Shown one piece after another: positions 1-64,000 of a stretch of DNA of 64,000 bases. Within the stretch, counting starts at the first letter, position 1; each line of letters starts with the position of its first letter. The position numbers were made by a program, and so were the translations under genes. Source of the stretch: Deferribacterales bacterium Deferri_01 (GTDB taxonomy: Bacteria > Chrysiogenota > Deferribacteres > Deferribacterales > Geovibrionaceae); contig LUZY01000009.1 in the NCBI GenBank assembly GCA_001603805.1, forward strand, positions 124,001 to 188,000, in the 5' to 3' direction. Below the pieces are notes generated by a model. The model searched no databases and was not told the origin of the DNA. It saw only the letters and a list, made by a program, of their open reading frames with translations.

Positions 1-44
1 TCAAAACATCCATTGAAAAAGATAGAACAGGTGTTATTTTTTAA
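1..44 (+). CDS. C-terminal tail of an upstream gene (partial)
   Basis: From base 3 an open frame reads about 13 codons and stops with TAA at 42-44, four bases before the next gene starts. This spacing suggests the end of a coding sequence that begins outside the window. It is too short to name, and it could be chance reading of non-coding DNA. Confidence 0.35.
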   Translation, partial: KTSIEKDRTGVIF

Positions 45-47
45 TCT

Positions 48-455
48 ATGAGAAAATTCGCTGTAATTCCCTTACTGTTTATAATATTTGCATGTGCATC
101 CTTTGAACCTGAAATTGTAAACCAGGGTGCAATTTACGAGATGAGAGGCTTTGAACTGAGCCTTGAAGACAATGTTCTGACAGTTAAAAATACATATTCA
201 GAGAAAGTTTCACGTCTTCAGGTAGATGCTGAATATATTAAGGACGATGCTGTTATAGGCACATTTGTCAGTGTGGGCATAGCTCTTGAACCCGGAGGAG
301 AGAGGCTTTACACACTTGTGATACCGCAGGGTACTGATAAAGTGAAAGTCTCTTACAGAGAGTACCCCTACGGAGAAGAGAGTGGCTCTCTTTTTATTCC
401 GAACACCGGCAGAGTTGGCAAAACCGGTGCAGTTTATTTCATCCTTAATAATTAG
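48..455 (+). CDS. Small predicted lipoprotein, function unknown
   Basis: This is a 135-residue protein with a basic start, a hydrophobic stretch (residues 4-15) and Cys16 in a lipobox-like context (I-F-A-C), so it is probably lipid-anchored in the envelope. The rest is hydrophilic and rich in alternating charged and hydrophobic residues, suggesting a small beta-rich domain. I recognise no family. It starts four bases after a stop codon, so it may be the last gene of an operon that lies mostly left of the window. Its ribosome binding site is weak (CAGGTG, rather far from the ATG), consistent with translational coupling. It is followed by an inverted repeat and then the nitrogen-regulated glnK promoter. 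Confidence 0.6.
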   Translation: MRKFAVIPLLFIIFACASFEPEIVNQGAIYEMRGFELSLEDNVLTVKNTYSEKVSRLQVDAEYIKDDAVIGTFVSVGIALEPGGERLYTLVIPQGTDKVKVSYREYPYGEESGSLFIPNTGRVGKTGAVYFILNN

Positions 456-483
456 TTCCTTTTTAGTTCTGTTTTTAGCCAGT

Positions 484-506
484 TGCTGATTAAAAATTAA
501 TCAGCA
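484..506. repeat. Perfect inverted repeat upstream of glnK: terminator or activator site
   Basis: TGCTGATTAA and TTAATCAGCA form perfect 10-bp arms around three A residues. A pyrimidine-rich run with several Ts follows, so it may terminate the lipoprotein transcript. It is also centred about 75 bp upstream of the -24 element of the glnK sigma-54 promoter, where an enhancer-binding protein could sit. It does not match the classic NtrC site TGCACCA-N5-TGGTGCA. Both readings are open. Confidence 0.55.
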
Positions 507-566
507 CTTTCCCTTTTATTTTTCAAAATGTCTCTTAAATCTTTGTTGTTAATCGTAAAACAATTC

Positions 567-583
567 TTGGCACATCTGTTGCT
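567..583 (+). promoter_or_regulatory. Sigma-54 (-24/-12) promoter of glnK-amtB
   Basis: TTGGCAC at 567-573 and TTGCT at 579-583 match the sigma-54 consensus TTGGCACG-N4-TTGCW with one mismatch. The GG and GC doublets are 12 bp apart, as required. The promoter lies 37 bp before the glnK ATG, which has its own strong Shine-Dalgarno (AAGGAGGAG, 607-615). Sigma-54 control of glnK-amtB by nitrogen status is the known arrangement in many proteobacteria. Confidence 0.85.
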
Positions 584-607
584 TTCATAAGAACATCACC
601 GGAATAA

Positions 608-958
<351 letters not shown>

Positions 959-985
959 TTCCGCAGACAGGTGCAAGGAGGATAT

Positions 986-2314
986 ATGAAAAAAATTATT
1001 ATAATGCTCGGACTGGTGCTTATGGCAGCATCCGGCTTCGCAGACGAAGAACCTCTTACTCTTGAAGGGGTTCAGGCTTCAGTAGATGCGGTACAGGCAA
1101 ATGCAGACTGGCTCTGGACACTTATAGCAGCATTCATGGTCTTTTTTATGCAGCTTGGTTTCGCTATGGTTGAAACAGGCTTTACCAGAGCAAAAAACGC
1201 AGTAAACATAATTATGAAAAACCTTCTGGACTTTTCCATGGGTGCAATCGGCTACTGGGCAGTGGGCTTTGCGCTTATGTTCGGTGCCACAACAACAGGC
1301 TTTTTCGGTACCGAAGGCTTTTTTCTTTCCAACTGGGATATGCAGGACCACTGGACACTCGCATTCTGGATTTTCCAGACAGTTTTCTGCGCCACATCGG
1401 CTACAATAGTTTCAGGAGCTATGGCAGAGAGAACTAACCTTAAAGCCTATCTTCTTTTCAGCCTTGTGATGTCAACAATTATCTACCCCATAGCAGGCAG
1501 CTGGTACTGGGGTTCACTCTTCCACGGTGAAGGCTGGATAGAAGCGTTCGGATTCATAGATTTCGCAGGCTCAACAGTTGTTCACTCAATAGGCGGCTGG
1601 GCTGCTCTCGCCGGTGCTATAGTCGTGGGACCCAGAATAGGTAAATTTGCCAAAGACGGTTCCGTAAGAGCTATACCCGGACACAACATCCCCCTCGCTA
1701 CCATCGGTGTTTTTATACTGTGGTTCGGCTGGTACGGATTCAACGTTGGTTCTGAAACTGCTGCAGACACTGCACTTCCCCTTATCGCTGTGAACACTAC
1801 ACTTGCTCCCGCTGCGGGCGTTCTTGTTGCTCTTTTCACAACTGTATTTCTTTACAAAAAATTCGATGCTGGTATGTCTCTCAACGGCGCTCTTGCAGGT
1901 CTTGTGGGAATCACCGCAGGCTGCGCTAACGTAACACCTGCTTTTGCAGTTCTCATAGGTGCAATTGCAGGCTTCCTTGTAGTGTTCAGCGTTATCTTCT
2001 TCGATAAAATCAGAGTGGATGACCCAGTTGGTGCGATATCCGTACACGGTGTATGCGGTGTGTGGGGTACTCTTGCAGCCGGTCTTTTCAACTACGACTT
2101 TGATGCAGGCGCACTCAGCCCCGTTATACTGCCCCAGATAATCGGTATAGTTGCCGCTTTCGTATGGGCATTCGGCGTATCATTCATCGTCTTTAAAATA
2201 ATTAATATCTTCATAAAAGTGAGAGTTTCTGAAACTGAAGAGCTTGAAGGTCTTGATAAACACGAACACGGTGTGGACGCTTACCCTGAGTATGCAAAAT
2301 CACTTATAAAATAA
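986..2314 (+). CDS. amtB: Ammonium transporter
   Basis: This is a 442-residue inner-membrane ammonium channel of the Amt/MEP/Rh family. The ATG at 986 is chosen because AAGGAGG (975-981) sits at ideal spacing; an earlier in-frame GTG at 971 would begin before that site. The N-terminus looks like a cleavable signal peptide (hydrophobic stretch ending around A-S-G-F-A), as in many Amt proteins, followed by about eleven membrane helices. The twin-histidine pore residues are visible in G-S-T-V-V-H-S-I-G-G and in A-I-S-V-H-G-V-C-G-V-W-G. The C-terminal cytoplasmic tail, where P-II binds, ends in K-S-L-I-K. It is co-transcribed with glnK. Confidence 0.96.
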   Translation: MKKIIIMLGLVLMAASGFADEEPLTLEGVQASVDAVQANADWLWTLIAAFMVFFMQLGFAMVETGFTRAKNAVNIIMKNLLDFSMGAIGYWAVGFALMFGATTTGFFGTEGFFLSNWDMQDHWTLAFWIFQTVFCATSATIVSGAMAERTNLKAYLLFSLVMSTIIYPIAGSWYWGSLFHGEGWIEAFGFIDFAGSTVVHSIGGWAALAGAIVVGPRIGKFAKDGSVRAIPGHNIPLATIGVFILWFGWYGFNVGSETAADTALPLIAVNTTLAPAAGVLVALFTTVFLYKKFDAGMSLNGALAGLVGITAGCANVTPAFAVLIGAIAGFLVVFSVIFFDKIRVDDPVGAISVHGVCGVWGTLAAGLFNYDFDAGALSPVILPQIIGIVAAFVWAFGVSFIVFKIINIFIKVRVSETEELEGLDKHEHGVDAYPEYAKSLIK

Positions 2315-2330
2315 TAAATATCTATAGAAT

Positions 2331-2349
2331 AGTCTGCCTAAGGCAGGCT
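2331..2349. repeat. Short hairpin after amtB
   Basis: AGTCTGCC and GGCAGGCT form 8-bp arms with one G-U pair around a three-base loop, just after the amtB stop and before the stronger terminator. It may protect the 3' end of the mRNA. It lacks a T-run of its own. Confidence 0.5.
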
Positions 2350-2365
2350 ACCTGACCGTTACATT

Positions 2366-2397
2366 GCCCTCTTTCCGCCACGGAGAGAGGGCTTTTT
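2366..2397. terminator. Bidirectional terminator between amtB and the histidine kinase
   Basis: GCCCTCTTTCCG (2366-2377) pairs with CGGAGAGAGGGC (2381-2392) with one G-U pair and a CCA loop, followed by TTTTTT on the plus strand. It lies between two convergent genes, so it probably serves both, although the T-run favours amtB. Confidence 0.88.
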
Positions 2398-3545
2398 TAC
2401 TCTACGGGGAGTGTGATTGAAAAAACGGCGCCTTCGGATGAATTTTCAATATTAAGCTTGCCGTGCATCTTGTCTTCGATGATTGTTTTTGAAAGGTAGA
2501 GACCGATTCCTGTACCGCTGTCATTTTTTGTGGTGAAGTACGGTTTGAAAAGCTTTTTCATTACATGGGGATTTATCCCGGTACCGTTATCAGTTATGTT
2601 TATACGGCATTTTCTTTCCTGCCTCATAACTTCGATATCTATTCGTCCCTGAGCTGTTTTGAAAGATGGGTCATTCTCACGCCGCTGGAGAATGGCATCC
2701 TTTGCGTTTACCATAAGATTCAGAATAACCTGCTTAAATTCATTCCGGTAACCTGTGGTCTCGGCACATGTTCCGTCTGTATCCATGGATACAAAAATGT
2801 TGCATGCCTTAAGCTGGGGGTTAATAATTGATATTATCTCTTCAATAGAACTGGTTATTTTAAATGACCGGGGTGTCTTCTGCGGAATGAAAAAACGTCT
2901 GAAATCGTCCACTGTGGCACTCATGAAAAGGATCTGTGAGTTGATGGCATCTATGTGGTTTTCTATAATGGAGGAATTAAGCTCTCCGTGGTCAAAGTCA
3001 TCACCTATGGTTTGGGCAATTATGGCGAGCGTATTAAGCGGCTGTTTCCATTGATGTGCGATGACACCGAGCATTTCACCCATTGCAGCCATCTTCGACT
3101 GCTGTATCAGAAGTTTTTCCTGTTTTTTCTGTTTTTTCTTAAGCTTGCTGATTTCGGAAATGTTTTCAAAAAAAACAATGAATAAATCTTTTTCATCCGC
3201 ACTCTTTAATTCTGCTGCATCAGCCTTGAACTTGAGCTTTCTCCCTGCTGAATCAATAAATTTGAGTTTTTTTGTGCCTGAATCAGACTCTGCGAGCATT
3301 CGGTTAAGTTTTTCAAAGCTTTTGGGAGTGAGTAAAACTTTAATATTATCAAAGGAGAGACTGTTTTCTTCATGATTGAATATTTCCCTGAAACTGGGAC
3401 TCGAACGGAGAATGTTTCCCTCTTTATCCAGCATGCAGAAAGCAGGAGCTGATATGCGGAAATACTCATGAGCCGCCGCAGAGGCGATTTTTTCAGAGAT
3501 ATTTGCCGAATAGTCAGATTCATTTGTTTCTGTTTTGCTTTTCAA
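2397..3545 (-). CDS. PAS-domain sensor histidine kinase (soluble)
   Basis: This is a 382-residue kinase without membrane segments. Residues about 25-130 form a PAS-type sensor, followed by a lysine-rich coiled-coil linker (about 132-150). The phosphoacceptor is His164 in V-I-A-H-Q-W-K-Q-P-L. The ATPase domain shows the N box (N-L-M-V-N-A-K-D-A), the G1 box (D-N-G-T-G-I), the F box (L-F-K-P-Y-F-T-T-K) and the G2 box (G-T-G-I-G-L-Y). The H-Q-W-K-Q-P-L signature is shared with the large kinase at 57183-60458, so the two belong to the same subfamily. No response regulator is adjacent, and the signal cannot be read from the sequence. It is divergent from hsp20. Confidence 0.9.
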   Translation of the reverse strand: MKSKTETNESDYSANISEKIASAAAHEYFRISAPAFCMLDKEGNILRSSPSFREIFNHEENSLSFDNIKVLLTPKSFEKLNRMLAESDSGTKKLKFIDSAGRKLKFKADAAELKSADEKDLFIVFFENISEISKLKKKQKKQEKLLIQQSKMAAMGEMLGVIAHQWKQPLNTLAIIAQTIGDDFDHGELNSSIIENHIDAINSQILFMSATVDDFRRFFIPQKTPRSFKITSSIEEIISIINPQLKACNIFVSMDTDGTCAETTGYRNEFKQVILNLMVNAKDAILQRRENDPSFKTAQGRIDIEVMRQERKCRINITDNGTGINPHVMKKLFKPYFTTKNDSGTGIGLYLSKTIIEDKMHGKLNIENSSEGAVFSITLPVE

Positions 3546-3772
3546 TGAAGGGCTCCGTTAGCTATCGGATAGTTAGATACACGCTAACTTGTTATTTGTA
3601 AATACTATGTTTAAGTTAGTCAATATAAAGATAATTTGAAATTTAGCCAGTGTATAATTATTCTTTCTTTGAAAAGAATGAAATCTGACTTTTTGATATA
3701 ATAAAACTTGACACGAATAGGCTAAGATATATTTTGTATATTGTTAATACACTATACCTATGGAGGTGGAAA
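3546..3772. promoter_or_regulatory. AT-rich divergent control region with hsp20 promoter
   Basis: This 227-bp gap between divergent genes holds TTGACA at 3708-3713 and TATTTT at 3730-3735 (16-bp spacer), a plausible main-type promoter for hsp20. The extended CTTGACA would also fit a heat-shock -35. The hsp20 ribosome binding site GGAGGTGG is at 3762-3769. Near the kinase end, GTTAGC (3557-3562) and GCTAAC (3583-3588) form a small inverted repeat. I see no CIRCE element. Confidence 0.55.
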
Positions 3773-4216
3773 ATGCTTAAAAGACGTGACGAAATTTTCT
3801 TCTCTCCCTTCAGAAGCCTTTTGGATCTCAACAGGGAGATGAGCAGATTTCTGGACAGGTTCGGTGATGACGAATCCATGCCCGGCGGGTTCAAACCAGA
3901 TGTTGATATCGTGGAGAAGAACGGGCAGCTGGTTGTAACGGCTGACCTGCCTGGAATGGAAGAAAAGGATATTGAAGTCACCATCAACGACGGTGTTCTC
4001 TCTGTAAAAGGTGAGAGAACCGAAGAAAAAGAGGAAACCGAAAAAGGCTTTCACAGACGTGAAAGGGTTTTCGGAAAATTTGTGAGACAGTTCGCACTTC
4101 CCAAAGGAGCGGATGCCGATAATGTCAGGGCGGTTTTTAAGAAAGGCGTCCTCGAAGTTAAAATTCCGCTGAAAGCTGTTGCGGAAGAAAAGAGAGTTCA
4201 GATCGAAGCTAAGTAA
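3773..4216 (+). CDS. Small heat-shock protein (Hsp20/alpha-crystallin)
   Basis: This 147-residue ATP-independent chaperone keeps unfolding cytoplasmic proteins soluble. The start at 3773 is set by the strong Shine-Dalgarno GGAGGTGG immediately upstream; an earlier in-frame start at 3734 lies between promoter and ribosome binding site. The alpha-crystallin domain runs from about residue 40 (F-K-P-D-V-D-I-V-E) to about 135. It contains the A-D-L-P-G-M segment, the F-x-R-x-F-x-L-P strand region (F-V-R-Q-F-A-L-P) and the G-V-L-E-V-K-I-P motif, and ends in a short charged tail. It stands alone with its own promoter and terminator, next to lon on the opposite strand; a second, more divergent Hsp20 lies on the far side of lon. 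Confidence 0.95.
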   Translation: MLKRRDEIFFSPFRSLLDLNREMSRFLDRFGDDESMPGGFKPDVDIVEKNGQLVVTADLPGMEEKDIEVTINDGVLSVKGERTEEKEETEKGFHRRERVFGKFVRQFALPKGADADNVRAVFKKGVLEVKIPLKAVAEEKRVQIEAK

Positions 4217-4217
4217 C

Positions 4218-4250
4218 AAAATCCCCCGGAAATCCGGGGGATTTTTATTT
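4218..4250. terminator. Terminator between hsp20 and lon (both directions)
   Basis: AAAATCCCCCGGA pairs with TCCGGGGGATTTT around two A residues, giving a long GC-rich stem with A and T runs on both sides. It can therefore end both the rightward hsp20 and the leftward lon transcripts. Confidence 0.92.
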
Positions 4251-4263
4251 TAAGATTTAATTC

Positions 4264-6696
4264 CTATGCATTTTTTTCAGCGGGTTTTTTCTTTGCCGCT
4301 GCTTTCTTTGGTGTTGCTGCCGGTTTTTCTTCCACTGTTTTTTCGTCCGCAGGTTTGGGCGGAGCAGGAAGCAGGGCTATTTCAGCCACTTCTTCAAACT
4401 TCTCAACAGGGATAATCTCAAGAGAGCTTTTTACATACTTGGGCATGCTCACAAGGTCTTTCTCATTCTTTTTGGGAATGAGTACCTTGGTTATCCCGTG
4501 TCTTTTTGCTGCAAGCAGTTTCTCTTTCAGCCCGCCGATTGGGAGAACTTTTCCCGTAATGGTTATCTCCCCTGTCATGGCAACTGACTTATGGATTGCT
4601 CTGCCTGTGAAAACAGAGAGAAGGGCAGTTCCCATTGTAATTCCCGCGGATGGTCCGTCCTTGGGGATAGCTCCGGCGGGAACGTGTACGTGTATATCAT
4701 ACTTGTTGAAGTCCTCGGGATCGACACCGTATCGTGAGGCGATTGTTCTCACATAGGTGTATGCTGCACGGGAGGATTCCTTCATCACATCACCAAGCTG
4801 CCCTGTAACAAGGAGATTTCCCTTACCCGGATACTTGGTGCATTCGATAAAGAGGACATCTCCGCCTACAGGGGTCCATGCAAGACCGGTGGCAGTACCT
4901 ACTTCATTATCCTTAAGCTCTTCATCGTCCATGAACTTCACTGCACCGAGGAACTTCTCTGCGAGAGAAGGGGTAATGCTGTAGGTTTTTGAATGTCCTT
5001 CCACAATCTTTCGCCCGACCTTACGGCAAACTGTTCCAATGTTTCGCTCAAGGTTTCTCAAGCCGGATTCACGGGTGTAGCTTTTGATAATGTGCATTAT
5101 TGCAGTCTTTGAGAACTTTATTTGCTCCGGTGTGAGTCCGTTTTCCTTTATCTGTCTGGGTACAAGGTATTTTTCTGCTATTTTGAGTTTTTCCTCTTCC
5201 GTGTAACCGGGAATCTGTATTATCTCCATCCTGTCACGGAGAGCGTGAGGGATGGGGTCAAGGTAGTTCGCAGTGGTGATGAACAGAACCTTGGAAAGAT
5301 CAAAGGGCACACCGAGGAAGTGATCCACAAAGTTAACATTCTGTACTGGATCAAGCACTTCTAGAAGAGCTGATGCGGGGTCGCCTCTGAAGTCGCTTCC
5401 CAGCTTGTCTATTTCATCCAGCATTATCAGCGGGTTGTTGGTGCCTGCTGTTTTCATGCTCTGGATAATCTTACCGGGGAGAGCGCCGATGTATGTTCTT
5501 CTGTGTCCTCTTATTTCCGCTTCATCCCTCATTCCGCCGAGACTCATGCGGACATATTCTCTGCCCATTGCGCTGGCTATTGATTTGCCCAGAGATGTTT
5601 TGCCGACTCCGGGAGGTCCCACAAAGCAGAGTATGGGGCTTTTCATATCTTTTTTCAGCTTACGCAGTGCAAGGAAGTCGAGAATGCGCTCTTTGACTTC
5701 TTCCAGCCCGAAATGGTCGTCATTCAGGATCTTTTTGGCGGTTATAAGATCCAGCTTTTCTTTGCTGGCTTTACTCCATGGAAGTTCAACCAGCCAGTCA
5801 AGGAATGTTCTTGCCACTGTGGATTCCGCAGAATCAGGATGCATGCGTGCGAGTCGTTTAAGCTGTTTATCGGCTTCTTCTGCTATCGCCTTGGGCATCT
5901 TGGCTTTTTTAATCTTCTTTTCGTATTCTTCTATCTCGATCTGGAAGTCGTCTTCCTCACCGAGTTCTTTTTTAATTGCCTTAAGCTGTTCCCTAAGGAA
6001 GTATTCCTTCTGGCTTTTATCTATTTCTCCCCGTGCCTCGTTCATGATTTTCTGCTGAACTTCGAGAATCGAGATCTCACGGGTAAGGAACTCGCTCACT
6101 TTTTTAAGGCGCTCAACTGTATCATCCTCTTCCAGAACTTCCTGTGCCTCTTCCATTTTGAGACCAAGGTTGGAGACTATGATATCCGCAAGCTTGCCTG
6201 AGTCTTCAATGGTCTCTATCACTGCAAGCAGATCAGGGAGCATTGGTTTACCGAGGCTGACAGCGTTATGAAGCTGTTCTTTAACATGCCTGATCAAAGC
6301 TTCAGAGGCGAGGTTGCTTTCTGATGCTTCTTCACTGAAAGGTGTTATTTTTACCTTCGCAAAGGGCTTCATCTGTACGTATTCTTCAATAGTTGCTCTT
6401 TTAACACCCTGAACCAGTATCTTGATTCTTTCATCGGGCAGTTTCAGCATACGCAGAATAACAGCAACGGTGCCTACGGTGTTTATATCGCTTTCTTCGG
6501 GTTCCTCCTGCGAGGCGTCCTTCTGGCAGGCGAGAAAAATAAGCCTGTCCGCGCTGAGTGCGTCATTAACTGCGGCTATGCTGCTTTCTCTGCCTACAAA
6601 CAGAGGCAGAACCATATATGGGAAAACAACTATGTCCCTTACAGGCAGCAAGGGCAATTGTTCCGGTATTTTTACATCCGATTCAAACTGTTCCAC
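4264..6696 (-). CDS. lon: ATP-dependent Lon protease
   Basis: This 810-residue cytoplasmic AAA+ serine protease degrades misfolded and regulatory proteins. The N-terminal LON substrate domain starts near residue 14 (L-P-L-L-P-V-R-D-I-V). Walker A is G-P-P-G-V-G-K-T and Walker B leads into L-I-M-L-D-E-I-D-K. The catalytic Ser683 is in K-D-G-P-S-A-G and Lys726 in G-G-L-K-E-K, 43 residues apart as in E. coli. An unusual C-terminal tail of about 30 residues is rich in Lys, Ala, Pro and Glu (for example P-K-K-A-A-A-K-K-K-P) and looks disordered. lon is the last gene of the leftward run and follows a second hsp20 by 18 bp, a chaperone-protease pairing. Both genes share the terminator at 4218-4250 with the convergent hsp20. 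Confidence 0.98.
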   Translation of the reverse strand: MEQFESDVKIPEQLPLLPVRDIVVFPYMVLPLFVGRESSIAAVNDALSADRLIFLACQKDASQEEPEESDINTVGTVAVILRMLKLPDERIKILVQGVKRATIEEYVQMKPFAKVKITPFSEEASESNLASEALIRHVKEQLHNAVSLGKPMLPDLLAVIETIEDSGKLADIIVSNLGLKMEEAQEVLEEDDTVERLKKVSEFLTREISILEVQQKIMNEARGEIDKSQKEYFLREQLKAIKKELGEEDDFQIEIEEYEKKIKKAKMPKAIAEEADKQLKRLARMHPDSAESTVARTFLDWLVELPWSKASKEKLDLITAKKILNDDHFGLEEVKERILDFLALRKLKKDMKSPILCFVGPPGVGKTSLGKSIASAMGREYVRMSLGGMRDEAEIRGHRRTYIGALPGKIIQSMKTAGTNNPLIMLDEIDKLGSDFRGDPASALLEVLDPVQNVNFVDHFLGVPFDLSKVLFITTANYLDPIPHALRDRMEIIQIPGYTEEEKLKIAEKYLVPRQIKENGLTPEQIKFSKTAIMHIIKSYTRESGLRNLERNIGTVCRKVGRKIVEGHSKTYSITPSLAEKFLGAVKFMDDEELKDNEVGTATGLAWTPVGGDVLFIECTKYPGKGNLLVTGQLGDVMKESSRAAYTYVRTIASRYGVDPEDFNKYDIHVHVPAGAIPKDGPSAGITMGTALLSVFTGRAIHKSVAMTGEITITGKVLPIGGLKEKLLAAKRHGITKVLIPKKNEKDLVSMPKYVKSSLEIIPVEKFEEVAEIALLPAPPKPADEKTVEEKPAATPKKAAAKKKPAEKNA

Positions 6697-6714
6697 TTCA
6701 CCCTCTCCTGTATC

Positions 6715-7125
6715 TTAGTTTTCTTCTTTTTTCAGGGTAACTGTAAGAACCCCGTTCTTAAGCAGTGCCTGTGTATTGTCTTTATCAACGGCGCAAGGAA
6801 GCTGCATTATTCTTTTAAATGGTGCAAACTCTCTTTCCGCACGTATGAAAAAGATCTGCTTGTCGGTGCAGTATCTTTTTCTTATTCCTTCTATTATAAG
6901 AAGATTTTCGTAAAGGTACACTGTAAAATCATTCACAGTCAACCCGGGCAGTTCCGCAGTGATGATTATTTCATCTCCTCTGATCATAACATCCAGAGCC
7001 GGAGTGCCTGTTTCCGTTATGGGGCTTTTGCTGCGCTCCATAAGTTTAAGAAGCTCCTCCACTTCCTTCTTCATAAGTCCGTGAATGAAGCGTATTTTTG
7101 AGATAGAGTCGCCTTCATTACTCAT
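6715..7125 (-). CDS. Divergent Hsp20-family protein
   Basis: This 136-residue protein has an alpha-crystallin-type domain from about residue 43 (A-L-D-V-M-I-R-G-D-E). It contains I-T-A-E-L-P-G-L, a strand region F-K-R-I-M-Q-L-P, and the hallmark G-V-L-T-V-T-L-K-K near the end. The N-terminal arm is helical and charged. It is clearly related to, but not a close copy of, the Hsp20 at 3773. It lies four bases after galU and 18 bp before lon in the same direction, so it is probably co-transcribed with both. A role in handing clients to Lon is an inference from position only. Confidence 0.88.
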   Translation of the reverse strand: MSNEGDSISKIRFIHGLMKKEVEELLKLMERSKSPITETGTPALDVMIRGDEIIITAELPGLTVNDFTVYLYENLLIIEGIRKRYCTDKQIFFIRAEREFAPFKRIMQLPCAVDKDNTQALLKNGVLTVTLKKEEN

Positions 7126-7129
7126 ATGA

Positions 7130-7999
7130 TCACCTTGTTCTGCAAAGAACCGACATTAAGTCCATCATGGCGTCTTTGGTGTCGTCCCGTGAGAGGGCAA
7201 AATGCACGGTAGCCTCAATCAGTCCGTGTTTGTTTCCGCAGTCGAACCTCTGCCCCTCGAAACGGTAGCCGTAAACGCCGCTTTTTTCAGCAACGGCATG
7301 TATCGCGTCCGTAAGCTGAATTTCGTTTCCTGTGCCTGCGGATGTGTTTTCAAGTTCGTCCATTATTTCAGGTGTAAGTATATATCTGCCTATAATAGCA
7401 AGATCGCTCGGCGGATTGTTTTTAGGTTTTTCCACCATGTAGCCAAGCTTATACAGTCTTTCATCTATCTGCTTTTCAACTTTTACTATGCCGTATTTAT
7501 GGGCGTCCGCAAGGGGAACATGCATTATGGAGATTACAGGAGACTTAACCTTGTCAAATTCTTTTGCCATTTCGCCTATGACTGAAGACTTTGAAAGAAT
7601 TATATCATCCGGCAGGATTACCGCAAAAGGATCACGCCCGACTATGTCTTTGGCGCAGAGTACCGCATGTCCCAGTCCTCTGGGTTCTTTCTGGCGGACA
7701 TATACCACATCGCACATGTCAGAAATTTTGCGGACCTCTTTCAGCAGATCTTCCTTGCCGGCTTCCGCCAGCGCCGCTTCAAGGTTGGGATCACGGTCAA
7801 AGTGATCTTCCATTGATTTCTTTGTGCGTCCGGTTACGAATATTATGCGTTCTATTCCGCCTTTTAATGCCTCTTCTACTCCGTACTGAATGAGAGGCTT
7901 GTCAATAAGCGTCACCATTTCTTTCGGGATGGCTTTAGTGGCCGGCAGAAGTCTTGTTCCGAAACCTGCAACGGGGAAAACCGCACTCCTAACTTTCAT
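7130..7999 (-). CDS. galU: UTP-glucose-1-phosphate uridylyltransferase
   Basis: This 289-residue enzyme makes UDP-glucose from UTP and glucose-1-phosphate for envelope polysaccharides. The nucleotide-binding start V-F-P-V-A-G-F-G-T-R-L-L-P-A-T-K-A is the GalU signature, followed by P-K-E-M and D-K-P-L-I-Q-Y. Further conserved segments are L-P-D-D in the metal-binding region, E-K-P and F-D-C-G-N-K-H-G near the end. The length is normal. It sits in a tight leftward run, 15 bp after amrB and four bases before hsp20. Confidence 0.96.
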   Translation of the reverse strand: MKVRSAVFPVAGFGTRLLPATKAIPKEMVTLIDKPLIQYGVEEALKGGIERIIFVTGRTKKSMEDHFDRDPNLEAALAEAGKEDLLKEVRKISDMCDVVYVRQKEPRGLGHAVLCAKDIVGRDPFAVILPDDIILSKSSVIGEMAKEFDKVKSPVISIMHVPLADAHKYGIVKVEKQIDERLYKLGYMVEKPKNNPPSDLAIIGRYILTPEIMDELENTSAGTGNEIQLTDAIHAVAEKSGVYGYRFEGQRFDCGNKHGLIEATVHFALSRDDTKDAMMDLMSVLCRTR

Positions 8000-8014
8000 T
8001 GTATCATCCTTGAT

Positions 8015-8806
8015 TTATTTGTGGAAAATAACTCCGGCATAGCCGACAACTCTGTCATAGTCACCGCTGACATATCCGCTGTGAGTATGCTCCACAAGTT
8101 CAGTCTCTGTGCATCCTTTAAGCTTGCAGTATGTTATAGCTGCCGCTGCGGGAACAGCCCCGCACATTGAAATATTCATCCCGGACACTGTTCTTGCAAG
8201 CTCTTTTTCATCAAGAGCAAGAACGGCTTGGAGAGCAGCATTGTCCTTACGGTCCGTAACGGACGCATTCTCAAAATGATTCATATCTGAGCTTATCACA
8301 ACAAGGGTATTATCATCACAAACCTGAGCCAGAAGTTCGCCCATAGCTCTGCATGTTTCACTGCTCAGACCCATGACAGTCACGGGAGTAATCCTTATAT
8401 CCGGGTTAAAGTGTTTTAATATCGGAACAATAACTTCCAGAGAATGTTCATTGATATGAGCCATGGCGTCCTCTGAGCAGATGTGCGAGGATGTCAGCTT
8501 TTTTATCATATCCCCGTCCGTTTTGACATCGCCGAAGGGGGTTTCCCATATTCCTTCTGGATAAATGGAAACACGGGCTCCGAGTCCCGTGTGATTGGGA
8601 CCCATCAATATTACTCTGTCTGGAATTCTGACTCTGGAAGCTGTTTTTACAGCGGTGCTGCCGGAGTATATCCAGCCTGCGTGGGGCAGCATAACTGCCA
8701 GTGCTTCACAGGGCGGAGCGCCCGCAGTGTTTTCTGAAATAAATTTTTCCGCTTCTTCAGCGGAGGACGGGTAAAATAGACCTTTTACCGCAGCTTTTCT
8801 GAACAT
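8015..8806 (-). CDS. amrB: MEMO-family protein (AmmeMemoRadiSam system B-type)
   Basis: This is a 263-residue member of the MEMO family, related to class III non-haem iron dioxygenases. Visible features are the P-H-A-G-W-I-Y-S-G motif, G-P-N-H-T-G, the E-H-S-L-E segment and S-S-D-M-N-H-F, the His-rich positions conserved in the family. The C-terminus G-D-Y-D-R-V-V-G-Y-A is typical. The family is widespread and often linked to a radical SAM protein (AmrS) and an AMMECR1 protein (AmrA). Neither partner is adjacent here, although the radical SAM enzyme MqnE is two genes upstream. The biochemical role is not established. The gene overlaps the upstream gene by 22 bp. Confidence 0.88.
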   Translation of the reverse strand: MFRKAAVKGLFYPSSAEEAEKFISENTAGAPPCEALAVMLPHAGWIYSGSTAVKTASRVRIPDRVILMGPNHTGLGARVSIYPEGIWETPFGDVKTDGDMIKKLTSSHICSEDAMAHINEHSLEVIVPILKHFNPDIRITPVTVMGLSSETCRAMGELLAQVCDDNTLVVISSDMNHFENASVTDRKDNAALQAVLALDEKELARTVSGMNISMCGAVPAAAAITYCKLKGCTETELVEHTHSGYVSGDYDRVVGYAGVIFHK

Positions 8807-9600
8807 AACAGCCTGCCTGCTTTTTCATACCATAAGTCAGGCAGCTTGAGTGAAAGGCTGAAATAGCTGAAATCATTCAGCAGAACGATGCGTTTATCTA
8901 TGACCTTATACGCCCACGGCTGCCTGTTTCTTGATATTACCAGTTCTTTAACCTTCTTAAAAGAAAACTGTTTGAGCATGGGGAAAGATTCCGCCAGAGT
9001 GTTGATATGTTCGGTGGTTTTGCTGCCGACGGTTATGAGCCTGTTTCCGTGGGCACAGACCTCAAGCCTGCTGTTTTTAGTAAAAACCACGAAAAAGTCG
9101 TTTCCGAAGGCATCCTTAATGCTGAAATCGGTATCGTACATCTGCATTTTTTCACTGCCGTTAAGTGATTCCATGTAGCCTGTGACAATAAAAGAATTCG
9201 GATACTCACTAAGGAGGGTCTGGTGAGCAACAGGTTCGCCCTGTGTGCTTTTTATATCGTGGGAATAAACGCCCAGACTGTTCATCAGGCACAAGTCGGT
9301 TATATTTCCGTTTTCAAAACCTTCGCCCAGTTCAGTGAGTGCTTTTTTTATTTTTCCGCCGTACATGAAGTTGAAAATATTTTTTTTCATTTTCATGCAG
9401 CAGTCCGCAGGAATCTCTTTCGGATTAGATGTTTTTCTTGCGGTAGAGTATGTGTTTTCATGGAAAATATGAAGATTTGCAGAGGTAATAGGCGGAAACT
9501 GATTGTTTGAAACAATACGCACACCTCTGCCGGAGAACTTTACATAATCAGCTACTTTCAGCAGGTTGGGGGTGGGGTTGAGGAATATGAAGTCAGCCAT
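8785..9600 (-). CDS. Unknown protein between mqnE and amrB
   Basis: This is a 271-residue soluble-looking protein without signal peptide, membrane helix or any motif I can assign. It begins MADFIFLNPTPNLLKVADYV and contains a paired-cysteine stretch D-C-C-M near residue 68. The second half is rich in aromatic and basic residues (for example R-N-R-Q-P-W-A-Y-K-V). It starts two bases after the mqnE stop and overlaps amrB by 22 bp, so translation is probably coupled on both sides. The position suggests a link to menaquinone synthesis or to the MEMO protein. The residues do not resemble MqnA, the futalosine hydrolase MqnB, or MqnD. Confidence 0.75.
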   Translation of the reverse strand: MADFIFLNPTPNLLKVADYVKFSGRGVRIVSNNQFPPITSANLHIFHENTYSTARKTSNPKEIPADCCMKMKKNIFNFMYGGKIKKALTELGEGFENGNITDLCLMNSLGVYSHDIKSTQGEPVAHQTLLSEYPNSFIVTGYMESLNGSEKMQMYDTDFSIKDAFGNDFFVVFTKNSRLEVCAHGNRLITVGSKTTEHINTLAESFPMLKQFSFKKVKELVISRNRQPWAYKVIDKRIVLLNDFSYFSLSLKLPDLWYEKAGRLLCSEKLR

Positions 9601-9602
9601 TT

Positions 9603-10604
9603 TCAGCTTATCGTCCTGTAGAAAGCGTCACGCTTAACAGGCTCAAGCCCCGCTGCGAGTATCATATTTTTCAGTTCATCCTCCGTAAGCCCCTGACTGC
9701 TTTTGGCTCCTGCCGCATGGGTTATGTTCTCTTTAATAATTGTGCCGTCGAGATCATCGGCCCCGAACCGCAGGGCAATCTGTGCCGTTTTCTCACCCAG
9801 CATTACCCAGTATGCTTTTATGTGGGGCACGTTGTCCAGCACAAGGCGGCTCACTGCCACTGTCATGAGATCATCCATTCCGGTTGCCGGCTTTATGTGG
9901 CTTAGGAAAGTGTTTTCCGGGTGGAAAGAGAGAGGAATAAAAGCCAGAAAGCCTTTGGTTTTTTCCTGAAGCTCCCTGATTTTTTCAAGGTGGCGCATCT
10001 TATCTTCACCAGTTTCGATATGCCCGTAAAGCATTGTGGCGTTGGTGAGAATCCCTTCTTTGTGAGCTGTTTCGTGTACTTCAAGCCATCTTTCGGCCGG
10101 TATTTTTTCTGGACAGATCTCTTTGCGGACTCTGGGCTCAAAAATTTCCGCTCCGCCGCCCGGCATCATCTCAAGTCCGGCGTTTTTAAAGCGCTTCAGA
10201 ACATCAGCAACGGGCAGACCTGCGATTGAAGAGAAGTAATCTATCTCAACTGCGCTGAACGCCTTGATGGTTTTTTCAGGGAAAGCGGATTTCAGCCCTT
10301 TTATCATATCGATATAATAGCTGAATTTTTTAGACGGATGAAGCCCGCCCACAATATGCAGCTCACTGGCGTTTGCGGCTTTTGATGAAACATAGTTTAT
10401 TATATCATCTACATCCATGAACACGGCAGATTCATCACCTTCGTCTTTAGCGAAGGCGCAGAAACGGCATTTGCTCACGCATATGTCAGTATAGTTTATA
10501 TGGAGGTTATTAACGTAAAAGACCTTTTTGTCCCACATAGTGCGGCGCATCGCATCGGCCTTCTCGCCCGTAACCAGAAAATCTTCTTTGAAAAGATCGT
10601 ACAT
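9603..10604 (-). CDS. mqnE: Aminodeoxyfutalosine synthase (radical SAM)
   Basis: This is a 333-residue radical SAM enzyme of the MqnE/MqnC/CofH group. The iron-sulfur cluster motif is C-V-S-K-C-R-F-C (CX3CX2C) near residue 42. The substrate region reads P-G-G-G-A-E-I-F, then N-A-T-M-L-Y-G-H-I-E-T, which I read as MqnE rather than MqnC (where the usual text is GGGAEIL). MqnE joins the MqnA product to S-adenosylmethionine in the futalosine route to menaquinone. That fits an anaerobe with periplasmic menaquinol-linked reductases. It heads the leftward run towards lon; an 88-bp gap separates it from the TPR gene upstream. No other mqn gene is in the window. Confidence 0.88.
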   Translation of the reverse strand: MYDLFKEDFLVTGEKADAMRRTMWDKKVFYVNNLHINYTDICVSKCRFCAFAKDEGDESAVFMDVDDIINYVSSKAANASELHIVGGLHPSKKFSYYIDMIKGLKSAFPEKTIKAFSAVEIDYFSSIAGLPVADVLKRFKNAGLEMMPGGGAEIFEPRVRKEICPEKIPAERWLEVHETAHKEGILTNATMLYGHIETGEDKMRHLEKIRELQEKTKGFLAFIPLSFHPENTFLSHIKPATGMDDLMTVAVSRLVLDNVPHIKAYWVMLGEKTAQIALRFGADDLDGTIIKENITHAAGAKSSQGLTEDELKNMILAAGLEPVKRDAFYRTIS

Positions 10605-10692
10605 ACGGCTTAGATTTCCTTATCAGCAGATTATCTTACGGAAGAAAAAAATACAGTCTGAAAATTAACACACCTTGCCTTTTCGGGCAACC

Positions 10693-11649
10693 CTATTTAT
10701 CCGACCTGTATTTAATTCCTTTCTCATACATTTCCTTCCAGACCCTTAACCCGTCTACTTCCACCAGATCTTTTTCTTCTGAAATACGTTCATTAATAAG
10801 TGAGAGCGCCTTCTCAAACTGGTCATTTTCGGCATATGCAGCAGCAAGCCGCACTGCGTTTTCATTGTCAGGATTGAGGGTATAGGCTTTGCGTCCGTAA
10901 ACTACCGCTTTTGCTCCGTCTCTGTAGTATGGATCAGGGTTAACGGCAAGAATCCACGCCGCCTGAGAAAACGCCTTTCCCATGTTATGATCAAGCACCA
11001 TGGCAGTTTCCAGATCTTTTATTCCGTCACCTGTTTTTGACACAGCAAAGAGTATCTGCGCACGGAGGTAGTAGCTTTCTGCGTTTTTGGGATTTATCTG
11101 TATCGCCTGAGTGACATCCACAACAGCCTGCTCCGGGCTTCCGGTTTTAAGGTACGCCTTTGCCCTGCCGAGGTAGGCATCCCTGTTGTTTTTGTCTGCA
11201 TCTATTGCTTTGTTAAGGTAGAAAAACGCCTGCTTGCTGTCACCGGTTTCCATATACGCAAGCCCGATTAGTGTTCCCGCATGGGCAAAGCTTTTTGGTT
11301 TTTCAGTGAGCGCCTCATCCAATTCCATGATTGCATCCTGATATTTGCCCCGGATAAAGAGAATTTCGCCTCTTTTGTAATGCAGGTAAGCGGTGTTCCT
11401 GTTTCTGCTGAGGGCACGGGAATATTCATAAAATGCTTTATCATATTCCTTCATACCAAAATAAGTATCGCCGAGGAGTGTTCTGTTCTCTCCTGAATCG
11501 TGTTTTTCAACTGCTTTTTCAAAATATTCTGCCGCTAAGGTCAGGTTTCCTGACTCAAGGGCGTTTTGTCCGTTTTTTTGTAATTCCACCGCCGCTTTCG
11601 GCGCACATGCCGCCACAGCGAAGGCAAGGATTAATACTGCCGGTTTCAT
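10693..11649 (-). CDS. TPR-repeat lipoprotein
   Basis: This is a 318-residue protein with a short hydrophobic leader and a lipobox (A-V-A-A-C, Cys15), so it is probably anchored in the envelope facing the periplasm. From about residue 24 it is a series of tetratricopeptide repeats, with typical A-x-x-Y-x-x-A and G-x-x-Y-x-x-A-x-x-x spacing (for example G-K-Y-Q-D-A and G-S-P-E-Q-A). TPR arrays mediate protein-protein contacts, so it is likely a scaffold; the partner is not evident. It is divergent from the phage-type cluster. A weak hairpin at 10675-10690 follows its stop. Confidence 0.85.
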   Translation of the reverse strand: MKPAVLILAFAVAACAPKAAVELQKNGQNALESGNLTLAAEYFEKAVEKHDSGENRTLLGDTYFGMKEYDKAFYEYSRALSRNRNTAYLHYKRGEILFIRGKYQDAIMELDEALTEKPKSFAHAGTLIGLAYMETGDSKQAFFYLNKAIDADKNNRDAYLGRAKAYLKTGSPEQAVVDVTQAIQINPKNAESYYLRAQILFAVSKTGDGIKDLETAMVLDHNMGKAFSQAAWILAVNPDPYYRDGAKAVVYGRKAYTLNPDNENAVRLAAAYAENDQFEKALSLINERISEEKDLVEVDGLRVWKEMYEKGIKYRSDK

Positions 11650-11811
11650 AATATCTCCATGTTCAGCTTCATTAGTAATATTACCCCGCGTTCACAAAAA
11701 TGAGAAGTTTTTTAAAATAACTAAAACAATATTTTTTTGTAATCATTACACGCTATAACAAGAATTGTTTGTTATTTGTTTATATTCCTTCATCGGCTAA
11801 GGAGGAATGAA
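11650..11811. promoter_or_regulatory. Divergent control region of the TPR gene and the virion-gene cluster
   Basis: This 162-bp AT-rich gap contains a perfect 11-bp palindrome, GTAATCATTAC, at 11739-11749. Just beyond it is a possible -10 hexamer TATAAC (11754-11759) reading towards the phage-type genes. A convincing -35 is not visible, so the cluster may need an activator; the palindrome is a candidate binding site. AAGGAGG (11799-11805) gives a strong ribosome binding site for the protease gene. No attachment-site-like repeat of a tRNA end is seen. Confidence 0.4.
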
Positions 11812-12495
11812 ATGATTCTTGAGATGGCTAAAACAGGCAGATACGGCGAGGTGGCGCTCACTGAGGCGGATCTGGAGCAAATGGAAAAAAGTTTCGGTGG
11901 AAAAGTGCCGGTAACTGTGGGGCACGAAATATCCGGAAATATGCCTGCCGCCGGCTGGGTAAAGAATGTCTGGGCTGAAAACGGCGTGCTGATGGGTGAG
12001 GCGGAGCTGGGGGAGTGGCTTAAAAATGCTTATGAAAAAGGTGATTTCCGCAGCTGGTCAATCGGGGCTAAAAGGGACGCAGACGGAGGGCTGTACCTTC
12101 ATCACCTCGCTTTTCTCGGTGCTATGCCCCCGAAAATAAAGGGGCTTGAAGTGATAGAGATGGGCGACTGCGGCGATGTTATCACATTCAAAGGAACTGC
12201 ACCGGCTTATTTCACAGAGCTTGAGATACTCCGGAGGGAGAAGAGGGAAAAAAGGCTGAATGAGCTTAAGGAAGCCTGCGAGGGAAGAATACCTGCATCC
12301 AAACTTGAGCTTGTGATGGAGTTTGCAGAAAACCTCGAAGGTACATTCAATTTTGCTGACGGACATGAGGCGGATGCGCTTGGGATTCTGAAGGATGTTT
12401 TTTCATCACTGCCTCATCCTGTGAAGGCGGGGAAAATGAATCTGCCCGAAGTGCTTGGTGCGCCTGAAACAAAGGGAATATTCGGAAAAATTTAA
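11812..12495 (+). CDS. Prohead protease, phage Mu I-protein-like
   Basis: This is a 227-residue protein, with the start at 11812 fixed by AAGGAGG eight bases upstream. Residues about 30-110 resemble the Mu I / prohead protease family: V-P-V-T-V-G-H-E, then P-A-A-G-W-V, then an S-W-S-I-G-A-K segment and H-H-L-A-F-L-G. In that family the conserved His and Ser take part in cleavage of head proteins during capsid maturation. The C-terminal half is helical and charged (R-R-E-K-R-E-K-R), which suits a fused scaffold. It is the first gene of the cluster; terminase and portal genes, normally upstream, are missing. The assignment rests on motif appearance and position before decoration and capsid genes. 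Confidence 0.75.
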   Translation: MILEMAKTGRYGEVALTEADLEQMEKSFGGKVPVTVGHEISGNMPAAGWVKNVWAENGVLMGEAELGEWLKNAYEKGDFRSWSIGAKRDADGGLYLHHLAFLGAMPPKIKGLEVIEMGDCGDVITFKGTAPAYFTELEILRREKREKRLNELKEACEGRIPASKLELVMEFAENLEGTFNFADGHEADALGILKDVFSSLPHPVKAGKMNLPEVLGAPETKGIFGKI

Positions 12496-12509
12496 GGGGG
12501 AATGAGAAA

Positions 12510-12872
12510 ATGGCAAAGTTTGACGGAGTAATCGACAGGCGTGAAATCGGATCAGAAGGGGTGATAGACGGACGCCACCCTGCTGTGGTGAAGGTTATGC
12601 CTTTTAAGCAGGACAACGGGAAAATTGCTGCAGGCGAGATAATCGCTCTCGGTGCGGACGGCAAGGCGGACTTTTACGACAGTGCAGATGCAGGAACTCT
12701 GGCAGTGCCGGTGGGTGTGACAATTCTTCCTGTGGATACCGGAAAAGACAGCCTCGGCAGTGTGCTTGTTCACGGAACAGTTATAAGAAGCGCTCTCAAG
12801 AATGAGGGGATCAAGGCGGATGCCGCTGCTGTGAAAGCGCTTGAGACAAATACTAATATATGGATGTTTTAA
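12510..12872 (+). CDS. Phage head decoration protein (lambda D-like)
   Basis: This is a 120-residue protein, a typical size for decoration proteins that bind the outside of the expanded capsid and stabilise it. It is rich in Gly, Ala, Val and Asp, with the layout common to the family: an N-terminal arm (residues 1-30), A-A-G-E-I-I-A-L-G-A-D-G-K, and V-L-V-H-G-T-V near residue 87, which resembles the conserved strand of head decoration domains. It lies between the protease and capsid genes, 14 and 13 bp away, exactly where a decoration or stabilisation gene is expected. GGGGGAATG precedes the start. Confidence 0.78.
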   Translation: MAKFDGVIDRREIGSEGVIDGRHPAVVKVMPFKQDNGKIAAGEIIALGADGKADFYDSADAGTLAVPVGVTILPVDTGKDSLGSVLVHGTVIRSALKNEGIKADAAAVKALETNTNIWMF

Positions 12873-12885
12873 GGAGGTCTGAAAC

Positions 12886-13872
12886 ATGCTTCAGTTTGAC
12901 ATAAACAGCTTTTTTTCAAGAGATTCACTGATCAGAACATTAACAGATATGCCGGAGCTTGCATCTCCAGTGCTTGACTCCGTTTACAGAACGGAGAAAA
13001 GAAGAAACCATCCGCTGCCCACTGTGGCTGTGAGCGATCTTCAGCAGCCAATTACAAATATAGCGGTGAGCAGAAGAGGTTCGGCTCCAACGCCTCTTTA
13101 TGGCGACAGCGGGCAGATAACTCACATTGAACCCCAGCCGTTCAGACCTTCCGAAAGGCTCAACGGCGTTGAGGTGAATAATTTCAAGCTTCTGGACAGA
13201 ACAGGAGTTCAGCTTCTCATAAACAATAAAATAGACAGACTCCGCAGAGTTGTGCGTGCTTCCACAGAAGCTCTTGCCGCACAGAGCCTCACAGGAAAAA
13301 TCAGCTACCCCATGATGATGGACGGCGGCTACGGGGTTTATGAGGTGGATTTCGGTTCCACTCTCAGCTATTCGCCTTCTGTTCTCTGGGATGATTCTCA
13401 GGTTGCCATAGATGACATCCTTGAGACTCTCATAGAAATGGAAGCGGATATTCAGGAAACCAGCAGATACGGTGACGGAGTAAGGTTCTGGGCAGGCAAG
13501 AAAGCATTCATGGCGCTCTCCAGACTTGTTCAGGCATTTGAAGGCAGAAGTGTTATCGCCTCGATGGATGAAAAATCAATACTTATCGGCGGCTATAAAA
13601 TCGAGCTGATGAACTCCGCATACATAGACCCTGCAACGGGAAGCCCCATAAAGGTTGTTGATGATACAAAGCTTCTCGCAGTGGCTATGGATGCTCCGTT
13701 TGAGCTGATATATGCAGTGCTGGACGATCTGGACAGCAATCTCGTGTCGATGCCTTTCTTTGTTAAACCTGTTGAGGATAAGCGTACATCATCCATCGAA
13801 CTTGTGGCGGAGAGCAAGCCTCTCCCCGTGCCATACACCAGAGCTGTGAACTGGGCTACCGTTACGGGCTGA
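12886..13872 (+). CDS. Phage major capsid protein (gpE-type)
   Basis: This 328-residue protein fits the lambda E-type capsid family in length and layout. Early segments P-V-L-D-S-V-Y-R-T and R-N-H-P-L-P-T-V suit the N-terminal arm. A central region (I-L-E-T-L-I-E-M-E-A-D-I-Q) and I-D-P-A-T-G-S-P-I-K near residue 250 follow, with a C-terminal F-F-V-K-P-V-E-D-K segment. It would form the icosahedral shell. AAGGAGG (12872-12878) is just before the ATG. The gene is intact, without frameshift, so an assembled shell is possible if a portal and packaging proteins are provided elsewhere. Confidence 0.85.
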   Translation: MLQFDINSFFSRDSLIRTLTDMPELASPVLDSVYRTEKRRNHPLPTVAVSDLQQPITNIAVSRRGSAPTPLYGDSGQITHIEPQPFRPSERLNGVEVNNFKLLDRTGVQLLINNKIDRLRRVVRASTEALAAQSLTGKISYPMMMDGGYGVYEVDFGSTLSYSPSVLWDDSQVAIDDILETLIEMEADIQETSRYGDGVRFWAGKKAFMALSRLVQAFEGRSVIASMDEKSILIGGYKIELMNSAYIDPATGSPIKVVDDTKLLAVAMDAPFELIYAVLDDLDSNLVSMPFFVKPVEDKRTSSIELVAESKPLPVPYTRAVNWATVTG

Positions 13873-13876
13873 TGTC

Positions 13877-14221
13877 ATGGAAATAACAGTTGATGAACTC
13901 AGACAGCATATTCAGCCGGAAGACTATGACGCACTGACAGGCGGTGACGACAGCATAGCAGAAACCTTTGTGGAAAACGGCAGAGACAGAGTGAAGGCAG
14001 TGCTTGAAAACTACGGAGTTGAGTTTGATGAATCCGATTCAGTGATTCGTCTTGCAGTTATCAAGGCGGCGCTGGGGGAGCTTTATTCTTATTCCGCCGA
14101 CTGGGTTACTGCCGAGCATTACCGTGATGAGGCGTCCTCGGTTTTGAAGCCGCTGGCTCCTGCGGTATATCCGGAATCAGTATCTTCTTCAGGGGCAGAC
14201 AACTGGAAAGGCTTTAACTGA
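13877..14221 (+). CDS. Phage head-tail connector protein (gp36-like, DUF1320 type)
   Basis: This 114-residue protein begins M-E-I-T-V-D-E-L-R-Q-H-I and has the pattern of the Mu gp36-like family: acidic, helical, with A-L-G-E-L-Y-S-Y in the middle and a tail W-K-G-F near the end. These proteins sit between capsid and tail. It starts four bases after the capsid stop and lies two genes after decoration, matching Mu order (T, 35, 36, 37). Identification is by length, position and general motif, not by a catalytic residue. Confidence 0.65.
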   Translation: MEITVDELRQHIQPEDYDALTGGDDSIAETFVENGRDRVKAVLENYGVEFDESDSVIRLAVIKAALGELYSYSADWVTAEHYRDEASSVLKPLAPAVYPESVSSSGADNWKGFN

Positions 14222-14248
14222 TAAATATTAAAGGAAGGTTGAGGAACT

Positions 14249-14629
14249 ATGGTTTATGAAACGGCACTCATAATAGCCGGACTGTTAGAGACTTCGGGTC
14301 AATTCAGGCAGGTGTTTGTACATGGCGGAACGCCTGAAAAGGCGGCGGGGGAGATCCTTAAGGAACCGGGAGCCGCAGTGATTTACACGGGGGAGGAGGG
14401 CGGTCCGGCAGGCAGTGCTTTCAGACGTGAGCTGACTTTCACCATAGTTCTGAAAACCGTTACGCTGGGAAGAGGGGAACGTGCCCTTAAGGCTTCGGGT
14501 GATGCTCTGGACGGAGTGTTTGAAGCGCTTAAGGGGCTTCCCCTCTCCTTCTGGCGTGTTGCGGATTTTTCATCCGGCAGGCGTGAAAGCCTGTTCAGGA
14601 TAGATTTCAGCTTCAGGCTGAAGGGATAG
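14249..14629 (+). CDS. Phage tail-terminator or minor tail protein (gp37-like)
   Basis: This is a 126-residue mixed alpha/beta protein. Its pattern resembles tail-terminator or gp37/DUF1834-type proteins: an opening helix E-T-A-L-I-I-A-G-L-L, a strand R-R-E-L-T-F-T-I-V-L-K-T, a helix with A-L-K-A-S-G-D-A-L-D-G-V-F and a final strand R-I-D-F-S-F-R-L-K-G. Such proteins cap the tail tube and join it to the head. Its place directly after the gp36-like gene supports this. The ribosome binding site AAAGGAAGG is clear. Confidence 0.58.
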   Translation: MVYETALIIAGLLETSGQFRQVFVHGGTPEKAAGEILKEPGAAVIYTGEEGGPAGSAFRRELTFTIVLKTVTLGRGERALKASGDALDGVFEALKGLPLSFWRVADFSSGRRESLFRIDFSFRLKG

Positions 14630-14633
14630 GGAT

Positions 14634-15290
14634 ATGGCTATTACTCTGAAAAATACCAACTTCGCTGTGAGTACCTTAGCATATGATCTGGACCAGAGGT
14701 GGCAGCCTTCGCATCTCATCGTGACTGACTATACGAACTTTGAATTACAGGGGAAATTCCGTGCGGTGATCTGGAACGGAGCGGCGCAGTCTCCTCTGGA
14801 CGATCCGGAAAGGGAGATAGTGGAGCTTGAGCCCTTTGGTTATGACGGGTTTGAAGGAAACTATAACTGCTATGGCGGTATGGAAGGCACAGAGGTAAAA
14901 GACTGGGCGGCCGGCAGCAAGATCGCCCATGTGGTAACGGCTGGCAAGCTGGACGAGCTTGAGGCGGAAATTAATCTCAAGGCTGATTCTGCATCTGCTG
15001 AGAAGAAGGGAAACGTGGTTAAAAGAAGCTCTAACTACTCTATGACCGGGGCTGAGAGAGCTGTATTGGTTAACGCCGGTGTGTCTAATGTGAAAATTAC
15101 TCTTCCTGCGCCTGCATCCTTTACCGGAAGGGTGTTTGTGGTCAAACGCATTGACGGCGGCAGTGCAGAGGTGCGTATTTCGCCCAAAGCCGGAGAGCTT
15201 ATAGACACCCAGAGTGCGGATATCCTTCTTTCGTCACAGTGGGAGAAGGTTCAGCTTATTTCAGACGGAACAGACTGGCATACGGTGTGA
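14634..15290 (+). CDS. Putative tail or fibre-like structural protein
   Basis: This is a 218-residue protein of two parts. Residues 1-110 have many aromatic residues and a conserved-looking W-N-G-A-A segment. After a short Ala/Lys/Glu-rich helix (L-D-E-L-E-A-E-I-N-L-K-A-D), residues about 140-218 are beta-rich and resemble C-terminal domains of phage tail fibres that use strings such as V-K-R-I-D-G-G-S-A and W-E-K-V-Q-L-I-S-D-G-T-D-W. Such domains often follow a coiled coil. The position suggests tail tube or distal tail. No confident family assignment is possible. Confidence 0.5.
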   Translation: MAITLKNTNFAVSTLAYDLDQRWQPSHLIVTDYTNFELQGKFRAVIWNGAAQSPLDDPEREIVELEPFGYDGFEGNYNCYGGMEGTEVKDWAAGSKIAHVVTAGKLDELEAEINLKADSASAEKKGNVVKRSSNYSMTGAERAVLVNAGVSNVKITLPAPASFTGRVFVVKRIDGGSAEVRISPKAGELIDTQSADILLSSQWEKVQLISDGTDWHTV

Positions 15291-15297
15291 GGGGAAG

Positions 15298-15672
15298 ATG
15301 ATTACTCTTAACGGAATAACTCTGGATGGAATGATATGGATAAATGAATTCTCCGCAGATTCGCCGGCAGTTGCCGCAGTGCCTTGTGCAGACGGAACTT
15401 CGGTGCTGTTCAGCCAGAAAACTGATGTAATCGACATTGACCTCGAGTCACCGGAGGACGCAGGCTGGCTGAGTCTTGACGAGGCTCTGAGACTCCGTGA
15501 GGCGGCTTCAAACACTGAAGGGGTGTACGTATTCTCATACAGAGGCAAGGAGTACAGGGTGCGCTTCCGCCATGAAGATCCGCCTGCGCTCAAACTTACT
15601 CCGGTGAGTCCGTCCAGCGGATACGGACAGACAGGCAGCTTCTACGGAAGAATAAGACTGAAAACAGTTTAA
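15298..15672 (+). CDS. Small phage-type structural protein
   Basis: This is a 124-residue protein; the ATG at 15298 follows GGGGAAG and comes after the stop of the previous gene, so the longer upstream reading in this frame is not used. It is beta-rich with an acidic middle (D-I-D-L-E-S-P-E-D-A-G-W-L-S). Phrases such as V-F-S-Y-R-G-K-E-Y-R-V-R-F-R-H-E look like a baseplate or tail-associated domain. It is followed 10 bp later by the next structural gene. No family is recognised. Confidence 0.5.
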   Translation: MITLNGITLDGMIWINEFSADSPAVAAVPCADGTSVLFSQKTDVIDIDLESPEDAGWLSLDEALRLREAASNTEGVYVFSYRGKEYRVRFRHEDPPALKLTPVSPSSGYGQTGSFYGRIRLKTV

Positions 15673-15682
15673 GGGGATAAAC

Positions 15683-16648
15683 ATGCAGAGTGAAGACATT
15701 AAATTCTACCGCTCAAAAATTGTCACCGATACGGCGGAAAACGGCGGTCATATTGATATATCAAGGGAAATAGTGAGCGGGGTTAAGTTTAATCTGTTTC
15801 CAAGAGTTACTTCATTTGAAAGAACAAACGGCAAAACCCGCTTCCGTAAGGCGTATATGGCTAACAGAGCGGCGGTGGCAGAGCCTGCTTTTGATGCCTC
15901 TGTGGCGCTCACTGTGCCAAGCACGGGGGGAGACCGTTTTTACATTAAGGCGGCTTCAAGCCATGAAGAGACGGAAGCCAGTCTCTCCACGGATGGATGG
16001 ACAGGCGGCGGGAGGCTCTATGCTGATATCACGGCGGGGGATACATCGGTTCAGGTGCTTTTTGAGAACGATGACTATGCGGTTCCCGCAGGCGCTCTTT
16101 TAATGATCAAAGCGGACTCCGGCGCTATGTTTACAGCAAGGACCGCAGGAGAACCTCAGTGGACGGGAAATGTTGCGCTGATAGGACTCGCCTCGCAGTC
16201 TCCGGATAATTTTGCAGCATCAGAGACATATGCAGGAGTATGTGTTGAACTGGGAAACCTTGAGGCAAAGGCAGATAATGTCACCATTACCTCTTCTGCG
16301 GGAACTTTTGTTACTGACGGCGGAATAATTGCCCTTAACGGAAGCACACCGGAAGATGACTGGACGCTGACATTTATTTCATCATCAGCATTTACAGTTG
16401 CCGGAGCGCAGGCAGGAACACTGCCTTCCGGCACTATATCCGCAGACTACAACCCCATGAACACTGCGGCAGGCGGCTATTATTTCAGCATAGGCAGCAT
16501 AAACTGGGGAGGAACATGGCAGACCGGAGACAGACTGAGCTTCAGCACCGTGTCCTCTGCGAAAGGTTTCTGGCTGAAAGAGGTTATACCTGCGGGAACA
16601 GAAAGAGAGGCGGACAATTTTATCCGTCTTGACTGGATAACGGATTAA
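15683..16648 (+). CDS. Unknown phage-type structural protein
   Basis: This is a 321-residue protein without signal peptide or membrane helix, rich in Gly, Ala, Ser and Thr with regular beta-strand patterns. Segments such as D-R-F-Y-I-K-A, D-T-S-V-Q-V-L-F-E-N-D-D-Y-A-V-P-A-G-A-L-L-M-I and F-T-V-A-G look like repeated beta-sandwich units. The N-terminus carries E-D-I-K-F-Y-R-S-K. Position between small tail genes and the large hub-like protein suggests tail or baseplate. No family is recognised, and a tape-measure protein is excluded because it lacks long helices. Confidence 0.5.
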   Translation: MQSEDIKFYRSKIVTDTAENGGHIDISREIVSGVKFNLFPRVTSFERTNGKTRFRKAYMANRAAVAEPAFDASVALTVPSTGGDRFYIKAASSHEETEASLSTDGWTGGGRLYADITAGDTSVQVLFENDDYAVPAGALLMIKADSGAMFTARTAGEPQWTGNVALIGLASQSPDNFAASETYAGVCVELGNLEAKADNVTITSSAGTFVTDGGIIALNGSTPEDDWTLTFISSSAFTVAGAQAGTLPSGTISADYNPMNTAAGGYYFSIGSINWGGTWQTGDRLSFSTVSSAKGFWLKEVIPAGTEREADNFIRLDWITD

Positions 16649-16651
16649 ACC

Positions 16652-18334
16652 ATGTACAGGGTAGCGGGAGCATTCGCTCCGGGAACGGACGGTTTTGCAC
16701 CCGAAGGGGAAGGTTTTTCTCTGCACGGCTGGGTTGCTCTGCATAATCTGATGGGCTGCGGAGCTGAGATTATTACCCCCGCTGTTTTACAGACAGAGGG
16801 CAGCAACAGGGTGCATTGTTCTGCCGGGTTTGAAGATTACCACTTAATATCAGCTCAGTACGGCGCGAATCTGAAAGGACAGTTCATCTTTTGCGGCGCA
16901 ATTACTGACATTGCAGAAGGAAAGCTGAATATCCCTTTTGCTGTTTCTGCTGATTCTTCTCTGAAAGCAGGTCTCAGCATATCAGGCGGCTCTTCGGGGG
17001 CTGTTTGCTCCCTTAATGCCCTAAGCGAGGCAAAAAGGGAAGGCGGCCTGAATGTCAGAGGAGAAATAGCCTTAAATCCTCTTTGCGGCTCATTGTTACT
17101 TAAATCAGCAGTTGGGGAGAATAAGCCACTGACGGAGTGTTCGTTCAGGTTTCTCCTTAACGGCAGGGATCTTACGGATAAAATCGCAGGTGTTGATATC
17201 AGTTTTTACGGTAAAGACACTTTTGCTTCATTTTCCGCCGTTATCGCCGCTCCCACCGTAAAAGGGGACAGAGCTGAATTTACTGTTGAAGGTATTTCTT
17301 ATCTTTTTGTGATCGAAAAAATAAAAAGAGACGGAAAAACCACAGAAATCAGCGGACGGACAGCGCAGATACTCAATGAACCGCCGTACAGCGGATATAA
17401 GGAAGTTTTTGAAACTAACTCCTCCGCTGCTGCTTTGGCAGGGGATGCACTTTGGAATCTGCCTGATTTTAATGTGCCTCTCGTGCGTAGAAATTATTCT
17501 GAAACTGAGCTTTTGAGTGAGCTTGCAGAGGAGTGCGGCGGGGAAGTCAGGGTGTGTGCCGATGGTTTTGTGCGTGCAGTGGACATCTACTCGCCGGAGA
17601 GCTGCGTTGTTTTAAAGAATTATTTTGAAGCGGAACGTATTTCAGAGCCGGCAGAGGCAAGCGGAGTTTGTGTTGTTTGGGGTTCTTCGGCAGAGCCTGT
17701 TATTGAGCATGAGAAAAAAGCAGGTGCGGGAAGCTTTGCAGACGCTTTCGTTTATTCTGATTCAGAGATCAAGGTCAGCTCTGACGCTGATTTAGTGAGA
17801 GATCTGGGCAGAAGTGTTGCGGAAATAGAAGAAAAAGTTCTGTTCAAGGATGGTGAGGGCAGAACCTCATATCCGGTCTTCAGGCTGAAGGGCGGAGCAG
17901 ATGCGGCAAAAGGCAGAAATGTTTATAAACGCACAAACGGCAGTCTCTCAGAAGCAGTGAGATACGAAACACTTAAGCATAGTTTCCAGCTTTACTGTGA
18001 AGCAGAGAAGGATGCTGTTTTAACCGCCTGCACAGTGAAGAACTTACACCGTGCAGGTTCGGGCGGTTTATTGAAAGAACTTGAACAGAAATATACCGCT
18101 GATGCATGGGTGGCAGCACTCAGGGCTGAAAACACATACCGCAGTCTCGGCGGGGGCACTTATCTGGAGATCACCCATCTTTTTGACCCGGTGATTGCTT
18201 CGGGTGGTGCGTTATTTCTCCGCACTCCGGCAGGGGACGGCTGCTGTGTATCGTCTTCTGTAAATATAAGTGTTTACCCGCTGAAAATCATACAGAAGAC
18301 CAGACTTCATATCAGGGAGAAATTAAATGGCTGA
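16652..18334 (+). CDS. Large baseplate/tail-hub-like protein
   Basis: This 560-residue protein is the largest of the cluster. Residues about 160-270 (L-N-G-R-D-L-T-D-K-I-A-G-V-D-I-S onward) resemble the start of tail-hub proteins: a ligand-binding-like beta domain followed by I-S-G-R-T-A-Q-I-L-N-E-P-P, where late-control and gp27-like proteins carry a G-R-x-x-x-x-L phrase. The first about 150 residues look like an added beta-rich domain. The C-terminus has V-Y-P-L-K-I-I-Q-K-T-R-L. It overlaps the next gene by 8 bp. The hub assignment is an inference from layout and size. Confidence 0.5.
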   Translation: MYRVAGAFAPGTDGFAPEGEGFSLHGWVALHNLMGCGAEIITPAVLQTEGSNRVHCSAGFEDYHLISAQYGANLKGQFIFCGAITDIAEGKLNIPFAVSADSSLKAGLSISGGSSGAVCSLNALSEAKREGGLNVRGEIALNPLCGSLLLKSAVGENKPLTECSFRFLLNGRDLTDKIAGVDISFYGKDTFASFSAVIAAPTVKGDRAEFTVEGISYLFVIEKIKRDGKTTEISGRTAQILNEPPYSGYKEVFETNSSAAALAGDALWNLPDFNVPLVRRNYSETELLSELAEECGGEVRVCADGFVRAVDIYSPESCVVLKNYFEAERISEPAEASGVCVVWGSSAEPVIEHEKKAGAGSFADAFVYSDSEIKVSSDADLVRDLGRSVAEIEEKVLFKDGEGRTSYPVFRLKGGADAAKGRNVYKRTNGSLSEAVRYETLKHSFQLYCEAEKDAVLTACTVKNLHRAGSGGLLKELEQKYTADAWVAALRAENTYRSLGGGTYLEITHLFDPVIASGGALFLRTPAGDGCCVSSSVNISVYPLKIIQKTRLHIREKLNG

Positions 18335-18830
18335 AGTTACTGTGAGTTTTGTCACCCCCTCGGCAGGGAGTGAAAAGGCAGTTATAGAACTGGATGAGGA
18401 GATGAATCTTGATTTATCCGGCAGTGCGAAAAAGGTTTTCCGTTATGGTGAAACAGCCTATTTCAGGGTTTATTCCCCTGTTCCGGCATCCGTCAGAGCG
18501 GTATCTTCTGACGGAACTGTAACAGAGCAGGGGATCGGAACAGCGACAATTAAAGGGGAATATATTCCGTTTACTGACTCTGCCGAAGGAAACACTAAAT
18601 ATCCCGCAAGAGAGATTGTTTCTTCTCAGTGGCTGGGCAAGTCGCTGGGAGAAATGAAAAAAAACAGTGCATACTCCGTTTCATGCGGTGTTCAGCCGGA
18701 TGCGGCAGGAGAAAGCGGAGTAGGTCTGCTGGAGCTTTCCTATACTGCGGGCTTCAAACGCTTCGGCATAACTCTGCCTAAAAAGAATAAGGCTGAGTAC
18801 CCGGTGCTGATTTACGTATTTCAGGAGTGA
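18327..18830 (+). CDS. Tail-associated protein, paralogue of the next gene
   Basis: This is a 167-residue beta-rich protein. The pattern G-E-T-A-Y-F-R-V-Y-S at about residue 41, I-P-F-T-D-S-A-E-G-N-T-K-Y-P-A near 79 and L-L-E-L-S-Y-T-A near 135 recur in the same order in the N-terminal half of the protein at 18834-19550, so the two are paralogues. It overlaps the preceding hub-like gene by 8 bp and is four bases before its paralogue. Probably a component of the tail tip or fibre base; no family is recognised. Confidence 0.5.
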   Translation: MAEVTVSFVTPSAGSEKAVIELDEEMNLDLSGSAKKVFRYGETAYFRVYSPVPASVRAVSSDGTVTEQGIGTATIKGEYIPFTDSAEGNTKYPAREIVSSQWLGKSLGEMKKNSAYSVSCGVQPDAAGESGVGLLELSYTAGFKRFGITLPKKNKAEYPVLIYVFQE

Positions 18831-18833
18831 TTT

Positions 18834-19550
18834 ATGGCGTCTTTTGAAATCAGTTTCGTCAAGGTCAGGGATGAAGGGACGCTTATGCTCACTGAAGACT
18901 ACGAAAGGGGCGGAAACAAAAGCATCCACACCGCAGGCGAAAAGGCATATGTGAGAATATATCCCTCCGGTTCGGGAGCTGCGGTCACTGCCTCCGGCGG
19001 CACATGGAAATATTCTGCAAGGGGATTGAAGGAAAGAATCACAGAACACATAGCTTTTGCGGATGAGCCTTCAGGGAAACTGAAATATCCGGTGGCTGAG
19101 GTTATAAGCGTTTCCCCGGCTTTCGGCGGAACTGTTCCCTATGTCGGCGGGCGCTATGTAAGGTTCAAGGAAAGCAGACTTGGCAGTGTATCTGTTACAT
19201 ATGAAACATCGTATGACGTGATCGAGGTCACGGGGCTGTCAACAGGACACGTAATCATAAAGGCTGACGGACCGGCGGGAACCGCCTACTGCAAAGTGGA
19301 CTACACAGGCGATGAAACGGATCTTTCGGAAAGGATGGTAATCATTACCACGAGAGATGCTGCGTCAAGGGAGGCCGTTCCCTATGCGCAGGTGTTTATG
19401 AACGGCACTTTCAGAGGCGTTACCAACAGCAGCGGGATGCTTAATCTGGGCAGGCTGAAAAAAGGCATGTACAGCCTTCTGGTGCGTAAAGAAGGCTACC
19501 TTGATACCGACATGGATAATCTCAGAAACGATAGTTTCAGGATAGAGTGA
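18834..19550 (+). CDS. Tail-associated protein with carboxypeptidase-regulatory-like domain
   Basis: This 238-residue protein has an N-terminal part (1-150) that matches the previous gene's product in outline (G-E-K-A-Y-V-R-I-Y-P, I-A-F-A-D-E-P-S-G-K-L-K-Y-P). A C-terminal domain (about 165-238) reads V-P-Y-A-Q-V-F-M-N-G-T, then G-V-T-N-S-S-G-M-L-N-L-G, then K-G-M-Y-S-L-L-V-R-K-E-G-Y. This is the pattern of PEGA or carboxypeptidase-regulatory-like beta domains, which act as small binding or spacer domains on surface proteins. The next gene starts within the stop codon (ATGA overlap). Confidence 0.55.
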   Translation: MASFEISFVKVRDEGTLMLTEDYERGGNKSIHTAGEKAYVRIYPSGSGAAVTASGGTWKYSARGLKERITEHIAFADEPSGKLKYPVAEVISVSPAFGGTVPYVGGRYVRFKESRLGSVSVTYETSYDVIEVTGLSTGHVIIKADGPAGTAYCKVDYTGDETDLSERMVIITTRDAASREAVPYAQVFMNGTFRGVTNSSGMLNLGRLKKGMYSLLVRKEGYLDTDMDNLRNDSFRIE

Positions 19551-20419
19551 TGGAGCTTAATGTTTATTTGAGTGCGGATAACTGGCAGCCTGCGGGGCTA
19601 TGCACAGTAAGAGGGCGCAGCAAGGGTGCTGAGTTTTCAGAAGAGGAAGGGATATTGAGTGCCGTGTTCCGCTCTCTGGATGTTTATCTTGATGCGGACG
19701 GCAGCGCTCATGCTGATTCCATGACGGTTCTTCTTTCAGACGGAACAGAGAGCGAAGAATTTCTCCTTCATAATCCTCCATGTTCCAAATCTCCGGTTCG
19801 TAAAGGCTCTTTGACCTATTCCGCAGAGGATGGGGAGGTTGTTTTCAGCTTTCCCAGACTTGGTTTCAGCGGAATGGAGAAATATGTAGTACGTCTCAGT
19901 GAAAGCTCTGTCAGTTATCTTGTTCCCGCAAAAACAGGTGAGATCTCACGGACAGTTCCGGAATACACAGGGTTAAGCCCTGAAACCTTTGTATTGAGGT
20001 TTAGTGATACCGGAGTCGTCCCTGGTGAAACTGTTTCTGTAGGTTTTATGGTACAGGGCGGAAGAGAGTTTATGTACAGATCGTCGGTTTTTGAAACATC
20101 TGTCTGGACATCGGCAGTTATCAAAGGCTGCGGATTGTATAAAGACGGTGTTTTTTATGAAGGCGGTGCAGGAGCGGAGTTTGAGGCAGCAAGATTCGCC
20201 CATGAGGATTTCCGTTGGGCTGTGGAGTTCAGAGGCGAACCATATGCGGTTAAGCCTTCGGATTTTACTGTTTTCTACATAGGTGAAAGGGCTGCTGTTG
20301 TGAAAAAAGGATTAGGCGGCAATGCTTCCACAACTGGGAAAGCTTCTTCTGCTTCAGTCCGTGACACGCTGGAAGACGATGATCTTCTTGTTCCTTTCAG
20401 CTTTTACGGAGGAGTCTGA
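19550..20419 (+). CDS. Unknown tail-type protein
   Basis: This is a 289-residue beta-rich protein. The ATG at 19550 overlaps the TGA of the preceding gene; a GTG one codon earlier is also possible. It contains repeated strands with hydrophobic alternation (Y-V-V-R-L-S, V-L-R-F-S-D-T-G, V-S-V-G-F-M-V-Q-G-G) and a C-terminal low-complexity region of Ser, Gly and Ala (G-N-A-S-T-T-G-K-A-S-S-A-S). No catalytic motif or family is recognised. Its stop overlaps the start of the next gene by one base. Confidence 0.5.
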   Translation: MELNVYLSADNWQPAGLCTVRGRSKGAEFSEEEGILSAVFRSLDVYLDADGSAHADSMTVLLSDGTESEEFLLHNPPCSKSPVRKGSLTYSAEDGEVVFSFPRLGFSGMEKYVVRLSESSVSYLVPAKTGEISRTVPEYTGLSPETFVLRFSDTGVVPGETVSVGFMVQGGREFMYRSSVFETSVWTSAVIKGCGLYKDGVFYEGGAGAEFEAARFAHEDFRWAVEFRGEPYAVKPSDFTVFYIGERAAVVKKGLGGNASTTGKASSASVRDTLEDDDLLVPFSFYGGV

Positions 20420-21429
20420 TGGAAAGGTTTGCTCTGACGAATATAGGCGAAACTGTTTCGGAAACAGAATTCAGAAAAGGAATTATTATCTCTCTGAATG
20501 AGGAAACAGACAAGGCGGAGGTTGAGTCCGGCGGTGAGCTTTATTCCTTTGTGCCTCTTTTTTATAAATGCAGCGGAGAGGAGACAGCTGCACCGGACGG
20601 TTCTGTCAAAGGAGCGGCAGGCGCATTCTCGGCAGGTGATGAGGTGATTCTGTGTTTTGTGCGCGGAAATCCGCTTGTTATAGGGTTTCCCGGCGGAGCT
20701 AAACCATGCTTCACCCACAGAGTCGGTTACAGAGCTGATGACGGGTGGTTTATAGCTCCCGAAGGAGAAATTATCCCCGATGAATTTATCAGCTCAGAGG
20801 ATTTTGGAAAGCGTTACCAGATAGCAGAACCCTTGGCGGATAACGGAGGCTATGCGCTCACAACGGAAACTGAAATCGTTGATGAATGCCTTAGTCATAC
20901 CAAACATTTATTTAGTCTGGACGGTAACATTCTGGCGGAAACAGCCAGTTATACTGATGCCTGTAAAGTTGATGAATGGGGGCAGTGGTTCAGTCTGTAC
21001 AGACAGGCGCTTTATGCCGGGTTCAGCCTTTGTTTTTATGAATACACGGATGTTTTTATAATAGACGGAAGAACTTGGACCGTTGACCGTTCATACAGGC
21101 TGGGAACAGGGACGGAATTTGACGAAGCTTCGGCATTTCATGAGCATTGGGAAATATATCCCCGATACAGCGGCGAAAGGATGCGTTCAATTAACCCTTT
21201 CTACGGAGGAAGAAACAGCGAGGGTGAGTTTGTTCTGGGTTCATGCGTAACCGGAACAAATGAGGAGGACACAGAGTTTATAGTCTATCTATATGGAAAA
21301 AGCGGGTTGCTTAAACATGTTTTTCCATGCACCGGCGGGCGGGTTGATTTGGGTATGGGTGAGGCTGCTGCCGTTGGAGTTATTGTTAAGGTCAGAAAGG
21401 GGGGAGAAAATGGTGTGGAAGAATCTTAA
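20419..21429 (+). CDS. Putative baseplate spike-like protein
   Basis: This is a 336-residue protein. Residues about 18-95 have the outline of an OB-fold of baseplate spike proteins (gpV/gp5 type): K-G-I-I-I-S-L-N, then K-A-E-V-E-S-G, A-G-D-E-V-I-L-C-F-V-R-G-N-P-L-V-I-G-F-P-G. The phrase pairing a well-defined value of the chamber (V-P-L) with G-D-x-V-x-x-x-F-x-x-G-x-P is common in those domains. The remainder, residues 100-336, is unique and rich in aromatic residues and may be the target-binding part. The endolysin gene starts inside its 3' end. The spike reading is an inference. Confidence 0.5.
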   Translation: MERFALTNIGETVSETEFRKGIIISLNEETDKAEVESGGELYSFVPLFYKCSGEETAAPDGSVKGAAGAFSAGDEVILCFVRGNPLVIGFPGGAKPCFTHRVGYRADDGWFIAPEGEIIPDEFISSEDFGKRYQIAEPLADNGGYALTTETEIVDECLSHTKHLFSLDGNILAETASYTDACKVDEWGQWFSLYRQALYAGFSLCFYEYTDVFIIDGRTWTVDRSYRLGTGTEFDEASAFHEHWEIYPRYSGERMRSINPFYGGRNSEGEFVLGSCVTGTNEEDTEFIVYLYGKSGLLKHVFPCTGGRVDLGMGEAAAVGVIVKVRKGGENGVEES

Positions 21430-21838
21430 ACATTTTTCTGAAAATGAGAACTGGGGGGACGCAGGCAGGATGAATCCCGCACTGCTTCTGCTTTTGGACA
21501 ATCTCAGGGAAAAAATCGGCAAGCCTTTTGTGATTCATTGCGGTTATGAAAACGATGGGCATGCCTCCGGTAGCAGGCACTACAGGGGCGATGCGGTCGA
21601 TTTTCACATAGAAGACATGAACTTTGCCGAATCAGCAGACAGGCTGCTTAAGGCTCTGCATGAAACAGAACTGTGCGGTCAGGTGAGTGCCGCCTATGTG
21701 GGGCTAGGCATTTATCCTGACTGGAATACTCCGGGCTTTCATCTGGATATAAGAGGGTATTCCGCCCGTTGGGGAAGAATAGGCGGAGAGTATGTGAGTT
21801 TTGAAAAAGCATATAAACATGCGGGAGGGGGGAGATGA
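21410..21838 (+). CDS. Peptidase M15 family endolysin
   Basis: This 142-residue zinc peptidase would cut peptidoglycan stem peptides. The ATG at 21410 is chosen because AAAGGGGGGAG is six bases upstream; an in-frame start at 21293 would lie inside the spike-like gene. Zinc-site residues are visible: S-R-H-Y-R-G-D-A-V-D-F-H carries the H-x-x-x-D-type pair of the M15 S-x-H-x-x-G-x-A-x-D pattern, and G-F-H-L-D-I-R supplies the third ligand. The size is that of single-domain phage lysins. It overlaps the neighbour on each side (20 bp and 4 bp), so it is part of the cluster. Confidence 0.85.
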   Translation: MVWKNLKHFSENENWGDAGRMNPALLLLLDNLREKIGKPFVIHCGYENDGHASGSRHYRGDAVDFHIEDMNFAESADRLLKALHETELCGQVSAAYVGLGIYPDWNTPGFHLDIRGYSARWGRIGGEYVSFEKAYKHAGGGR

Positions 21839-22053
21839 TAACTTTGCTGGTAAAGATGTTTTCAGGGGCTATGCTGGGCGTTGCCAAGGCATTTCTGACA
21901 GAAAGGATAATAACAATAGTCGTTTTGGGTGTAATGCGGGAGCTTGCCGCATCCACAAAGACAACAATTGATGACCGTATAGTTAATGAAGTCGCTGAAT
22001 CTCTCGGTATGGTTGATTTTGGTGAAATGAAGAAGAAAATTGTAAGCGAATAA
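21835..22053 (+). CDS. Small membrane protein, possible holin partner
   Basis: This 72-residue protein overlaps the endolysin gene by 4 bp. It has two hydrophobic stretches close together (residues 3-20 and 25-36, I-I-T-I-V-V-L-G-V-M) and a charged C-terminus rich in Lys and Asp/Glu. Size and place next to the lysin suggest holin or a membrane anchor for lysis, but no family is recognised. It is the last gene before the cluster terminator. Confidence 0.55.
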   Translation: MITLLVKMFSGAMLGVAKAFLTERIITIVVLGVMRELAASTKTTIDDRIVNEVAESLGMVDFGEMKKKIVSE

Positions 22054-22059
22054 GTGTAG

Positions 22060-22092
22060 AAGGCTTCAGAGCTGCTCTCTGGAGCCTTTTTT
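22060..22092 (+). terminator. Terminator of the phage-type cluster
   Basis: AAGGCTTCAGAG (22060-22071) pairs with CTCTGGAGCCTT (22077-22088) with one G-U pair and a five-base loop, followed by TTTTTT. It marks the right boundary of the virion gene block. Confidence 0.92.
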
Positions 22093-22207
22093 GTCAGTCA
22101 AATGACATTAAAATTTAAGAATGTGGTTAGGTCAAAAACTCACTATCTGGACATTGTGGTCAATTTATCTCTGTGCAATTTTAATGAAAACTTTAAAGGA
22201 GAAAAAT

Positions 22208-22567
22208 ATGAGGCAATGTTCAATTACTTTTATTTTCCTGTCAGTGCTTTGTTTTTCCATAGCAGTAGCAGCACAGGAAAAGACTTTTTTAGCTGAAACA
22301 CATATTAGTGCAGGCATCAAATGTATTGACTGTCACGAAACCGCTGAACCGGTAAAAAAAGCATCAGCTAAGAAATGCAAAGAGTGCCACGGAGATATGA
22401 CAGATGCGGATGAGATAAATTTTAAAGATTCCGGCGGCGGAAGCCACACTCTCAATCCACATAATGCACATCCCGGGGAAATCAGATGCACTTTGTGCCA
22501 CGCATCGCATAAGGCTTCGACACTTTACTGCAATACATGCCATAAATTTGAACTGCAAGTCCCCTGA
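22208..22567 (+). CDS. Periplasmic tetrahaem cytochrome c
   Basis: This is a 119-residue protein, start at 22208 after AAAGGAG (22195-22201). A signal peptide (residues 1-22, ending A-V-A-A) exports it. Four CXXCH haem sites are at C39-H43, C57-H61, C94-H98 and C108-H112. Spacing and the H-N-A-H-P-G-E phrase before the third haem match the N-terminal cytochrome domain of the flavocytochrome at 31921. Here it is a separate small protein; its likely job is to carry electrons from a membrane quinol dehydrogenase to the flavoprotein at 26543, giving a two-protein version of a flavocytochrome c. The MFS gene starts 12 bp later in the same transcript. Confidence 0.92.
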   Translation: MRQCSITFIFLSVLCFSIAVAAQEKTFLAETHISAGIKCIDCHETAEPVKKASAKKCKECHGDMTDADEINFKDSGGGSHTLNPHNAHPGEIRCTLCHASHKASTLYCNTCHKFELQVP

Positions 22568-22579
22568 TGAACAAGGTAT

Positions 22580-23797
22580 GTGTATAGTCGGCAAATATTT
22601 ATGAGCAGCGTGATTGCAGATAAGAAACTGTTTCTGACAGCTTTTGCGATTAATTTTTGTATAAGTCTGGGCTTCTGCATGGCAGACAGCTTCTTTTCCA
22701 TATATTACAAAAGCTTGGGCGCAGAAGCACTGCTCATAGGCTTTTCCGCCGCATCATATCAGCTTGCCAAGGCTTTGCTGGGACCGGTTCTGGGTAAAAT
22801 TGCAGATTATAAAGGGTATGTAAGAGTTATTGTCTCATCAGTTATACTGTATTTGTTTGTTGCAGCAGCTTTTCTTATAGTAACAAATATTTATCTCCTG
22901 ATAGGGATAAGATTAATTCAGGGTATTGCATGTGCGGCATTAAGACCTGTTCTTTATGGCTTTATAAACCTGAAAATGAACAGAGCATGCAGAAGCGAGA
23001 CTTTCGGAACATTTGATATAGCATTTTATGCGGCACTCGCTCTGGGACCGCTTCTCGGCGGTGTTGTCAGCAGGTATGCCGACATTGCAGGCATATTTCA
23101 CTTAACATTTGTTTTGTGCATAATCGCTCTTATGTTATGTATTCCTCTTATCAAACAGGAATATGGCTGTCCCGCCCCGAGAACATTTTATTCCCGCAGT
23201 CTGCAATTTTCAAAAACAGAAATAGCAATGTATGCCTTTATTTTCGGGAAAGCTTCTTCTTTGGCGTGCTTTACAGTTTATTACCCCATATACCTTATCG
23301 GAAACGGCTTAAGCTCTTTTGAAACAGGAATTGTACTTTCCTGTTCAGCTATAGGGATGTGTTTTTTCATTAAGCCTATGGGGAGGCTTGCGGATATTTC
23401 CTCAAAACCGCTTATGGTTTTTATTGGCGGATGCTCGGTTTCGTTGATGTATTTTTGGCTTCCGGAGCATATATCTTTTTATAATGTATCAGTTTTTTCA
23501 TTTCTCTGCGGAGCCTTCGGCGCCATGTCGCAGCCTGCGGGAGTATCACTCTTAATGCAAAACAGATATCAGGGCAGAGATGCTTCTATGATGGGTATTT
23601 TTAACAGCGTGATGGGACTGGGATTTGCTTTTGGTGCGGTATTTTCCTCAGGCATAGCAGACAGATTCGGGATAAATGAAGCTTTTACAGCAAGCGGAAT
23701 TATCGGGTTCATCTCCACTCTGTTATTTTTAGCCATAATAAAAACTGAAACTGCTTTCCCACGTTTTATGAAAGAGAGCATAATACATAAAAATTAA
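22580..23797 (+). CDS. Major facilitator superfamily transporter
   Basis: This is an about 405-residue inner-membrane permease with twelve predicted helices. The MFS loop signature after helix 2 is readable as G-K-I-A-D-Y-K-G-Y-V-R, and a related D-x-x-x-x-K segment (G-R-L-A-D-I-S-S-K-P) follows helix 8. A GTG at 22580 has a weak AAGG upstream; the ATG at 22601 is an alternative start. It lies 12 bp after the cytochrome gene and before the regulator. In this context it could import or export the substrate or product of the reductase. The substrate is not visible. The DNA here is more AT-rich than in the phage block or the dcw cluster. Confidence 0.85.
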   Translation: MYSRQIFMSSVIADKKLFLTAFAINFCISLGFCMADSFFSIYYKSLGAEALLIGFSAASYQLAKALLGPVLGKIADYKGYVRVIVSSVILYLFVAAAFLIVTNIYLLIGIRLIQGIACAALRPVLYGFINLKMNRACRSETFGTFDIAFYAALALGPLLGGVVSRYADIAGIFHLTFVLCIIALMLCIPLIKQEYGCPAPRTFYSRSLQFSKTEIAMYAFIFGKASSLACFTVYYPIYLIGNGLSSFETGIVLSCSAIGMCFFIKPMGRLADISSKPLMVFIGGCSVSLMYFWLPEHISFYNVSVFSFLCGAFGAMSQPAGVSLLMQNRYQGRDASMMGIFNSVMGLGFAFGAVFSSGIADRFGINEAFTASGIIGFISTLLFLAIIKTETAFPRFMKESIIHKN

Positions 23798-23869
23798 TTT
23801 TTGAAATAAAAGAAATGTTCAAGCAATGACAGCCTCGACAGGTATTTCCTCCGTCATTGACCTTCCTTT

Positions 23870-23902
23870 GTATTACTGCTGCTTTACCGGCGGCAGTAAT
23901 AC
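23870..23902 (+). terminator. Hairpin after the MFS gene
   Basis: GTATTACTGCTGC (23870-23882) pairs with GCGGCAGTAATAC (23890-23902), with one G-U pair and a seven-base loop. The following sequence is only moderately T-rich (GTTGTCTGTCCTTTT). A smaller repeat, CAATGAC/GTCATTG, lies just upstream (23824-23859). Together they probably end the cytochrome-MFS transcript. Confidence 0.65.
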
Positions 23903-23921
23903 GTTGTCTGTCCTTTTGCTA

Positions 23922-23951
23922 TTGACAATGCATAAGGCCGGACAATATTTT
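23922..23951 (+). promoter_or_regulatory. Promoter of the MocR-like regulator gene
   Basis: TTGACA (23922-23927) and TATTTT (23946-23951) with an 18-bp spacer form a good main-type promoter. It lies about 20 bp before the regulator start, giving a short leader. A repeat of GGACAAT/GACAAT-like text overlaps the spacer and may be an operator. Confidence 0.6.
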
Positions 23952-23971
23952 TCATAAATAAACACAATGAG

Positions 23972-25423
23972 ATGGTAGTGTATATGTTTGACGATTGGCG
24001 AATTGATGAGCATAGTGACAGCCCTATCTATGAGCAGATTGCAGATTACTTCCGCAAAACAATAAAAAACGGACATTTTGTTCATGGGGATGTTCTGCCT
24101 TCGCAGAGAGATCTCTGCAGATTATTTCAAGTGAGCCGTCCAACAATCTCAAAGGCTCTGGAAATGCTTGAATATGATAAACTTATAAAAATTGAACTCA
24201 GAAAAAAGGCTGTTGTTCAGGTTTGTCAGGATAATTGCGATCATGCTCCTATTAAGTGGGATGAATATACCAGAGTTGCCTCACACGTAGAGACAAGCGA
24301 AATATACAAATTTATTAATTATATAAGAAGTGATGTCAATATTACCAACCTTTTTGAAAGTTATTTCGGGCATGATTTTGCACCATATAAACCTATGGAG
24401 CAGGCTATAGAATCTGCCCGCAAAAATATACACTCCATAGATCACCACAGCAATTTCGATATAAGAGGGATACTCCCTCTCAGACAAACTATATGCAACC
24501 ATCTGGCAAAAGAAGAAATTTATGCCTCTCCCTCACAGGTGGTTGTTTTTGATAATATACAAACAGCCTATTACTCTATTTTTCAGGTAATATGCGGTCA
24601 TAGTGTAAACTGTTATGTCGAGGAAGAATCAGTGTTTCTGCTCGATAAGATGCTGCCTACCTGTGTCAATTTTGTTCCTGTCCATACGGATTCCAAAGGT
24701 GTTGTTCCTGATGCTCTTTTAAAAAAGCTGCGAACCAGGCGCAAGGGGGTCTTGCTGGTTGAACCTCACTTCTCTATGCCTGCCTGTGCAACTTACCCTA
24801 TACAAAGGAAGAAAGAGCTGCTTAACATCGCATCTGAGTGGAGCTTGCCTATTATTGAGTGTGAAACAATAAGAGACTGCTGGCACAGGGAGAAGCCAGT
24901 TATCAGCCTTAAGGCAATGGATGTTAACCAAAATGTAATACATATCTTCAGCCTTGCCCGTCCGTTTATGATAGCCCCAATGGCAGCAATAATAGCTCCG
25001 GAGTTTCTTGTACCCACTCTTCTGAATGTTAAACTGAAAAACAGTGTTTATTCAGATATCTTTTCGCAGATGATCATGGAAAAACTTCTCTCTGAAAACA
25101 TTTATTCTGATTATATGGACAGCGTCAGAGAAAGTATAATTGAGCGATGTGATGAAGTGGATGTCTTGCTTCACAAGTATTTTGATGGTCTGGCAAGCTG
25201 GACAAAACCAACCTACGGCGTCACATACAGGCTTAATTTCAATCAGTCGGTAACAGAGTGCATAAACACTCTGAGAAAAGAAGGCTTACTTCTTTTTCCC
25301 CCCAGTTTTTTCGGAAGCGGGAAAAACTTCATATGGTTCTGCTACACTGGCGTTTCCGTTGAAAAACTGGAGCATGCATTAAGCCGGATTTCTTTTCATA
25401 TGAGACGCACTGGTAAGCACTGA
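23972..25423 (+). CDS. GntR/MocR-like regulator with degenerate aminotransferase domain
   Basis: This 483-residue protein has an N-terminal winged helix of GntR type (residues about 14-85): S-P-I-Y-E-Q-I-A-D-Y-F, then L-P-S-Q-R-D-L-C-R-L-F-Q-V-S-R-P-T-I-S-K-A-L. The remaining about 380 residues follow the fold-type I aminotransferase layout of MocR regulators. However, where MocR proteins have the PLP-binding Lys (S-x-S-K), this reads H-I-F-S-L-A-R-P-F. Where the pyridine-binding E-D-D-Y-D is expected, it reads I-I-E-C-E-T-I. PLP chemistry therefore seems lost, while the fold may still bind an effector. The start could also be the ATG at 23984. It probably controls the flanking reductase genes. 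Confidence 0.82.
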   Translation: MVVYMFDDWRIDEHSDSPIYEQIADYFRKTIKNGHFVHGDVLPSQRDLCRLFQVSRPTISKALEMLEYDKLIKIELRKKAVVQVCQDNCDHAPIKWDEYTRVASHVETSEIYKFINYIRSDVNITNLFESYFGHDFAPYKPMEQAIESARKNIHSIDHHSNFDIRGILPLRQTICNHLAKEEIYASPSQVVVFDNIQTAYYSIFQVICGHSVNCYVEEESVFLLDKMLPTCVNFVPVHTDSKGVVPDALLKKLRTRRKGVLLVEPHFSMPACATYPIQRKKELLNIASEWSLPIIECETIRDCWHREKPVISLKAMDVNQNVIHIFSLARPFMIAPMAAIIAPEFLVPTLLNVKLKNSVYSDIFSQMIMEKLLSENIYSDYMDSVRESIIERCDEVDVLLHKYFDGLASWTKPTYGVTYRLNFNQSVTECINTLRKEGLLLFPPSFFGSGKNFIWFCYTGVSVEKLEHALSRISFHMRRTGKH

Positions 25424-25593
25424 TAAATTAATCTGGTAATATTGCTACATATTCATAGATAATATTTTTTTAAAATATTTAACATTTCTCACAAAAAAAA
25501 CAAGTTCTTGGTAAGCTAAGTTTCCCTGCTCTCTGTGCATTTTTATTTAAATCTCCTGCGGATATTTTTATTCAAACAATTGGAGGTTTATTT
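25424..25593. other. AT-rich gap before the outer-membrane protein gene
   Basis: This 170-bp stretch holds no gene. It contains A/T runs and short repeats of AATATT-type text, and AATTGGAGG as ribosome binding site (25578-25586). I found no confident -35/-10 pair, and the only sigma-54-like string (TTGGTAAGC at about 25508) lacks the -12 GC. Confidence 0.4.
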
Positions 25594-26505
25594 ATGTGTT
25601 CATTTAGTTCCAAATCTTTGAAAACAAAGTTCAAAAACCTTGCAGTGCTTTTATTCGTATCTGCGCTCGTACTGTCTGCTTCTGTGGGAGAGGCCATGGA
25701 AAACGGCAACTGGTCTTACCCCGGCGGAAATAATGCATTTCCCGCAAGGCTCACTCCCAAAGGATTAAACATCCTTAATGCCACAAGTATTCGCCATAAC
25801 AGCGAACTTAAGGACAATAACGGTGATGATGTACCCATAACCTACGATGTCAGAGCAATAACAAGTAGTACCAATTTCCTTTATAACACAGGAGAAAAAG
25901 TTCTTGGCGGTTATTTAGCTCTTTATTCTGTTGTTCCCCTGCTTGACTTGAGAGTTAAAACTCCGGCAGGTGAAGACAGTGTTTCAGGTGTGGGTGACAT
26001 ATCTGTGGGTATAAGCAACGCTTATATATCAAAAAACTGGCAGATTATCCCGTCTCTTGAAGTAATTATGCCCACGGCTCAATATGACAAAAATGATATA
26101 GTCAGCCTTGGCTTTAACCGCTTCATCTTTGAACCTTACGTAATGCTTAACTACATGAGTGATTCCGGTTTCATAGTCGGAACAAAGACCATGTTAGATT
26201 ACAGCACAGAAAACCATGATACTGACTACAAATCAGGGCAGGAACTCCACATGGACTATGCAATTGGTCAGAGAATCGGAGCCTGCACATTCGGCATAGC
26301 CGGCTATTTTTATAAACAAATAACAGATGATAAAATCGGCAGCCATACTGTCAAGGACAGCAAGGCACAGGCTATAGGCATCGGACCTTCTTTAGTCTAC
26401 AGCAGCAAGAATATCGACTTTACCTTCCAGTACACAAAGGACTACGCAGTTAAAAACAAAGGCGAGGGAGATCAGCTCTGGTTCAAGACATATATCGCAT
26501 TCTGA
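25594..26505 (+). CDS. Outer-membrane beta-barrel protein, phenol MetA-type
   Basis: This is a 303-residue protein with a signal peptide (N-terminus to about residue 34, L-S-A-S-V-G-E-A). It then alternates in beta-strand fashion and ends in an aromatic residue (I-A-F), as outer-membrane barrels do. The layout P-A-R-L-T-P-K-G, G-V-G-D-I-S-V-G and P-S-L-E-V-I-M-P-T-A-Q-Y matches the family called putative MetA-pathway of phenol degradation proteins. These are thought to help aromatic or hydrophobic compounds across the outer membrane. It lies directly upstream of the flavoprotein gene (37 bp), so it may admit the substrate of that enzyme. That link is inferred. Confidence 0.82.
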   Translation: MCSFSSKSLKTKFKNLAVLLFVSALVLSASVGEAMENGNWSYPGGNNAFPARLTPKGLNILNATSIRHNSELKDNNGDDVPITYDVRAITSSTNFLYNTGEKVLGGYLALYSVVPLLDLRVKTPAGEDSVSGVGDISVGISNAYISKNWQIIPSLEVIMPTAQYDKNDIVSLGFNRFIFEPYVMLNYMSDSGFIVGTKTMLDYSTENHDTDYKSGQELHMDYAIGQRIGACTFGIAGYFYKQITDDKIGSHTVKDSKAQAIGIGPSLVYSSKNIDFTFQYTKDYAVKNKGEGDQLWFKTYIAF

Positions 26506-26542
26506 ATAAATAATCAGGCTTAAACAGCCAAAGGAGAATGAA

Positions 26543-28111
26543 GTGTTAAAACATATTATCAAAACAATTTTATTAAGTTTTGTACTGCTCTGCACAGCAC
26601 TTCCTGTTATGGCAGAAGATATGACAACAGACGTTGTTGTTGTCGGTGCAGGTACTTCCGGAACAGCGGCAGCGCTGGCAGCACTTGAAAAAGGAGCCAG
26701 AGTTATTCTGATAGAAAAAGCCCCCTTCGCAGCAGGTGCAGGAACATTTTCAGGCGGAATGTTTGCGGCAGACAGTCCCGAACAGATAAAAACAGGTAAA
26801 ACTGTTGATAAAGAATGGCTTTTCAATGTTTTTATGGAGTCAAGCAGCTACCGTGCTAATGCAAGACTTGTTAAAAACTATATCAACAATGCTGGTCGTA
26901 CAGTGAAGTTCCTTATGGATAACGGAGCAGAGTTCGCTTTGTCCGATGCCGGTCAGGATGGACAAATCTGGCATCAGGATATGCCGGCGACTCACCACGG
27001 CTACCAAAACGGCGGCGGAGCGGTTAACATAGGAAAGCTTCAGAAAACATTCCAAAAGAAGGGCGGAATACTTCTTTTTGAGACAAAAGGCATTAGCATT
27101 GTAAAAGACAAAAACGGCAAGATAGCCGGTATCATTGCTGAAAATGCAGATGAGGAAGAGTTTCAGATAAATGCTAAGGCTGTGATCCTTGCCACAGGCG
27201 GTGCGGGTGCAAATGCTGAGATGCTGAAAGAGATCTATAACTCTGATAATCCTCCTCTGGGTTTTATAGGAACAGCACAGGGTGAAGGTATAAAAATGGC
27301 ATGGGAAGCCGGAGCCAGAAAAGGAGACATTATAGGCGAATTCTTTGCTGTCAACCTTATACCTGATGCGATGAGATCGCTTGAGTTCAGACCTTTTGCC
27401 GATGTTCCATTTCTGAAGGTAAACACTCACGGCAAGCGTTTTATGAGAGAAGACCACGGTCTCGGATATGCTCTTTATGGTAATGCAGTTTTTGAACAGC
27501 CTAATCACACTGCGTGGGTGGTTTTTGACCAGACATCAATGGATAAGTTTAAAAAAGGCGGGCTTCAGGCGCTTGTTGACCAGTATTCCAAGTGGAAAAA
27601 TTCTGACAAAGAGTTCTATGAGTTTAATGAAAAAATGGCTGCAGCAGACAGCGCAAAGCAGGCTGCAACGCCTATAGACTATACTCCGCTGCTTAAATCA
27701 GTTGAAGGCAGAGACGCCATGATCGCAAAAAGCTTGAAAGAACTCGCCAAGAAAATGGATATTGACCCTGAAACATTTCAGGCGGAAGTTGCAAGATACA
27801 ACGAACTTGCCAAAATAGGTGACGTAGACTTCCACAATGAGCCGCAGTTTATGTATCCTCTTATCAAGGCTCCTTATTATGCGATCAGATTCGCCGCAAG
27901 AAGCCTTGGAACACTGGGTGGAGTTGTTGTGAATGAAAACCTTCAGGCAGTTGACAAAAACTATGACCCCATTCCCGGGCTCTACACAGTTGGTAATGAT
28001 GCCACAGGCGTTTGGGGCAACAGCTATGTTGAAATTTGCGGAGCATCGCTTGGTTTTGCATTCACATCAGGTATGCTTGCCGGTGAAGATGCAGCATCTT
28101 TTGTTAAATAG
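26543..28111 (+). CDS. Periplasmic FAD-dependent reductase, non-fumarate type
   Basis: This 522-residue flavoprotein starts at a GTG behind AAGGAG and has a signal peptide cut near residue 24 (P-V-M-A). FAD binding is seen in V-V-V-V-G-A-G-T-S-G (31-40) and A-T-G-G-A-G-A-N (217-224). It belongs to the fumarate reductase/succinate dehydrogenase flavoprotein family and keeps an Arg (Arg302, in F-M-R-E-D) at the place of the catalytic Arg. Other fumarate residues are replaced: the H-Y-T-M-G-G segment reads S-L-G-T-L-G-G, and G-N-R-L-G-G-N reads G-N-S-Y-V-E-I-C-G. It also lacks haem sites. So it likely reduces some other alkene or carbonyl compound, drawing electrons from the tetrahaem protein at 22208. 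The substrate is unknown. Confidence 0.85.
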   Translation: MLKHIIKTILLSFVLLCTALPVMAEDMTTDVVVVGAGTSGTAAALAALEKGARVILIEKAPFAAGAGTFSGGMFAADSPEQIKTGKTVDKEWLFNVFMESSSYRANARLVKNYINNAGRTVKFLMDNGAEFALSDAGQDGQIWHQDMPATHHGYQNGGGAVNIGKLQKTFQKKGGILLFETKGISIVKDKNGKIAGIIAENADEEEFQINAKAVILATGGAGANAEMLKEIYNSDNPPLGFIGTAQGEGIKMAWEAGARKGDIIGEFFAVNLIPDAMRSLEFRPFADVPFLKVNTHGKRFMREDHGLGYALYGNAVFEQPNHTAWVVFDQTSMDKFKKGGLQALVDQYSKWKNSDKEFYEFNEKMAAADSAKQAATPIDYTPLLKSVEGRDAMIAKSLKELAKKMDIDPETFQAEVARYNELAKIGDVDFHNEPQFMYPLIKAPYYAIRFAARSLGTLGGVVVNENLQAVDKNYDPIPGLYTVGNDATGVWGNSYVEICGASLGFAFTSGMLAGEDAASFVK

Positions 28112-28134
28112 AATTCCATACTAATCCCTTAAAG

Positions 28135-28176
28135 AGCGCCGCAAGAATCCTTGCGGCGCTTCCCCTATAACCTTTT
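28135..28176 (+). terminator. Terminator of the flavoprotein gene
   Basis: AGCGCCGCAAG (28135-28145) pairs perfectly with CTTGCGGCGCT (28150-28160) around AATC, followed by CCCCTATAACCTTTT (28162-28176). The same trailing text, with one change, follows the hairpin after the fumarate reductase (33727-33740). Confidence 0.85.
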
Positions 28177-28296
28177 GCCTCTAATTATAAATTCTTGTTA
28201 AGTTTGATAAAAAAAGAATTATGAACGACTGAGAGAACGCAATTTTACTCATTGCTCGGTTGGCGTAAATTCCAGTTTTCGTTACCTGTAAACAAA

Positions 28297-28326
28297 AAAG
28301 CCTCTGACAAAAATGTCAGAGGCTTT
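28297..28326 (-). terminator. Terminator of the tRNA-Leu transcript
   Basis: AAAGCCTCTGACA and TGTCAGAGGCTTT form 13-bp arms around AAAA. On the minus strand the stem is followed by a run of Ts, eight bases after the tRNA 3' end, so it ends the leftward tRNA transcript. Confidence 0.88.
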
Positions 28327-28333
28327 CTCGTAG

Positions 28334-28418
28334 TGCCGGGGGGGGGACTCGAACCCCCACAGGATATGCTCCCACAGGATCCTTAGTCCTGCGTGTCTAC
28401 CAATTCCACCACCTCGGC
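28334..28418 (-). tRNA. tRNA-Leu, anticodon AAG
   Basis: This 85-nt gene folds as a class II tRNA with a long variable arm. The acceptor 5' strand is GCCGAGG. The anticodon stem is CAGGA/TCCTG with loop C-T-A-A-G-G-A, giving anticodon AAG and G at position 37 as usual for leucine. The T arm is GGGGG-TTCGAGT-CCCCC, and the 3' strand CCCCGGC plus A73 follow; CCA is not encoded. One A-C mismatch lies in the acceptor stem, as in E. coli tRNA-Leu. The run of nine Gs on the plus strand fits the fold exactly. An A at position 34 would need to become inosine and is uncommon for leucine in bacteria, where GAG is usual. A good promoter and terminator flank it. Confidence 0.92.
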
Positions 28419-28446
28419 GGGTGATAATCTCTCAAGCGAGAACGAA

Positions 28447-28475
28447 TTTTTATCAGCTTTATCCTTTCGTGTCAA
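28447..28475 (-). promoter_or_regulatory. Promoter of the tRNA-Leu gene
   Basis: On the minus strand TTGACA (28475-28470), a 17-bp spacer and TAAAAA (28452-28447), preceded by TG one base upstream, form a strong main-type promoter. Transcription should begin near 28440, about 22 bp before the tRNA. Confidence 0.8.
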
Positions 28476-28602
28476 CAATAAAATTTAAAAAACTTTTCAA
28501 ATATTTATGACCCGCTTATTATTAACAGATTTAATAAAAAAGGATGCCGAAATACCATATAGGGTATACCTTTTGAATAAACCGAAATATTTCGAGGATT
28601 GA

Positions 28603-30288
28603 ATGTCCGGGATACAGAAATTTATAGTTTTATTTTGTCTTTTAATCACTTCAGTTGCCTTTGGGGCAGAGATAAAAACAGTTATTATCGGAATGGATGA
28701 GGACTACCCGCCGTATGAGTTTGTTGATGAAAAGGGCGAACCCGCCGGTCTGCTGGTGGATCTTACCCGTTCTGTTGCCAGTGTAATGGGAATGGAGATA
28801 CAGTTCAGAACAGGTGAATGGCAGGACATGGTTGACAGCCTGAACAAAGGGGATATTGATGTTCTTCAGGGTTTGTCATGGTCTGAAAGCAGGTCAGAGA
28901 AGTTTGTCTTTGCACCGCCGACAACACTTGTAAACCATGCGGTTTTCGCCCGCAGAAATACAGGAAAAGTTTCAAGCCTTGAGCAGCTTGCCGGAAAAGA
29001 GGTTATAGTCCACAAGGGCGGAATAATGAACGAACAGCTTGCGGCCATGGAAAATCCGCCAAAGCTTTTCTTTGCAGGAACACCGGAGGATGTTTTAAGG
29101 TTATTGTCCTCCGGGAAGCATGACTATGCCGTTGTGCCGTTGCTGCCCGGAACTCACATAATAAAAAGGAACAGGCTTACTAACCTTGTTCCTGTGGTAC
29201 AGAGTGTAGCGGTTCATAAATATGGCTATGCAGCATTCAAAGATAATACCGACCTTATCGCTCGTTTTGCAGAGGGGCTTGCTATACTCCGTCAAACAGG
29301 AGAATATGAAAGAATAAGTTCTAAGTGGCTTGGAGTAATGGACGGCAGCTTCATTTCGTGGTCCACTCTTTTTCGTTATATGCTTCTGACATCTGTACCT
29401 ATGCTTGGTGTATTTGGTTTTGTGCTGCTGTGGAGCTATTCTCTCAGAAAGAAAGTCACCGAACGTACCGCTTCATTAAGCCATGCTCTTCTTGAGCTTC
29501 AGGATAACCAGCGCCAGCTCATGCAGGCGGATAAGATGGCTGCTCTTGGTGTTCTTGTTTCCGGTGTTGCCCACGAGATAAATAATCCGAACGGGCTGAT
29601 CCTGCTGAATACACCGATTATTCAGCGGTCATTTTCAGACATTGCACATATACTGGAAGAGTATTATGAAGAGAACGGAGACTTTCCCGTAGGCGGAATA
29701 GCATATTCCAAAATGCGTTCCCAGCTGCCTATTATGATTGAGGAAACAAACGCCGGAGCCTTGAAAATAAAGCGTATTGTAAATGATCTGAAAGATTTTG
29801 CCCGAAGAGACGATACCGGGGAAAAAGCTGTTTTTGATCTGAATACATGCCTGTGTACCGCTTTGAGGCTTGTGGAAACAGAGATAAAGAAGTCCACAGA
29901 CAATTTCTCTGTGACATATGCTGCTCATCCTGCTTATATTTATGGAAACATACACCGGATGGAGCAGGTTATAGTGAATTTGCTGCTGAATTCATGCCAG
30001 GCTCTGACTTCTGTGGAAGACGGCATCAGGGCGGTTATCTCAGCAGATAACGGGAGTATATCTCTGGTTATTGAGGATGACGGTACAGGTATTAAACCGG
30101 AAGATATGAACCGTATTACCGATCCTTTTTTTACCACAAAGAGAGATACAGGCGGCACGGGGCTGGGGCTTTCTGTCTCAGAAGGCATAATTAAAGAACA
30201 TGGCGGAACAATGAGTTTCGAGTCAGTTTATGGCATAGGCACAAAGGTCAGCATATATTTCCCTGAAAAATCAGGAGGCGGTGAATGA
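28603..30288 (+). CDS. Sensor histidine kinase with solute-binding sensor domain
   Basis: This is a 561-residue kinase. A signal or anchor (1-22) is followed by a periplasmic amino-acid-type solute-binding domain (about 24-245): G-M-D-E-D-Y-P-P-Y-E-F, G-L-L-V-D-L and Q-G-L-S-W-S-E-S-R-S-E-K-F-V-F. One membrane helix (about 257-281) leads to a short coiled coil and the dimerisation domain with His324 in G-V-A-H-E-I-N-N-P. The ATPase domain shows N-L-L-L-N-S-C-Q-A, D-D-G-T-G-I, F-F-T-T-K and G-G-T-G-L-G-L-S. It overlaps the regulator gene by four bases, a two-component pair. The sensor probably binds a small acid or amino acid outside the cell membrane; fumarate or another dicarboxylate fits the target gene but is inferred. 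Confidence 0.93.
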   Translation: MSGIQKFIVLFCLLITSVAFGAEIKTVIIGMDEDYPPYEFVDEKGEPAGLLVDLTRSVASVMGMEIQFRTGEWQDMVDSLNKGDIDVLQGLSWSESRSEKFVFAPPTTLVNHAVFARRNTGKVSSLEQLAGKEVIVHKGGIMNEQLAAMENPPKLFFAGTPEDVLRLLSSGKHDYAVVPLLPGTHIIKRNRLTNLVPVVQSVAVHKYGYAAFKDNTDLIARFAEGLAILRQTGEYERISSKWLGVMDGSFISWSTLFRYMLLTSVPMLGVFGFVLLWSYSLRKKVTERTASLSHALLELQDNQRQLMQADKMAALGVLVSGVAHEINNPNGLILLNTPIIQRSFSDIAHILEEYYEENGDFPVGGIAYSKMRSQLPIMIEETNAGALKIKRIVNDLKDFARRDDTGEKAVFDLNTCLCTALRLVETEIKKSTDNFSVTYAAHPAYIYGNIHRMEQVIVNLLLNSCQALTSVEDGIRAVISADNGSISLVIEDDGTGIKPEDMNRITDPFFTTKRDTGGTGLGLSVSEGIIKEHGGTMSFESVYGIGTKVSIYFPEKSGGGE

Positions 30289-31691
30289 GTCTTTATCCTT
30301 CTTTCGGAATACTTATGGTAGATGATGAGCCAGGTTGGCTTCGTTCCCTTTCTATTACTCTGGAATCCGCCGCAGGGATAACCAATACCGCTTCATGTAC
30401 TGATTCCAGAGAGGTTATGGGGATGCTGGAAAGCGGTGAATACCGTATTCTGCTGCTGGATCTTAATATGCCTCATATTAAAGGCGATGTTCTGCTTGGA
30501 AGTGTAAAAGAGCGGTTTCCTGAGGTTACAGTAATCGTGATAAGCGGGATGAATCTTATTGAGTCTGCCGTAGAGTGCATGAAAAAAGGCGCATCGGATT
30601 TTTTTGTAAAAACTGATCCGGCGGAAAGAATAGTAAGCGGAGTGGTAAACGCTGTAAAAATAATATCTCTCGAAAGCGAAAACAGGGCTATTTCAAAGAA
30701 ACTGCTGGAGAGGAGCATTGCCCACCCCGAAGCATTTGCCGATATAATTACTACGGACCCAAAGATGTTTGCTGTTTTCAGCTACACAGAAGCTGTAGCA
30801 AAAAGCCAGCACCCTTTCCTCATAACCGGGGAAAGCGGGACAGGCAAAGAACTGCTGGCAAAGGCTGCTCACATTCTGAGCGGACGCACGGGAAACCTTG
30901 TAACAGTTAATGTCGCCGGGCTTGATGATGCTGTTTTTGCCGATACCCTTTTCGGACACTGCAAAGGTGCTTTCACAGGCGCTGATACTGTACGCAAAGG
31001 ACTTATAGAGGAAGCGTCAAACGGCACTCTTTTTCTGGATGAAATAGGCGATTTAAGCATGGCGAGTCAAGTAAAGCTTTTAAGACTTCTGCAGGAAGGA
31101 GAATACTTCAGGCTTGGCAGTGACTTACCCCGAAGAACAAATGCCAGGATAATAGCCGCAACCCATGCAGATTTGCAGATGAAAGAGAAAGAAGGATCTT
31201 TCAGAAGGGATCTGTTTTATCGTCTGAAGACTCATTATGTTAATATTCCTCCTCTGCGTGAGCATCCGTGTGACATTGCATTGCTTACCGAACACTTTTT
31301 AGAAGAGGCAGCAGCAGAGATGGGTATGGGAAAAATAGTTTTTGATGCAGATGTTTCGGCTTTTCTTTCCTCTTACACTTTTCCCGGTAATATCAGAGAG
31401 CTGAGAGCAATGATCTATAATGCGGTCAGTATCAGCGGCGGCAATGCTGTTTCGGCGGAAAAGTTTTTTAAAGCAGCAGGTTTGGAAAACCCCAGCGATA
31501 TTAAAAGAAACTGCCTTTGCGAAAACCCTTTCAGGCAGATGCAGAGTCTTCCCCGAATAGACGAGTCAACTGAATTTCTGGTTGATGAAGCGATGAGGAG
31601 GGCGGAAGGAAATCAGACAGTCGCAGCGAGACTTCTGGGTATTTCTCAGCCTGCTCTGAGCAAAAGATTGAAAAACCGCAGTGATGTATAA
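30285..31691 (+). CDS. NtrC-family sigma-54 response regulator
   Basis: This is a 468-residue regulator. The receiver (about 7-125) has the acidic pair D13-D14, phospho-acceptor Asp59 in L-L-L-D-L-N-M-P and K-T near 109. The AAA+ domain has Walker A G-E-S-G-T-G-K-E, the sigma-54 loop G-A-F-T-G-A and Walker B T-L-F-L-D-E-I-G-D. The C-terminal Fis-type helix-turn-helix reads N-Q-T-V-A-A-R-L-L-G-I-S-Q-P-A-L-S-K-R-L. It starts four bases within the kinase gene. Its stop codon lies inside the first of a set of inverted repeats, and a sigma-54 promoter follows before the fumarate reductase gene, so that gene is the obvious target. Confidence 0.95.
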   Translation: MSLYPSFGILMVDDEPGWLRSLSITLESAAGITNTASCTDSREVMGMLESGEYRILLLDLNMPHIKGDVLLGSVKERFPEVTVIVISGMNLIESAVECMKKGASDFFVKTDPAERIVSGVVNAVKIISLESENRAISKKLLERSIAHPEAFADIITTDPKMFAVFSYTEAVAKSQHPFLITGESGTGKELLAKAAHILSGRTGNLVTVNVAGLDDAVFADTLFGHCKGAFTGADTVRKGLIEEASNGTLFLDEIGDLSMASQVKLLRLLQEGEYFRLGSDLPRRTNARIIAATHADLQMKEKEGSFRRDLFYRLKTHYVNIPPLREHPCDIALLTEHFLEEAAAEMGMGKIVFDADVSAFLSSYTFPGNIRELRAMIYNAVSISGGNAVSAEKFFKAAGLENPSDIKRNCLCENPFRQMQSLPRIDESTEFLVDEAMRRAEGNQTVAARLLGISQPALSKRLKNRSDV

Positions 31692-31778
31692 CTAAGGTTA
31701 TACATATAACTTTCATTATAAGCCTTATTTACAAGTGCTTTAATAACCAATATCCCAAATGTTATAACTTTTGTTATA
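31684..31778 (+). promoter_or_regulatory. Activator sites (TATAAC-N4-GTTATA) for the NtrC-type regulator
   Basis: Three copies of one motif occur upstream of the fumarate reductase. Site 1 is ATGTATAAC-TAAG-GTTATACAT (31684-31705), a perfect 9-bp inverted repeat that overlaps the regulator's stop codon. Site 2 is TATAAC-TTTC-ATTATA (31705-31720), with one mismatch. Site 3 is TATAAC-TTTT-GTTATA (31763-31778), perfect. Centres of sites 1 and 3 are 76 bp apart, close to seven helical turns. They lie about 75-155 bp upstream of the sigma-54 promoter, the normal range for enhancer sites. Binding by this regulator is inferred from position and symmetry. Confidence 0.72.
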
Positions 31779-31843
31779 GACCTCATTATATCTGTTTATT
31801 TCTTAAACTATTTTTGTATAAGAGTTTTATTTATTCTGCGCCT

Positions 31844-31860
31844 TTGGCATATGCATTGCA
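31844..31860 (+). promoter_or_regulatory. Sigma-54 promoter of the fumarate reductase gene
   Basis: TTGGCAT (31844-31850) and TTGCA (31856-31860) match the -24/-12 consensus, with GG and GC exactly 12 bp apart. Transcription should start near 31871, about 50 bp before the ATG. CAGGAGG (31909-31915) is the ribosome binding site. Confidence 0.88.
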
Positions 31861-31920
31861 TTAACTCCTGAAAGCGGCTTCGTGCCGTATTTAATTTTCT
31901 TCAATTCTCAGGAGGAATAG

Positions 31921-33675
31921 ATGAAACGTTTAATTCTGTTTATTTTCTGCTGCATTATGCTGACGGCTTTTGCTTCGTTTGCAGCGGAAGGAAAAGCTCT
32001 CTCGGACATCCATAAGGCATCCGATATCACATGTGCTGACTGTCACGGTAAAATGAAAAAAATCACTGTGGATGACAATGAAGTCAGCGTGAATTCTTCA
32101 TGTGTGAGCTGTCATGGCGGTATGGAGGAAATGGCTAAACTCAGCCATGAGGAAATCAATCCTCACGCATCTCACCTTGGTGACATCAATTGTACCACAT
32201 GCCATAAAGGGCATGAAAAATCACAGCCTTATTGCCTGAAATGCCACAGTTTCCCTATGGTTATTCCCGGTTCTGATGCTCCCGAAAAGAAATGGACGGA
32301 ATACGACCCTAAAGCAAAAATAACCCGCACAGAAACAACAGATGTTGTTGTTATAGGTGCCGGAGCAGCCGGTATGACTGCGGCTATCAATGCTTTTGAT
32401 GCAGGCGTTAAAGTAATAGTAATAGAAAAAATGCCCCTCACCGGCGGAAACAGTATGCTTGCTGCCGGCGGTATGAATGCTGCTGAAACAGTTTTTCAGA
32501 ACAAAAAAGGGATAGATGACTCAGTACAGCTCATGTACGAAGATACAATGAAGGGCGGAAAATACATGAATGTGCCCGCTCTTGCGGAAGTTCTCGCTAA
32601 AAACTCTTCATCATCAATAGACTGGCTTACCTCTGTAGGGGCAGACATGTCAGATGTGGGACGTATGGCGGGAGCAAGTGTCTACAGAACCCACCGTCCC
32701 ACCGGCGGTAAAGTTGTCGGCGCTCATATAGCAATTGTTCTCCGTAATAACGCCAAAGCCCGCAATATGGACGTGCGCCTTAATACAAAAGCTGAAAAGC
32801 TGATTGTTGATGAGGCAGGCAATGTTACTGGCATTATAGTTCAGGGTAAACATTCCGGCACATACGCTATCAAGGCAAAAGCAGTTGTGCTTGCTGCCGG
32901 CGGTTTTTCTGCCAATGCATCAAGAGTAGCTCATTACAAACCGGAATTCGCAGGTATGACAACTTCCAACCAGCCCGGCGCTCAGGGTGAGGGAATGGTT
33001 CTCGGAGCCAAAATCGGCGCTGAAATGTGGGGAATGGATCAGATACAGATTCACCCGACAGTTGCAGCAGGCAGCCGTATACTCATCACTGAAGCAGTGA
33101 GAGGCAACGGTGCTATCCTTGTTAACTACGAAGGCAAAAGATTCGTGAATGAGCTTACCACAAGGGATAAGGCTTCTGCTGCTATCCTTGCTCAGACAAA
33201 TAAATCAGCTTTCCTTGTTTTTGATGACAATGTGCGCAAAAGCCTTAAACAGATTGACGGCTACTTCCACCTTGATCTTGTGAAAACAGGCAACACTCCT
33301 GCTGAACTTGCAAAAGCTATGGGTGTTCCCGCTGATGCACTTGAGGCAACAATAAAAACATACAACGATGCTGTAAGCGCTAAGTCAGATAAAGAGTTCG
33401 GACGTCCCGATCTCCCAAGGGATTTTAAAACAGCTCCTTATATAGCAATAGAAGTGCGCCCCGGCATTCACTACACAATGGGCGGTCTGCTTATTAATAC
33501 AGATGCACAGGTTATGTCCATTGACGGAACACCTATCGGCAATCTTTATGCAGCAGGCGAAGTTACCGGCGGTGTTCACGGCGGAAACCGTCTTGGCGGT
33601 AACTCTATATCAGAAACGATAACATTCGGACGCATAGCGGGTACAAATGCCGCTAATCTTGTTAAATCCAAATAG
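31921..33675 (+). CDS. fccA: Flavocytochrome c fumarate reductase, periplasmic
   Basis: This 584-residue enzyme has a signal peptide (about 1-22). A tetrahaem domain follows, with CXXCH at C38-H42, C61-H65, C91-H95 and C105-H109. The FAD domain begins at V-V-V-I-G-A-G-A-A-G (142-151). Catalytic residues of the Shewanella-type enzyme are all present: His378, Glu391 and Arg394 (E-A-V-R-G), Arg415 in T-T-R-D, His517 in H-Y-T-M-G-G and Arg557 in G-N-R-L-G-G. It should reduce fumarate to succinate in the periplasm with electrons from a quinol dehydrogenase. It stands alone behind a sigma-54 promoter and the regulator's sites, so it is probably induced by the ligand of the adjacent sensor kinase. 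Length is standard. Confidence 0.95.
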   Translation: MKRLILFIFCCIMLTAFASFAAEGKALSDIHKASDITCADCHGKMKKITVDDNEVSVNSSCVSCHGGMEEMAKLSHEEINPHASHLGDINCTTCHKGHEKSQPYCLKCHSFPMVIPGSDAPEKKWTEYDPKAKITRTETTDVVVIGAGAAGMTAAINAFDAGVKVIVIEKMPLTGGNSMLAAGGMNAAETVFQNKKGIDDSVQLMYEDTMKGGKYMNVPALAEVLAKNSSSSIDWLTSVGADMSDVGRMAGASVYRTHRPTGGKVVGAHIAIVLRNNAKARNMDVRLNTKAEKLIVDEAGNVTGIIVQGKHSGTYAIKAKAVVLAAGGFSANASRVAHYKPEFAGMTTSNQPGAQGEGMVLGAKIGAEMWGMDQIQIHPTVAAGSRILITEAVRGNGAILVNYEGKRFVNELTTRDKASAAILAQTNKSAFLVFDDNVRKSLKQIDGYFHLDLVKTGNTPAELAKAMGVPADALEATIKTYNDAVSAKSDKEFGRPDLPRDFKTAPYIAIEVRPGIHYTMGGLLINTDAQVMSIDGTPIGNLYAAGEVTGGVHGGNRLGGNSISETITFGRIAGTNAANLVKSK

Positions 33676-33693
33676 ACAACCTCCGTATAACAC

Positions 33694-33740
33694 CATACCC
33701 GCAGGATCCTTAGTCCTGCGGGTATGCCCCTATAACTTTT
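33694..33740 (+). terminator. Hairpin after fccA containing a tRNA-Leu anticodon arm copy
   Basis: CATACCCGCAGGA (33694-33706) pairs perfectly with TCCTGCGGGTATG (33714-33726) around TCCTTAG, followed by CCCCTATAACTTTT (33727-33740) and more Ts; it probably ends the fccA transcript. Nineteen bases inside it (33702-33720) are identical to the tRNA-Leu gene at 28375-28393. On the minus strand the stem and seven-base loop reproduce the anticodon arm with loop C-T-A-A-G-G-A. Confidence 0.82.
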
Positions 33741-33761
33741 TATTTTCAGGCGGGTTTCTTT

Positions 33762-34970
33762 ATGACGCTTAAAGAGAGATTTCCTGCTTTTACAGGAAGA
33801 AATTACAGACTGTTCTGGACAGCGCAGTTTATATCCCTCACTGGAGTCTGGATGCAGTCTGTGGCACAGGGGTGGCTTATATACAAGCTTAGTATGTCTC
33901 CTGCTGCACTGGCTGCTGCTGCCATAGCTCTTTCTGCTCCGGTTTTTGTTTTCTCTGTATTCGGCGGACTTGCCGCAGATTTTGTTGACCGGAAAAAACT
34001 TCTTGTTTCCACACAGATAGCTGCTTCTGTTCCGGCTTTAATCCTTTACTATATCACCGCAACAGATAAAGCCAGCGTGGAGTGGATCATAGCGCTTGCT
34101 GCAATGACAGGGGTGGTAAACGCATTTGAATACCCGGCAAGACACGCAATGACAGCAGAAATTGTCACCAGAGATAAGCTGACAAGCGCTGTAACTCTTC
34201 AGGCTGTTGCATTCAACGCCACCAGAATGATAGGTTCTTCCGCAGCAGGTTTCATCATTGTTGTAAGCAGCCCTGCCATATGCTTTCTTATCAACTTTGT
34301 GAGCTACCTTACCGGAGCTTTGCTGTATTCCATGATTGAGCAGGAAGCTGCCTCTACAGGGAGAGATTCTGTGAAAAATACGAGAAGTATAGCAGACGGA
34401 ATAAAGTTTATCCTGAAAAGACGGGACATAACAGGCGTGCTTATCATTGTTGCCGCTGTCAGCCTTTTTGGAATACCTTTTATTCCGATGCTGCCGCTTT
34501 TTGCGGAAGGAGTTCTGCACTCCGGGGCGGACGGTTTGGGAATGCTTTCGGGTATAACCGGGGCAGGTTCCATGATCGCAGCCATAACAGTAGCCTGTAT
34601 GCCGGAAATAAGCCACAAAGGACGCAATATGGTTTTCTCTGCGTTCTTTTTTGCTTTTTCTCTTTTTCTTTTTGCCAGATCTACCAACCTGTATTTTTCC
34701 ATGGCGGCACTGGCTGCTGCCGGGTGGGGTATTGTCTGTATACTTGCCCTTGCTAACTGCTTTATTCAGCACAAATGCCCCAGCCATATGAGGGGCAGGG
34801 TCATGGCTGCTTTCTCTTTCGCACTGGTAGGGCTTGCGCCTGTCGGACATGCTGTTATGGGGTATTCCGCCGGTAAGCTTGGAGTCGCAGACGCTGTTTC
34901 GATGAGTTCTTTGATATGTATTCTGATTGTTATTGCCGGAGGGGTGAATTTAATAAAAAACCCCGCCTGA
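33762..34970 (+). CDS. MFS transporter (EntS-like family)
   Basis: This 402-residue inner-membrane protein has twelve predicted helices. The start M-T-L-K-E-R-F-P-A-F-T-G-R-N-Y-R-L-F-W and the loop G-L-A-A-D-F-V-D-R-K-K-L are typical of the MFS_3 family that includes the enterobactin exporter EntS. N-A-F-E-Y-P-A-R-H-A is another family phrase. It starts 21 bp after the fccA hairpin region and about 86 bp after fccA, with no promoter that I can identify. It may be transcribed by read-through or independently. The substrate is unknown. Its stop codon lies inside the terminator hairpin shared with the chemoreceptor gene. Confidence 0.85.
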   Translation: MTLKERFPAFTGRNYRLFWTAQFISLTGVWMQSVAQGWLIYKLSMSPAALAAAAIALSAPVFVFSVFGGLAADFVDRKKLLVSTQIAASVPALILYYITATDKASVEWIIALAAMTGVVNAFEYPARHAMTAEIVTRDKLTSAVTLQAVAFNATRMIGSSAAGFIIVVSSPAICFLINFVSYLTGALLYSMIEQEAASTGRDSVKNTRSIADGIKFILKRRDITGVLIIVAAVSLFGIPFIPMLPLFAEGVLHSGADGLGMLSGITGAGSMIAAITVACMPEISHKGRNMVFSAFFFAFSLFLFARSTNLYFSMAALAAAGWGIVCILALANCFIQHKCPSHMRGRVMAAFSFALVGLAPVGHAVMGYSAGKLGVADAVSMSSLICILIVIAGGVNLIKNPA

Positions 34971-34988
34971 TGCGTTCATCAAACGGGG
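34951..34988 (-). terminator. Terminator of the chemoreceptor gene, also shared with the MFS gene
   Basis: CCCCG (34961-34965) pairs with CGGGG (34984-34988), with an inner stem TGATG/CATCA around CGTT. On the minus strand the stem is followed by TTTTTT, so it mainly serves the leftward chemoreceptor. The stop codon of the rightward MFS gene (34968-34970) lies within it. Confidence 0.85.
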
Positions 34989-34996
34989 ATAAAATT

Positions 34997-36634
34997 TTAT
35001 CTTCTATTCATTTTAGGACCCAGATGTTTCCCGTATTCCTTGTCTTCATGCATTATATGGTTTTTAAGCCAGTCCTGAAGGAAACTCATGAGGTTAAATC
35101 CGATAACCTCTTTTCCCTTTTTATAGTTGTCAAGAAACTGTCCCACGGCGGCTTTGAGCTTTTCGTGTGATTTTATGTGATTGTGGCTTTGATTATAGCC
35201 GTATTTCCTGAAGGCTTCCTCTTCCGAATCGAAGTGGTAAACAGTGTACTCAACAAGCTCATTCAGCGTTTTCTCAAGCATTTGTTTGCCTGTGTCCTGT
35301 CTTATTGCGTTGTACAGGTTGTTGATTATGCTTACGAGCTTCTTATGCTGTTCATCAAACTGGTTTACTCCTGTTTCGAGAACAGATGACCATTTGATAA
35401 ATTCATCTCCGTTTGTAGTGGTAAAGCCGGATACGCTTCCCGCCAGACCTTTTGTAACGTCCAGAAGGTTGTTGCCGGCTATTACTGATTCGTTTGCCAT
35501 GTGGAGAATATTTGAAGACATGTCGGATATTTCTATGGTGCTGTTGGACACTTCGCTGAGGGCAATATTTTCTTCTTCCATTGCTCTCACTATGCCGTTG
35601 AGCTGGCTTGTAAGCTCGTTAATGCTGTCTGCTATAGTGTTGATGGAGCTTACGGATTCACCAGAAAACTCAATACCTTTTTCAACATTTTCGACCCCTT
35701 CCTTAACCTTGCCGAAAACATCGTTGATTTTATACTGAAGCTCTCTGATAACAGCGCCTATCTGTTCAGTGGAGTCTGTTGTCTTTCCTGCGAGTTTACG
35801 AACCTCATCAGCCACAACGGCGAAACCTCTGCCGTGTTCTCCCGCTCTTGCAGCTTCGATTGCGGCATTGAGTGCGAGCAGGTTTGTCTGGTCTGCAATC
35901 TCTTTGATTGAAACTACTATGTGTTCAATCTCCTCGGACTGCTTAAGGAACTCTTCAACCACCGCAGAGATGGACGATATGCTTCCGGATATATTTTCCA
36001 TACTTTTCCGGTTGCTGGAAATTATGCTTATGCCTGTTTTAACTCTTTCGCTGCAGTCCTCCACAAGCTCAAAGGATGTTTTGCAGGTGGAAAGGACACT
36101 TTGTCCGGTTGAGGTAAGTTCTTCGGCTGCGCTGGACACATTGTTGACGTTATCATTTATCGTATTGATCTGCCCGTTAACTTCAGAGTTGACTGAAGAA
36201 AGGTTGTCAGCAAGGCTTCTTATGTTGTTTGCAGCGTGGTAAAACTCGGCTATTGTTCTGTCCAGCTTATCAAGAAGCTGATTCAGTCCGCCGCCCAGTT
36301 CTTTCATTTCCCCTCTGCACTCATCCACCGGAACTCTTTTGGTGAGATCTCCGCTGAGAGCGGCATTAAGAGTGAGACCAAATTCCTTTACACCGCAGCT
36401 AACTCTTTTAAATGCCATATAAGGTATTAAAAATGCCGGAATAAGAGCAGTGAGAATACATATGATTGAGATTGTCAGACCGGTGGAAGCAAGCTGCATC
36501 GCCTCTATACTTGCCTTATCTCCAGGCATTATCTGCCTGAAAAAGAAGAAGTTTTTAATACCGATGAATCCTGCTGTAATACCGGGCACTACGGAAATAA
36601 TGATAAAAATGATATGTTTCAGAGAAAGGCGCAT
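34997..36634 (-). CDS. Methyl-accepting chemoreceptor with C-terminal haemerythrin domain
   Basis: This 545-residue receptor has two membrane helices at the N-terminus (about 8-27 and 50-73) with a short loop, a HAMP-like region (about 75-130) and the signalling coiled coil. The coiled coil contains the MCP hairpin tip with [19 protein letters not shown]. Residues about 415-535 are a bacteriohaemerythrin domain. The seven ligands of the di-iron site can be picked out: F-D-E-Q-H, Y-H-F-D-S-E-E, H-N-H-I-K-S-H and [10 protein letters not shown]. It probably reports oxygen or redox state to the chemotaxis system. The fusion of sensing domain at the cytoplasmic end resembles DcrH of Desulfovibrio. 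Confidence 0.93.
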
Positions 36635-36839
36635 ATGATAGACCCCCGAATAATCTGCATGCTGAATGAATAAACCCCATTCTGTTCAGATTTTTCTTAC
36701 ATTCTTGCAAAAGAAAATTAAAAATAGCTTTATGTTTTCTTTAAAGCAATATAAATACCTGATATATTGCTGTAAAAGAAGTTAATCCTATAGGGATTAT
36801 ATATATATTATTAATTGTTATTCCTATTCATAATTTTTG
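36635..36839. other. AT-rich gap between the glycosyltransferase and chemoreceptor genes
   Basis: This 205-bp stretch holds no gene. TAATCC and GGATTA (36783-36799) form a small hairpin that could weakly end the leftward dcw transcript. The rest should contain the chemoreceptor promoter, but I found no convincing sigma-28 or sigma-54 element. Confidence 0.4.
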
Positions 36840-37892
36840 TCAATTGAAAAAAGACGCAAACTGTTCCGCAAAGTCAAGATAGTCATAGTTTTTATGGTAC
36901 ATTTTGTAGTCTTTTATACGGTTTTTAATTGCCTGAACATCGCCTGCGGCGAATATGTTTGAAGGGGGAATTATTTCGGGAATAACTCCTATGTCTGATC
37001 CGATTACAGGTACTCCGCAGGACATCATCTCCATACCGACACGGCACACAGCTTCTGAACCCAGAGAGGGGATAACGCCGAGATCCATGGCGCTTATCAC
37101 ATCAACAACGTCATTTCTCATGCCTGTAACAGCAGTGATATTTCTGAGCCCTCTGTTTTCCAGCATTATTTTGATGTCCGACTCATCCATCCGTGCGTCA
37201 ACGCCGGCAACAATAAGGCGGATATTATCCATTCCTTCTTTTCTTAATTCTTCAATGGCACGAAACAGAGAATCGTGCCCTTTCACAGTGTCATATCTGG
37301 CAAGGATGCCAAGAACAAAGTCATTATCTGTAAAGCCGAATTCACGCCTTACTCTTTGTCTGCCGTCTTCATTGCGTGTGAAATATTCTCTGTCAACGCC
37401 GCCGTAGAGTGTTACAACTTTTTTTTCAGGCAGCTTGAGTTTTTCCAGATGAAACCTGCGCATGGATTCGCAGGATGTGACAACTTTATCCACTGCATTG
37501 TGATACAGCCAGCGGGAGAGGGCATCCGCCTTGGGGGGTCTGCGGTCGCCCCTCACCCTGACCAGCTTCCACTTCGGTCTTTCCCAAAAACGAACATGGG
37601 TGAAGTAGAAAAAAAACTCGCCTCTGTGGCAAACCACCACGTCCGGCTTAAATTCTCTGACAGCTTTCTTAAATCTGAGTGCCGACTGAAGAAGATTCAG
37701 AGGGTTCAGACTGTTCAGTTCTGCTTCAAAGGTCTGAATGCCCGCCTCTTTAGCCTTTATGACCGGAGGTGTGTCGGGAAGACCCATTACTGCTGTTTTG
37801 TGACCCAGAGCCTCAAGCCCAAGCGACAGCATGTGGGCATACCATGCGGTAGCGTTATACCACCTTACATTAATGACATTCAGAACCTTCAT
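36840..37892 (-). CDS. Glycosyltransferase family 4-type protein
   Basis: This 350-residue enzyme is of the GT-B type. The N-terminal half begins M-K-V-L-N-V-I-N-V-R-W-Y-N-A-T-A-W-Y. The C-terminal nucleotide-sugar domain has L-G-I-L-A-R-Y-D-T-V-K-G-H and the E-x7-E motif in S-E-A-V-C-R-V-G-M-E-M, then C-G-V-P-V-I-G-S-D. The donor sugar cannot be read. It lies 17 bp after ftsZ on the same strand, making it the last gene of the division/cell-wall operon. An envelope-glycan role (for example lipopolysaccharide) is likely but not shown. It looks like a later addition to the operon. Confidence 0.88.
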   Translation of the reverse strand: MKVLNVINVRWYNATAWYAHMLSLGLEALGHKTAVMGLPDTPPVIKAKEAGIQTFEAELNSLNPLNLLQSALRFKKAVREFKPDVVVCHRGEFFFYFTHVRFWERPKWKLVRVRGDRRPPKADALSRWLYHNAVDKVVTSCESMRRFHLEKLKLPEKKVVTLYGGVDREYFTRNEDGRQRVRREFGFTDNDFVLGILARYDTVKGHDSLFRAIEELRKEGMDNIRLIVAGVDARMDESDIKIMLENRGLRNITAVTGMRNDVVDVISAMDLGVIPSLGSEAVCRVGMEMMSCGVPVIGSDIGVIPEIIPPSNIFAAGDVQAIKNRIKDYKMYHKNYDYLDFAEQFASFFN

Positions 37893-37909
37893 TATATCTG
37901 CTTTTTCCC

Positions 37910-39046
37910 TTAATCCTGCTGATACCTGAGATACGCGGGAATATCAAATTCCTCTTCCTTGGCGTCGCTCACAGTTTTAAGGGAGTGATCTCTCTCGGTA
38001 ATTTTAGCAACTTTCTCCTTAAAGGTTGAGACATGCTTGGGCTGTTTATTCAGAAAGCTTTCGAGTTCGGGGCTCTTAGCCTGCTTTTTTTCTTTTTTGC
38101 CGAGACCTGTGGCTACAACAGTAACTCTGATTGAGCCGTTGAAGTTGGGGTCAATGACCACGCCTTCATAGATATTGGCGTTGTCACCAGCGCTGTCATG
38201 TATCTTGGTGGCGATGTTCTGCACCTCGTGCATCTTAAGGTCTTTGCCGCATGCGATATTAACAAGCAGACCTTCTGCTCCGTGGATGCTGATGTCCGCA
38301 AGAAGGGGAGACTTAAGGGCACGTTCTGCCGCTTCTATATCTCTGTTTTCGCCGGATGCTTCACCGATTCCCATGAGCGCCATGCCTTTTGATTCCATGA
38401 TGGAGCGTATATCAGCAAAGTCCACGTTGATATATCCGCTTCCGTTAATGGAGTCACTGATACCCTGAACACCCTGTCTGAGAACATCGTCAGCCATTCT
38501 GAACGCATCTTCAAAGAGCGTGTTGTCTTTGCATTCAGCGGTGATTCTGTCGTTAGGAACGACAATGTAAGTATCCACATGGTTTTTCAGGAATTCAAGC
38601 CCCTGTTCTGCGTTGCTGTTTCTCTTTTTGCCTTCCCAAGTGAAGGGTTTTGAAACAACAGCCACTGTGAGCGCTCCGAGTTCCTTTGCAACACTTGCTA
38701 TAACAGGTGCTGCGCCTGTTCCTGTTCCGCCGCCCATTCCTGCTGCGATGAAAACCAGATCAGCACCTTTAAGCTGTGCTTCAATGGCTTCCATGTCTTC
38801 AATTGCGGCTTTTTTGCCCTGTTCGGGTATTCCGCCTGCACCGAGCCCTTTGGTCAGTGTTGTACCGAGCTGGATTTTATTCGGAGCCTTACTGTTACGC
38901 AGAGCCTGCTGGTCTGTGTTCGCTGCGATAAATTCCACACCTTCGATACCGTGTTCAATCATGTTGTTAATGGCGTTTCCGCCCGCTCCGCCGACGCCGA
39001 TCACTTTGATGCAGGCGCCCTGCTTCACATCTACAAATTCAAACAT
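37910..39046 (-). CDS. ftsZ: Cell division protein FtsZ
   Basis: This 378-residue tubulin-like GTPase forms the division ring. The N-terminal GTP-binding segments are [11 protein letters not shown] and the tubulin signature G-G-G-T-G-T-G. The T7 loop N-V-D-F-A-D-I is present for GTP hydrolysis in the polymer. After a flexible linker rich in Lys and Glu, the C-terminal peptide [10 protein letters not shown], which binds FtsA, ends the protein. The order ftsQ-ftsA-ftsZ is conserved. It begins 18 bp after the ftsA stop. Confidence 0.98.
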
Positions 39047-39064
39047 ACAAACCCCCTGATATGT

Positions 39065-40300
39065 TTAAAAGAACTCTTTTAACCATCCTTTCATTCTCTG
39101 GAATATACTTCCGAAGACTTTCTCTTCGCTGCCTCTTGAGAGCTTTGCTCCTGCCTTTCCTTTTCTGGTGGCGTATATGGCAAGCCCGACAGCAGTGGCG
39201 TATCTGGGATCTGAAACCAGATCCGTCAGTCCGCCTATATTTATAGGTCTTCCCACCCTTACGGGTGTGTTAAATACATTTGTGGCAAGTTCTTCGATGC
39301 CCTCGAAATTGCTCAGGCCTCCTGTTACCACTATGCCTGCTCCCATGAGTTCGAGGAGTTTGTGCTTCTGAAGCTCTCCTTTGAACATCTGGAAGACTTC
39401 CTCTCCCCTTGCCTGAAGAATCTGTGTGAGAACAGGTTTGCTTATCTTGCGCGGCGGTCTTCCGCCAACTGTGGTCACGTTTACAGTTTCATCATCAGAA
39501 ACAAGTGGCATCCACACGCAGCCGTGTTTGATCTTAAGCCTTTCAGCTTCTGATTCAGGCGTGCTTAAACCTATGGAGAGGTCTTTTGTAAAGTGGTTGC
39601 CGCCTATCTGAAGAATAGCAGTATGGTAAACCGCACCCTGTTTATAGACAGCCATATCGCATGTTCCGCCGCCGCCGTCGATGAGGCATACGCCTATCTC
39701 TGTTTCATCTTCGCTGAGTACAGCCTTTGCGGAGGCGAACTGCTCAAGTATTATATCATCAACCGTAATGCCTGCTTTTTCGCAGCATTTTACGATATTT
39801 GTTGCTGAAGAAACCTGCCCTGTGACTATGTGGACATCCACCTCAAGGCGGACACCGCTCATCCCCACGGGATATTTTATCTCTGTCTGTCCGTCAAGTA
39901 TGTACTGCTGAGGTATAACATCGAGTATCTCCTCACCGAGCTGCATATTGTACGCAGAGGCGGATTCTATAACCCTGTCTATATCCTGCTGGGTTACTTC
40001 CTTGTTTTTGACTGCTATAGTTCCTCTGGTGTTGAAGCTTTTTATATGTCCGCTGGCAAGTCCTGCTGTGACGCTTTTTATTTCCACGCCGGACATCCTT
40101 TCTGCTTCTTCCTTTGCTTTCTGGATGCAGGCTACGGTTTCTTCTATATTGACAACAACACCTTTGCGGACGCCTTTTGAAGGAACGCTTCCTATGCCCA
40201 GAATGTCTATACTTCTGTCAGCGTTTTTTCTGGCGACAACCATGCAGACTTTTGTCGTCCCTAGGTCAAGCCCGACATAAATATTATTATCCTGAGACAT
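39065..40300 (-). CDS. ftsA: Cell division protein FtsA
   Basis: This 411-residue actin-like ATPase anchors FtsZ to the membrane. The first phosphate loop G-L-D-L-G-T-T-K-V is at residues 10-18, the second phosphate segment reads D-G-G-G-G-T-C-D-M, and an adenosine motif G-G-L-S-N-F-E-G follows. The C-terminal membrane-targeting amphipathic helix is seen in F-Q-R-M-K-G-W-L-K-E-F-F. It overlaps ftsQ by 14 bp. Confidence 0.97.
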   Translation of the reverse strand: MSQDNNIYVGLDLGTTKVCMVVARKNADRSIDILGIGSVPSKGVRKGVVVNIEETVACIQKAKEEAERMSGVEIKSVTAGLASGHIKSFNTRGTIAVKNKEVTQQDIDRVIESASAYNMQLGEEILDVIPQQYILDGQTEIKYPVGMSGVRLEVDVHIVTGQVSSATNIVKCCEKAGITVDDIILEQFASAKAVLSEDETEIGVCLIDGGGGTCDMAVYKQGAVYHTAILQIGGNHFTKDLSIGLSTPESEAERLKIKHGCVWMPLVSDDETVNVTTVGGRPPRKISKPVLTQILQARGEEVFQMFKGELQKHKLLELMGAGIVVTGGLSNFEGIEELATNVFNTPVRVGRPINIGGLTDLVSDPRYATAVGLAIYATRKGKAGAKLSRGSEEKVFGSIFQRMKGWLKEFF

Positions 40301-40976
40301 TTTTCACCCCATTCACGTATATTTTTCCACGCAGCCTCATGTCAACGTAATCCACCCTTGCGTATTTGCCGCTTATCCTGCTGTTGTATATCCTGAACAT
40401 ATCGGTGACGCTTTCGTCATATCCGCATTTGTAAAGAACACCGTCAACCACAAGCTCAAAATGCATTGGCTTCAGCAGGGCACGGCTGCCGTGCATTTCG
40501 GGTGTTTTGTCGTATATTTTCAGGAAACTGACAAGCTGCTCTTTATCTGTTCCCCTGTACATTACTGTTTCCCCTCCTGTGCATTTATCAGGCACAAGAG
40601 TTCCGCTTGCGGCGGCTATATAACATTCCTTTCCCATCCTTACTGCGGCTATGGGTCTCTCCTCAAAGATTGTGACCTTAAGCGTGTCGGGAAAGATTTT
40701 TTTTATTTCAACCTTTTCCACCCAAATGTCATCAATCCGGTGGAGCCTGTTTTCATCAAGGTCAAACATGTTTTTTCCGGCGAGGCTTCTGGCAAAGGCG
40801 TCCACCTTGGCACGGTCAGTGCGGATTACACCCTGAACATTAACGGTTTTCACAAGGAAGTATTTGCTGCTTCCTGTCATTTTCACTATGCCGGCCGCAG
40901 CCCAGACGACTCCGCCTGTGAGTAATGCGAAAACTGTCAGAACAAGTGTGACTTTGAAAAAACCTTTCTTTTTCAT
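40287..40976 (-). CDS. ftsQ: Cell division protein FtsQ
   Basis: This 229-residue bitopic membrane protein has a short basic cytoplasmic start, one transmembrane helix (about 8-28) and a periplasmic POTRA domain beginning with F-L-V-K-T-V-N-V-Q-G (about 40-110). F-P-D-T-L-K-V-T-I-F-E-E-R-P-I-A is the typical end of the POTRA strand pattern (canonical W-P-x-x-L-x-V-x-I-x-E). It links the early ring to FtsB/FtsL. It starts two bases after ddl and overlaps ftsA. Confidence 0.93.
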   Translation of the reverse strand: MKKKGFFKVTLVLTVFALLTGGVVWAAAGIVKMTGSSKYFLVKTVNVQGVIRTDRAKVDAFARSLAGKNMFDLDENRLHRIDDIWVEKVEIKKIFPDTLKVTIFEERPIAAVRMGKECYIAAASGTLVPDKCTGGETVMYRGTDKEQLVSFLKIYDKTPEMHGSRALLKPMHFELVVDGVLYKCGYDESVTDMFRIYNSRISGKYARVDYVDMRLRGKIYVNGVKNVSG

Positions 40977-40978
40977 AG

Positions 40979-41866
40979 CTACCTCAGCGCATCGCCTATC
41001 ATTGCCGTTACAAGTTCGGGAAAGCTTATTCCCTCTTTTGCCGCTGCCTGCGGAAGAAGGCTTGTTTCTGTCAGTCCGGGGAGGGTGTTAATCTCCAGAA
41101 CCCAAGGGGTTTTGCCGTCGTACATTATGTCAACCCTTCCGTAAGAGGCGCACCCCAAACTTTCAAACGCATGTAAAGCTTTGTCTTTTATGAGCTTTTC
41201 CTCATCTTCAGTGAGTCCGGTCTCAAATACATACTCGGTGGCTCCCTTTGTGTATTTGGACTGATAGTCATAAAAGCCCGATTTCGGTCTTATCCATATT
41301 ATCGGCAATACTTTAGAAGACAATATGCCTATTGTAAGCTCTTTTCCGTTTATGTACTGTTCAGCTATGACCCTTTCATCGTAGATGAATGCTTCTTTTT
41401 TCCCTTTTTCAAACTCTTCCTCTGTTCCAGCAATGGTAATGCCTATGGTTGAACCTTGCCTGCAAGGCTTTATAACACAGGGCATAAAGGGTGCTTTGCT
41501 TTCTCTTTTAAGCTGTATGTAGTCCGGCGTGGGAACATTGTTCAGGGCGAATATCACCTTGCTTAAAAGCTTATCAAAGGCGATTGTGCTTGACTGGCTG
41601 TCCGACCCTGTACAAGGTATATCCATAAGTTCAAGCATTCCCTGTATACGTCCGTCCTCGCCGAATGTTCCGTGAAGACTGTTGAAGCACACATCAGGTT
41701 TAAGCTCAAGGAGACGGGCTGGAAGGTCATGCCCTGCATCAACAAGAGTCACATCGGTGAAACCTGCTTCCTGCAATGCCTTTGCCGCTGCTGCGCCGCT
41801 TCTTAAAGAAACTTCTCTTTCTGCTGACAGTCCGCCGTAGAGGACGGCTATTTTCTTATTTTTCAT
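40979..41866 (-). CDS. ddl: D-alanine-D-alanine ligase
   Basis: This is a 295-residue ATP-grasp enzyme that joins two D-alanines for the peptidoglycan stem. The start at 41866 (M-K-N-K-K-I-A-V-L-Y-G-G) is preferred over a longer frame start at 41890 because TGGAG lies eight bases upstream. Conserved segments include L-H-G-T-F-G-E-D-G-R-I-Q-G, V-I-K-P-C-R-Q-G-S-T-I-G and L-E-I-N-T-L-P-G-L-T. It overlaps murC by 11 bp. murB, often found between murC and ddl, is not here. Confidence 0.96.
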   Translation of the reverse strand: MKNKKIAVLYGGLSAEREVSLRSGAAAAKALQEAGFTDVTLVDAGHDLPARLLELKPDVCFNSLHGTFGEDGRIQGMLELMDIPCTGSDSQSSTIAFDKLLSKVIFALNNVPTPDYIQLKRESKAPFMPCVIKPCRQGSTIGITIAGTEEEFEKGKKEAFIYDERVIAEQYINGKELTIGILSSKVLPIIWIRPKSGFYDYQSKYTKGATEYVFETGLTEDEEKLIKDKALHAFESLGCASYGRVDIMYDGKTPWVLEINTLPGLTETSLLPQAAAKEGISFPELVTAMIGDALR

Positions 41867-43250
41867 GTTTTTTCTCCAGCCATGCGGCAAGCTCGCCGGA
41901 AAATCTGGTCACGCTTCCCGCACCCTGTGTGAGTATAAGGCTGTTGTCGCAGCCGGACTCATCAAGGTATTTATAGAGATCATCAAATGAGGGGATGTAA
42001 TGCACGTCCTTAAAGCCTCTTTCCTTAATCTCTTTAACAAGCGCCTGCGCTGTGACCCCCTCTATGGGTTCTTCGCTGGCGGCGTATATGTCTGTGATGA
42101 ACAGCCTGTCCGCATCAAAAAAACATGTGGAAAACTCATTCATAAGTGTCTGTGTTCTGGAATATCTGTGCGGCTGAAACACAACCACTATCTTCCTGCT
42201 TCCGTATGCCTCTCTGATGGCTTTCAGAGTGGTTTTTATTTCTGTGGGGTGATGTCCGTAGTCGTCAAGTACAGTGCAGCATTCACTGTCATAGCGGACA
42301 GTAAGTCTTCTCTGCACTCCTTCAAACTCCTCAAGGGCTTTCTTACACACACGGAAGGGTATATCAAACTCCGTGGCAACGGCTATTGCCGCCAGAGCGT
42401 TCTGTACGTTGTGATCGCCTGGAAAATTCAGGTTAATGCGTCCCTGCGGCTTGCCGTTTATGACCACGCCGAATGATACTGAAAAACCGTGCTTTTCAAT
42501 GTCGGCGCTGTGAATGTCCGCCTGTGCGGAGAGTCCGTATGTTACAAACCTCCGGTCTATGCGTTTGATCAGCTCCGCCGTGTTGGCATCATCTATGCAG
42601 AGTACATTAAGTCCGTAAAACGGCACACGGGCGGCGAAGTCACGGAAACAGTCCTTAACCTCGTCCATTGTTGCGTAAGTGTCAGTGTGTTCAAAATCTA
42701 TATTAGTGATCACCGCCGCTGTGGGCTGAAGCATGAGGAAGCTTTTGTCCGATTCGTCAGCTTCTGCGATCATTATATTACTGTTTCCTTTGAGAGCGTT
42801 TGAGTCTCTTCTGTTAAGTATTCCGCCTACAACAACTGTGGGGTCAAGCTCCGCCTTGTTGAAAATCTCTGCGATCATTGATGTTGTAGTGGTTTTTCCG
42901 TGGCTGCCCGCAACTGCAATGGAGTATTTCATCCTCATGAGTTCTGCGAGCATTTCACCCCTTTTGATTACCGGTATAAAGTTCTCTCTGGCATAAACCA
43001 GTTCGGGGTTGGTGCATCTCACTGCCGATGAGAAAACAACAGCGTCTGCGCCTTTTGCGTTTTCAGCCTCATGCCCTATGAATACGTTTATGCCCATTGC
43101 CCGCAGGCGTTTACAGTTTGCACTGTCGGCAATGTCCGAGCCTGTTATCTTAAATCCCATGGAGTGAAGGATTTCGGCAAGACCGCTCATGCCGATTCCG
43201 CCTATGCCCACAAAGTGTATATTCCGTACTTTCCCGAATACTTCAGTCAA
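41856..43250 (-). CDS. murC: UDP-N-acetylmuramate-L-alanine ligase
   Basis: This is a 464-residue cytoplasmic Mur ligase that adds the first amino acid to UDP-MurNAc. Conserved features are I-H-F-V-G-I-G-G-I-G-M-S-G in the UDP-binding domain, the ATP loop G-S-H-G-K-T-T-T-T, and the D-D-Y-G-H-H-P-T-E segment of the C-terminal domain. It overlaps murG by 8 bp and ddl by 11 bp. Confidence 0.97.
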   Translation of the reverse strand: MTEVFGKVRNIHFVGIGGIGMSGLAEILHSMGFKITGSDIADSANCKRLRAMGINVFIGHEAENAKGADAVVFSSAVRCTNPELVYARENFIPVIKRGEMLAELMRMKYSIAVAGSHGKTTTTSMIAEIFNKAELDPTVVVGGILNRRDSNALKGNSNIMIAEADESDKSFLMLQPTAAVITNIDFEHTDTYATMDEVKDCFRDFAARVPFYGLNVLCIDDANTAELIKRIDRRFVTYGLSAQADIHSADIEKHGFSVSFGVVINGKPQGRINLNFPGDHNVQNALAAIAVATEFDIPFRVCKKALEEFEGVQRRLTVRYDSECCTVLDDYGHHPTEIKTTLKAIREAYGSRKIVVVFQPHRYSRTQTLMNEFSTCFFDADRLFITDIYAASEEPIEGVTAQALVKEIKERGFKDVHYIPSFDDLYKYLDESGCDNSLILTQGAGSVTRFSGELAAWLEKKHEK

Positions 43251-44298
43251 GTTCCATACCTCTTACAATTATTTCAGGGCTGTTCAGGTACTTTACTCCT
43301 GCCAGCTTTTCTGCGACTTCCGGTTTCTGCGACCACTCCGCAAGCTCCATGAGCCTTGCAGGTGTCGCTCCGCTTTCGGTCATTACCTTTGCTATGCCGA
43401 GTTTTTCGGCAAAAAGAGCGTTGTAGAGCTGATGTTCATCCGCAGCCTGTGCGAACGGAACAAAGACCGCAGGGCGCCTTGCATACATGGTTTCAAAAAC
43501 CGTGCCGGAGCCTGAGCGGGCTATCACAAGATCAGCCTTTTCGTATTCCTCTGCCACGTTTTCTATGTAGCTTCGCACATCTGCCTGTGCTGCTTCGGTG
43601 AGGTAGTCCTCAAGGGCTTCTTCATATAGCTTCGCACCTGCCTGATGGACAATACTCCATCCTGCTTCGGTGAGGCCTTTTGCGGATTTTGCCATGAGCC
43701 TGTTTAAAAACCTGCTTCCCTGACTGCCGCCGAGGACGAGGATACGTTTGGTGTTCACGCTTTTGGGCTTGAATGAGGCAAAATCTGCTCTTACAGGATT
43801 ACCCGAATGAACTGTTTTACCCTTTGCCTTCAAAGTGCCTTCAAATGAAAGGAACACCTGCTTGCAGAAAACTGCAAAAATCCTGTTAGTAAGCCCCATT
43901 ACGCTGTTCTGCTCATGGAGATAAAGCCTTGCGCCTTTCAGTACAGCGGCTATAGCCGGCGCTCCAGCGGCAAAACCGCCTGTGAGAAGCACCGTATCGC
44001 TCTTTTTTATTTTTTTGAGCATACCGAAGGTCTCTTTAGCGAGGAGGACAATAGAACGGATTCTTCCGCCTATGCCGATCCCTTTAAGAGGTGTCTGCGG
44101 CTGCTCGTAAAAATTATATCCCTTTGATGAGAGTATTTTTCGCTCGATCCCTCTGTCAGAGACCATGAAAAATACTTCAACATCTTTATCTTTAAGGTAA
44201 TCTGCAACTGCTATGCCCGGATAAAGATGACCGCCTGTTCCGCCGCCCGCTATCACAAGCCTTTTCTGCAAGGCGTGAGACTGTTCCCTTGTTTTCAT
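43243..44298 (-). CDS. murG: UDP-N-acetylglucosamine transferase MurG
   Basis: This 351-residue membrane-associated GT28 enzyme turns lipid I into lipid II. The N-terminal loop is I-A-G-G-G-T-G-G-H-L-Y-P-G, with the second glycine-rich loop G-G-S-Q-G-S-R and a UDP-GlcNAc region R-S-G-S-G-T-V-F-E. The first about twelve residues before the beta strand are unusual, so a slightly later start is possible. It overlaps ftsW by four bases. Confidence 0.96.
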   Translation of the reverse strand: MKTREQSHALQKRLVIAGGGTGGHLYPGIAVADYLKDKDVEVFFMVSDRGIERKILSSKGYNFYEQPQTPLKGIGIGGRIRSIVLLAKETFGMLKKIKKSDTVLLTGGFAAGAPAIAAVLKGARLYLHEQNSVMGLTNRIFAVFCKQVFLSFEGTLKAKGKTVHSGNPVRADFASFKPKSVNTKRILVLGGSQGSRFLNRLMAKSAKGLTEAGWSIVHQAGAKLYEEALEDYLTEAAQADVRSYIENVAEEYEKADLVIARSGSGTVFETMYARRPAVFVPFAQAADEHQLYNALFAEKLGIAKVMTESGATPARLMELAEWSQKPEVAEKLAGVKYLNSPEIIVRGMELD

Positions 44299-45380
44299 GA
44301 GCCTGCCTCTTCCGCACTCCGCAGGAGAACGCCGACCATGAAAAGAGAACTCATCATGTTTGAACCGCCGTAGCTCACAAGGGGAAGACCTATCCCCTTA
44401 GTTGGGAGGAGTCCGGTAACAACGGATATGTGCAGCAGTGCCTGAATGAACAGACTGAAAGCTATGCCGAATGTAAGAAGTTTATAAAAAAGTTCTTTAT
44501 GTTTCAGAGCCACCTTAACGCAAATTATAAAGAACGCAGTCACTATCACCAGTATGGCAAGTGAGCCTATCAGTCCGGTTTCCTCGGCGATGATAGCGTA
44601 TATGAAGTCTGTGTGCGCTTCGGGGAGGAAGTAAAGCTTCTGTGATGAGTTGCCTATTCCTTTGCCGAAAAAGCCTCCGCTGCCCACGGCAGTGAGAGAC
44701 TGCACAAGCTGATAGCCTGTTCCGTAGCGATCTTCCCATGGGTCAAGAAAGCTCATTATTCTGCCCCTTCTGTAACCCATGAGAAGCCCTGCGGTTATAA
44801 TAGGAGCGATGAACCCTATAACGCCGAGCATGTGGCGCATATGCGCACCGCCTATCAGAAAAAGCGTGAACGACACGCATATTATAAGCAGTGTTGTACC
44901 ATAGTCCGGCTCGCTTAATATAAGCGCACCGATTATCCCCAGCATTATGGAGGCGGGGAGGAAACCCTTGGTAAAGTCATTTAGCCTGCCTTCCTTCTTA
45001 TCAAGGTAGTGGGCAAGGTAAAGTATGCAGGTGAACTTAGCCAGCTCCGAAGGCTGAAGGCTGAAGCCGGGCAGAAGAATCCACCTGTGTGAGCCGTTCA
45101 GCTTAGGGAAAAAGAACACTACTATAAGAAGCGCCAGTGTCACAAAATACAGAGCCGGGACAAACTTTCTCCATGATTTCAGGGGAATGCTGTACGCACC
45201 GTACATAAGCCCCAGCCCTATAAACACTGCGAGAAGCTGCTTGTTGAAGAAGTAAAGCTCGCCCTTATCAAGCCTCAGAGCCTGAATTGACCCTGCGGAG
45301 AATACGAATATCAGCCCCGTGGTCATGAGGATGGAAGCGAGTATCAGAATTTGCAGCCTGTCGTCTTTTATCTCAAACAC
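44295..45380 (-). CDS. ftsW: Peptidoglycan glycosyltransferase FtsW (SEDS)
   Basis: This 361-residue polytopic protein of the SEDS family has about ten membrane helices. It would polymerise septal glycan strands from lipid II with its partner FtsI. Conserved phrases are L-Q-P-S-E-L-A-K, the P-E-A-H-T-D-F-I extracellular motif, G-L-I-G and P-T-K-G-I-G-L-P-L-V-S-Y-G-G-S. The location between murD and murG identifies FtsW rather than RodA. Confidence 0.95.
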   Translation of the reverse strand: MFEIKDDRLQILILASILMTTGLIFVFSAGSIQALRLDKGELYFFNKQLLAVFIGLGLMYGAYSIPLKSWRKFVPALYFVTLALLIVVFFFPKLNGSHRWILLPGFSLQPSELAKFTCILYLAHYLDKKEGRLNDFTKGFLPASIMLGIIGALILSEPDYGTTLLIICVSFTLFLIGGAHMRHMLGVIGFIAPIITAGLLMGYRRGRIMSFLDPWEDRYGTGYQLVQSLTAVGSGGFFGKGIGNSSQKLYFLPEAHTDFIYAIIAEETGLIGSLAILVIVTAFFIICVKVALKHKELFYKLLTFGIAFSLFIQALLHISVVTGLLPTKGIGLPLVSYGGSNMMSSLFMVGVLLRSAEEAGS

Positions 45381-45381
45381 T

Positions 45382-46641
45382 TTATTTTCCGCCGAGTTCC
45401 TTTACTATCTGCATGAATCTTTCGCCGCGTTCTTCAAAGTTGTTGAAGCTGTCGTAGCTTGAGCATGCCGGAGTAAGTATTACATTGCCCCCTTTGTGAG
45501 CAACGTTGAGTCCTGTCTTCACAGCCTCCTCCATTGTGGATGAGGTGATGAAATCGCAGGTCAAAAGCCCTTTGAGCTTTTCTTTTATTATTCTTGCCGC
45601 TTCGCCGTAGGCTATAACAGTGCTTGCCGCACGGTTAAGCTCATCAGCCAGCAGACCGAAGTCTCCGTTTTTGTCACGCCCGCCGAGGATGATCACATTT
45701 CCTGCCTTTGCTCCCTTGAGGCAGGCGAGGGTGGAGTAAACATTTGTCGCCTTGGAGTCGTTTATAAAGCTTATTCCGTTCACTGTGCCGGAATATTCGC
45801 ACCTGTGGGGCAGACCTTTTAATTCAGCTATCTGTGGAGTAATATCTCCTGCAAAATTCAGTACGCTGTCCGCAGACACAAGGGAAAATGCAAGGTTAAG
45901 CAGGTTATGTGTCCCGAAAAGAGGAAACTTTGCCGTATCAAGGCTGTATTTTCCGAAATCCATAACCTTTCCGGACAGCCTTGGCAGTCCGTTCAGAGCC
46001 TCGTTTATTATCATTCTTCTGCCTTTGTAGTATTCAGCGTGTCTTAAAAGTTCTTGCTCATCCGGCAGAACGGCGAATCCGTCCTCTCTGACGAACTTAA
46101 GCACGTCCATTTTTGCTTTTATGTAGGCATCATAAGTCGGATACCTGTCCAGATGGTCAGGAGCAAGGTTGGTTATCGCCGCCATATCAGCCTTAAAGTT
46201 GCGGAGAAGTTCTATCTGAAAGCTGGAAAGCTCCAGAACAAACACATCATAGCCGCCTTTCAGCACCACTTCGCCGAAGGGAACGCCAATGTTTCCGCAT
46301 GCAACTGCTTTTATTCCTGCGTTCTCAAGTATCTGCGCTGTGAGATAGGTTACGGTGGATTTACCGTTTGTACCTGTCATCACCATTATTTTTCCTTTTC
46401 CTGCGAGAGCCTCATAGGCAAGCTCTATTTCACTGGTAAGGTTATCTATTTTCAGCCCACGCTTAATTATGTCAATTCCGGGGCTCACCGCCACCCTGTC
46501 GTATCCGTTTTTAAACTCGGATATGGATGGGTAGGCGTTGTTCTTATCTTCATAAATGTCAACCTGAACGGCACCCGCATGACGGAGAAGGGTCTCCGCT
46601 GCTTTGCCGCTTTTGCCGTAGCCTAAAACAGCCGCTTTCAT
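45382..46641 (-). CDS. murD: UDP-N-acetylmuramoylalanine-D-glutamate ligase
   Basis: This 419-residue Mur ligase adds D-glutamate. The ATP loop is G-T-N-G-K-S-T-V-T; the central domain carries L-S-S-F-Q-I-E and H-L-D-R-Y, and the C-terminal domain I-L-G-G-R-D-K-N-G-D-F. The N-terminus V-L-G-Y-G-K-S-G-K-A is the UDP-binding Rossmann start. It sits between mraY (7 bp) and ftsW (1 bp). Confidence 0.97.
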   Translation of the reverse strand: MKAAVLGYGKSGKAAETLLRHAGAVQVDIYEDKNNAYPSISEFKNGYDRVAVSPGIDIIKRGLKIDNLTSEIELAYEALAGKGKIMVMTGTNGKSTVTYLTAQILENAGIKAVACGNIGVPFGEVVLKGGYDVFVLELSSFQIELLRNFKADMAAITNLAPDHLDRYPTYDAYIKAKMDVLKFVREDGFAVLPDEQELLRHAEYYKGRRMIINEALNGLPRLSGKVMDFGKYSLDTAKFPLFGTHNLLNLAFSLVSADSVLNFAGDITPQIAELKGLPHRCEYSGTVNGISFINDSKATNVYSTLACLKGAKAGNVIILGGRDKNGDFGLLADELNRAASTVIAYGEAARIIKEKLKGLLTCDFITSSTMEEAVKTGLNVAHKGGNVILTPACSSYDSFNNFEERGERFMQIVKELGGK

Positions 46642-46648
46642 AGTCTTG

Positions 46649-47734
46649 TTACCTCAGCTTCAGCGTACTGAGCGCAATAAGCGCCAGCACAAAGGAAATA
46701 ATCCAGAACCGCACGGTAATTTTTGTTTCGCTCCATCCCTTCAGCTCAAAGTGGTGGTGTATGGGAGCCATTCTGAAAAGTCTTTTTCCGTGGGTTGCCT
46801 TGTAGAAGCCCACCTGAAGGATAACGCTTACCGTTTCTATGACAAACACGCCGCCCACTATGGCAAGGACAACTTCATGCTTGGAGATAACGGACACTAT
46901 GCCCATTGCTCCGCCTATGGAGAGGCTTCCCACATCCCCCATGAATACGCTTGCGGGGAAGGCGTTGTACCAGAGAAAGCCCAGACCTGCGCCGACCATC
47001 GCGCCGCAGAATACCGCAAGCTCTCCCGAACCTTTGACATACAGAATGTTCAGATAGTGCGCAAACTCACTGTGTCCCGTGAAGTAAACAAAAAAGCACA
47101 GTGTGCCGAATGATATTACCGAAGGAGCTATGGCGAGTCCGTCCAGCCCGTCTGTTATATTCACCGCATTTGACGTGCCCACTATTACAAAAAGAGCGAA
47201 CACGAAATAGAAGATAGAAAGATCTATAACTGCGGTTTTAAGAAAGGGGAGGGCGACTACCGTTGCCGTTTTCCCTTTGTCCACATATATAATAAGCGCA
47301 ATGGCTATTATTCCTGTTATTACCTGCCCGAAGAACTTTGCTTTTGCTTTAAGCCCCTTGGGGTTCTTTTTCACTGTTTTTATGTAATCATCCACGAACC
47401 CGATAACTCCGTATGAAACAAAGGTAAAAATCGTGATCCATACATACGGGTTGGTGAGATCAGCCCAGAGAAGGGTGGACACCGTGCCTGCTATAACTAT
47501 CATGATGCCGCCCATTGTGGGTGTTCCTTCCTTTACCTTATGGGTGGCGGGCTCAAACCCCTTTGACTTCATGGAGAAAGCCATCTCCTTCAGCTTCCTG
47601 ATTATGAACGGAGCTATAAGGAGCGTAATGACCAGAGCTGTAAGGGTCGCATACGCCGTGCGGAATGTGATGTAGCGGAAAACGTTTAATATTCCCCATA
47701 CATCTGAAAAGGGGACGAGCAGATTATACAGCAC
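46649..47734 (-). CDS. mraY: Phospho-MurNAc-pentapeptide transferase
   Basis: This 361-residue membrane enzyme makes lipid I. A GTG start at 47734 is chosen because the protein then begins V-L-Y-N-L-L-V-P-F-S, the usual MraY start, with AGGAGAG at good distance and an 11-bp overlap with murF; a longer frame to 47776 would run further into murF. Conserved motifs are P-T-M-G-G, G-F-V-D-D-Y-I-K (with catalytic aspartates), N-I-T-D-G-L-D-G-L-A and a terminal histidine cluster P-I-H-H-H-F-E. Confidence 0.96.
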   Translation of the reverse strand: MLYNLLVPFSDVWGILNVFRYITFRTAYATLTALVITLLIAPFIIRKLKEMAFSMKSKGFEPATHKVKEGTPTMGGIMIVIAGTVSTLLWADLTNPYVWITIFTFVSYGVIGFVDDYIKTVKKNPKGLKAKAKFFGQVITGIIAIALIIYVDKGKTATVVALPFLKTAVIDLSIFYFVFALFVIVGTSNAVNITDGLDGLAIAPSVISFGTLCFFVYFTGHSEFAHYLNILYVKGSGELAVFCGAMVGAGLGFLWYNAFPASVFMGDVGSLSIGGAMGIVSVISKHEVVLAIVGGVFVIETVSVILQVGFYKATHGKRLFRMAPIHHHFELKGWSETKITVRFWIISFVLALIALSTLKLR

Positions 47735-49079
47735 GCTTCTTTCTCTCCTGTTCCATAAAGCTGATGAAGTCTTCAAACTTCCTTGCTCTGGAGGCTTTTA
47801 TCAGAACCAGACCCTCTTCTATGAGGGCAACGGTTTCGTTCGCTTTTTCCTTTGTGGGGGCTATGGTTATGTTTGCAGTTTCTGCAAATTTGCAGTAGTT
47901 CTGCCCCACGAAGATGAAGTTTATGTTATCTGTACTCTTTGCAAGTTTGTAAAGCTTGAGGTAAAGCATCTCCTCAAAGCCTTCTATCTCGCCCATTTCG
48001 CCTATTATGGCGTATTTCTTCGCAGCACCTATTTCAGCAAGGTTTTTGACAGCGCTCATTATGGATTCAAACCCTGCGTTGTAGGTGTCATCTATTACTT
48101 TGATTTTGCCGACATTCACCATAGCACCCCTGCCTGTTACGGGTTTGAATGCGAGGATTCCTGTCATTACATCCTGATAGTCAAGCTCCATCTCAAAACC
48201 TATGCCGATTGCAGCCAGCGAGTTGGCAATGAAATGGTCATAAGGGTGGTTCAGCATGAAGCAGTAGGGTATTCCCTTGTAAACAGCGGTGAAGTAAAAC
48301 TGCTCCCTGTTGTTGCGTCCGGCGTCAGCCAGTATCACATCAGCGTTCATCCCTGTGCCGAAGTATTTCACATCCACAGCGCCCAGTATTTTCTCATCCA
48401 GATACATGCGGCATGATTCATTCACCCAGAGGGTTCCGCCATTCATGCCTTTTATTATGGAGAGTTTTTCCTCTGCCAGTTTTTCCATGCTCCCCATTCT
48501 GCCTATGTGGGCGTGTCCTATGCCCGTAAGCACGGCTATATGGGGTTTTATATAAAGCGAAAGCTGCTCTATCTCGCCCGGCGAATTTGTGCCGAACTCA
48601 AATACCGCACAGCTTGTTCTCATATTCAGGTTAGCGGCACAGATAGCCACGCCCAGTTCGTTGTTATAATTGCCGTAAGCGGTGTAAACCTTTTTCCTTG
48701 TCCGCAGAACAGAGCTTATCAGCTCCTTCGTGCTGGTTTTGCCCATGCTGCCGGTTATGGCTATCTTTGTTCCTTTGTAGTTTTTAAGTTTGTATGCCCC
48801 AAGGGACTTTATTGCGCTTAAACCGTCACGGACAAGCACCTTATTCCCCGTGAGTTTCTCGTATATATCTTTATCTTCCACTATTGCCAGCGAAGCTCCG
48901 GCGTCCAGAGCATTCTGTGCATAGAGGTTCCCGTCGGTGTTTTCACCGGAAAGAGCCGTGAATATATCGCCTTCCTCGACCTTTCTGCTGTCGATAACAA
49001 GTTTTTTCACAGGCAGATCATTCGGTGTATCCGCCTTGATTACGCCGCCGAGGGCGTTTACGATCTCTTTCAGCTTCAT
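47724..49079 (-). CDS. murF: UDP-MurNAc-tripeptide D-alanyl-D-alanine ligase
   Basis: This 451-residue Mur ligase attaches the D-Ala-D-Ala made by Ddl. The ATP loop is I-T-G-S-M-G-K-T-S-T-K; V-F-E-F-G-T-N-S-P-G and D-D-T-Y-N-A are family signatures. The gene follows murE by 28 bp and overlaps mraY by 11 bp. Confidence 0.96.
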   Translation of the reverse strand: MKLKEIVNALGGVIKADTPNDLPVKKLVIDSRKVEEGDIFTALSGENTDGNLYAQNALDAGASLAIVEDKDIYEKLTGNKVLVRDGLSAIKSLGAYKLKNYKGTKIAITGSMGKTSTKELISSVLRTRKKVYTAYGNYNNELGVAICAANLNMRTSCAVFEFGTNSPGEIEQLSLYIKPHIAVLTGIGHAHIGRMGSMEKLAEEKLSIIKGMNGGTLWVNESCRMYLDEKILGAVDVKYFGTGMNADVILADAGRNNREQFYFTAVYKGIPYCFMLNHPYDHFIANSLAAIGIGFEMELDYQDVMTGILAFKPVTGRGAMVNVGKIKVIDDTYNAGFESIMSAVKNLAEIGAAKKYAIIGEMGEIEGFEEMLYLKLYKLAKSTDNINFIFVGQNYCKFAETANITIAPTKEKANETVALIEEGLVLIKASRARKFEDFISFMEQERKKRAV

Positions 49080-49107
49080 CCATTTCCCTCCGGGTATGTC
49101 CTAATTC

Positions 49108-50553
49108 TTATTTAAGGAATTTTCTGACTTCTTCCCTGTCATCAAAATGAATCTTCTCTTTTCCGATAACCATATAGTCCTCATGACCTTTTCCGGCTAT
49201 GAGGATTATGTCGTTAGGCTGGGCTCCTTCCAAAGCGGTTTTGATCGCCTCGCCTCTGTCGGGACAGATAACGACTTTTTCTGCATTTTCAAACCCTTTG
49301 AGAATATCCTCGATAATCTGCTGGGGGTTTTCTGTTCTGGGATTGTCGCTTGTTACCATTATTATGTCAGAGTAGTTTTCGGCAGCTTTTGCCATGCGGG
49401 GTCTTTTTGTTCTGTCACGATCCCCTCCGCAGCCGAAAATTGTTGTTATTTTGGTCTTTTTAAAAGGAGTGAGCGCTTCAAGAACATTCACAAGGGCATC
49501 GTCCGTATGTGCGTAATCCACGAATACAAATGCTCCGTTTACTTCAAACTTTTCGAGCCTTCCGGGCACGTTTTTGAGATTCTCTATTCCTTTTGCGATT
49601 GCGTCATCGTTTATGCCCAGCGCTATTGCGGCGGACACAGCAGCAAGTATATTTTCAAGGTTATGGAGCCCAACAAGGGTTGAACTTATGTTGAAAGTGT
49701 TGCCCGGATAACGGACTCTGGCTGTTATGCCGTTCAGGGTGAAGGCGATCTCTTCTGCTGATATTTCCGCACGTTCGCTGACTCCGAACTTTATTGTGTC
49801 GATATTTTTTTCTTTTATAAGCCTTGCGCCGTAGTCATTGTCCATGTTTACCACTGCAATATTTGCATGGTCTTCCTGAAACAGCCTGCGCTTGGCGGTA
49901 AAATATTCTTCCATGGTGTGATGATAGTCCAGATGGTCTCCTGAAAGGTTTGTGAACAGGGCGACATCAAACTTTGTTCCGTACAGTCTCTCCTGATCAA
50001 GCGCATGGGATGAAACCTCAACTGCGAGGGCGTCACACCCGTCAGCAACGGCATCCGCAAGAACCTTGTAGTAATCATATGATGATGGAGTGGTCACATT
50101 AGACGGAACATCCTTCCCTGCATATCTGTGTCCGGTTGTGCCCATTCTTAAGGGCTTTTTTCCTGCGGCGGTCATTATGGACTCAAGAAGATATGTAACA
50201 GTGGTTTTGCCGTTTGTACCTGTTACACCGACTTTTTCCATCTTTTCATCCGGTCTGCCGAAAAAGTTTCTGCAAGCAAGAGCCAGTGCCTTGCGTCCGT
50301 CCTCCACTATGACAGTGGGGATGTTCTCCAGCTTTTTTTCAGCGGCTATGAACAGAACCTTCCCGGTTGAGTAAACCGCTTCGGCAACGCTGTGGGAGTC
50401 GAAAGTTGAGCCTGCATAGGCAAAAAACACACAGCCTTCCTGTATATCTCTGCTGTCGAAGCACACAGCCCTGACATCGGTCTCAAAATCTACATTCACG
50501 TCAAAACCGGTTATTGATATTCCGTCAAACAGATTAAATGCTTTCATCGACAT
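49108..50553 (-). CDS. murE: UDP-MurNAc-L-Ala-D-Glu-diamino acid ligase
   Basis: This 481-residue Mur ligase adds the third amino acid. The ATP loop is G-T-N-G-K-T-T-V-T. The motif D-N-P-R in V-T-S-D-N-P-R-T-E marks enzymes that use meso-diaminopimelate, so this organism probably has the Gram-negative type of peptidoglycan. The start may be 50553 or the ATG two codons later (50547); both are near AGAGGAAAG. It overlaps ftsI by 20 bp. Confidence 0.97.
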   Translation of the reverse strand: MSMKAFNLFDGISITGFDVNVDFETDVRAVCFDSRDIQEGCVFFAYAGSTFDSHSVAEAVYSTGKVLFIAAEKKLENIPTVIVEDGRKALALACRNFFGRPDEKMEKVGVTGTNGKTTVTYLLESIMTAAGKKPLRMGTTGHRYAGKDVPSNVTTPSSYDYYKVLADAVADGCDALAVEVSSHALDQERLYGTKFDVALFTNLSGDHLDYHHTMEEYFTAKRRLFQEDHANIAVVNMDNDYGARLIKEKNIDTIKFGVSERAEISAEEIAFTLNGITARVRYPGNTFNISSTLVGLHNLENILAAVSAAIALGINDDAIAKGIENLKNVPGRLEKFEVNGAFVFVDYAHTDDALVNVLEALTPFKKTKITTIFGCGGDRDRTKRPRMAKAAENYSDIIMVTSDNPRTENPQQIIEDILKGFENAEKVVICPDRGEAIKTALEGAQPNDIILIAGKGHEDYMVIGKEKIHFDDREEVRKFLK

Positions 50554-52213
50554 CTTTCCTCTGTAAGCCGAGATAAAGCGAAGTAAGCTCTGCCATTCTT
50601 CTGAATGTTACTGCGGCTGTTGAACCGCCGTAGATGCTGAGCTTCGGGCTGTCATAAACGACAACCATCGCAACTCCCGGATTCTGTGCAGGATAAAACC
50701 CGGCAAAACTTGCCGTGTATTCCCTGCTGCTGTACGATCCTGAGGCTTTGTCGAACTTCTGCCCCGTGCCTGTTTTGCCTGCTATCTCCACAAATGAGGA
50801 TTTAGCCTTCTGTCCTGTTCCTTCCTTTACCACTTCGGCAAGGAGAGCTTGCATGGTTTTGGCTGTAGCTTCGGACATGATGGGCGTTTTCTGTGCTTCA
50901 GGCGATTCGCTGCGCCCGTTTTTTTCCACCTTCTCAACTATGGAAGGAGTAACGAGAAAACCGCCGTTAGCCACGGCGGCGTAAAATCTTGCCATCTGAA
51001 GAGGTGTCACCAGTATTTCCTGCCCTATGGAAAGGGATGGTCTTGATAGTCCGGACCATTGCCTGTAGCTTCGCAGGAGTCCGTCCTCTTCGCTTATTCC
51101 GGTTATTCCGGTTTTCTGACCGAAACCAGCGGTCCGCATATATTCGTAAAAATCTTTTCTGTCAACCTTGTCTGTGAGCTTTATCATTCCTATATTGCTG
51201 GATTTGATAAGAACCTCGTTAGCAGTGACCACCCCTATAGGTTTGACATCTTTTATGGTATGTCCATATAGACGGAAGTGACCGTTTTCGCAGTTAACCT
51301 GCTTGGTAAGATCCAGCTTGTGCCTGTCCAGAAGGTAGGAGAAGGCAACAGGCTTATATATTGAACCGGGTTCAAAAAGGAAGGTTGCAACATCGTTTTT
51401 CCATGTTTTATCACTGTATCTGCTGTAGTTGTTCGGGTCATAGTTATCACTTGACGCGGCGAAGATTATATCTCCGGTTTTAACATCAATGCCGACTGCT
51501 ATTCCTCTGTCTGCCTTGAACTCTTCCACCCCTTTGCGGAGGAGGTATTCCGCTGTTCCCTGAAGATAAGTGTCTATAGTTACATACAGTGCGCTTTCTG
51601 CATGGGTTTTCGCTTTGTTGTCCTCAAAGAGGATCAGGTTTCCTTTGTTGTCCTTAAGTGTTACAAGTTTTATTTTTTCGCCCTTGAGTACATTGTCATA
51701 TCTGTTTTCAAGTCCCCAGAGTCCCTGATTATCAACCCCTGTAAAGCCTATTATTGAGGCGGCGAGGTGACGCTCAGGGTAGAATCTGTTTTCATTGAGG
51801 GTATATTCAATCTCCGGCACAAGCTCTTTTATTCTTCTTGCCGAAGCTATGTTCACATTTCTTTCCACCCAGACGAAGCCTTCATTCTTGAGGATTCTTG
51901 CCCTGGTGGTTTTGGATATTTTGATCCCTGCTTTATTCAGCCTTGCGATAAAGTTTCTTCTGTCTTTAAGGTTTGAGGCAAAAACATAAAGAGAGGCAAC
52001 TTTTTTGTTTACCGCAAGGGGCTTGCCGTTTCGGTCGTAAATTATGCCTCTTCCTTTATACGCTGCATATTCGCTTTCAGCCTGAGAGCCTGCTATCTCG
52101 GCAAAAAAGTCGCCTTTAACAACCTGAAGGAAAAAAAGACGCCCCGAGATTATTACCCCGAGAACTATAGAAAGATAAATGAAGAATCTTATCCTGCTTT
52201 TTTCACTGAACAT
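50534..52213 (-). CDS. ftsI: Septal transpeptidase (penicillin-binding protein, FtsI)
   Basis: This is a 559-residue class B penicillin-binding protein. A membrane anchor (about 10-32) is followed by the dimerisation region (G-R-G-I-I-Y-D-R-N-G-K-P-L-A) and the transpeptidase domain. The catalytic Ser284 and Lys287 lie in P-G-S-I-Y-K-P. The second motif is S-S-N (K-S-S-N-I-G) and the third K-T-G-T in A-G-K-T-G-T-G. It cross-links septal peptidoglycan with FtsW. No C-terminal PASTA domain is present. Confidence 0.96.
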   Translation of the reverse strand: MFSEKSRIRFFIYLSIVLGVIISGRLFFLQVVKGDFFAEIAGSQAESEYAAYKGRGIIYDRNGKPLAVNKKVASLYVFASNLKDRRNFIARLNKAGIKISKTTRARILKNEGFVWVERNVNIASARRIKELVPEIEYTLNENRFYPERHLAASIIGFTGVDNQGLWGLENRYDNVLKGEKIKLVTLKDNKGNLILFEDNKAKTHAESALYVTIDTYLQGTAEYLLRKGVEEFKADRGIAVGIDVKTGDIIFAASSDNYDPNNYSRYSDKTWKNDVATFLFEPGSIYKPVAFSYLLDRHKLDLTKQVNCENGHFRLYGHTIKDVKPIGVVTANEVLIKSSNIGMIKLTDKVDRKDFYEYMRTAGFGQKTGITGISEEDGLLRSYRQWSGLSRPSLSIGQEILVTPLQMARFYAAVANGGFLVTPSIVEKVEKNGRSESPEAQKTPIMSEATAKTMQALLAEVVKEGTGQKAKSSFVEIAGKTGTGQKFDKASGSYSSREYTASFAGFYPAQNPGVAMVVVYDSPKLSIYGGSTAAVTFRRMAELTSLYLGLQRKDVDESI

Positions 52214-52514
52214 TAAATGTCCTGTTCATATCCGGCAGAACCAGTCCGAGATCTTCCCCCATTTTATAGAGGCTTGCGGTGTCACGCATTTCTGACTGTT
52301 TCTCCTGCATGAGCTGATACTGGATTTCCATTTCGTTCAGGTCTGCCGCCAGTCTGCTTATGGCGTAGCCTTCACGTACACAGAGGTGTCTGACATAGAC
52401 TACGAGGAAAACCGAGATAATGAGCAAAGCCCACAAAAGAACCTTTCCGGTACTGAGGGTGTTTTCGCCGTTTGATTCGTATGCTTTGTCCCAGTAAATA
52501 GTTTTCGCTCTCAT
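52203..52514 (-). CDS. ftsL: Cell division protein FtsL
   Basis: This 103-residue bitopic protein has a cytoplasmic start, a single transmembrane helix (about 26-43, V-L-L-W-A-L-L-I-I-S-V-F-L-V-V-Y-V) and a coiled-coil periplasmic segment (L-A-A-D-L-N-E-M-E-I-Q-Y-Q-L-M). It is weakly conserved in sequence but identified by layout, size and place between rsmH and ftsI. It overlaps ftsI by 11 bp. An 80-bp gap with a strong hairpin separates it from rsmH. Confidence 0.88.
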   Translation of the reverse strand: MRAKTIYWDKAYESNGENTLSTGKVLLWALLIISVFLVVYVRHLCVREGYAISRLAADLNEMEIQYQLMQEKQSEMRDTASLYKMGEDLGLVLPDMNRTFNVQ

Positions 52515-52547
52515 AGGTTCCTTCCCATGTCCTTAATTAATGTATGA

Positions 52548-52583
52548 AGTTTCTCCGGACGGCGTACCCCGCCCGGAGAAACT
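52548..52583 (-). other. Strong hairpin inside the dcw operon, between rsmH and ftsL
   Basis: AGTTTCTCCGG (52548-52558) pairs perfectly with CCGGAGAAACT (52573-52583), 11-bp arms around a GC-rich 14-base loop. In the direction of transcription it is not followed by a T-run, so it is not a classic terminator. Candidate roles are mRNA processing or stabilisation that sets different levels of mraZ-rsmH and the rest, or attenuation. Confidence 0.6.
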
Positions 52584-52594
52584 GCCTCTTCAAT

Positions 52595-53527
52595 TCAAGA
52601 GGATGACACCCTTTTTGCTGCTCTGAGTTTTGCGCTTCGGCTCAGCGGGTTCTCCGCAACTTCTGCCTCAGCGGGTATCAGAGGTTTTCTTGTAAGCTGG
52701 CGGAAAGTTCTTGTCTTGCCGCAGTTGCATATAATCTGTTGGGTAGGGCAGATGCACTCTTTTTCAAAATAGCGGAATTTCTCTTTCACCAGTCTGTCTT
52801 CCAGAGAGTGAAACGAAATAAAGGCAGCTATTCCGCCCGTCTGCACTCTGTCCTCAAGTTTGGAAAGCATGGTCTCAATTTCGTCCAGCTCTCCGTTTAC
52901 ATATATCCTGACCGCCTGAAAAGTTTGAGTGGCGGGGTGAAAACCTTTTTTGTGGAACTTAGCCGGAACAGCCTTAAATACTGTGTCGGCAAGTTCTTTT
53001 GTTGTGGAGAAGGGCTTCTCATCCCTTGCGTTTACTATCGCTCCGGCGATTCTCCACGCAAACCTGTCTTCTCCGTATTTGTCGATAATGGAGGAAATCT
53101 CCTCCCTTGAGAATGAATTGACAACATCAGCAGCGGTTATGCCATTTGAGTTGTCCATTCTCATATCCAGTGGTCCGTCCTCCCTGAAGGAGAAACCTCT
53201 GGCTCCGTCTCTGACCTGCATGGTGGAAACACCGAAGTCTGCCAGAATTCCGTCAACCTTTTCTATGCCAAGTTCGTCAAGCACTTCGTCAAACAGGGCA
53301 AAGTTTTTATGAAATACCTGCACATTTCTGCAGGGTTTAAATCGTTCCCTAAGTCTTTCCACTGACTCCGGATCTCTGTCCAGAATTATATGCTTTGCAG
53401 ACGGTCTAAGCTTTTCGTTCATTGCTGCGGAGTGTCCTCCGAAACCGCCTGTAAGGTCCAGCAGCACTCCGTCATCTTTTGCGGGCAGAAAGGATAAAAC
53501 CTCGTTGAGCAGAACGGGCTTGTGCAT
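52595..53527 (-). CDS. rsmH: 16S rRNA (cytosine1402-N4)-methyltransferase
   Basis: This 310-residue enzyme methylates C1402 of 16S rRNA near the P site. The N-terminus M-H-K-P-V-L-L-N-E-V is typical. The SAM loop is L-L-D-L-T-G-G-F-G-G-H-S; D-G-I-L-A-D-F-G-V-S and F-R-E-D-G-P-L-D-M-R-M-D follow. It is second in the dcw cluster, 12 bp after mraZ. Confidence 0.97.
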   Translation of the reverse strand: MHKPVLLNEVLSFLPAKDDGVLLDLTGGFGGHSAAMNEKLRPSAKHIILDRDPESVERLRERFKPCRNVQVFHKNFALFDEVLDELGIEKVDGILADFGVSTMQVRDGARGFSFREDGPLDMRMDNSNGITAADVVNSFSREEISSIIDKYGEDRFAWRIAGAIVNARDEKPFSTTKELADTVFKAVPAKFHKKGFHPATQTFQAVRIYVNGELDEIETMLSKLEDRVQTGGIAAFISFHSLEDRLVKEKFRYFEKECICPTQQIICNCGKTRTFRQLTRKPLIPAEAEVAENPLSRSAKLRAAKRVSSS

Positions 53528-53539
53528 TGTCCGTCCTCC

Positions 53540-53980
53540 TTAGAAACTGTCCGCGAACTTGGCAAACAGGGCGTCCGCTTTTTCGTCTCCGACAGTTTTC
53601 TCCCATGCTTCTTTTGACCATATTTCCATACGGTTGCGGAAGCCGTTTATCACGCAGTCCCCGTCAAGGGTGTTATTTTTTCTGATGTCCTGAGTTATTA
53701 CTATACGTCCGTTTTTATCAATGGAGCATTCGTCCATAGAGGCGTACAGTTTGCGGAGAAACAGATTAAGATCGGGATTTCCCGCCTGTTCTTCCTCCCA
53801 GCGTGCTTCCTGTTTTTCCCATTCCGCCGCAGGGTATACTCTGAGATGGCTGCTCATTGAGATCAGAACGATATCGTCGCTCTGATATTTAGAGCGGAGG
53901 ATATCCCGGAACTTGGACGGTATGCTTATTCTGCCCGTCTCACTGATTTTATGTTCGTATTTCCCTTTGAAGCTTCCCAT
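53540..53980 (-). CDS. mraZ: Transcriptional regulator MraZ
   Basis: This 146-residue protein of two AbrB-like (SpoVT/AbrB) halves forms rings that bind repeats before its own promoter and usually repress the dcw operon. The first half begins F-K-G-K-Y-E-H-K-I-S-E-T-G-R-I-S-I-P-S-K-F, and the second contains C-S-I-D-K-N-G-R-I-V-I-T-Q-D-I-R. It is the first gene of the cluster. Two pairs of TTGG-N6-TTGG repeats lie just upstream and at the promoter, which suits autorepression. Confidence 0.95.
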   Translation of the reverse strand: MGSFKGKYEHKISETGRISIPSKFRDILRSKYQSDDIVLISMSSHLRVYPAAEWEKQEARWEEEQAGNPDLNLFLRKLYASMDECSIDKNGRIVITQDIRKNNTLDGDCVINGFRNRMEIWSKEAWEKTVGDEKADALFAKFADSF

Positions 53981-53989
53981 CTTTTTATG

Positions 53990-54034
53990 CCAAATTAAAC
54001 CAATTTAGGATCATATCGATCCAATCCATGCCAA
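53990..54034 (-). promoter_or_regulatory. Probable MraZ operator: two TTGG-N6-TTGG pairs
   Basis: On the minus strand TTGG-CATGGA-TTGG (54034-54021) and TTGG-TTTAAT-TTGG (54003-53990) repeat TTGG at a 10-bp period. Known MraZ sites are TGG-containing direct repeats at about this period. The first pair begins directly after the -10 element and covers the start of transcription; the second lies in the leader. GGATC/GATCC (54008-54022) forms a small inverted repeat between them. Confidence 0.7.
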
Positions 54035-54063
54035 ACTTTAGCAGAACCATATATATGCGTCAA
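54035..54063 (-). promoter_or_regulatory. Promoter of the dcw cluster
   Basis: On the minus strand TTGACG (54063-54058), a 17-bp spacer and TAAAGT (54040-54035) form a clear main-type promoter. Transcription should start near 54028, inside the MraZ repeats, about 48 bp before mraZ. Confidence 0.8.
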
Positions 54064-54087
54064 GGGAAATTAAAAAAAGATCAGCGG

Positions 54088-54116
54088 CTGAAAGCCTGTT
54101 GAATTGAGGCTTTCAG
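54088..54116. repeat. Perfect 10-bp inverted repeat upstream of the dcw promoter
   Basis: CTGAAAGCCT and AGGCTTTCAG frame a nine-base loop. On the minus strand a T-rich run (CTTTTTTT) follows about 10 bases later. It may insulate mraZ from upstream leftward transcription or end a short leftward RNA starting in the thioesterase leader; no gene product is seen. Confidence 0.5.
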
Positions 54117-54254
54117 GTAATTTTCACATAGCGGAAGCGTGCGGACACATAAAAATAATCAGCCTGCGAACAAAAAAAAGTTGCAGACGGATAATCTGTA
54201 AACTTGGAAAAAATGTTCATATGGAATATGATAGGCTTTATCAAAGGTGAAAAA

Positions 54255-54977
54255 ATGAAATTCGTCACAGAAGACAGCATTAAAATCAATGACGCCGGTA
54301 TGGATGGAAAAATATTGCCGGACGGTCTTTTTCGTATTTTTCAGGAAGCAGCCATCAAACATTCCGATAGTATTGGCTTTACCCATCGAAGATATACGGA
54401 GATGAACAGACTGTGGATGCTGCACAGACTTTCCTACAAGCTTCACAGCGATATCAACCTTTATGATGTGCTTAAAACTGAAACATGGTCCAGAGGAATG
54501 CAGAGGTTCAGAGGTTTCAGGGATTTTGTTCTTTCCAGAGACGGCGAACCTGTATGCACAGCCTCATCAGTATGGCTGTTTATTGACACACAGAAAAAGC
54601 GTCCCGCAAAGGTTGAACCTGAAGTACCGGAGGCATACCGACCTGTTAATGAAATGACAAACGGAACGGTTATTGAGGACTGGCAGCCGTCTGCCCCTTC
54701 TGAAAGCTCCGGTTCTTTTACTATACAGACCCGGCTTACAGATTTCGACATTAATGCCCACATGAATAATACAGTGTATCCAGCCTATGTGTTTCAGGCA
54801 TTTACTGAACTTAACGGCGCAAAGAAAGACTTCAGCGAATTCTGTATAGAATATTCCCATGAACTGCCCTACGGAACAAAAGAGGCTGTTGTGAAACTTG
54901 AGCAGCAGGGCAGTGAATACATCTTCTCCGTATCTGACGGAACACAGACAAACGCTCAGGGCTTTTTCAGAGTTTAA
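54255..54977 (+). CDS. Acyl-ACP thioesterase
   Basis: This is a 240-residue double hot-dog protein of the FatA/FatB-like family. It should release fatty acids from acyl carrier protein. The start at 54255 is set by AAAGGTGA; an earlier in-frame ATG at 54204 lacks such a site. Family phrases are L-F-R-I-F-Q-E-A-A in the first hot-dog, W-M-L-H-R-L, W-S-R-G-M-Q-R-F-R-G-F-R-D-F and, in the second, D-F-D-I-N-A-H-M-N-N-T-V-Y, where Asp, Asn and His of the active site lie. It converges with the Fic-like gene, one base apart. Confidence 0.9.
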   Translation: MKFVTEDSIKINDAGMDGKILPDGLFRIFQEAAIKHSDSIGFTHRRYTEMNRLWMLHRLSYKLHSDINLYDVLKTETWSRGMQRFRGFRDFVLSRDGEPVCTASSVWLFIDTQKKRPAKVEPEVPEAYRPVNEMTNGTVIEDWQPSAPSESSGSFTIQTRLTDFDINAHMNNTVYPAYVFQAFTELNGAKKDFSEFCIEYSHELPYGTKEAVVKLEQQGSEYIFSVSDGTQTNAQGFFRV

Positions 54978-54978
54978 C

Positions 54979-56082
54979 TTATCTTCCGAAGAGTATGTCC
55001 CTGTTGAGGATGTACTCTTCCTCACCTCTTTCTTTTATCAGCCCAAGTTCAGCAAGCTTGACTATGTCTCTTCTTACCGTGGTACGGCTGACTTTGCCGT
55101 AAAGAGCAGTAAACTCTTTCATGAGCTGTAATTCGCTGTGACGGAATGAGTCTCTTGTTTTGAGAATGTTTATCAGTCCGCAGAGGCGCTCGCTTATTAC
55201 TTTTGCTTCAAGAAGTCTGCGCACATAGCTGTCAAACATCTCTTCAGCGATTATCTCAAGGCTTTTCTTCTGCATCTCGCCCAATGATGAAATCACTATT
55301 CCGCACACGAAGTCAATGAACTCCGCAGGGTTGTTAGATTCTATAAATCTCTCAAGGATAGGGAAATAATCGGACGAATTCCTGTAAACAGTGCATAGCA
55401 GATACGGCATGTACCCAACGCCTGCTGTTTTATATACGTAACTTTCCGCAAGGCGTGCCAGGGTCTCGGATGAGCCTGCATAGGGGTATATTTTCATAAG
55501 ATAAAGGTGTGCCAGAGATGCTCTGGTGATCACGCCGGATGCTATAATTTCCGGTGAGTTTATCCATTCATAAAAGGTTTTCATCAGAAGATTTATATCA
55601 AGCTTGGTTTCCGGCGGGCTGTATGGTTTTGAAAACTGTTTTTCAAAAGCGCTGACAGGAAAATTGCGGTAGTTTGCAGGTTCGCTGTTCAGTTTTCTTT
55701 CAAGGACGGTGTTGAATTCTGTAATGAATTTTTCATCAATCCTGAAGCTGTCATTTTTTTCTTGGACTGCCAGAGCAGCATATGCTCTACCTATATTAAA
55801 AAGCCTCACCGCACGGGAGTCCTCGCCAAACAGAGATTCGTCACCGTTTATTATGCTTTCTGTTTCAGACAGGTTCAGTGTGTTTCCGGCAAGTTCAGAC
55901 GCAGCATAAAGGGAACGTTTTTCAAGGTTTATGAGAGTGCTGTCTGCCTCATAGGGAAAAACAGGCAGTCTTCCGGAGAGAAAGAGGATTCCCTCTGCTT
56001 CGGCAAGCTTTGAGCGGTTTGCCCCGCTGCCTGCGTCAAATATGAATCTGCCTATGTGGAAAGTGGATATTTCTTTGTTCAT
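54979..56082 (-). CDS. Catalytically degenerate Fic-fold protein with winged helix
   Basis: This 367-residue protein follows Fic layout. An N-terminal inhibitory-type helix reads A-S-E-L-A-G-N-T-L-N-L-S-E-T (61-74; canonical S-x-I-E-G-N-x-L-T). The core helix S-L-A-H-L-Y-L-M-K-I-Y-P-Y-A-G-S-S-E-T (from 189) stands where active proteins have H-P-F-x-D-G-N-G-R. The catalytic His is Tyr199 and the phosphate-binding G-N-G-R is S-S-E-T, so AMP transfer seems impossible. The C-terminus (about 305-360) is a winged helix (V-S-R-T-T-V-R-R-D-I-V-K-L) common in Fic regulators. It is probably a DNA-binding regulator or a scaffold. It lies 28 bp after mazG on the same strand. Confidence 0.82.
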   Translation of the reverse strand: MNKEISTFHIGRFIFDAGSGANRSKLAEAEGILFLSGRLPVFPYEADSTLINLEKRSLYAASELAGNTLNLSETESIINGDESLFGEDSRAVRLFNIGRAYAALAVQEKNDSFRIDEKFITEFNTVLERKLNSEPANYRNFPVSAFEKQFSKPYSPPETKLDINLLMKTFYEWINSPEIIASGVITRASLAHLYLMKIYPYAGSSETLARLAESYVYKTAGVGYMPYLLCTVYRNSSDYFPILERFIESNNPAEFIDFVCGIVISSLGEMQKKSLEIIAEEMFDSYVRRLLEAKVISERLCGLINILKTRDSFRHSELQLMKEFTALYGKVSRTTVRRDIVKLAELGLIKERGEEEYILNRDILFGR

Positions 56083-56110
56083 TGAGTTACCTGCCGAAAA
56101 AATAAGTTAT

Positions 56111-56893
56111 TCAGATGTTGTTTTCAACCGTTTTCGCCTCATTCCAGAGTCTGTCCATCTCTTCCAGAGAGACATCATCATAGGTGAGACCTTTTTCGGC
56201 GAGTTTTTTGCCTATATATTCAAAGCGGCTTACGAACCGTTTGTTGCATTTCCTTAAAGCTTCGTCCGGGTTTACATCAAGAAATCTGGAAACATTCACA
56301 AGGGCAAACATAATGTCTCCCAGCTCGTGTTCGATATGTTCCCTGTTTCCTTCTGCAACTGCTTCCTCAAACTCTGAGAATTCCTCACGGACTTTAGCCA
56401 TACAGTCATCAGTATTTGCCCAGTCAAAGCCGACTTTGCGTACTTTTTTCTGAAGTTTTTCCGCCCTGCGGAGCGGAGGGAAGGAGACGGGAACGCCTTC
56501 AAAAAAAGAGCGTGCCCGGTTTTTCTTCTCTTCTGCTTTAATCTTATCCCAGTTAACTATAACATCTTTTGTTCCGTTGACTGTTTCAGTGCCGAAGACG
56601 TGGGGGTGGCGTCTTACCAGTTTCTCGTTTATCTCATTTAAGACATCGTCAATGCTGAATTTATTTTCATCCTCCGCCATTACGGAGTGGAATACGGCAT
56701 GGAATATTATGTCACCGAGTTCTTCTCTTATATTCTCAATATCTTTATTGTCCAGAGCGTCCAGAAGCTCGTAAGCTTCTTCCATGAAATGTTCTTTTAT
56801 GGAATATAAGTCCTGCTCCCTGTCCCACGGACAACCCTCAGGGCTCCTCAGTTTGCGGATGATTTCCACAAGTCTGTCAAAAGTTAAGCTCAT
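56111..56893 (-). CDS. mazG: Nucleoside triphosphate pyrophosphohydrolase MazG
   Basis: This 260-residue house-cleaning enzyme splits non-canonical NTPs to NMP and pyrophosphate. Two MazG domains are seen. The first starts near P-W-D-R-E-Q with E-E-A-Y-E-L and E-E-L-G-D (metal-binding E-x-x-E and E-x-x-D), the second has R-E-E-F-S-E-F-E-E-A and E-H-E-L-G-D-I-M-F-A. The length matches the E. coli enzyme. The Fic-fold gene follows on the same strand. Confidence 0.95.
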   Translation of the reverse strand: MSLTFDRLVEIIRKLRSPEGCPWDREQDLYSIKEHFMEEAYELLDALDNKDIENIREELGDIIFHAVFHSVMAEDENKFSIDDVLNEINEKLVRRHPHVFGTETVNGTKDVIVNWDKIKAEEKKNRARSFFEGVPVSFPPLRRAEKLQKKVRKVGFDWANTDDCMAKVREEFSEFEEAVAEGNREHIEHELGDIMFALVNVSRFLDVNPDEALRKCNKRFVSRFEYIGKKLAEKGLTYDDVSLEEMDRLWNEAKTVENNI

Positions 56894-57182
56894 AAAATAA
56901 CGGCTCCGGTCTTAAGAATCACTGTTCAAATAATATTTGATACTAAATCAGCGTGTTTGAAAAATCAACGGAATAAGATACTAAGAGCCTCTTAAAAAAA
57001 TAATTCTTTACTCCGTGTTAACTTAATTATTTATGAGGATGTGAAAAGCCGTATTTATAGGTTATAAGTGTAGGAACATATGTTTAATAAATACAAAGGT
57101 GTCATAAATCTCTTGAAACAAAGGCATTTGGCATTAATACTAGAAAAAACAAGAACAATACAGTTCATTTGAGGATTTTATT
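56894..57182. other. Divergent intergenic region between mazG and the large kinase
   Basis: This 289-bp AT-rich gap has no gene. It should contain both promoters. CATTTGGCATTAATAC at about 57124-57139 looks like the -24 part of a sigma-54 promoter but lacks the -12 GC. A GAGG (57171-57174) serves the kinase. Confidence 0.4.
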
Positions 57183-60100
57183 ATGAGGCTTATATCTGGG
57201 AACAGAGTACTGGTTTCGGTATCCGCCTTATCAGTGGTCATTATCGCACTGATAATAACTGGCTATGTCCGCATCAAAAGGATAGAGCCAGATATGGGGG
57301 AATTCAACCGTTCACGCAATCTTCTGCGTGCTTCTTCACTTATTTCAGACGGCTACAGCAGCTACACAAAGGCTTATCACCTTAATGACACAGTTTATCT
57401 GGACAAGTCAGTTAAGAGCTTTGACGGAGCGCTTTATCTTCTGGAAAAAACGGGTGACGGAGCCGACGGATGTATCGTTTCTGTAAGGGAGGGGCTTGGG
57501 AAGTACCTTGGAGACGTTTACAATGGAAGCAACCTGCTGACGGAGATTTTTTCACTGGAGCTTGGCAGGTATGTTGCTTTTGCTAACAAATGCCTTGAGC
57601 GTTCAGAGCTTTCCGACTGGTCAGGAATAATGTCTTATATGACAGAAATACGCAGAGAGCATGTAAAAGCTGATAAGCTAATGACGGCATTCTCCCTTCT
57701 TATAGGTTTTATGCTTATTTTCACCATGTGGCTTTATTTTATGAACTTGGGCACGTTGAAAAAGCTTAAAGGGGAGCGTTCCTATAAGTATCGTCTCCTT
57801 GATATGCTTCCAAATATGGTCAGTGTAACAGATGGAAGTCATATGGTTGCCTGCAACAAACGTGTTCTTGAGTTTGTGGGCTATCCGTCAGCGGCTGAGT
57901 TTTTAAAGGAGCATTCATGCCTTTGCGAATTTTTTATTGAAGAGAGCGGATATATCTTTCATCGGGAGAATGACCCATGGCTGACTCAGGTTCTGAATAA
58001 TGAAAAGCAGGGTTTGGAAAGCAAGGTGAAAATGAGAGATGCGGTTACCGGAAAGGTGAAAACTCTGCTCATAAATCACAGCGACTTTGACACATCAGAA
58101 GGCACTCTCGCCATAACTTTTACTGATATAACCGAAATAGACAAAATGCGCCTTTATCTCAAGGAAAGCGAAAATAGGTTCAGACAGCTCTTCAACGGAC
58201 ACAGCGCCGCTATGCTCCTGATTGATCCTGTTTCCAAAGATATCTGTGATGCCAATTCAGCAGCGGTTAATTTTTATGGCTACGGGCTTCATAAACTCAA
58301 ATCTATGCGTATATGCGATATAAATATTGAAGATTCAGTGGAATGCCGGATGAATCAGGCTATTAAAGGAGAGTGCAATTATTTTGAATTCAGACATAGG
58401 TTGGCTGACGGTAATGTAAAAGACGTAAGCGTGTTTTCCAGCCCGGTTCATATTGATGGGAAAGAGTATCTTTTCTCAATAATAACAGATATTTCAGATA
58501 AAAAGAATATAGAAAGAGAACTGGAGCAGAGAACAGAGCTTCTGCGGGCGGTGCTGAAAAATGCTCCTGTCTGGATTTGGTTTGTTACGCCGGACGGAAG
58601 CCTTAAAATAGCCAATGATGTTTTCTGCCGGTCAACGGGGATAAAAGAAAGTGAAGTGTGTGGTCTTCGGCGCTATTATGAAAAGATGCCCTCAGGTTTT
58701 GGAAAACTCACGGAAGACGATATGGACACTCTTCTTAACTCGGGCTTTTCTGTGAAAGAACACGAAATCCGCCTTGCTGATGGTAAAAGCCACTTTTTAA
58801 GTGTTACAAAGGTCAGGGTGAAATGCCCCACAGGTTTAAACAACGGGCTTGTTTGTATCGCCACCGATATGACAGAACAGAAAAAGCTGGAAAAAGAGCT
58901 TCGCCGAATAAATGAATACCTTTCAGAATCTGTGGAGAAAGAGCTTGCTGTGCGTATGGGCAATGAAATGAAGCTTAAAGGCGTTTTCAACAGCATTAAC
59001 GATGCAATGCTTATTTTTTCCATCGATAAAAACGGAGTTCCCGGAAAGGTTATTGATGTAAACAACAGACTTATTTCTCTGACAGGATTTTCAAGGCATG
59101 ATGTACACAATATGCGCCCTGATGAGATTTATGAGGCTCAGGAGTTTGTTGCTGGTATGAATATCTCCACTCTGGTGTCCGAGGGCAAGCATTTTGTTTA
59201 TGAAAGCAGGCTTAGTACCTCATCCGGAGGATATATCACTGTGGAAGTGAGCAGTTCGCTTGTTGAAATAAACGGGACTCCGGTCTGCATAGTTTCCATG
59301 AGGGACATAGACAGCCTTATAAGGCTTGAAAAAGAAAAACAAGACAGTGAAACACTCACAGAAGCCACATTCAATGCCGCAGGAATAGGTATATGCCTGT
59401 GTGATTTTGATGGCTTTTTCTGCAAAGTTAACAGCACTTTTGCCAGTATGCACGGTTATAAACCGGATGAACTTATCGGACAGCGTTATGAAATAACCAT
59501 TGCAGAAGGATACAGAGAACAGGTTCACGGCGAAATAAGAAGATTTGTGAACAGCACTGCCGAGTATTTCACCAGCGAGCATCATGCAGCCACTTCCGGC
59601 GGGAGAGAGATGACCGTGTCTGTTTTTATCTCCCGCATACAGCTTGGCGGCAGGACAATGTTTGTAAGCAGTTCTCAGGACATCACTGAGCTTAAACGCC
59701 TTGAAGAGATCAGGGAGGTGCAGGAGCAGATGCTTATCCAACAGTCAAAAATGGCTGCAATGGGTGAAATGATCGGAGTAATTGCCCATCAGTGGAAGCA
59801 GCCTCTGAATGTAGTGTATATTCTTGCTCAGTATCTGGCTGAACTTGAAGGAGAACAGGGCATTGAGCAGGAAAAAGAGCTTGCTGAGATTTCTGACGGC
59901 ATAATGAAACAAGTCGAGTTCATGAACGACACCATGAACGATTTCAGGAATTTTTTAAAACCGGGAAAAGAACCGCAGATTTTCGGTGTCAGGCAGGCTG
60001 TTGATGAGATTGTAAGTATGCTTCTGCCTCAGCTTCGCCAAAGCAATATTGATGTCAAAGTTACCTGCGAAGAAGAGTACATGGTAAAAGGTTTCAAAAA

Positions 60101-60458
60101 TGAGTTTAAGCAGGTTGTGATGAATATTGTGTCTAACGCCAGAGACGCTGTTACGGAACGCCGTGGAGAAGAAGCAGGAAAACAGCTCAACGGCAGGATA
60201 CAGCTTGATATACACAGAGACGGCGGCAATATAGCTCTCACCATATACGATAACGGCGGCGGAATAAGCCCTGATATTATGGAAAATATTTTTAAACCAT
60301 ATGTTTCCTCAAAGGGCGACAAGGGAACCGGAATAGGACTCAGTACAGCAAAAACTATCATAGAGGAAAAGATGGACGGGACTATAACAGCATTCAACAC
60401 CGCTGACGGTGCCTGTTTTACCGTTTATCTGCCGGAATATTATGAGATCCATGGCTAA
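57183..60458 (+). CDS. Multi-PAS membrane sensor histidine kinase
   Basis: This is a 1091-residue kinase. A membrane helix (about 8-28), a periplasmic domain of about 145 residues and a second helix (about 175-197) are followed by five PAS-like domains starting near residues 202, 332, 452, 600 and 728. The H box H-Q-W-K-Q-P-L-N has His869; the N box reads V-S-N-A-R-D-A, G1 is D-N-G-G-G-I, F is F-K-P-Y-V-S-S-K and G2 is G-T-G-I-G-L-S. No receiver is fused. A receiver-Hpt protein is encoded convergently 25 bp away and is a likely partner in a phosphorelay. The H-Q-W-K-Q-P-L box is shared with the kinase at 2397. Confidence 0.93.
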   Translation: MRLISGNRVLVSVSALSVVIIALIITGYVRIKRIEPDMGEFNRSRNLLRASSLISDGYSSYTKAYHLNDTVYLDKSVKSFDGALYLLEKTGDGADGCIVSVREGLGKYLGDVYNGSNLLTEIFSLELGRYVAFANKCLERSELSDWSGIMSYMTEIRREHVKADKLMTAFSLLIGFMLIFTMWLYFMNLGTLKKLKGERSYKYRLLDMLPNMVSVTDGSHMVACNKRVLEFVGYPSAAEFLKEHSCLCEFFIEESGYIFHRENDPWLTQVLNNEKQGLESKVKMRDAVTGKVKTLLINHSDFDTSEGTLAITFTDITEIDKMRLYLKESENRFRQLFNGHSAAMLLIDPVSKDICDANSAAVNFYGYGLHKLKSMRICDINIEDSVECRMNQAIKGECNYFEFRHRLADGNVKDVSVFSSPVHIDGKEYLFSIITDISDKKNIERELEQRTELLRAVLKNAPVWIWFVTPDGSLKIANDVFCRSTGIKESEVCGLRRYYEKMPSGFGKLTEDDMDTLLNSGFSVKEHEIRLADGKSHFLSVTKVRVKCPTGLNNGLVCIATDMTEQKKLEKELRRINEYLSESVEKELAVRMGNEMKLKGVFNSINDAMLIFSIDKNGVPGKVIDVNNRLISLTGFSRHDVHNMRPDEIYEAQEFVAGMNISTLVSEGKHFVYESRLSTSSGGYITVEVSSSLVEINGTPVCIVSMRDIDSLIRLEKEKQDSETLTEATFNAAGIGICLCDFDGFFCKVNSTFASMHGYKPDELIGQRYEITIAEGYREQVHGEIRRFVNSTAEYFTSEHHAATSGGREMTVSVFISRIQLGGRTMFVSSSQDITELKRLEEIREVQEQMLIQQSKMAAMGEMIGVIAHQWKQPLNVVYILAQYLAELEGEQGIEQEKELAEISDGIMKQVEFMNDTMNDFRNFLKPGKEPQIFGVRQAVDEIVSMLLPQLRQSNIDVKVTCEEEYMVKGFKNEFKQVVMNIVSNARDAVTERRGEEAGKQLNGRIQLDIHRDGGNIALTIYDNGGGISPDIMENIFKPYVSSKGDKGTGIGLSTAKTIIEEKMDGTITAFNTADGACFTVYLPEYYEIHG

Positions 60459-60466
60459 TATAACAG

Positions 60467-60502
60467 CTTTGGCAGATTATCTGTCACGAAAGTCTGCCAA
60501 AG
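60467..60502. repeat. Inverted repeat at the convergent kinase and receiver gene ends
   Basis: CTTTGGCAGA (60467-60476) and TCTGCCAAAG (60493-60502) form perfect 10-bp arms around 16 bases; the right arm lies in the last codons of the receiver-Hpt gene. No T-run follows, so termination is uncertain, but it may pause both transcripts. Confidence 0.5.
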
Positions 60503-61203
60503 TCTTCGGAGAAGGCATCAAAGTAAATCTTCAGAACTGAAAAGAGATTTTCATAGTCTGCGGTAAGTGTTGCTCTTGCGTTTTTTTCTATTTTTTCGGC
60601 TGCGGCTGCAATGTTTTTCAGCCCCATATTTTTTGCTGCACCTTTGATATAGTGTGCTTCGGACGCAATTTTAAGCATGTCTTTTTCTTTGACGGAATCA
60701 AGCAGGTAGTTAAGATGTTTGCCGGAGTCCTCAATGAATTCGCCCAAAAGCTCCGTGACTATTTCTTCTTCCAGCCCAAGCTGAGTGAAGACATAATTTA
60801 TGCAGGCTTCCACAGTGTCAGATTCCGGAGTGTCCTGCACTTTTTCTTCCGGTTTTCTGCATCGGTTTATAATTGCTTCTATTTTTGAGATATTTACAGG
60901 TTTCGATATAAAGTCGGTCATGCCGCAGGTTTCAAGCTCTGCTGTCATGGTTTCCGAGTCTGCGGTGAGCGCCACAACGGGCATGTTAAATCCCAGCCTG
61001 CGTATCTCCGCTGTGGCGTCAATCCCGTTCATAACAGGCATATTCACATCCATAAGGACTACAGCATATTCGCTTTTCTGAACCATTTCGACCGCTTCAC
61101 GTCCGTTGGAAGCCACGTCAACCTGAGTGCCCAGTTTTTCAACTATTTTCCGTGTAATCATTTGGTTAACTGGGTTATCTTCTGCCAGAAGAATCCTAAT
61201 CAT
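60484..61203 (-). CDS. Receiver-Hpt phosphorelay protein
   Basis: This 239-residue protein starts at 61203, where AAAAGGAAA precedes the ATG (a longer frame to 61245 lacks a site). Residues 1-120 are a receiver: L-L-A-E-D-N-P-V-N-Q, phospho-acceptor Asp in V-L-M-D-V-N-M-P and K in I-S-K-P. Residues about 140-239 look like a histidine phosphotransfer domain, with the expected His in E-A-H-Y-I-K-G-A-A-K-N-M-G. This layout is that of the C-terminal part of hybrid kinases, here as a separate gene facing the large kinase. It has no DNA-binding domain, so output must pass through another protein. Confidence 0.92.
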   Translation of the reverse strand: MIRILLAEDNPVNQMITRKIVEKLGTQVDVASNGREAVEMVQKSEYAVVLMDVNMPVMNGIDATAEIRRLGFNMPVVALTADSETMTAELETCGMTDFISKPVNISKIEAIINRCRKPEEKVQDTPESDTVEACINYVFTQLGLEEEIVTELLGEFIEDSGKHLNYLLDSVKEKDMLKIASEAHYIKGAAKNMGLKNIAAAAEKIEKNARATLTADYENLFSVLKIYFDAFSEDFGRLS

Positions 61204-61306
61204 AATCAATTTCCTTTTGAGAAAAAATGTATTTAATAATACCATAGTATAGAAAAAATTATCGCCGAATGCAATTTTTTAACATAGTTAAGCCGGAGGT
61301 GCTTCG

Positions 61307-61741
61307 TTGAAAGACCGGGAAGAAAAAGCAGAGAAAATTTTCAGCAGCGGTTTTAACTGCTCTCAGGGCGTTTTTACAGCCTTTGCTGTTGATGAAGGCA
61401 TGGAAGAGGCTGTGGCTTTAAGGCTTTCCACTCCCTTCGGCGGCGGTGTGGGCGGCTGCGGTGAAACATGCGGCGCAGTTTCCGGCGCTTATATGGTCAT
61501 CGGGCTCAAGCACGGCAGAGCATCCCTTGATGATGCCGAAGCGAAAGAGGTTGTTTACAGCATCATGGCAGAATTCAGGAAAAAGTTTTCAGAAGAGTTC
61601 GGTTCTCTGAAATGCTCGGAACTTGTAGGTGTTGACATGGGTAATTACGAGGAACGCACAAAAGCGAGAGAGCAGGGCAGGCTTGAGCGGTGTAAAGATT
61701 TCGTGCGGGGTGCTGTGCGGATTTTAGAGGATATAGCGTGA
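61307..61741 (+). CDS. C_GCAxxG_C_C family protein
   Basis: This 144-residue protein is recognised by its spaced cysteines: F-N-C-S-Q-G near residue 18, G-G-C-G-E-T-C-G-A-V-S-G near 55, and further Cys at K-C-S-E-L and R-C-K-D-F. The family name comes from this pattern; a metal or redox cofactor role is likely but not proven. It starts at TTG (61307) after GGAGG, and the next gene overlaps it by four bases (GTGA). Confidence 0.85.
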   Translation: MKDREEKAEKIFSSGFNCSQGVFTAFAVDEGMEEAVALRLSTPFGGGVGGCGETCGAVSGAYMVIGLKHGRASLDDAEAKEVVYSIMAEFRKKFSEEFGSLKCSELVGVDMGNYEERTKAREQGRLERCKDFVRGAVRILEDIA

Positions 61742-62226
61742 AAAAGTTTTTGTTAAGCGCCTGCCTTGCGGGTGAAAATGTGCGCTATGACGGCGGTAAT
61801 ACCAGAATAGAGTGTGAAACTTTCCGTAAGCTTGTGGAATCAGGTCTTGCGGTGCTTGTCTGTCCGGAGGTTGACGCAGGGCTTTCAGCTCCCCGCAGAC
61901 CTTGTGAAATAAGAGGTGAGGGCGGCGGCGGATCTGTTCTGGATGGGAAAAGTGAAGTTATTAATGATGAAGGGCAAAACCTCACGGAACAGTTTGTGAA
62001 AGGTGCATATATGAGCCTTGAAAAGGCTTTGGAAAACGGATGCAGTGTTGCTCTGCTTAAGCACAGAAGTCCTTCCTGCGGTTCAACACTGATCTATGAC
62101 GGTTCCTTCAGCGGCAAAAAGATTGAAGGAAAAGGCGTGGCAGGGGAACTTCTTGCAAGAAACGGAATAAGGCTTTTCAGTGAGGAAACACTTGAGGAAG
62201 CTATTAAATATATTGAAGAAGAGTAA
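61738..62226 (+). CDS. DUF523 family protein
   Basis: This is a 162-residue protein of the DUF523 family: S-A-C-L-A-G-E-N-V-R-Y-D-G-G-N near the start, C-P-E-V-D-A-G-L-S-A-P-R-R-P-C-E and K-H-R-S-P-S-C-G. Cysteines in fixed places suggest a metal or cluster site; the function is not known. The GTG start overlaps the previous stop, so the two are translationally coupled. Confidence 0.9.
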   Translation: MKKFLLSACLAGENVRYDGGNTRIECETFRKLVESGLAVLVCPEVDAGLSAPRRPCEIRGEGGGGSVLDGKSEVINDEGQNLTEQFVKGAYMSLEKALENGCSVALLKHRSPSCGSTLIYDGSFSGKKIEGKGVAGELLARNGIRLFSEETLEEAIKYIEEE

Positions 62227-62231
62227 GTTTT

Positions 62232-63176
62232 TTGGACTATGTTGATATATTAAAAACCGTGATGCCTTATTTCGGTGTATTCGGTGCAGGGTTTGCGCTA
62301 AAAAGGCTGTTCAGCCTGCCTCCTGCCGTTGATAAGGTTCTGTTCAGAGTTTTTATACACTTCTTTTTCCCCTGCCTTGTTCTTAACTTTATAATAGGGA
62401 ATGAGAATCTTAAGGACATTGCGTCTTCGCTTGCTTTGCCCCTGTGGGGAATGGCATCTGTTGGGGCGGGGTTTGCTGCTGCTTATTTTACTGCACCGAT
62501 GATCGGGCTTAAAGATTCCAGAGAAAGGCGTGCTTTCTCTTTTTCCATCGGTGTTTACAACTACGGTTTCTTTACTCTGCCCATTGTGGCGCATCTCTTC
62601 GGGAGAGAGGCTGCGGGTCAGCTTCTTCTGTTTAATTTCGGCATAGATTTTATATACTGGACAGTTGGTATAGTTATACTCACAGGCTCTTACAGGGCTG
62701 GAATAGTGAAGCTTGCCTCAAGCACGCCGTTTTATGCGCTTTTCTTTTCTGTTGCGGTGAATTCTGTTTTTGCACCGCAGGGCTTCAGCGGATATGCGGG
62801 TTCTGTTCTGGACATTATATCCTTTCTCACCATGCCTTTGGGACTTTTTGTAAGCGGACTTGCATTGGGAGAGGGACTGCGTGGGGCAAGCCTCAACGGC
62901 ACGCTGAAAATAGGCTTCAGTGCTGTCCTGCTGCGAATGTTTATTATGGGTTTTGTTTTTCTTCTGGCAGCGAGGTATATGACAGACAGCAGAGGGTTAA
63001 AGATTATCCTCGCTGCTCAGTCGGCTATGCCTGCGGGAATGATGAATCTTGCAGTTGTCAGGTATTTTATGGGAGAATCAAGAGTTACTTCCGCAGTTAT
63101 AGTATTCACCACAGCCACAGCTCTTGTGACTATTCCTGTATGGCTTAAGTTTGCCTTCGGTCTTGCCGGTGTGTAG
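62232..63176 (+). CDS. AEC-family membrane transporter
   Basis: This 314-residue inner-membrane protein has about ten helices of the auxin-efflux-carrier type. N-Y-G-F-F-T-L-P-I and the C-terminal Q-S-A-M-P-A-G-M-M-N segments are family signatures. A TTG start at 62232 follows the DUF523 gene by five bases; an ATG at about 62262 is an alternative. Family members export or exchange organic acids and amino-acid-like compounds. The substrate here is unknown. Confidence 0.85.
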   Translation: MDYVDILKTVMPYFGVFGAGFALKRLFSLPPAVDKVLFRVFIHFFFPCLVLNFIIGNENLKDIASSLALPLWGMASVGAGFAAAYFTAPMIGLKDSRERRAFSFSIGVYNYGFFTLPIVAHLFGREAAGQLLLFNFGIDFIYWTVGIVILTGSYRAGIVKLASSTPFYALFFSVAVNSVFAPQGFSGYAGSVLDIISFLTMPLGLFVSGLALGEGLRGASLNGTLKIGFSAVLLRMFIMGFVFLLAARYMTDSRGLKIILAAQSAMPAGMMNLAVVRYFMGESRVTSAVIVFTTATALVTIPVWLKFAFGLAGV

Positions 63177-63180
63177 GGAT

Positions 63181-64000
63181 TTAGTCGCTGTAATGTCCTG
63201 ATTCCCTGTATTCGTTAAGCTTGTTGCGGAGGGTGCGGACGGTAATTCCTAGAAGATCCGCAGCTTTTGTGCGGTTTCCGCCCACTTCATCAAGGGTTTT
63301 AAGGATAAGCTCCCTTTCCATTTCAGCTATTGTCACTCCTACGGAAGGCACTGAATGGGTTGATTTAATCTGTTCTTCTGTGGTTTCAGGCTCATTTGAC
63401 GCAGGTGCATGTATTGCGGCGGGCATCTCTTTCTGAAAGTCGCTCTCTAAAAGGAACTGTTTTATGGTAATTCCGTGGAGGAATAAATCCCGTTCACTTA
63501 TTACCTTGTCACGGCAGAGAACAACCGCTCTTTCAACAGTGTGTTCAAGTTCACGGACATTTCCCGGCCAGTCATAGTCAATAAGCGCCTGAAGCGCTTT
63601 TTCTCCCAGTGAGCATGAGCCTTTGCGGTTTATCTCAGCGTATTTTGTCATGAAAAATTCAGCCAACTCCCGCACATCCTCTCTCCGCTCCCGCAGAGGG
63701 GGCAGTTCGATTGCGATAACATTCAGCCTGTAGAACAGGTCTTCCCTGAAATTGCCAGTGGATACCTCTTTTTTAAGGTCTCTGTTGGTAGTTGCCAGTA
63801 TGCGGACATTAATTTTATCCGGACGTATGGAGCCGAGGCGTTCCACCTCACGTTCCTGAAGCACACGGAGCAGCTTTGCCTGTAAATGGATAGGCACTTC
63901 GCCTATTTCATCAAGAAGTATAGTTCCGCCGTCCGCAAGCTCAAACTTGCCTGCCTTGCGGTTTATTGCGCCTGTGAAGGCTCCCTTCTCAAAACCGAAG
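63181..64000 (-). CDS. Sigma-54-dependent response regulator, 3' part (cut by window edge)
   Basis: The frame stays open to the right edge, so only the C-terminal about 273 residues are seen. The start of the visible part has the sigma-54 contact loop F-E-K-G-A-F-T-G-A, then Walker [10 protein letters not shown], the arginine-finger region and [10 protein letters not shown]. The tail ends in a Fis-type helix-turn-helix, [20 protein letters not shown]. The N-terminal domain (receiver or other) lies outside the window. The target genes cannot be read, although a flagellar or nitrogen role is common in such proteins. Confidence 0.92.

Follow-up and report, generated by a model that had tools for sequence, protein, structure and literature searches.

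Gene content of the locus

The window, the whole stretch of 64,000 nucleotides that was analysed (G000:C9:124001-188000, from the 2.85 Mb genome G000), harbours at positions 11812-22053 fifteen tightly packed and intact open reading frames (ORFs) on the same strand, annotated by ORF calling and searches with Pfam and PHROGs. One promoter and one terminator bracket the fifteen genes, g1 to g15. Counts of genomes refer to the twelve members of the family or to the eleven relatives of G000. The features of the locus are:

10693-11649, minus strand: TPR gene, divergent neighbour of the block in 12/12 genomes; a landmark, not a part of the particle
11749-11788, plus strand: promoter element, CACRnnRTAACAA-N19-TATATTYC; a second copy lies upstream of the packaging operon (G000:C9:105811-105850)
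11812-12495, plus strand: g1, head maturation protease (phrog_976, E=7.6e-22; 12/12 genomes)
12510-12872, plus strand: g2, lambda-D-like head decoration protein (PF02924, E=5e-4; phrog_49, E=2e-8; 12/12)
12886-13872, plus strand: g3, major capsid protein of the gpE family (PF03864, E=7e-46; single copy per genome, 12/12)
13877-14221, plus strand: g4, probable head-tail connector, by position and size (12/12 genomes, 41-82% identity)
14249-14629, plus strand: g5, probable tail-completion or connector protein, by its position, conserved after g4
14634-15290, plus strand: g6, tail protein with weak tail-fibre similarity (phrog_6427, E=1e-5; phrog_8469, tail fibre, E=0.014; 10/11 relatives)
15292-15672, plus strand: g7, tail protein (phrog_4408, E=7e-14)
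15683-16648, plus strand: g8, conserved tail protein without assigned function (phrog_6128, E=5e-27; 12/12 genomes)
16652-18334, plus strand: g9, baseplate or tail hub, by predicted fold of residues about 163-560
18327-18830, plus strand: g10, tail-tip protein, paralogue of g11 (phrog_24905, E=5e-5; 12/12; tblastn cross-matches with g11)
18834-19550, plus strand: g11, tail-tip protein with a carboxypeptidase-regulatory-like end (PF13715, E=2e-4; 12/12 genomes)
19547-20419, plus strand: g12, tail-tip protein, no family matched (12/12 genomes)
20419-21429, plus strand: g13, tail-tip protein, no family matched (7/11 relatives by blastp, plus positional counterpart)
21410-21838, plus strand: g14, M15 peptidase endolysin (PF08291, E=6e-5; phrog_894, E=2e-9)
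21835-22053, plus strand: g15, holin-like small membrane protein (phrog_402, E=2e-8)
22058-22090, plus strand: intrinsic terminator, 14-bp stem followed by a U run (-20 kcal/mol, z=-3.4)

In agreement with the preliminary description of this DNA, the cluster starts with a prohead protease, possesses intact frames, and ends with a lysin pair (g14 and g15) and a strong terminator. The untranslated leader is short, because the promoter lies at 11749-11788. Genes for integrase, phage repressor, terminase, and portal were not seen among the listed ORFs of the window, which comprise those of at least 180 aa to the right of 22 kb, at least 130 aa to the left of 9.5 kb, and at least 60 aa between 9 and 25 kb.

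The search of database families gave no match for g4, whose position corresponds to that of connector-like genes in viral relatives. Homologues of g5 were detected by blastp in five of the eleven relatives, and positional counterparts were seen elsewhere. In phage L073 the counterpart of g7 sits after the tape measure and is followed by a homologue of g8. For g8, the fold search gave no match with E below 0.001, and a scan of viral sequences returned no relative. The predicted fold of g9 matches phage hubs, including Mu gp44 (E to 1.3e-12). The endolysin g14 was found only in the genus of the window and in genome G023. Alignments of five genes compared with PDB sequences gave nothing useful.

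The downstream flank of the block is variable, with a cytochrome gene in G000 and a fibre-like gene plus a small gene in G021 and G022. In two congeners the holin is followed by a fibre-like gene that contains repeated segments and whose N-terminal anchor is conserved (L020:1416-2594 and L021:732-1901, both on the minus strand). Its N-terminus of about 50 residues is common to genes at the same place in most relatives, while their other ends differ. This fibre gene was not found in the window of G000, which carries the terminator and the cytochrome gene at that place. The window also contains a tRNA-Leu with anticodon AAG, predicted with ARAGORN at 28333-28418 on the minus strand; such a tRNA is unusual for a bacterium.

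Packaging genes at a second locus

The packaging genes reported as missing in the preliminary description are indeed not seen in the window, but the search it proposed in the rest of the genome located them. Outside the window, on the contig and strand of the head operon and 27 kb upstream of it, lies an operon of terS, terL, and portal (G000:C9:105883-108802, with terL at C9:106436). The three genes form an operon away from the head block in 12/12 family genomes, so that the suggestion of a particle devoid of packaging functions is not supported. The TerL family PF03237 has exactly one match in each of the twelve genomes, never within the head block. Both Terminase_6 domains are present in TerL, and its ATPase and nuclease motifs are conserved; the portal belongs to Portal_Mu (E=2e-89).

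On reading its sequence, the N-terminus of TerS is helix-turn-helix-like, and the protein has weak matches to phage small terminases (E 0.002-0.006). The small terminases of known gene transfer agents (GTAs) have no detectable DNA-binding domain (PMC11841831). Because of its helix-turn-helix-like N-terminus, TerS probably does not share this GTA trait.

Housekeeping genes, including ffh, trmD, rimM, and lon, lie between the two modules in G000, and the modules are also apart in the single-contig genomes G018 and G022. Viral relatives keep their genes for portal, protease, and capsid within a few kilobases, and several of them have terL and the decoration gene there as well; the separation is therefore a derived state. 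As it occurs in all four genera, it is probably older than the genera.

Lambda-type packaging genes (GpA_ATPase, Phage_portal_2) were considered as part of this system and rejected, as they occur in only three relatives and away from these loci. They were taken to belong to separate, ordinary-looking prophages with lambda-type terminase, portal, and tape measure (G021:C7:13662-32747, G023:C1:1151462-1168032, and G025:C3:185650-204179).

Conservation, descent and selection

A search for the capsid in 51 genomes of the phylum revealed one gene in each of the twelve members of the family, which belongs to the Deferribacterota and includes Denitrovibrio and Seleniivibrio. Identity in the relatives is 62-96%, and no capsid gene was found in other families of the order. 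A distant copy is present in G001, where it belongs to a region resembling an ordinary prophage, in which terminase, portal, head, and tail genes adjoin each other. In every genome of the family (12/12, four genera), the same TPR gene is the divergent neighbour of the block. Of the site between the TPR and cytochrome genes, which the preliminary description proposed to compare, the TPR side is conserved and the downstream flank varies.

Among the three congeners, all genes with an estimable dS show dN/dS of 0.02-0.24, and their synonymous sites are close to saturated. The values for capsid, portal, and TerL (0.02-0.05; 0.02-0.03 for the capsid) are similar to that of the neighbouring radical-SAM gene (0.04). 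The tip genes g9 and g13 evolve fast, with 53-59% identity between congeners. Trees of the head genes, of terL plus portal, and of Lon have the same topology (9/9 splits), and the pairwise identities of the three sets are correlated (r=0.97-0.99), therefore indicating vertical inheritance and not repeated infection. The head and packaging genes are vertically inherited and under purifying selection.

Two interruptions were observed. In G018, g11 is split by a 1.5-kb transposase-bearing insertion with 17-bp inverted ends (L028:13981-15506). In G019, a metagenome-assembled genome (MAG), terL (L056) contains a single in-frame stop in an otherwise intact frame; this may be a real loss or a MAG sequencing error.

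The block might be the remnant of a decaying prophage, as the missing tube, tape measure, and integrase, the insertion in g11, and the stop in terL would suggest. This reading is very improbable: the genes are kept in all twelve genomes of four genera, with low dN/dS at saturated synonymous sites, their topology is that of the host gene, and the promoter is kept before separate operons. The preliminary description had regarded absence from all relatives, with integrase and terminase remnants just outside, or an assembly artefact with the rest of a prophage elsewhere, as evidence against its interpretation. Neither applies, as all relatives possess the block and remnants of an integrase or terminase were not seen next to it.

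Even less probable is an active phage or satellite whose genes only seem to be split by assembly or rearrangement. The ordinary prophages that G021, G023, and G025 carry (GpA terminase and Phage_portal_2) lend it some plausibility. Nevertheless, the fixed TPR neighbour, the topology shared with the host gene, the split in single-contig genomes, and the housekeeping genes between the modules of G000 contradict it. Nor does the block have a close viral relative, the capsid being at most 43% identical to sequences in IMG/VR and without a match in phage records. The best TerL matches (up to 53%) come from other phages than the best matches of portal or capsid, and therefore no single ancestor phage was found.

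Shared promoter, lysis operon and candidate regulator

The same type of promoter element precedes both the head and the packaging operon. In the genus of the window, the element given above has, with up to one mismatch, exactly two genome-wide matches in each of the three congeners, both at the two operons. The corresponding element of Denitrovibrio and Seleniivibrio, TTAAACATAT-N15-NGTAnnAT, has eleven exact matches genome-wide, ten of them before head or packaging operons and one elsewhere, and the reversed control has none. Both patterns derive from the sites at the head and packaging operons; independent evidence comes from the sites at a third locus and from a trained matrix.

The eleventh match precedes a phage-type lysozyme gene at the third locus, and near-matches precede its orthologues in the other two Denitrovibrio genomes. 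All eight genomes of Denitrovibrio and Seleniivibrio possess this lysozyme and lack the g14-g15 pair at the head block. A holin homologue lies alongside in 7/8, and the same or a related promoter is present in 7/8. The small protein encoded after the lysozyme in these relatives is homologous to g15.

A matrix trained only on head-operon promoters was applied to 689 kb of strand sequence. Directly after its training sites it ranks nine promoters of packaging and lysis operons; a single packaging site and the weaker lysis sites of Seleniivibrio fall among the background. In the genus of the window, two out of three packaging sites rank next, and the third follows just behind a head-operon site of G023. 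A crude comparison of the best 36-mer between the upstream regions of the two operons in each genome was not separated from controls in most genomes, a test that is insensitive because only about 14 positions are conserved. Co-regulation of the operons is well supported.

Beside the packaging operon, the genus of the window also possesses an XRE/S24-like gene (G000:C9:110252-111061; L044:18253-19062, minus strand) that is 94-97% conserved. A TAACAA-type element resembling the shared promoter was found before it in all three congeners (L044:19079-19118). This gene is a candidate regulator of the operons.

Tail genes and a possible alternative role

The preliminary description counted tube and tape measure among the lacking genes; neither a tail tube homologue nor a tape measure was found in G000. 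At the sensitivity used, none of the twelve genomes showed a recognisable tape measure in its cluster or nearby, and the PhageMin_Tail profile had no match in G000. Matches of TMP_3 in G000 were weak, scattered, and below the cut-off, and were taken, without individual checks, for unrelated coiled-coil proteins. A tail tube (phrog_807, E=2e-19) was detected only in G023 and has no homologue in the other eleven genomes. Viral relatives carry the tube and a long tape measure where the gap lies in these clusters. Despite the gap, the hub and distal tail genes are kept. The gap reflects either a very short tail or proteins that escape recognition.

With no recognised tape measure, and a tube in G023 only, the tail may be unable to deliver DNA. 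The main rival explanation is a domesticated DNA-filled particle similar to PBSX, which would package host DNA and kill or bind competitors, or serve some other purpose, while delivering no usable DNA; its target would be set by the tip proteins. The absence of tube and tape measure beside intact packaging and lysis genes agrees with it, as does the fast evolution of g9 and g13. On the other hand, the packaging genes show some of the strongest constraint (dN/dS 0.03-0.05), which would be unexpected if only killing mattered, and no immunity gene was noticed in either operon. We consider this reading unlikely, but more probable than decay or an active phage, both of which are contradicted.

Proposed function

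That the particle gene set is domesticated is well supported. The best explanation, and a likely one, is a particle of phage origin, passed on vertically, with the function of a gene transfer agent. This was one of the possibilities raised in the preliminary description, a GTA-like particle with genes at other loci, and it agrees with the packaging operon at a second locus in 12/12 genomes and the lysozyme at a third in eight. A regulator recognising the dedicated promoter would switch on the operons, probably in a minority of cells, so that the head-tail-lysis operon (11812-22053) is co-induced with the terS-terL-portal operon 27 kb away. The protease would mature the capsid during assembly. 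Packaging and delivery of host DNA are deduced from the intact terminase and portal: with no phage genome to pack and host DNA as its sole supply, the terminase would push stretches of the host chromosome through the Mu-type portal. Endolysin and holin would then release the particles, and DNA would be delivered through a tail that keeps its hub, without a recognised tape measure or, in G000, a tail tube. Points that count against the GTA reading are the unrecognised tape measure and, outside G023, tail tube, the insertion in g11 of G018, the terL stop in the MAG G019, the helix-turn-helix-like TerS, the lack of a bias to cheap amino acids, and the absence of the fibre gene from the window.

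An independently evolved GTA lineage of the Deferribacterota, with gpE capsid, Mu-type portal, a minimal tail that functions without tube and tape measure, and a sequence-reading TerS that could direct packaging to chosen chromosomal sites, is a more speculative and rather unlikely reading. Among published reports, no GTA was found for Deferribacterota, nor one in Mucispirillum; mentions of GTAs together with Deferribacter-type names in the full text of open papers were incidental, as judged by titles and counts.

GTAs have so far been proven in few lineages. According to reviews, new ones cannot be identified reliably, since they resemble dead prophages with genes spread over several places (PMC11841831). 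In the present case the dispersed parts are connected by a common promoter, which in two genera pointed from the head genes to a lysis operon at an unlinked site. The conservation of the dispersed particle genes in the family, behind one kind of promoter, suggests a new lineage of particles carrying bacterial DNA between cells. If confirmed, it would add one more phylum with a GTA and a general way to recognise such systems, and Denitrovibrio, Seleniivibrio, and related genera, which have members in culture, might serve as producers.

Comparison with known systems

Several traits of GTAs were found. The caudoviricete-derived structural and packaging genes are intact, apart from the tube and tape measure that were not recognised; they are fixed in the host, vertically inherited, and under purifying selection. 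They are dispersed over two loci in G000 and three in Denitrovibrio and Seleniivibrio, and presumably no particle could hold all of these as one genome. Integration and replication genes of its own were not seen in or beside either operon of G000. An active prophage would have an integrase or transposase, replication and repressor genes, and a contiguous genome; here, packaging and head genes are apart in all twelve genomes, and no integrase was seen beside them in G000.

Phages with a gpE-type capsid and a Mu-type portal, such as L065, L073, and the prophage of G001, possess homologous portal, protease, and capsid genes (28-43% identity), and some also decoration, g7, and g8. Their genes form one contiguous set, accompanied by a tube and a long tape measure, whereas here head and packaging genes are apart in every genome. 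PBSX of Bacillus is a chromosomally fixed phage-like particle that packages host DNA, lyses its producer, and acts as a bacteriocin. The present system is similarly fixed in the chromosome, but PBSX occupies one locus with a repressor and a complete tail.

GTAs of the RcGTA type (Rhodogtaviriformidae) are multi-locus, host-controlled, and vertically inherited, with their own terminase, portal, protease, capsid, hub, and lysis genes (PMC9662315, PMC11841831). The system described here is likewise multi-locus, vertically inherited, and phage-derived, with the same set of own genes. It differs in its gpE-type capsid, Mu-type portal, helix-turn-helix-like N-terminus of TerS, no recognised tape measure, and no reduction of amino-acid cost. 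Alphaproteobacterial GTAs are biased to energetically cheap amino acids in comparison with viral homologues (PMC9662315). This bias was not seen here, with mean costs of 22.76 vs 22.76 (capsid), 23.40 vs 23.66 (portal), and 22.86 vs 22.26 (protease), in a comparison confounded by GC content.

The GTA of Brachyspira hyodysenteriae (VSH-1/BhGTA, Brachygtaviriformidae) has a head, tail, and lysis block of 16.3 kb and a single terL elsewhere, and is vertically inherited across the genus (PMC9662315). Similar to BhGTA, the present system has one head-tail-lysis block of comparable length (10.2 kb), a single terL at a separate locus, and vertical inheritance, a likeness of arrangement. Unlike BhGTA, it belongs to another host phylum, has terL in one operon with terS and portal, and shows a promoter type common to its operons. 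Among known arrangements, that of BhGTA, in which terL stands apart, comes closest.
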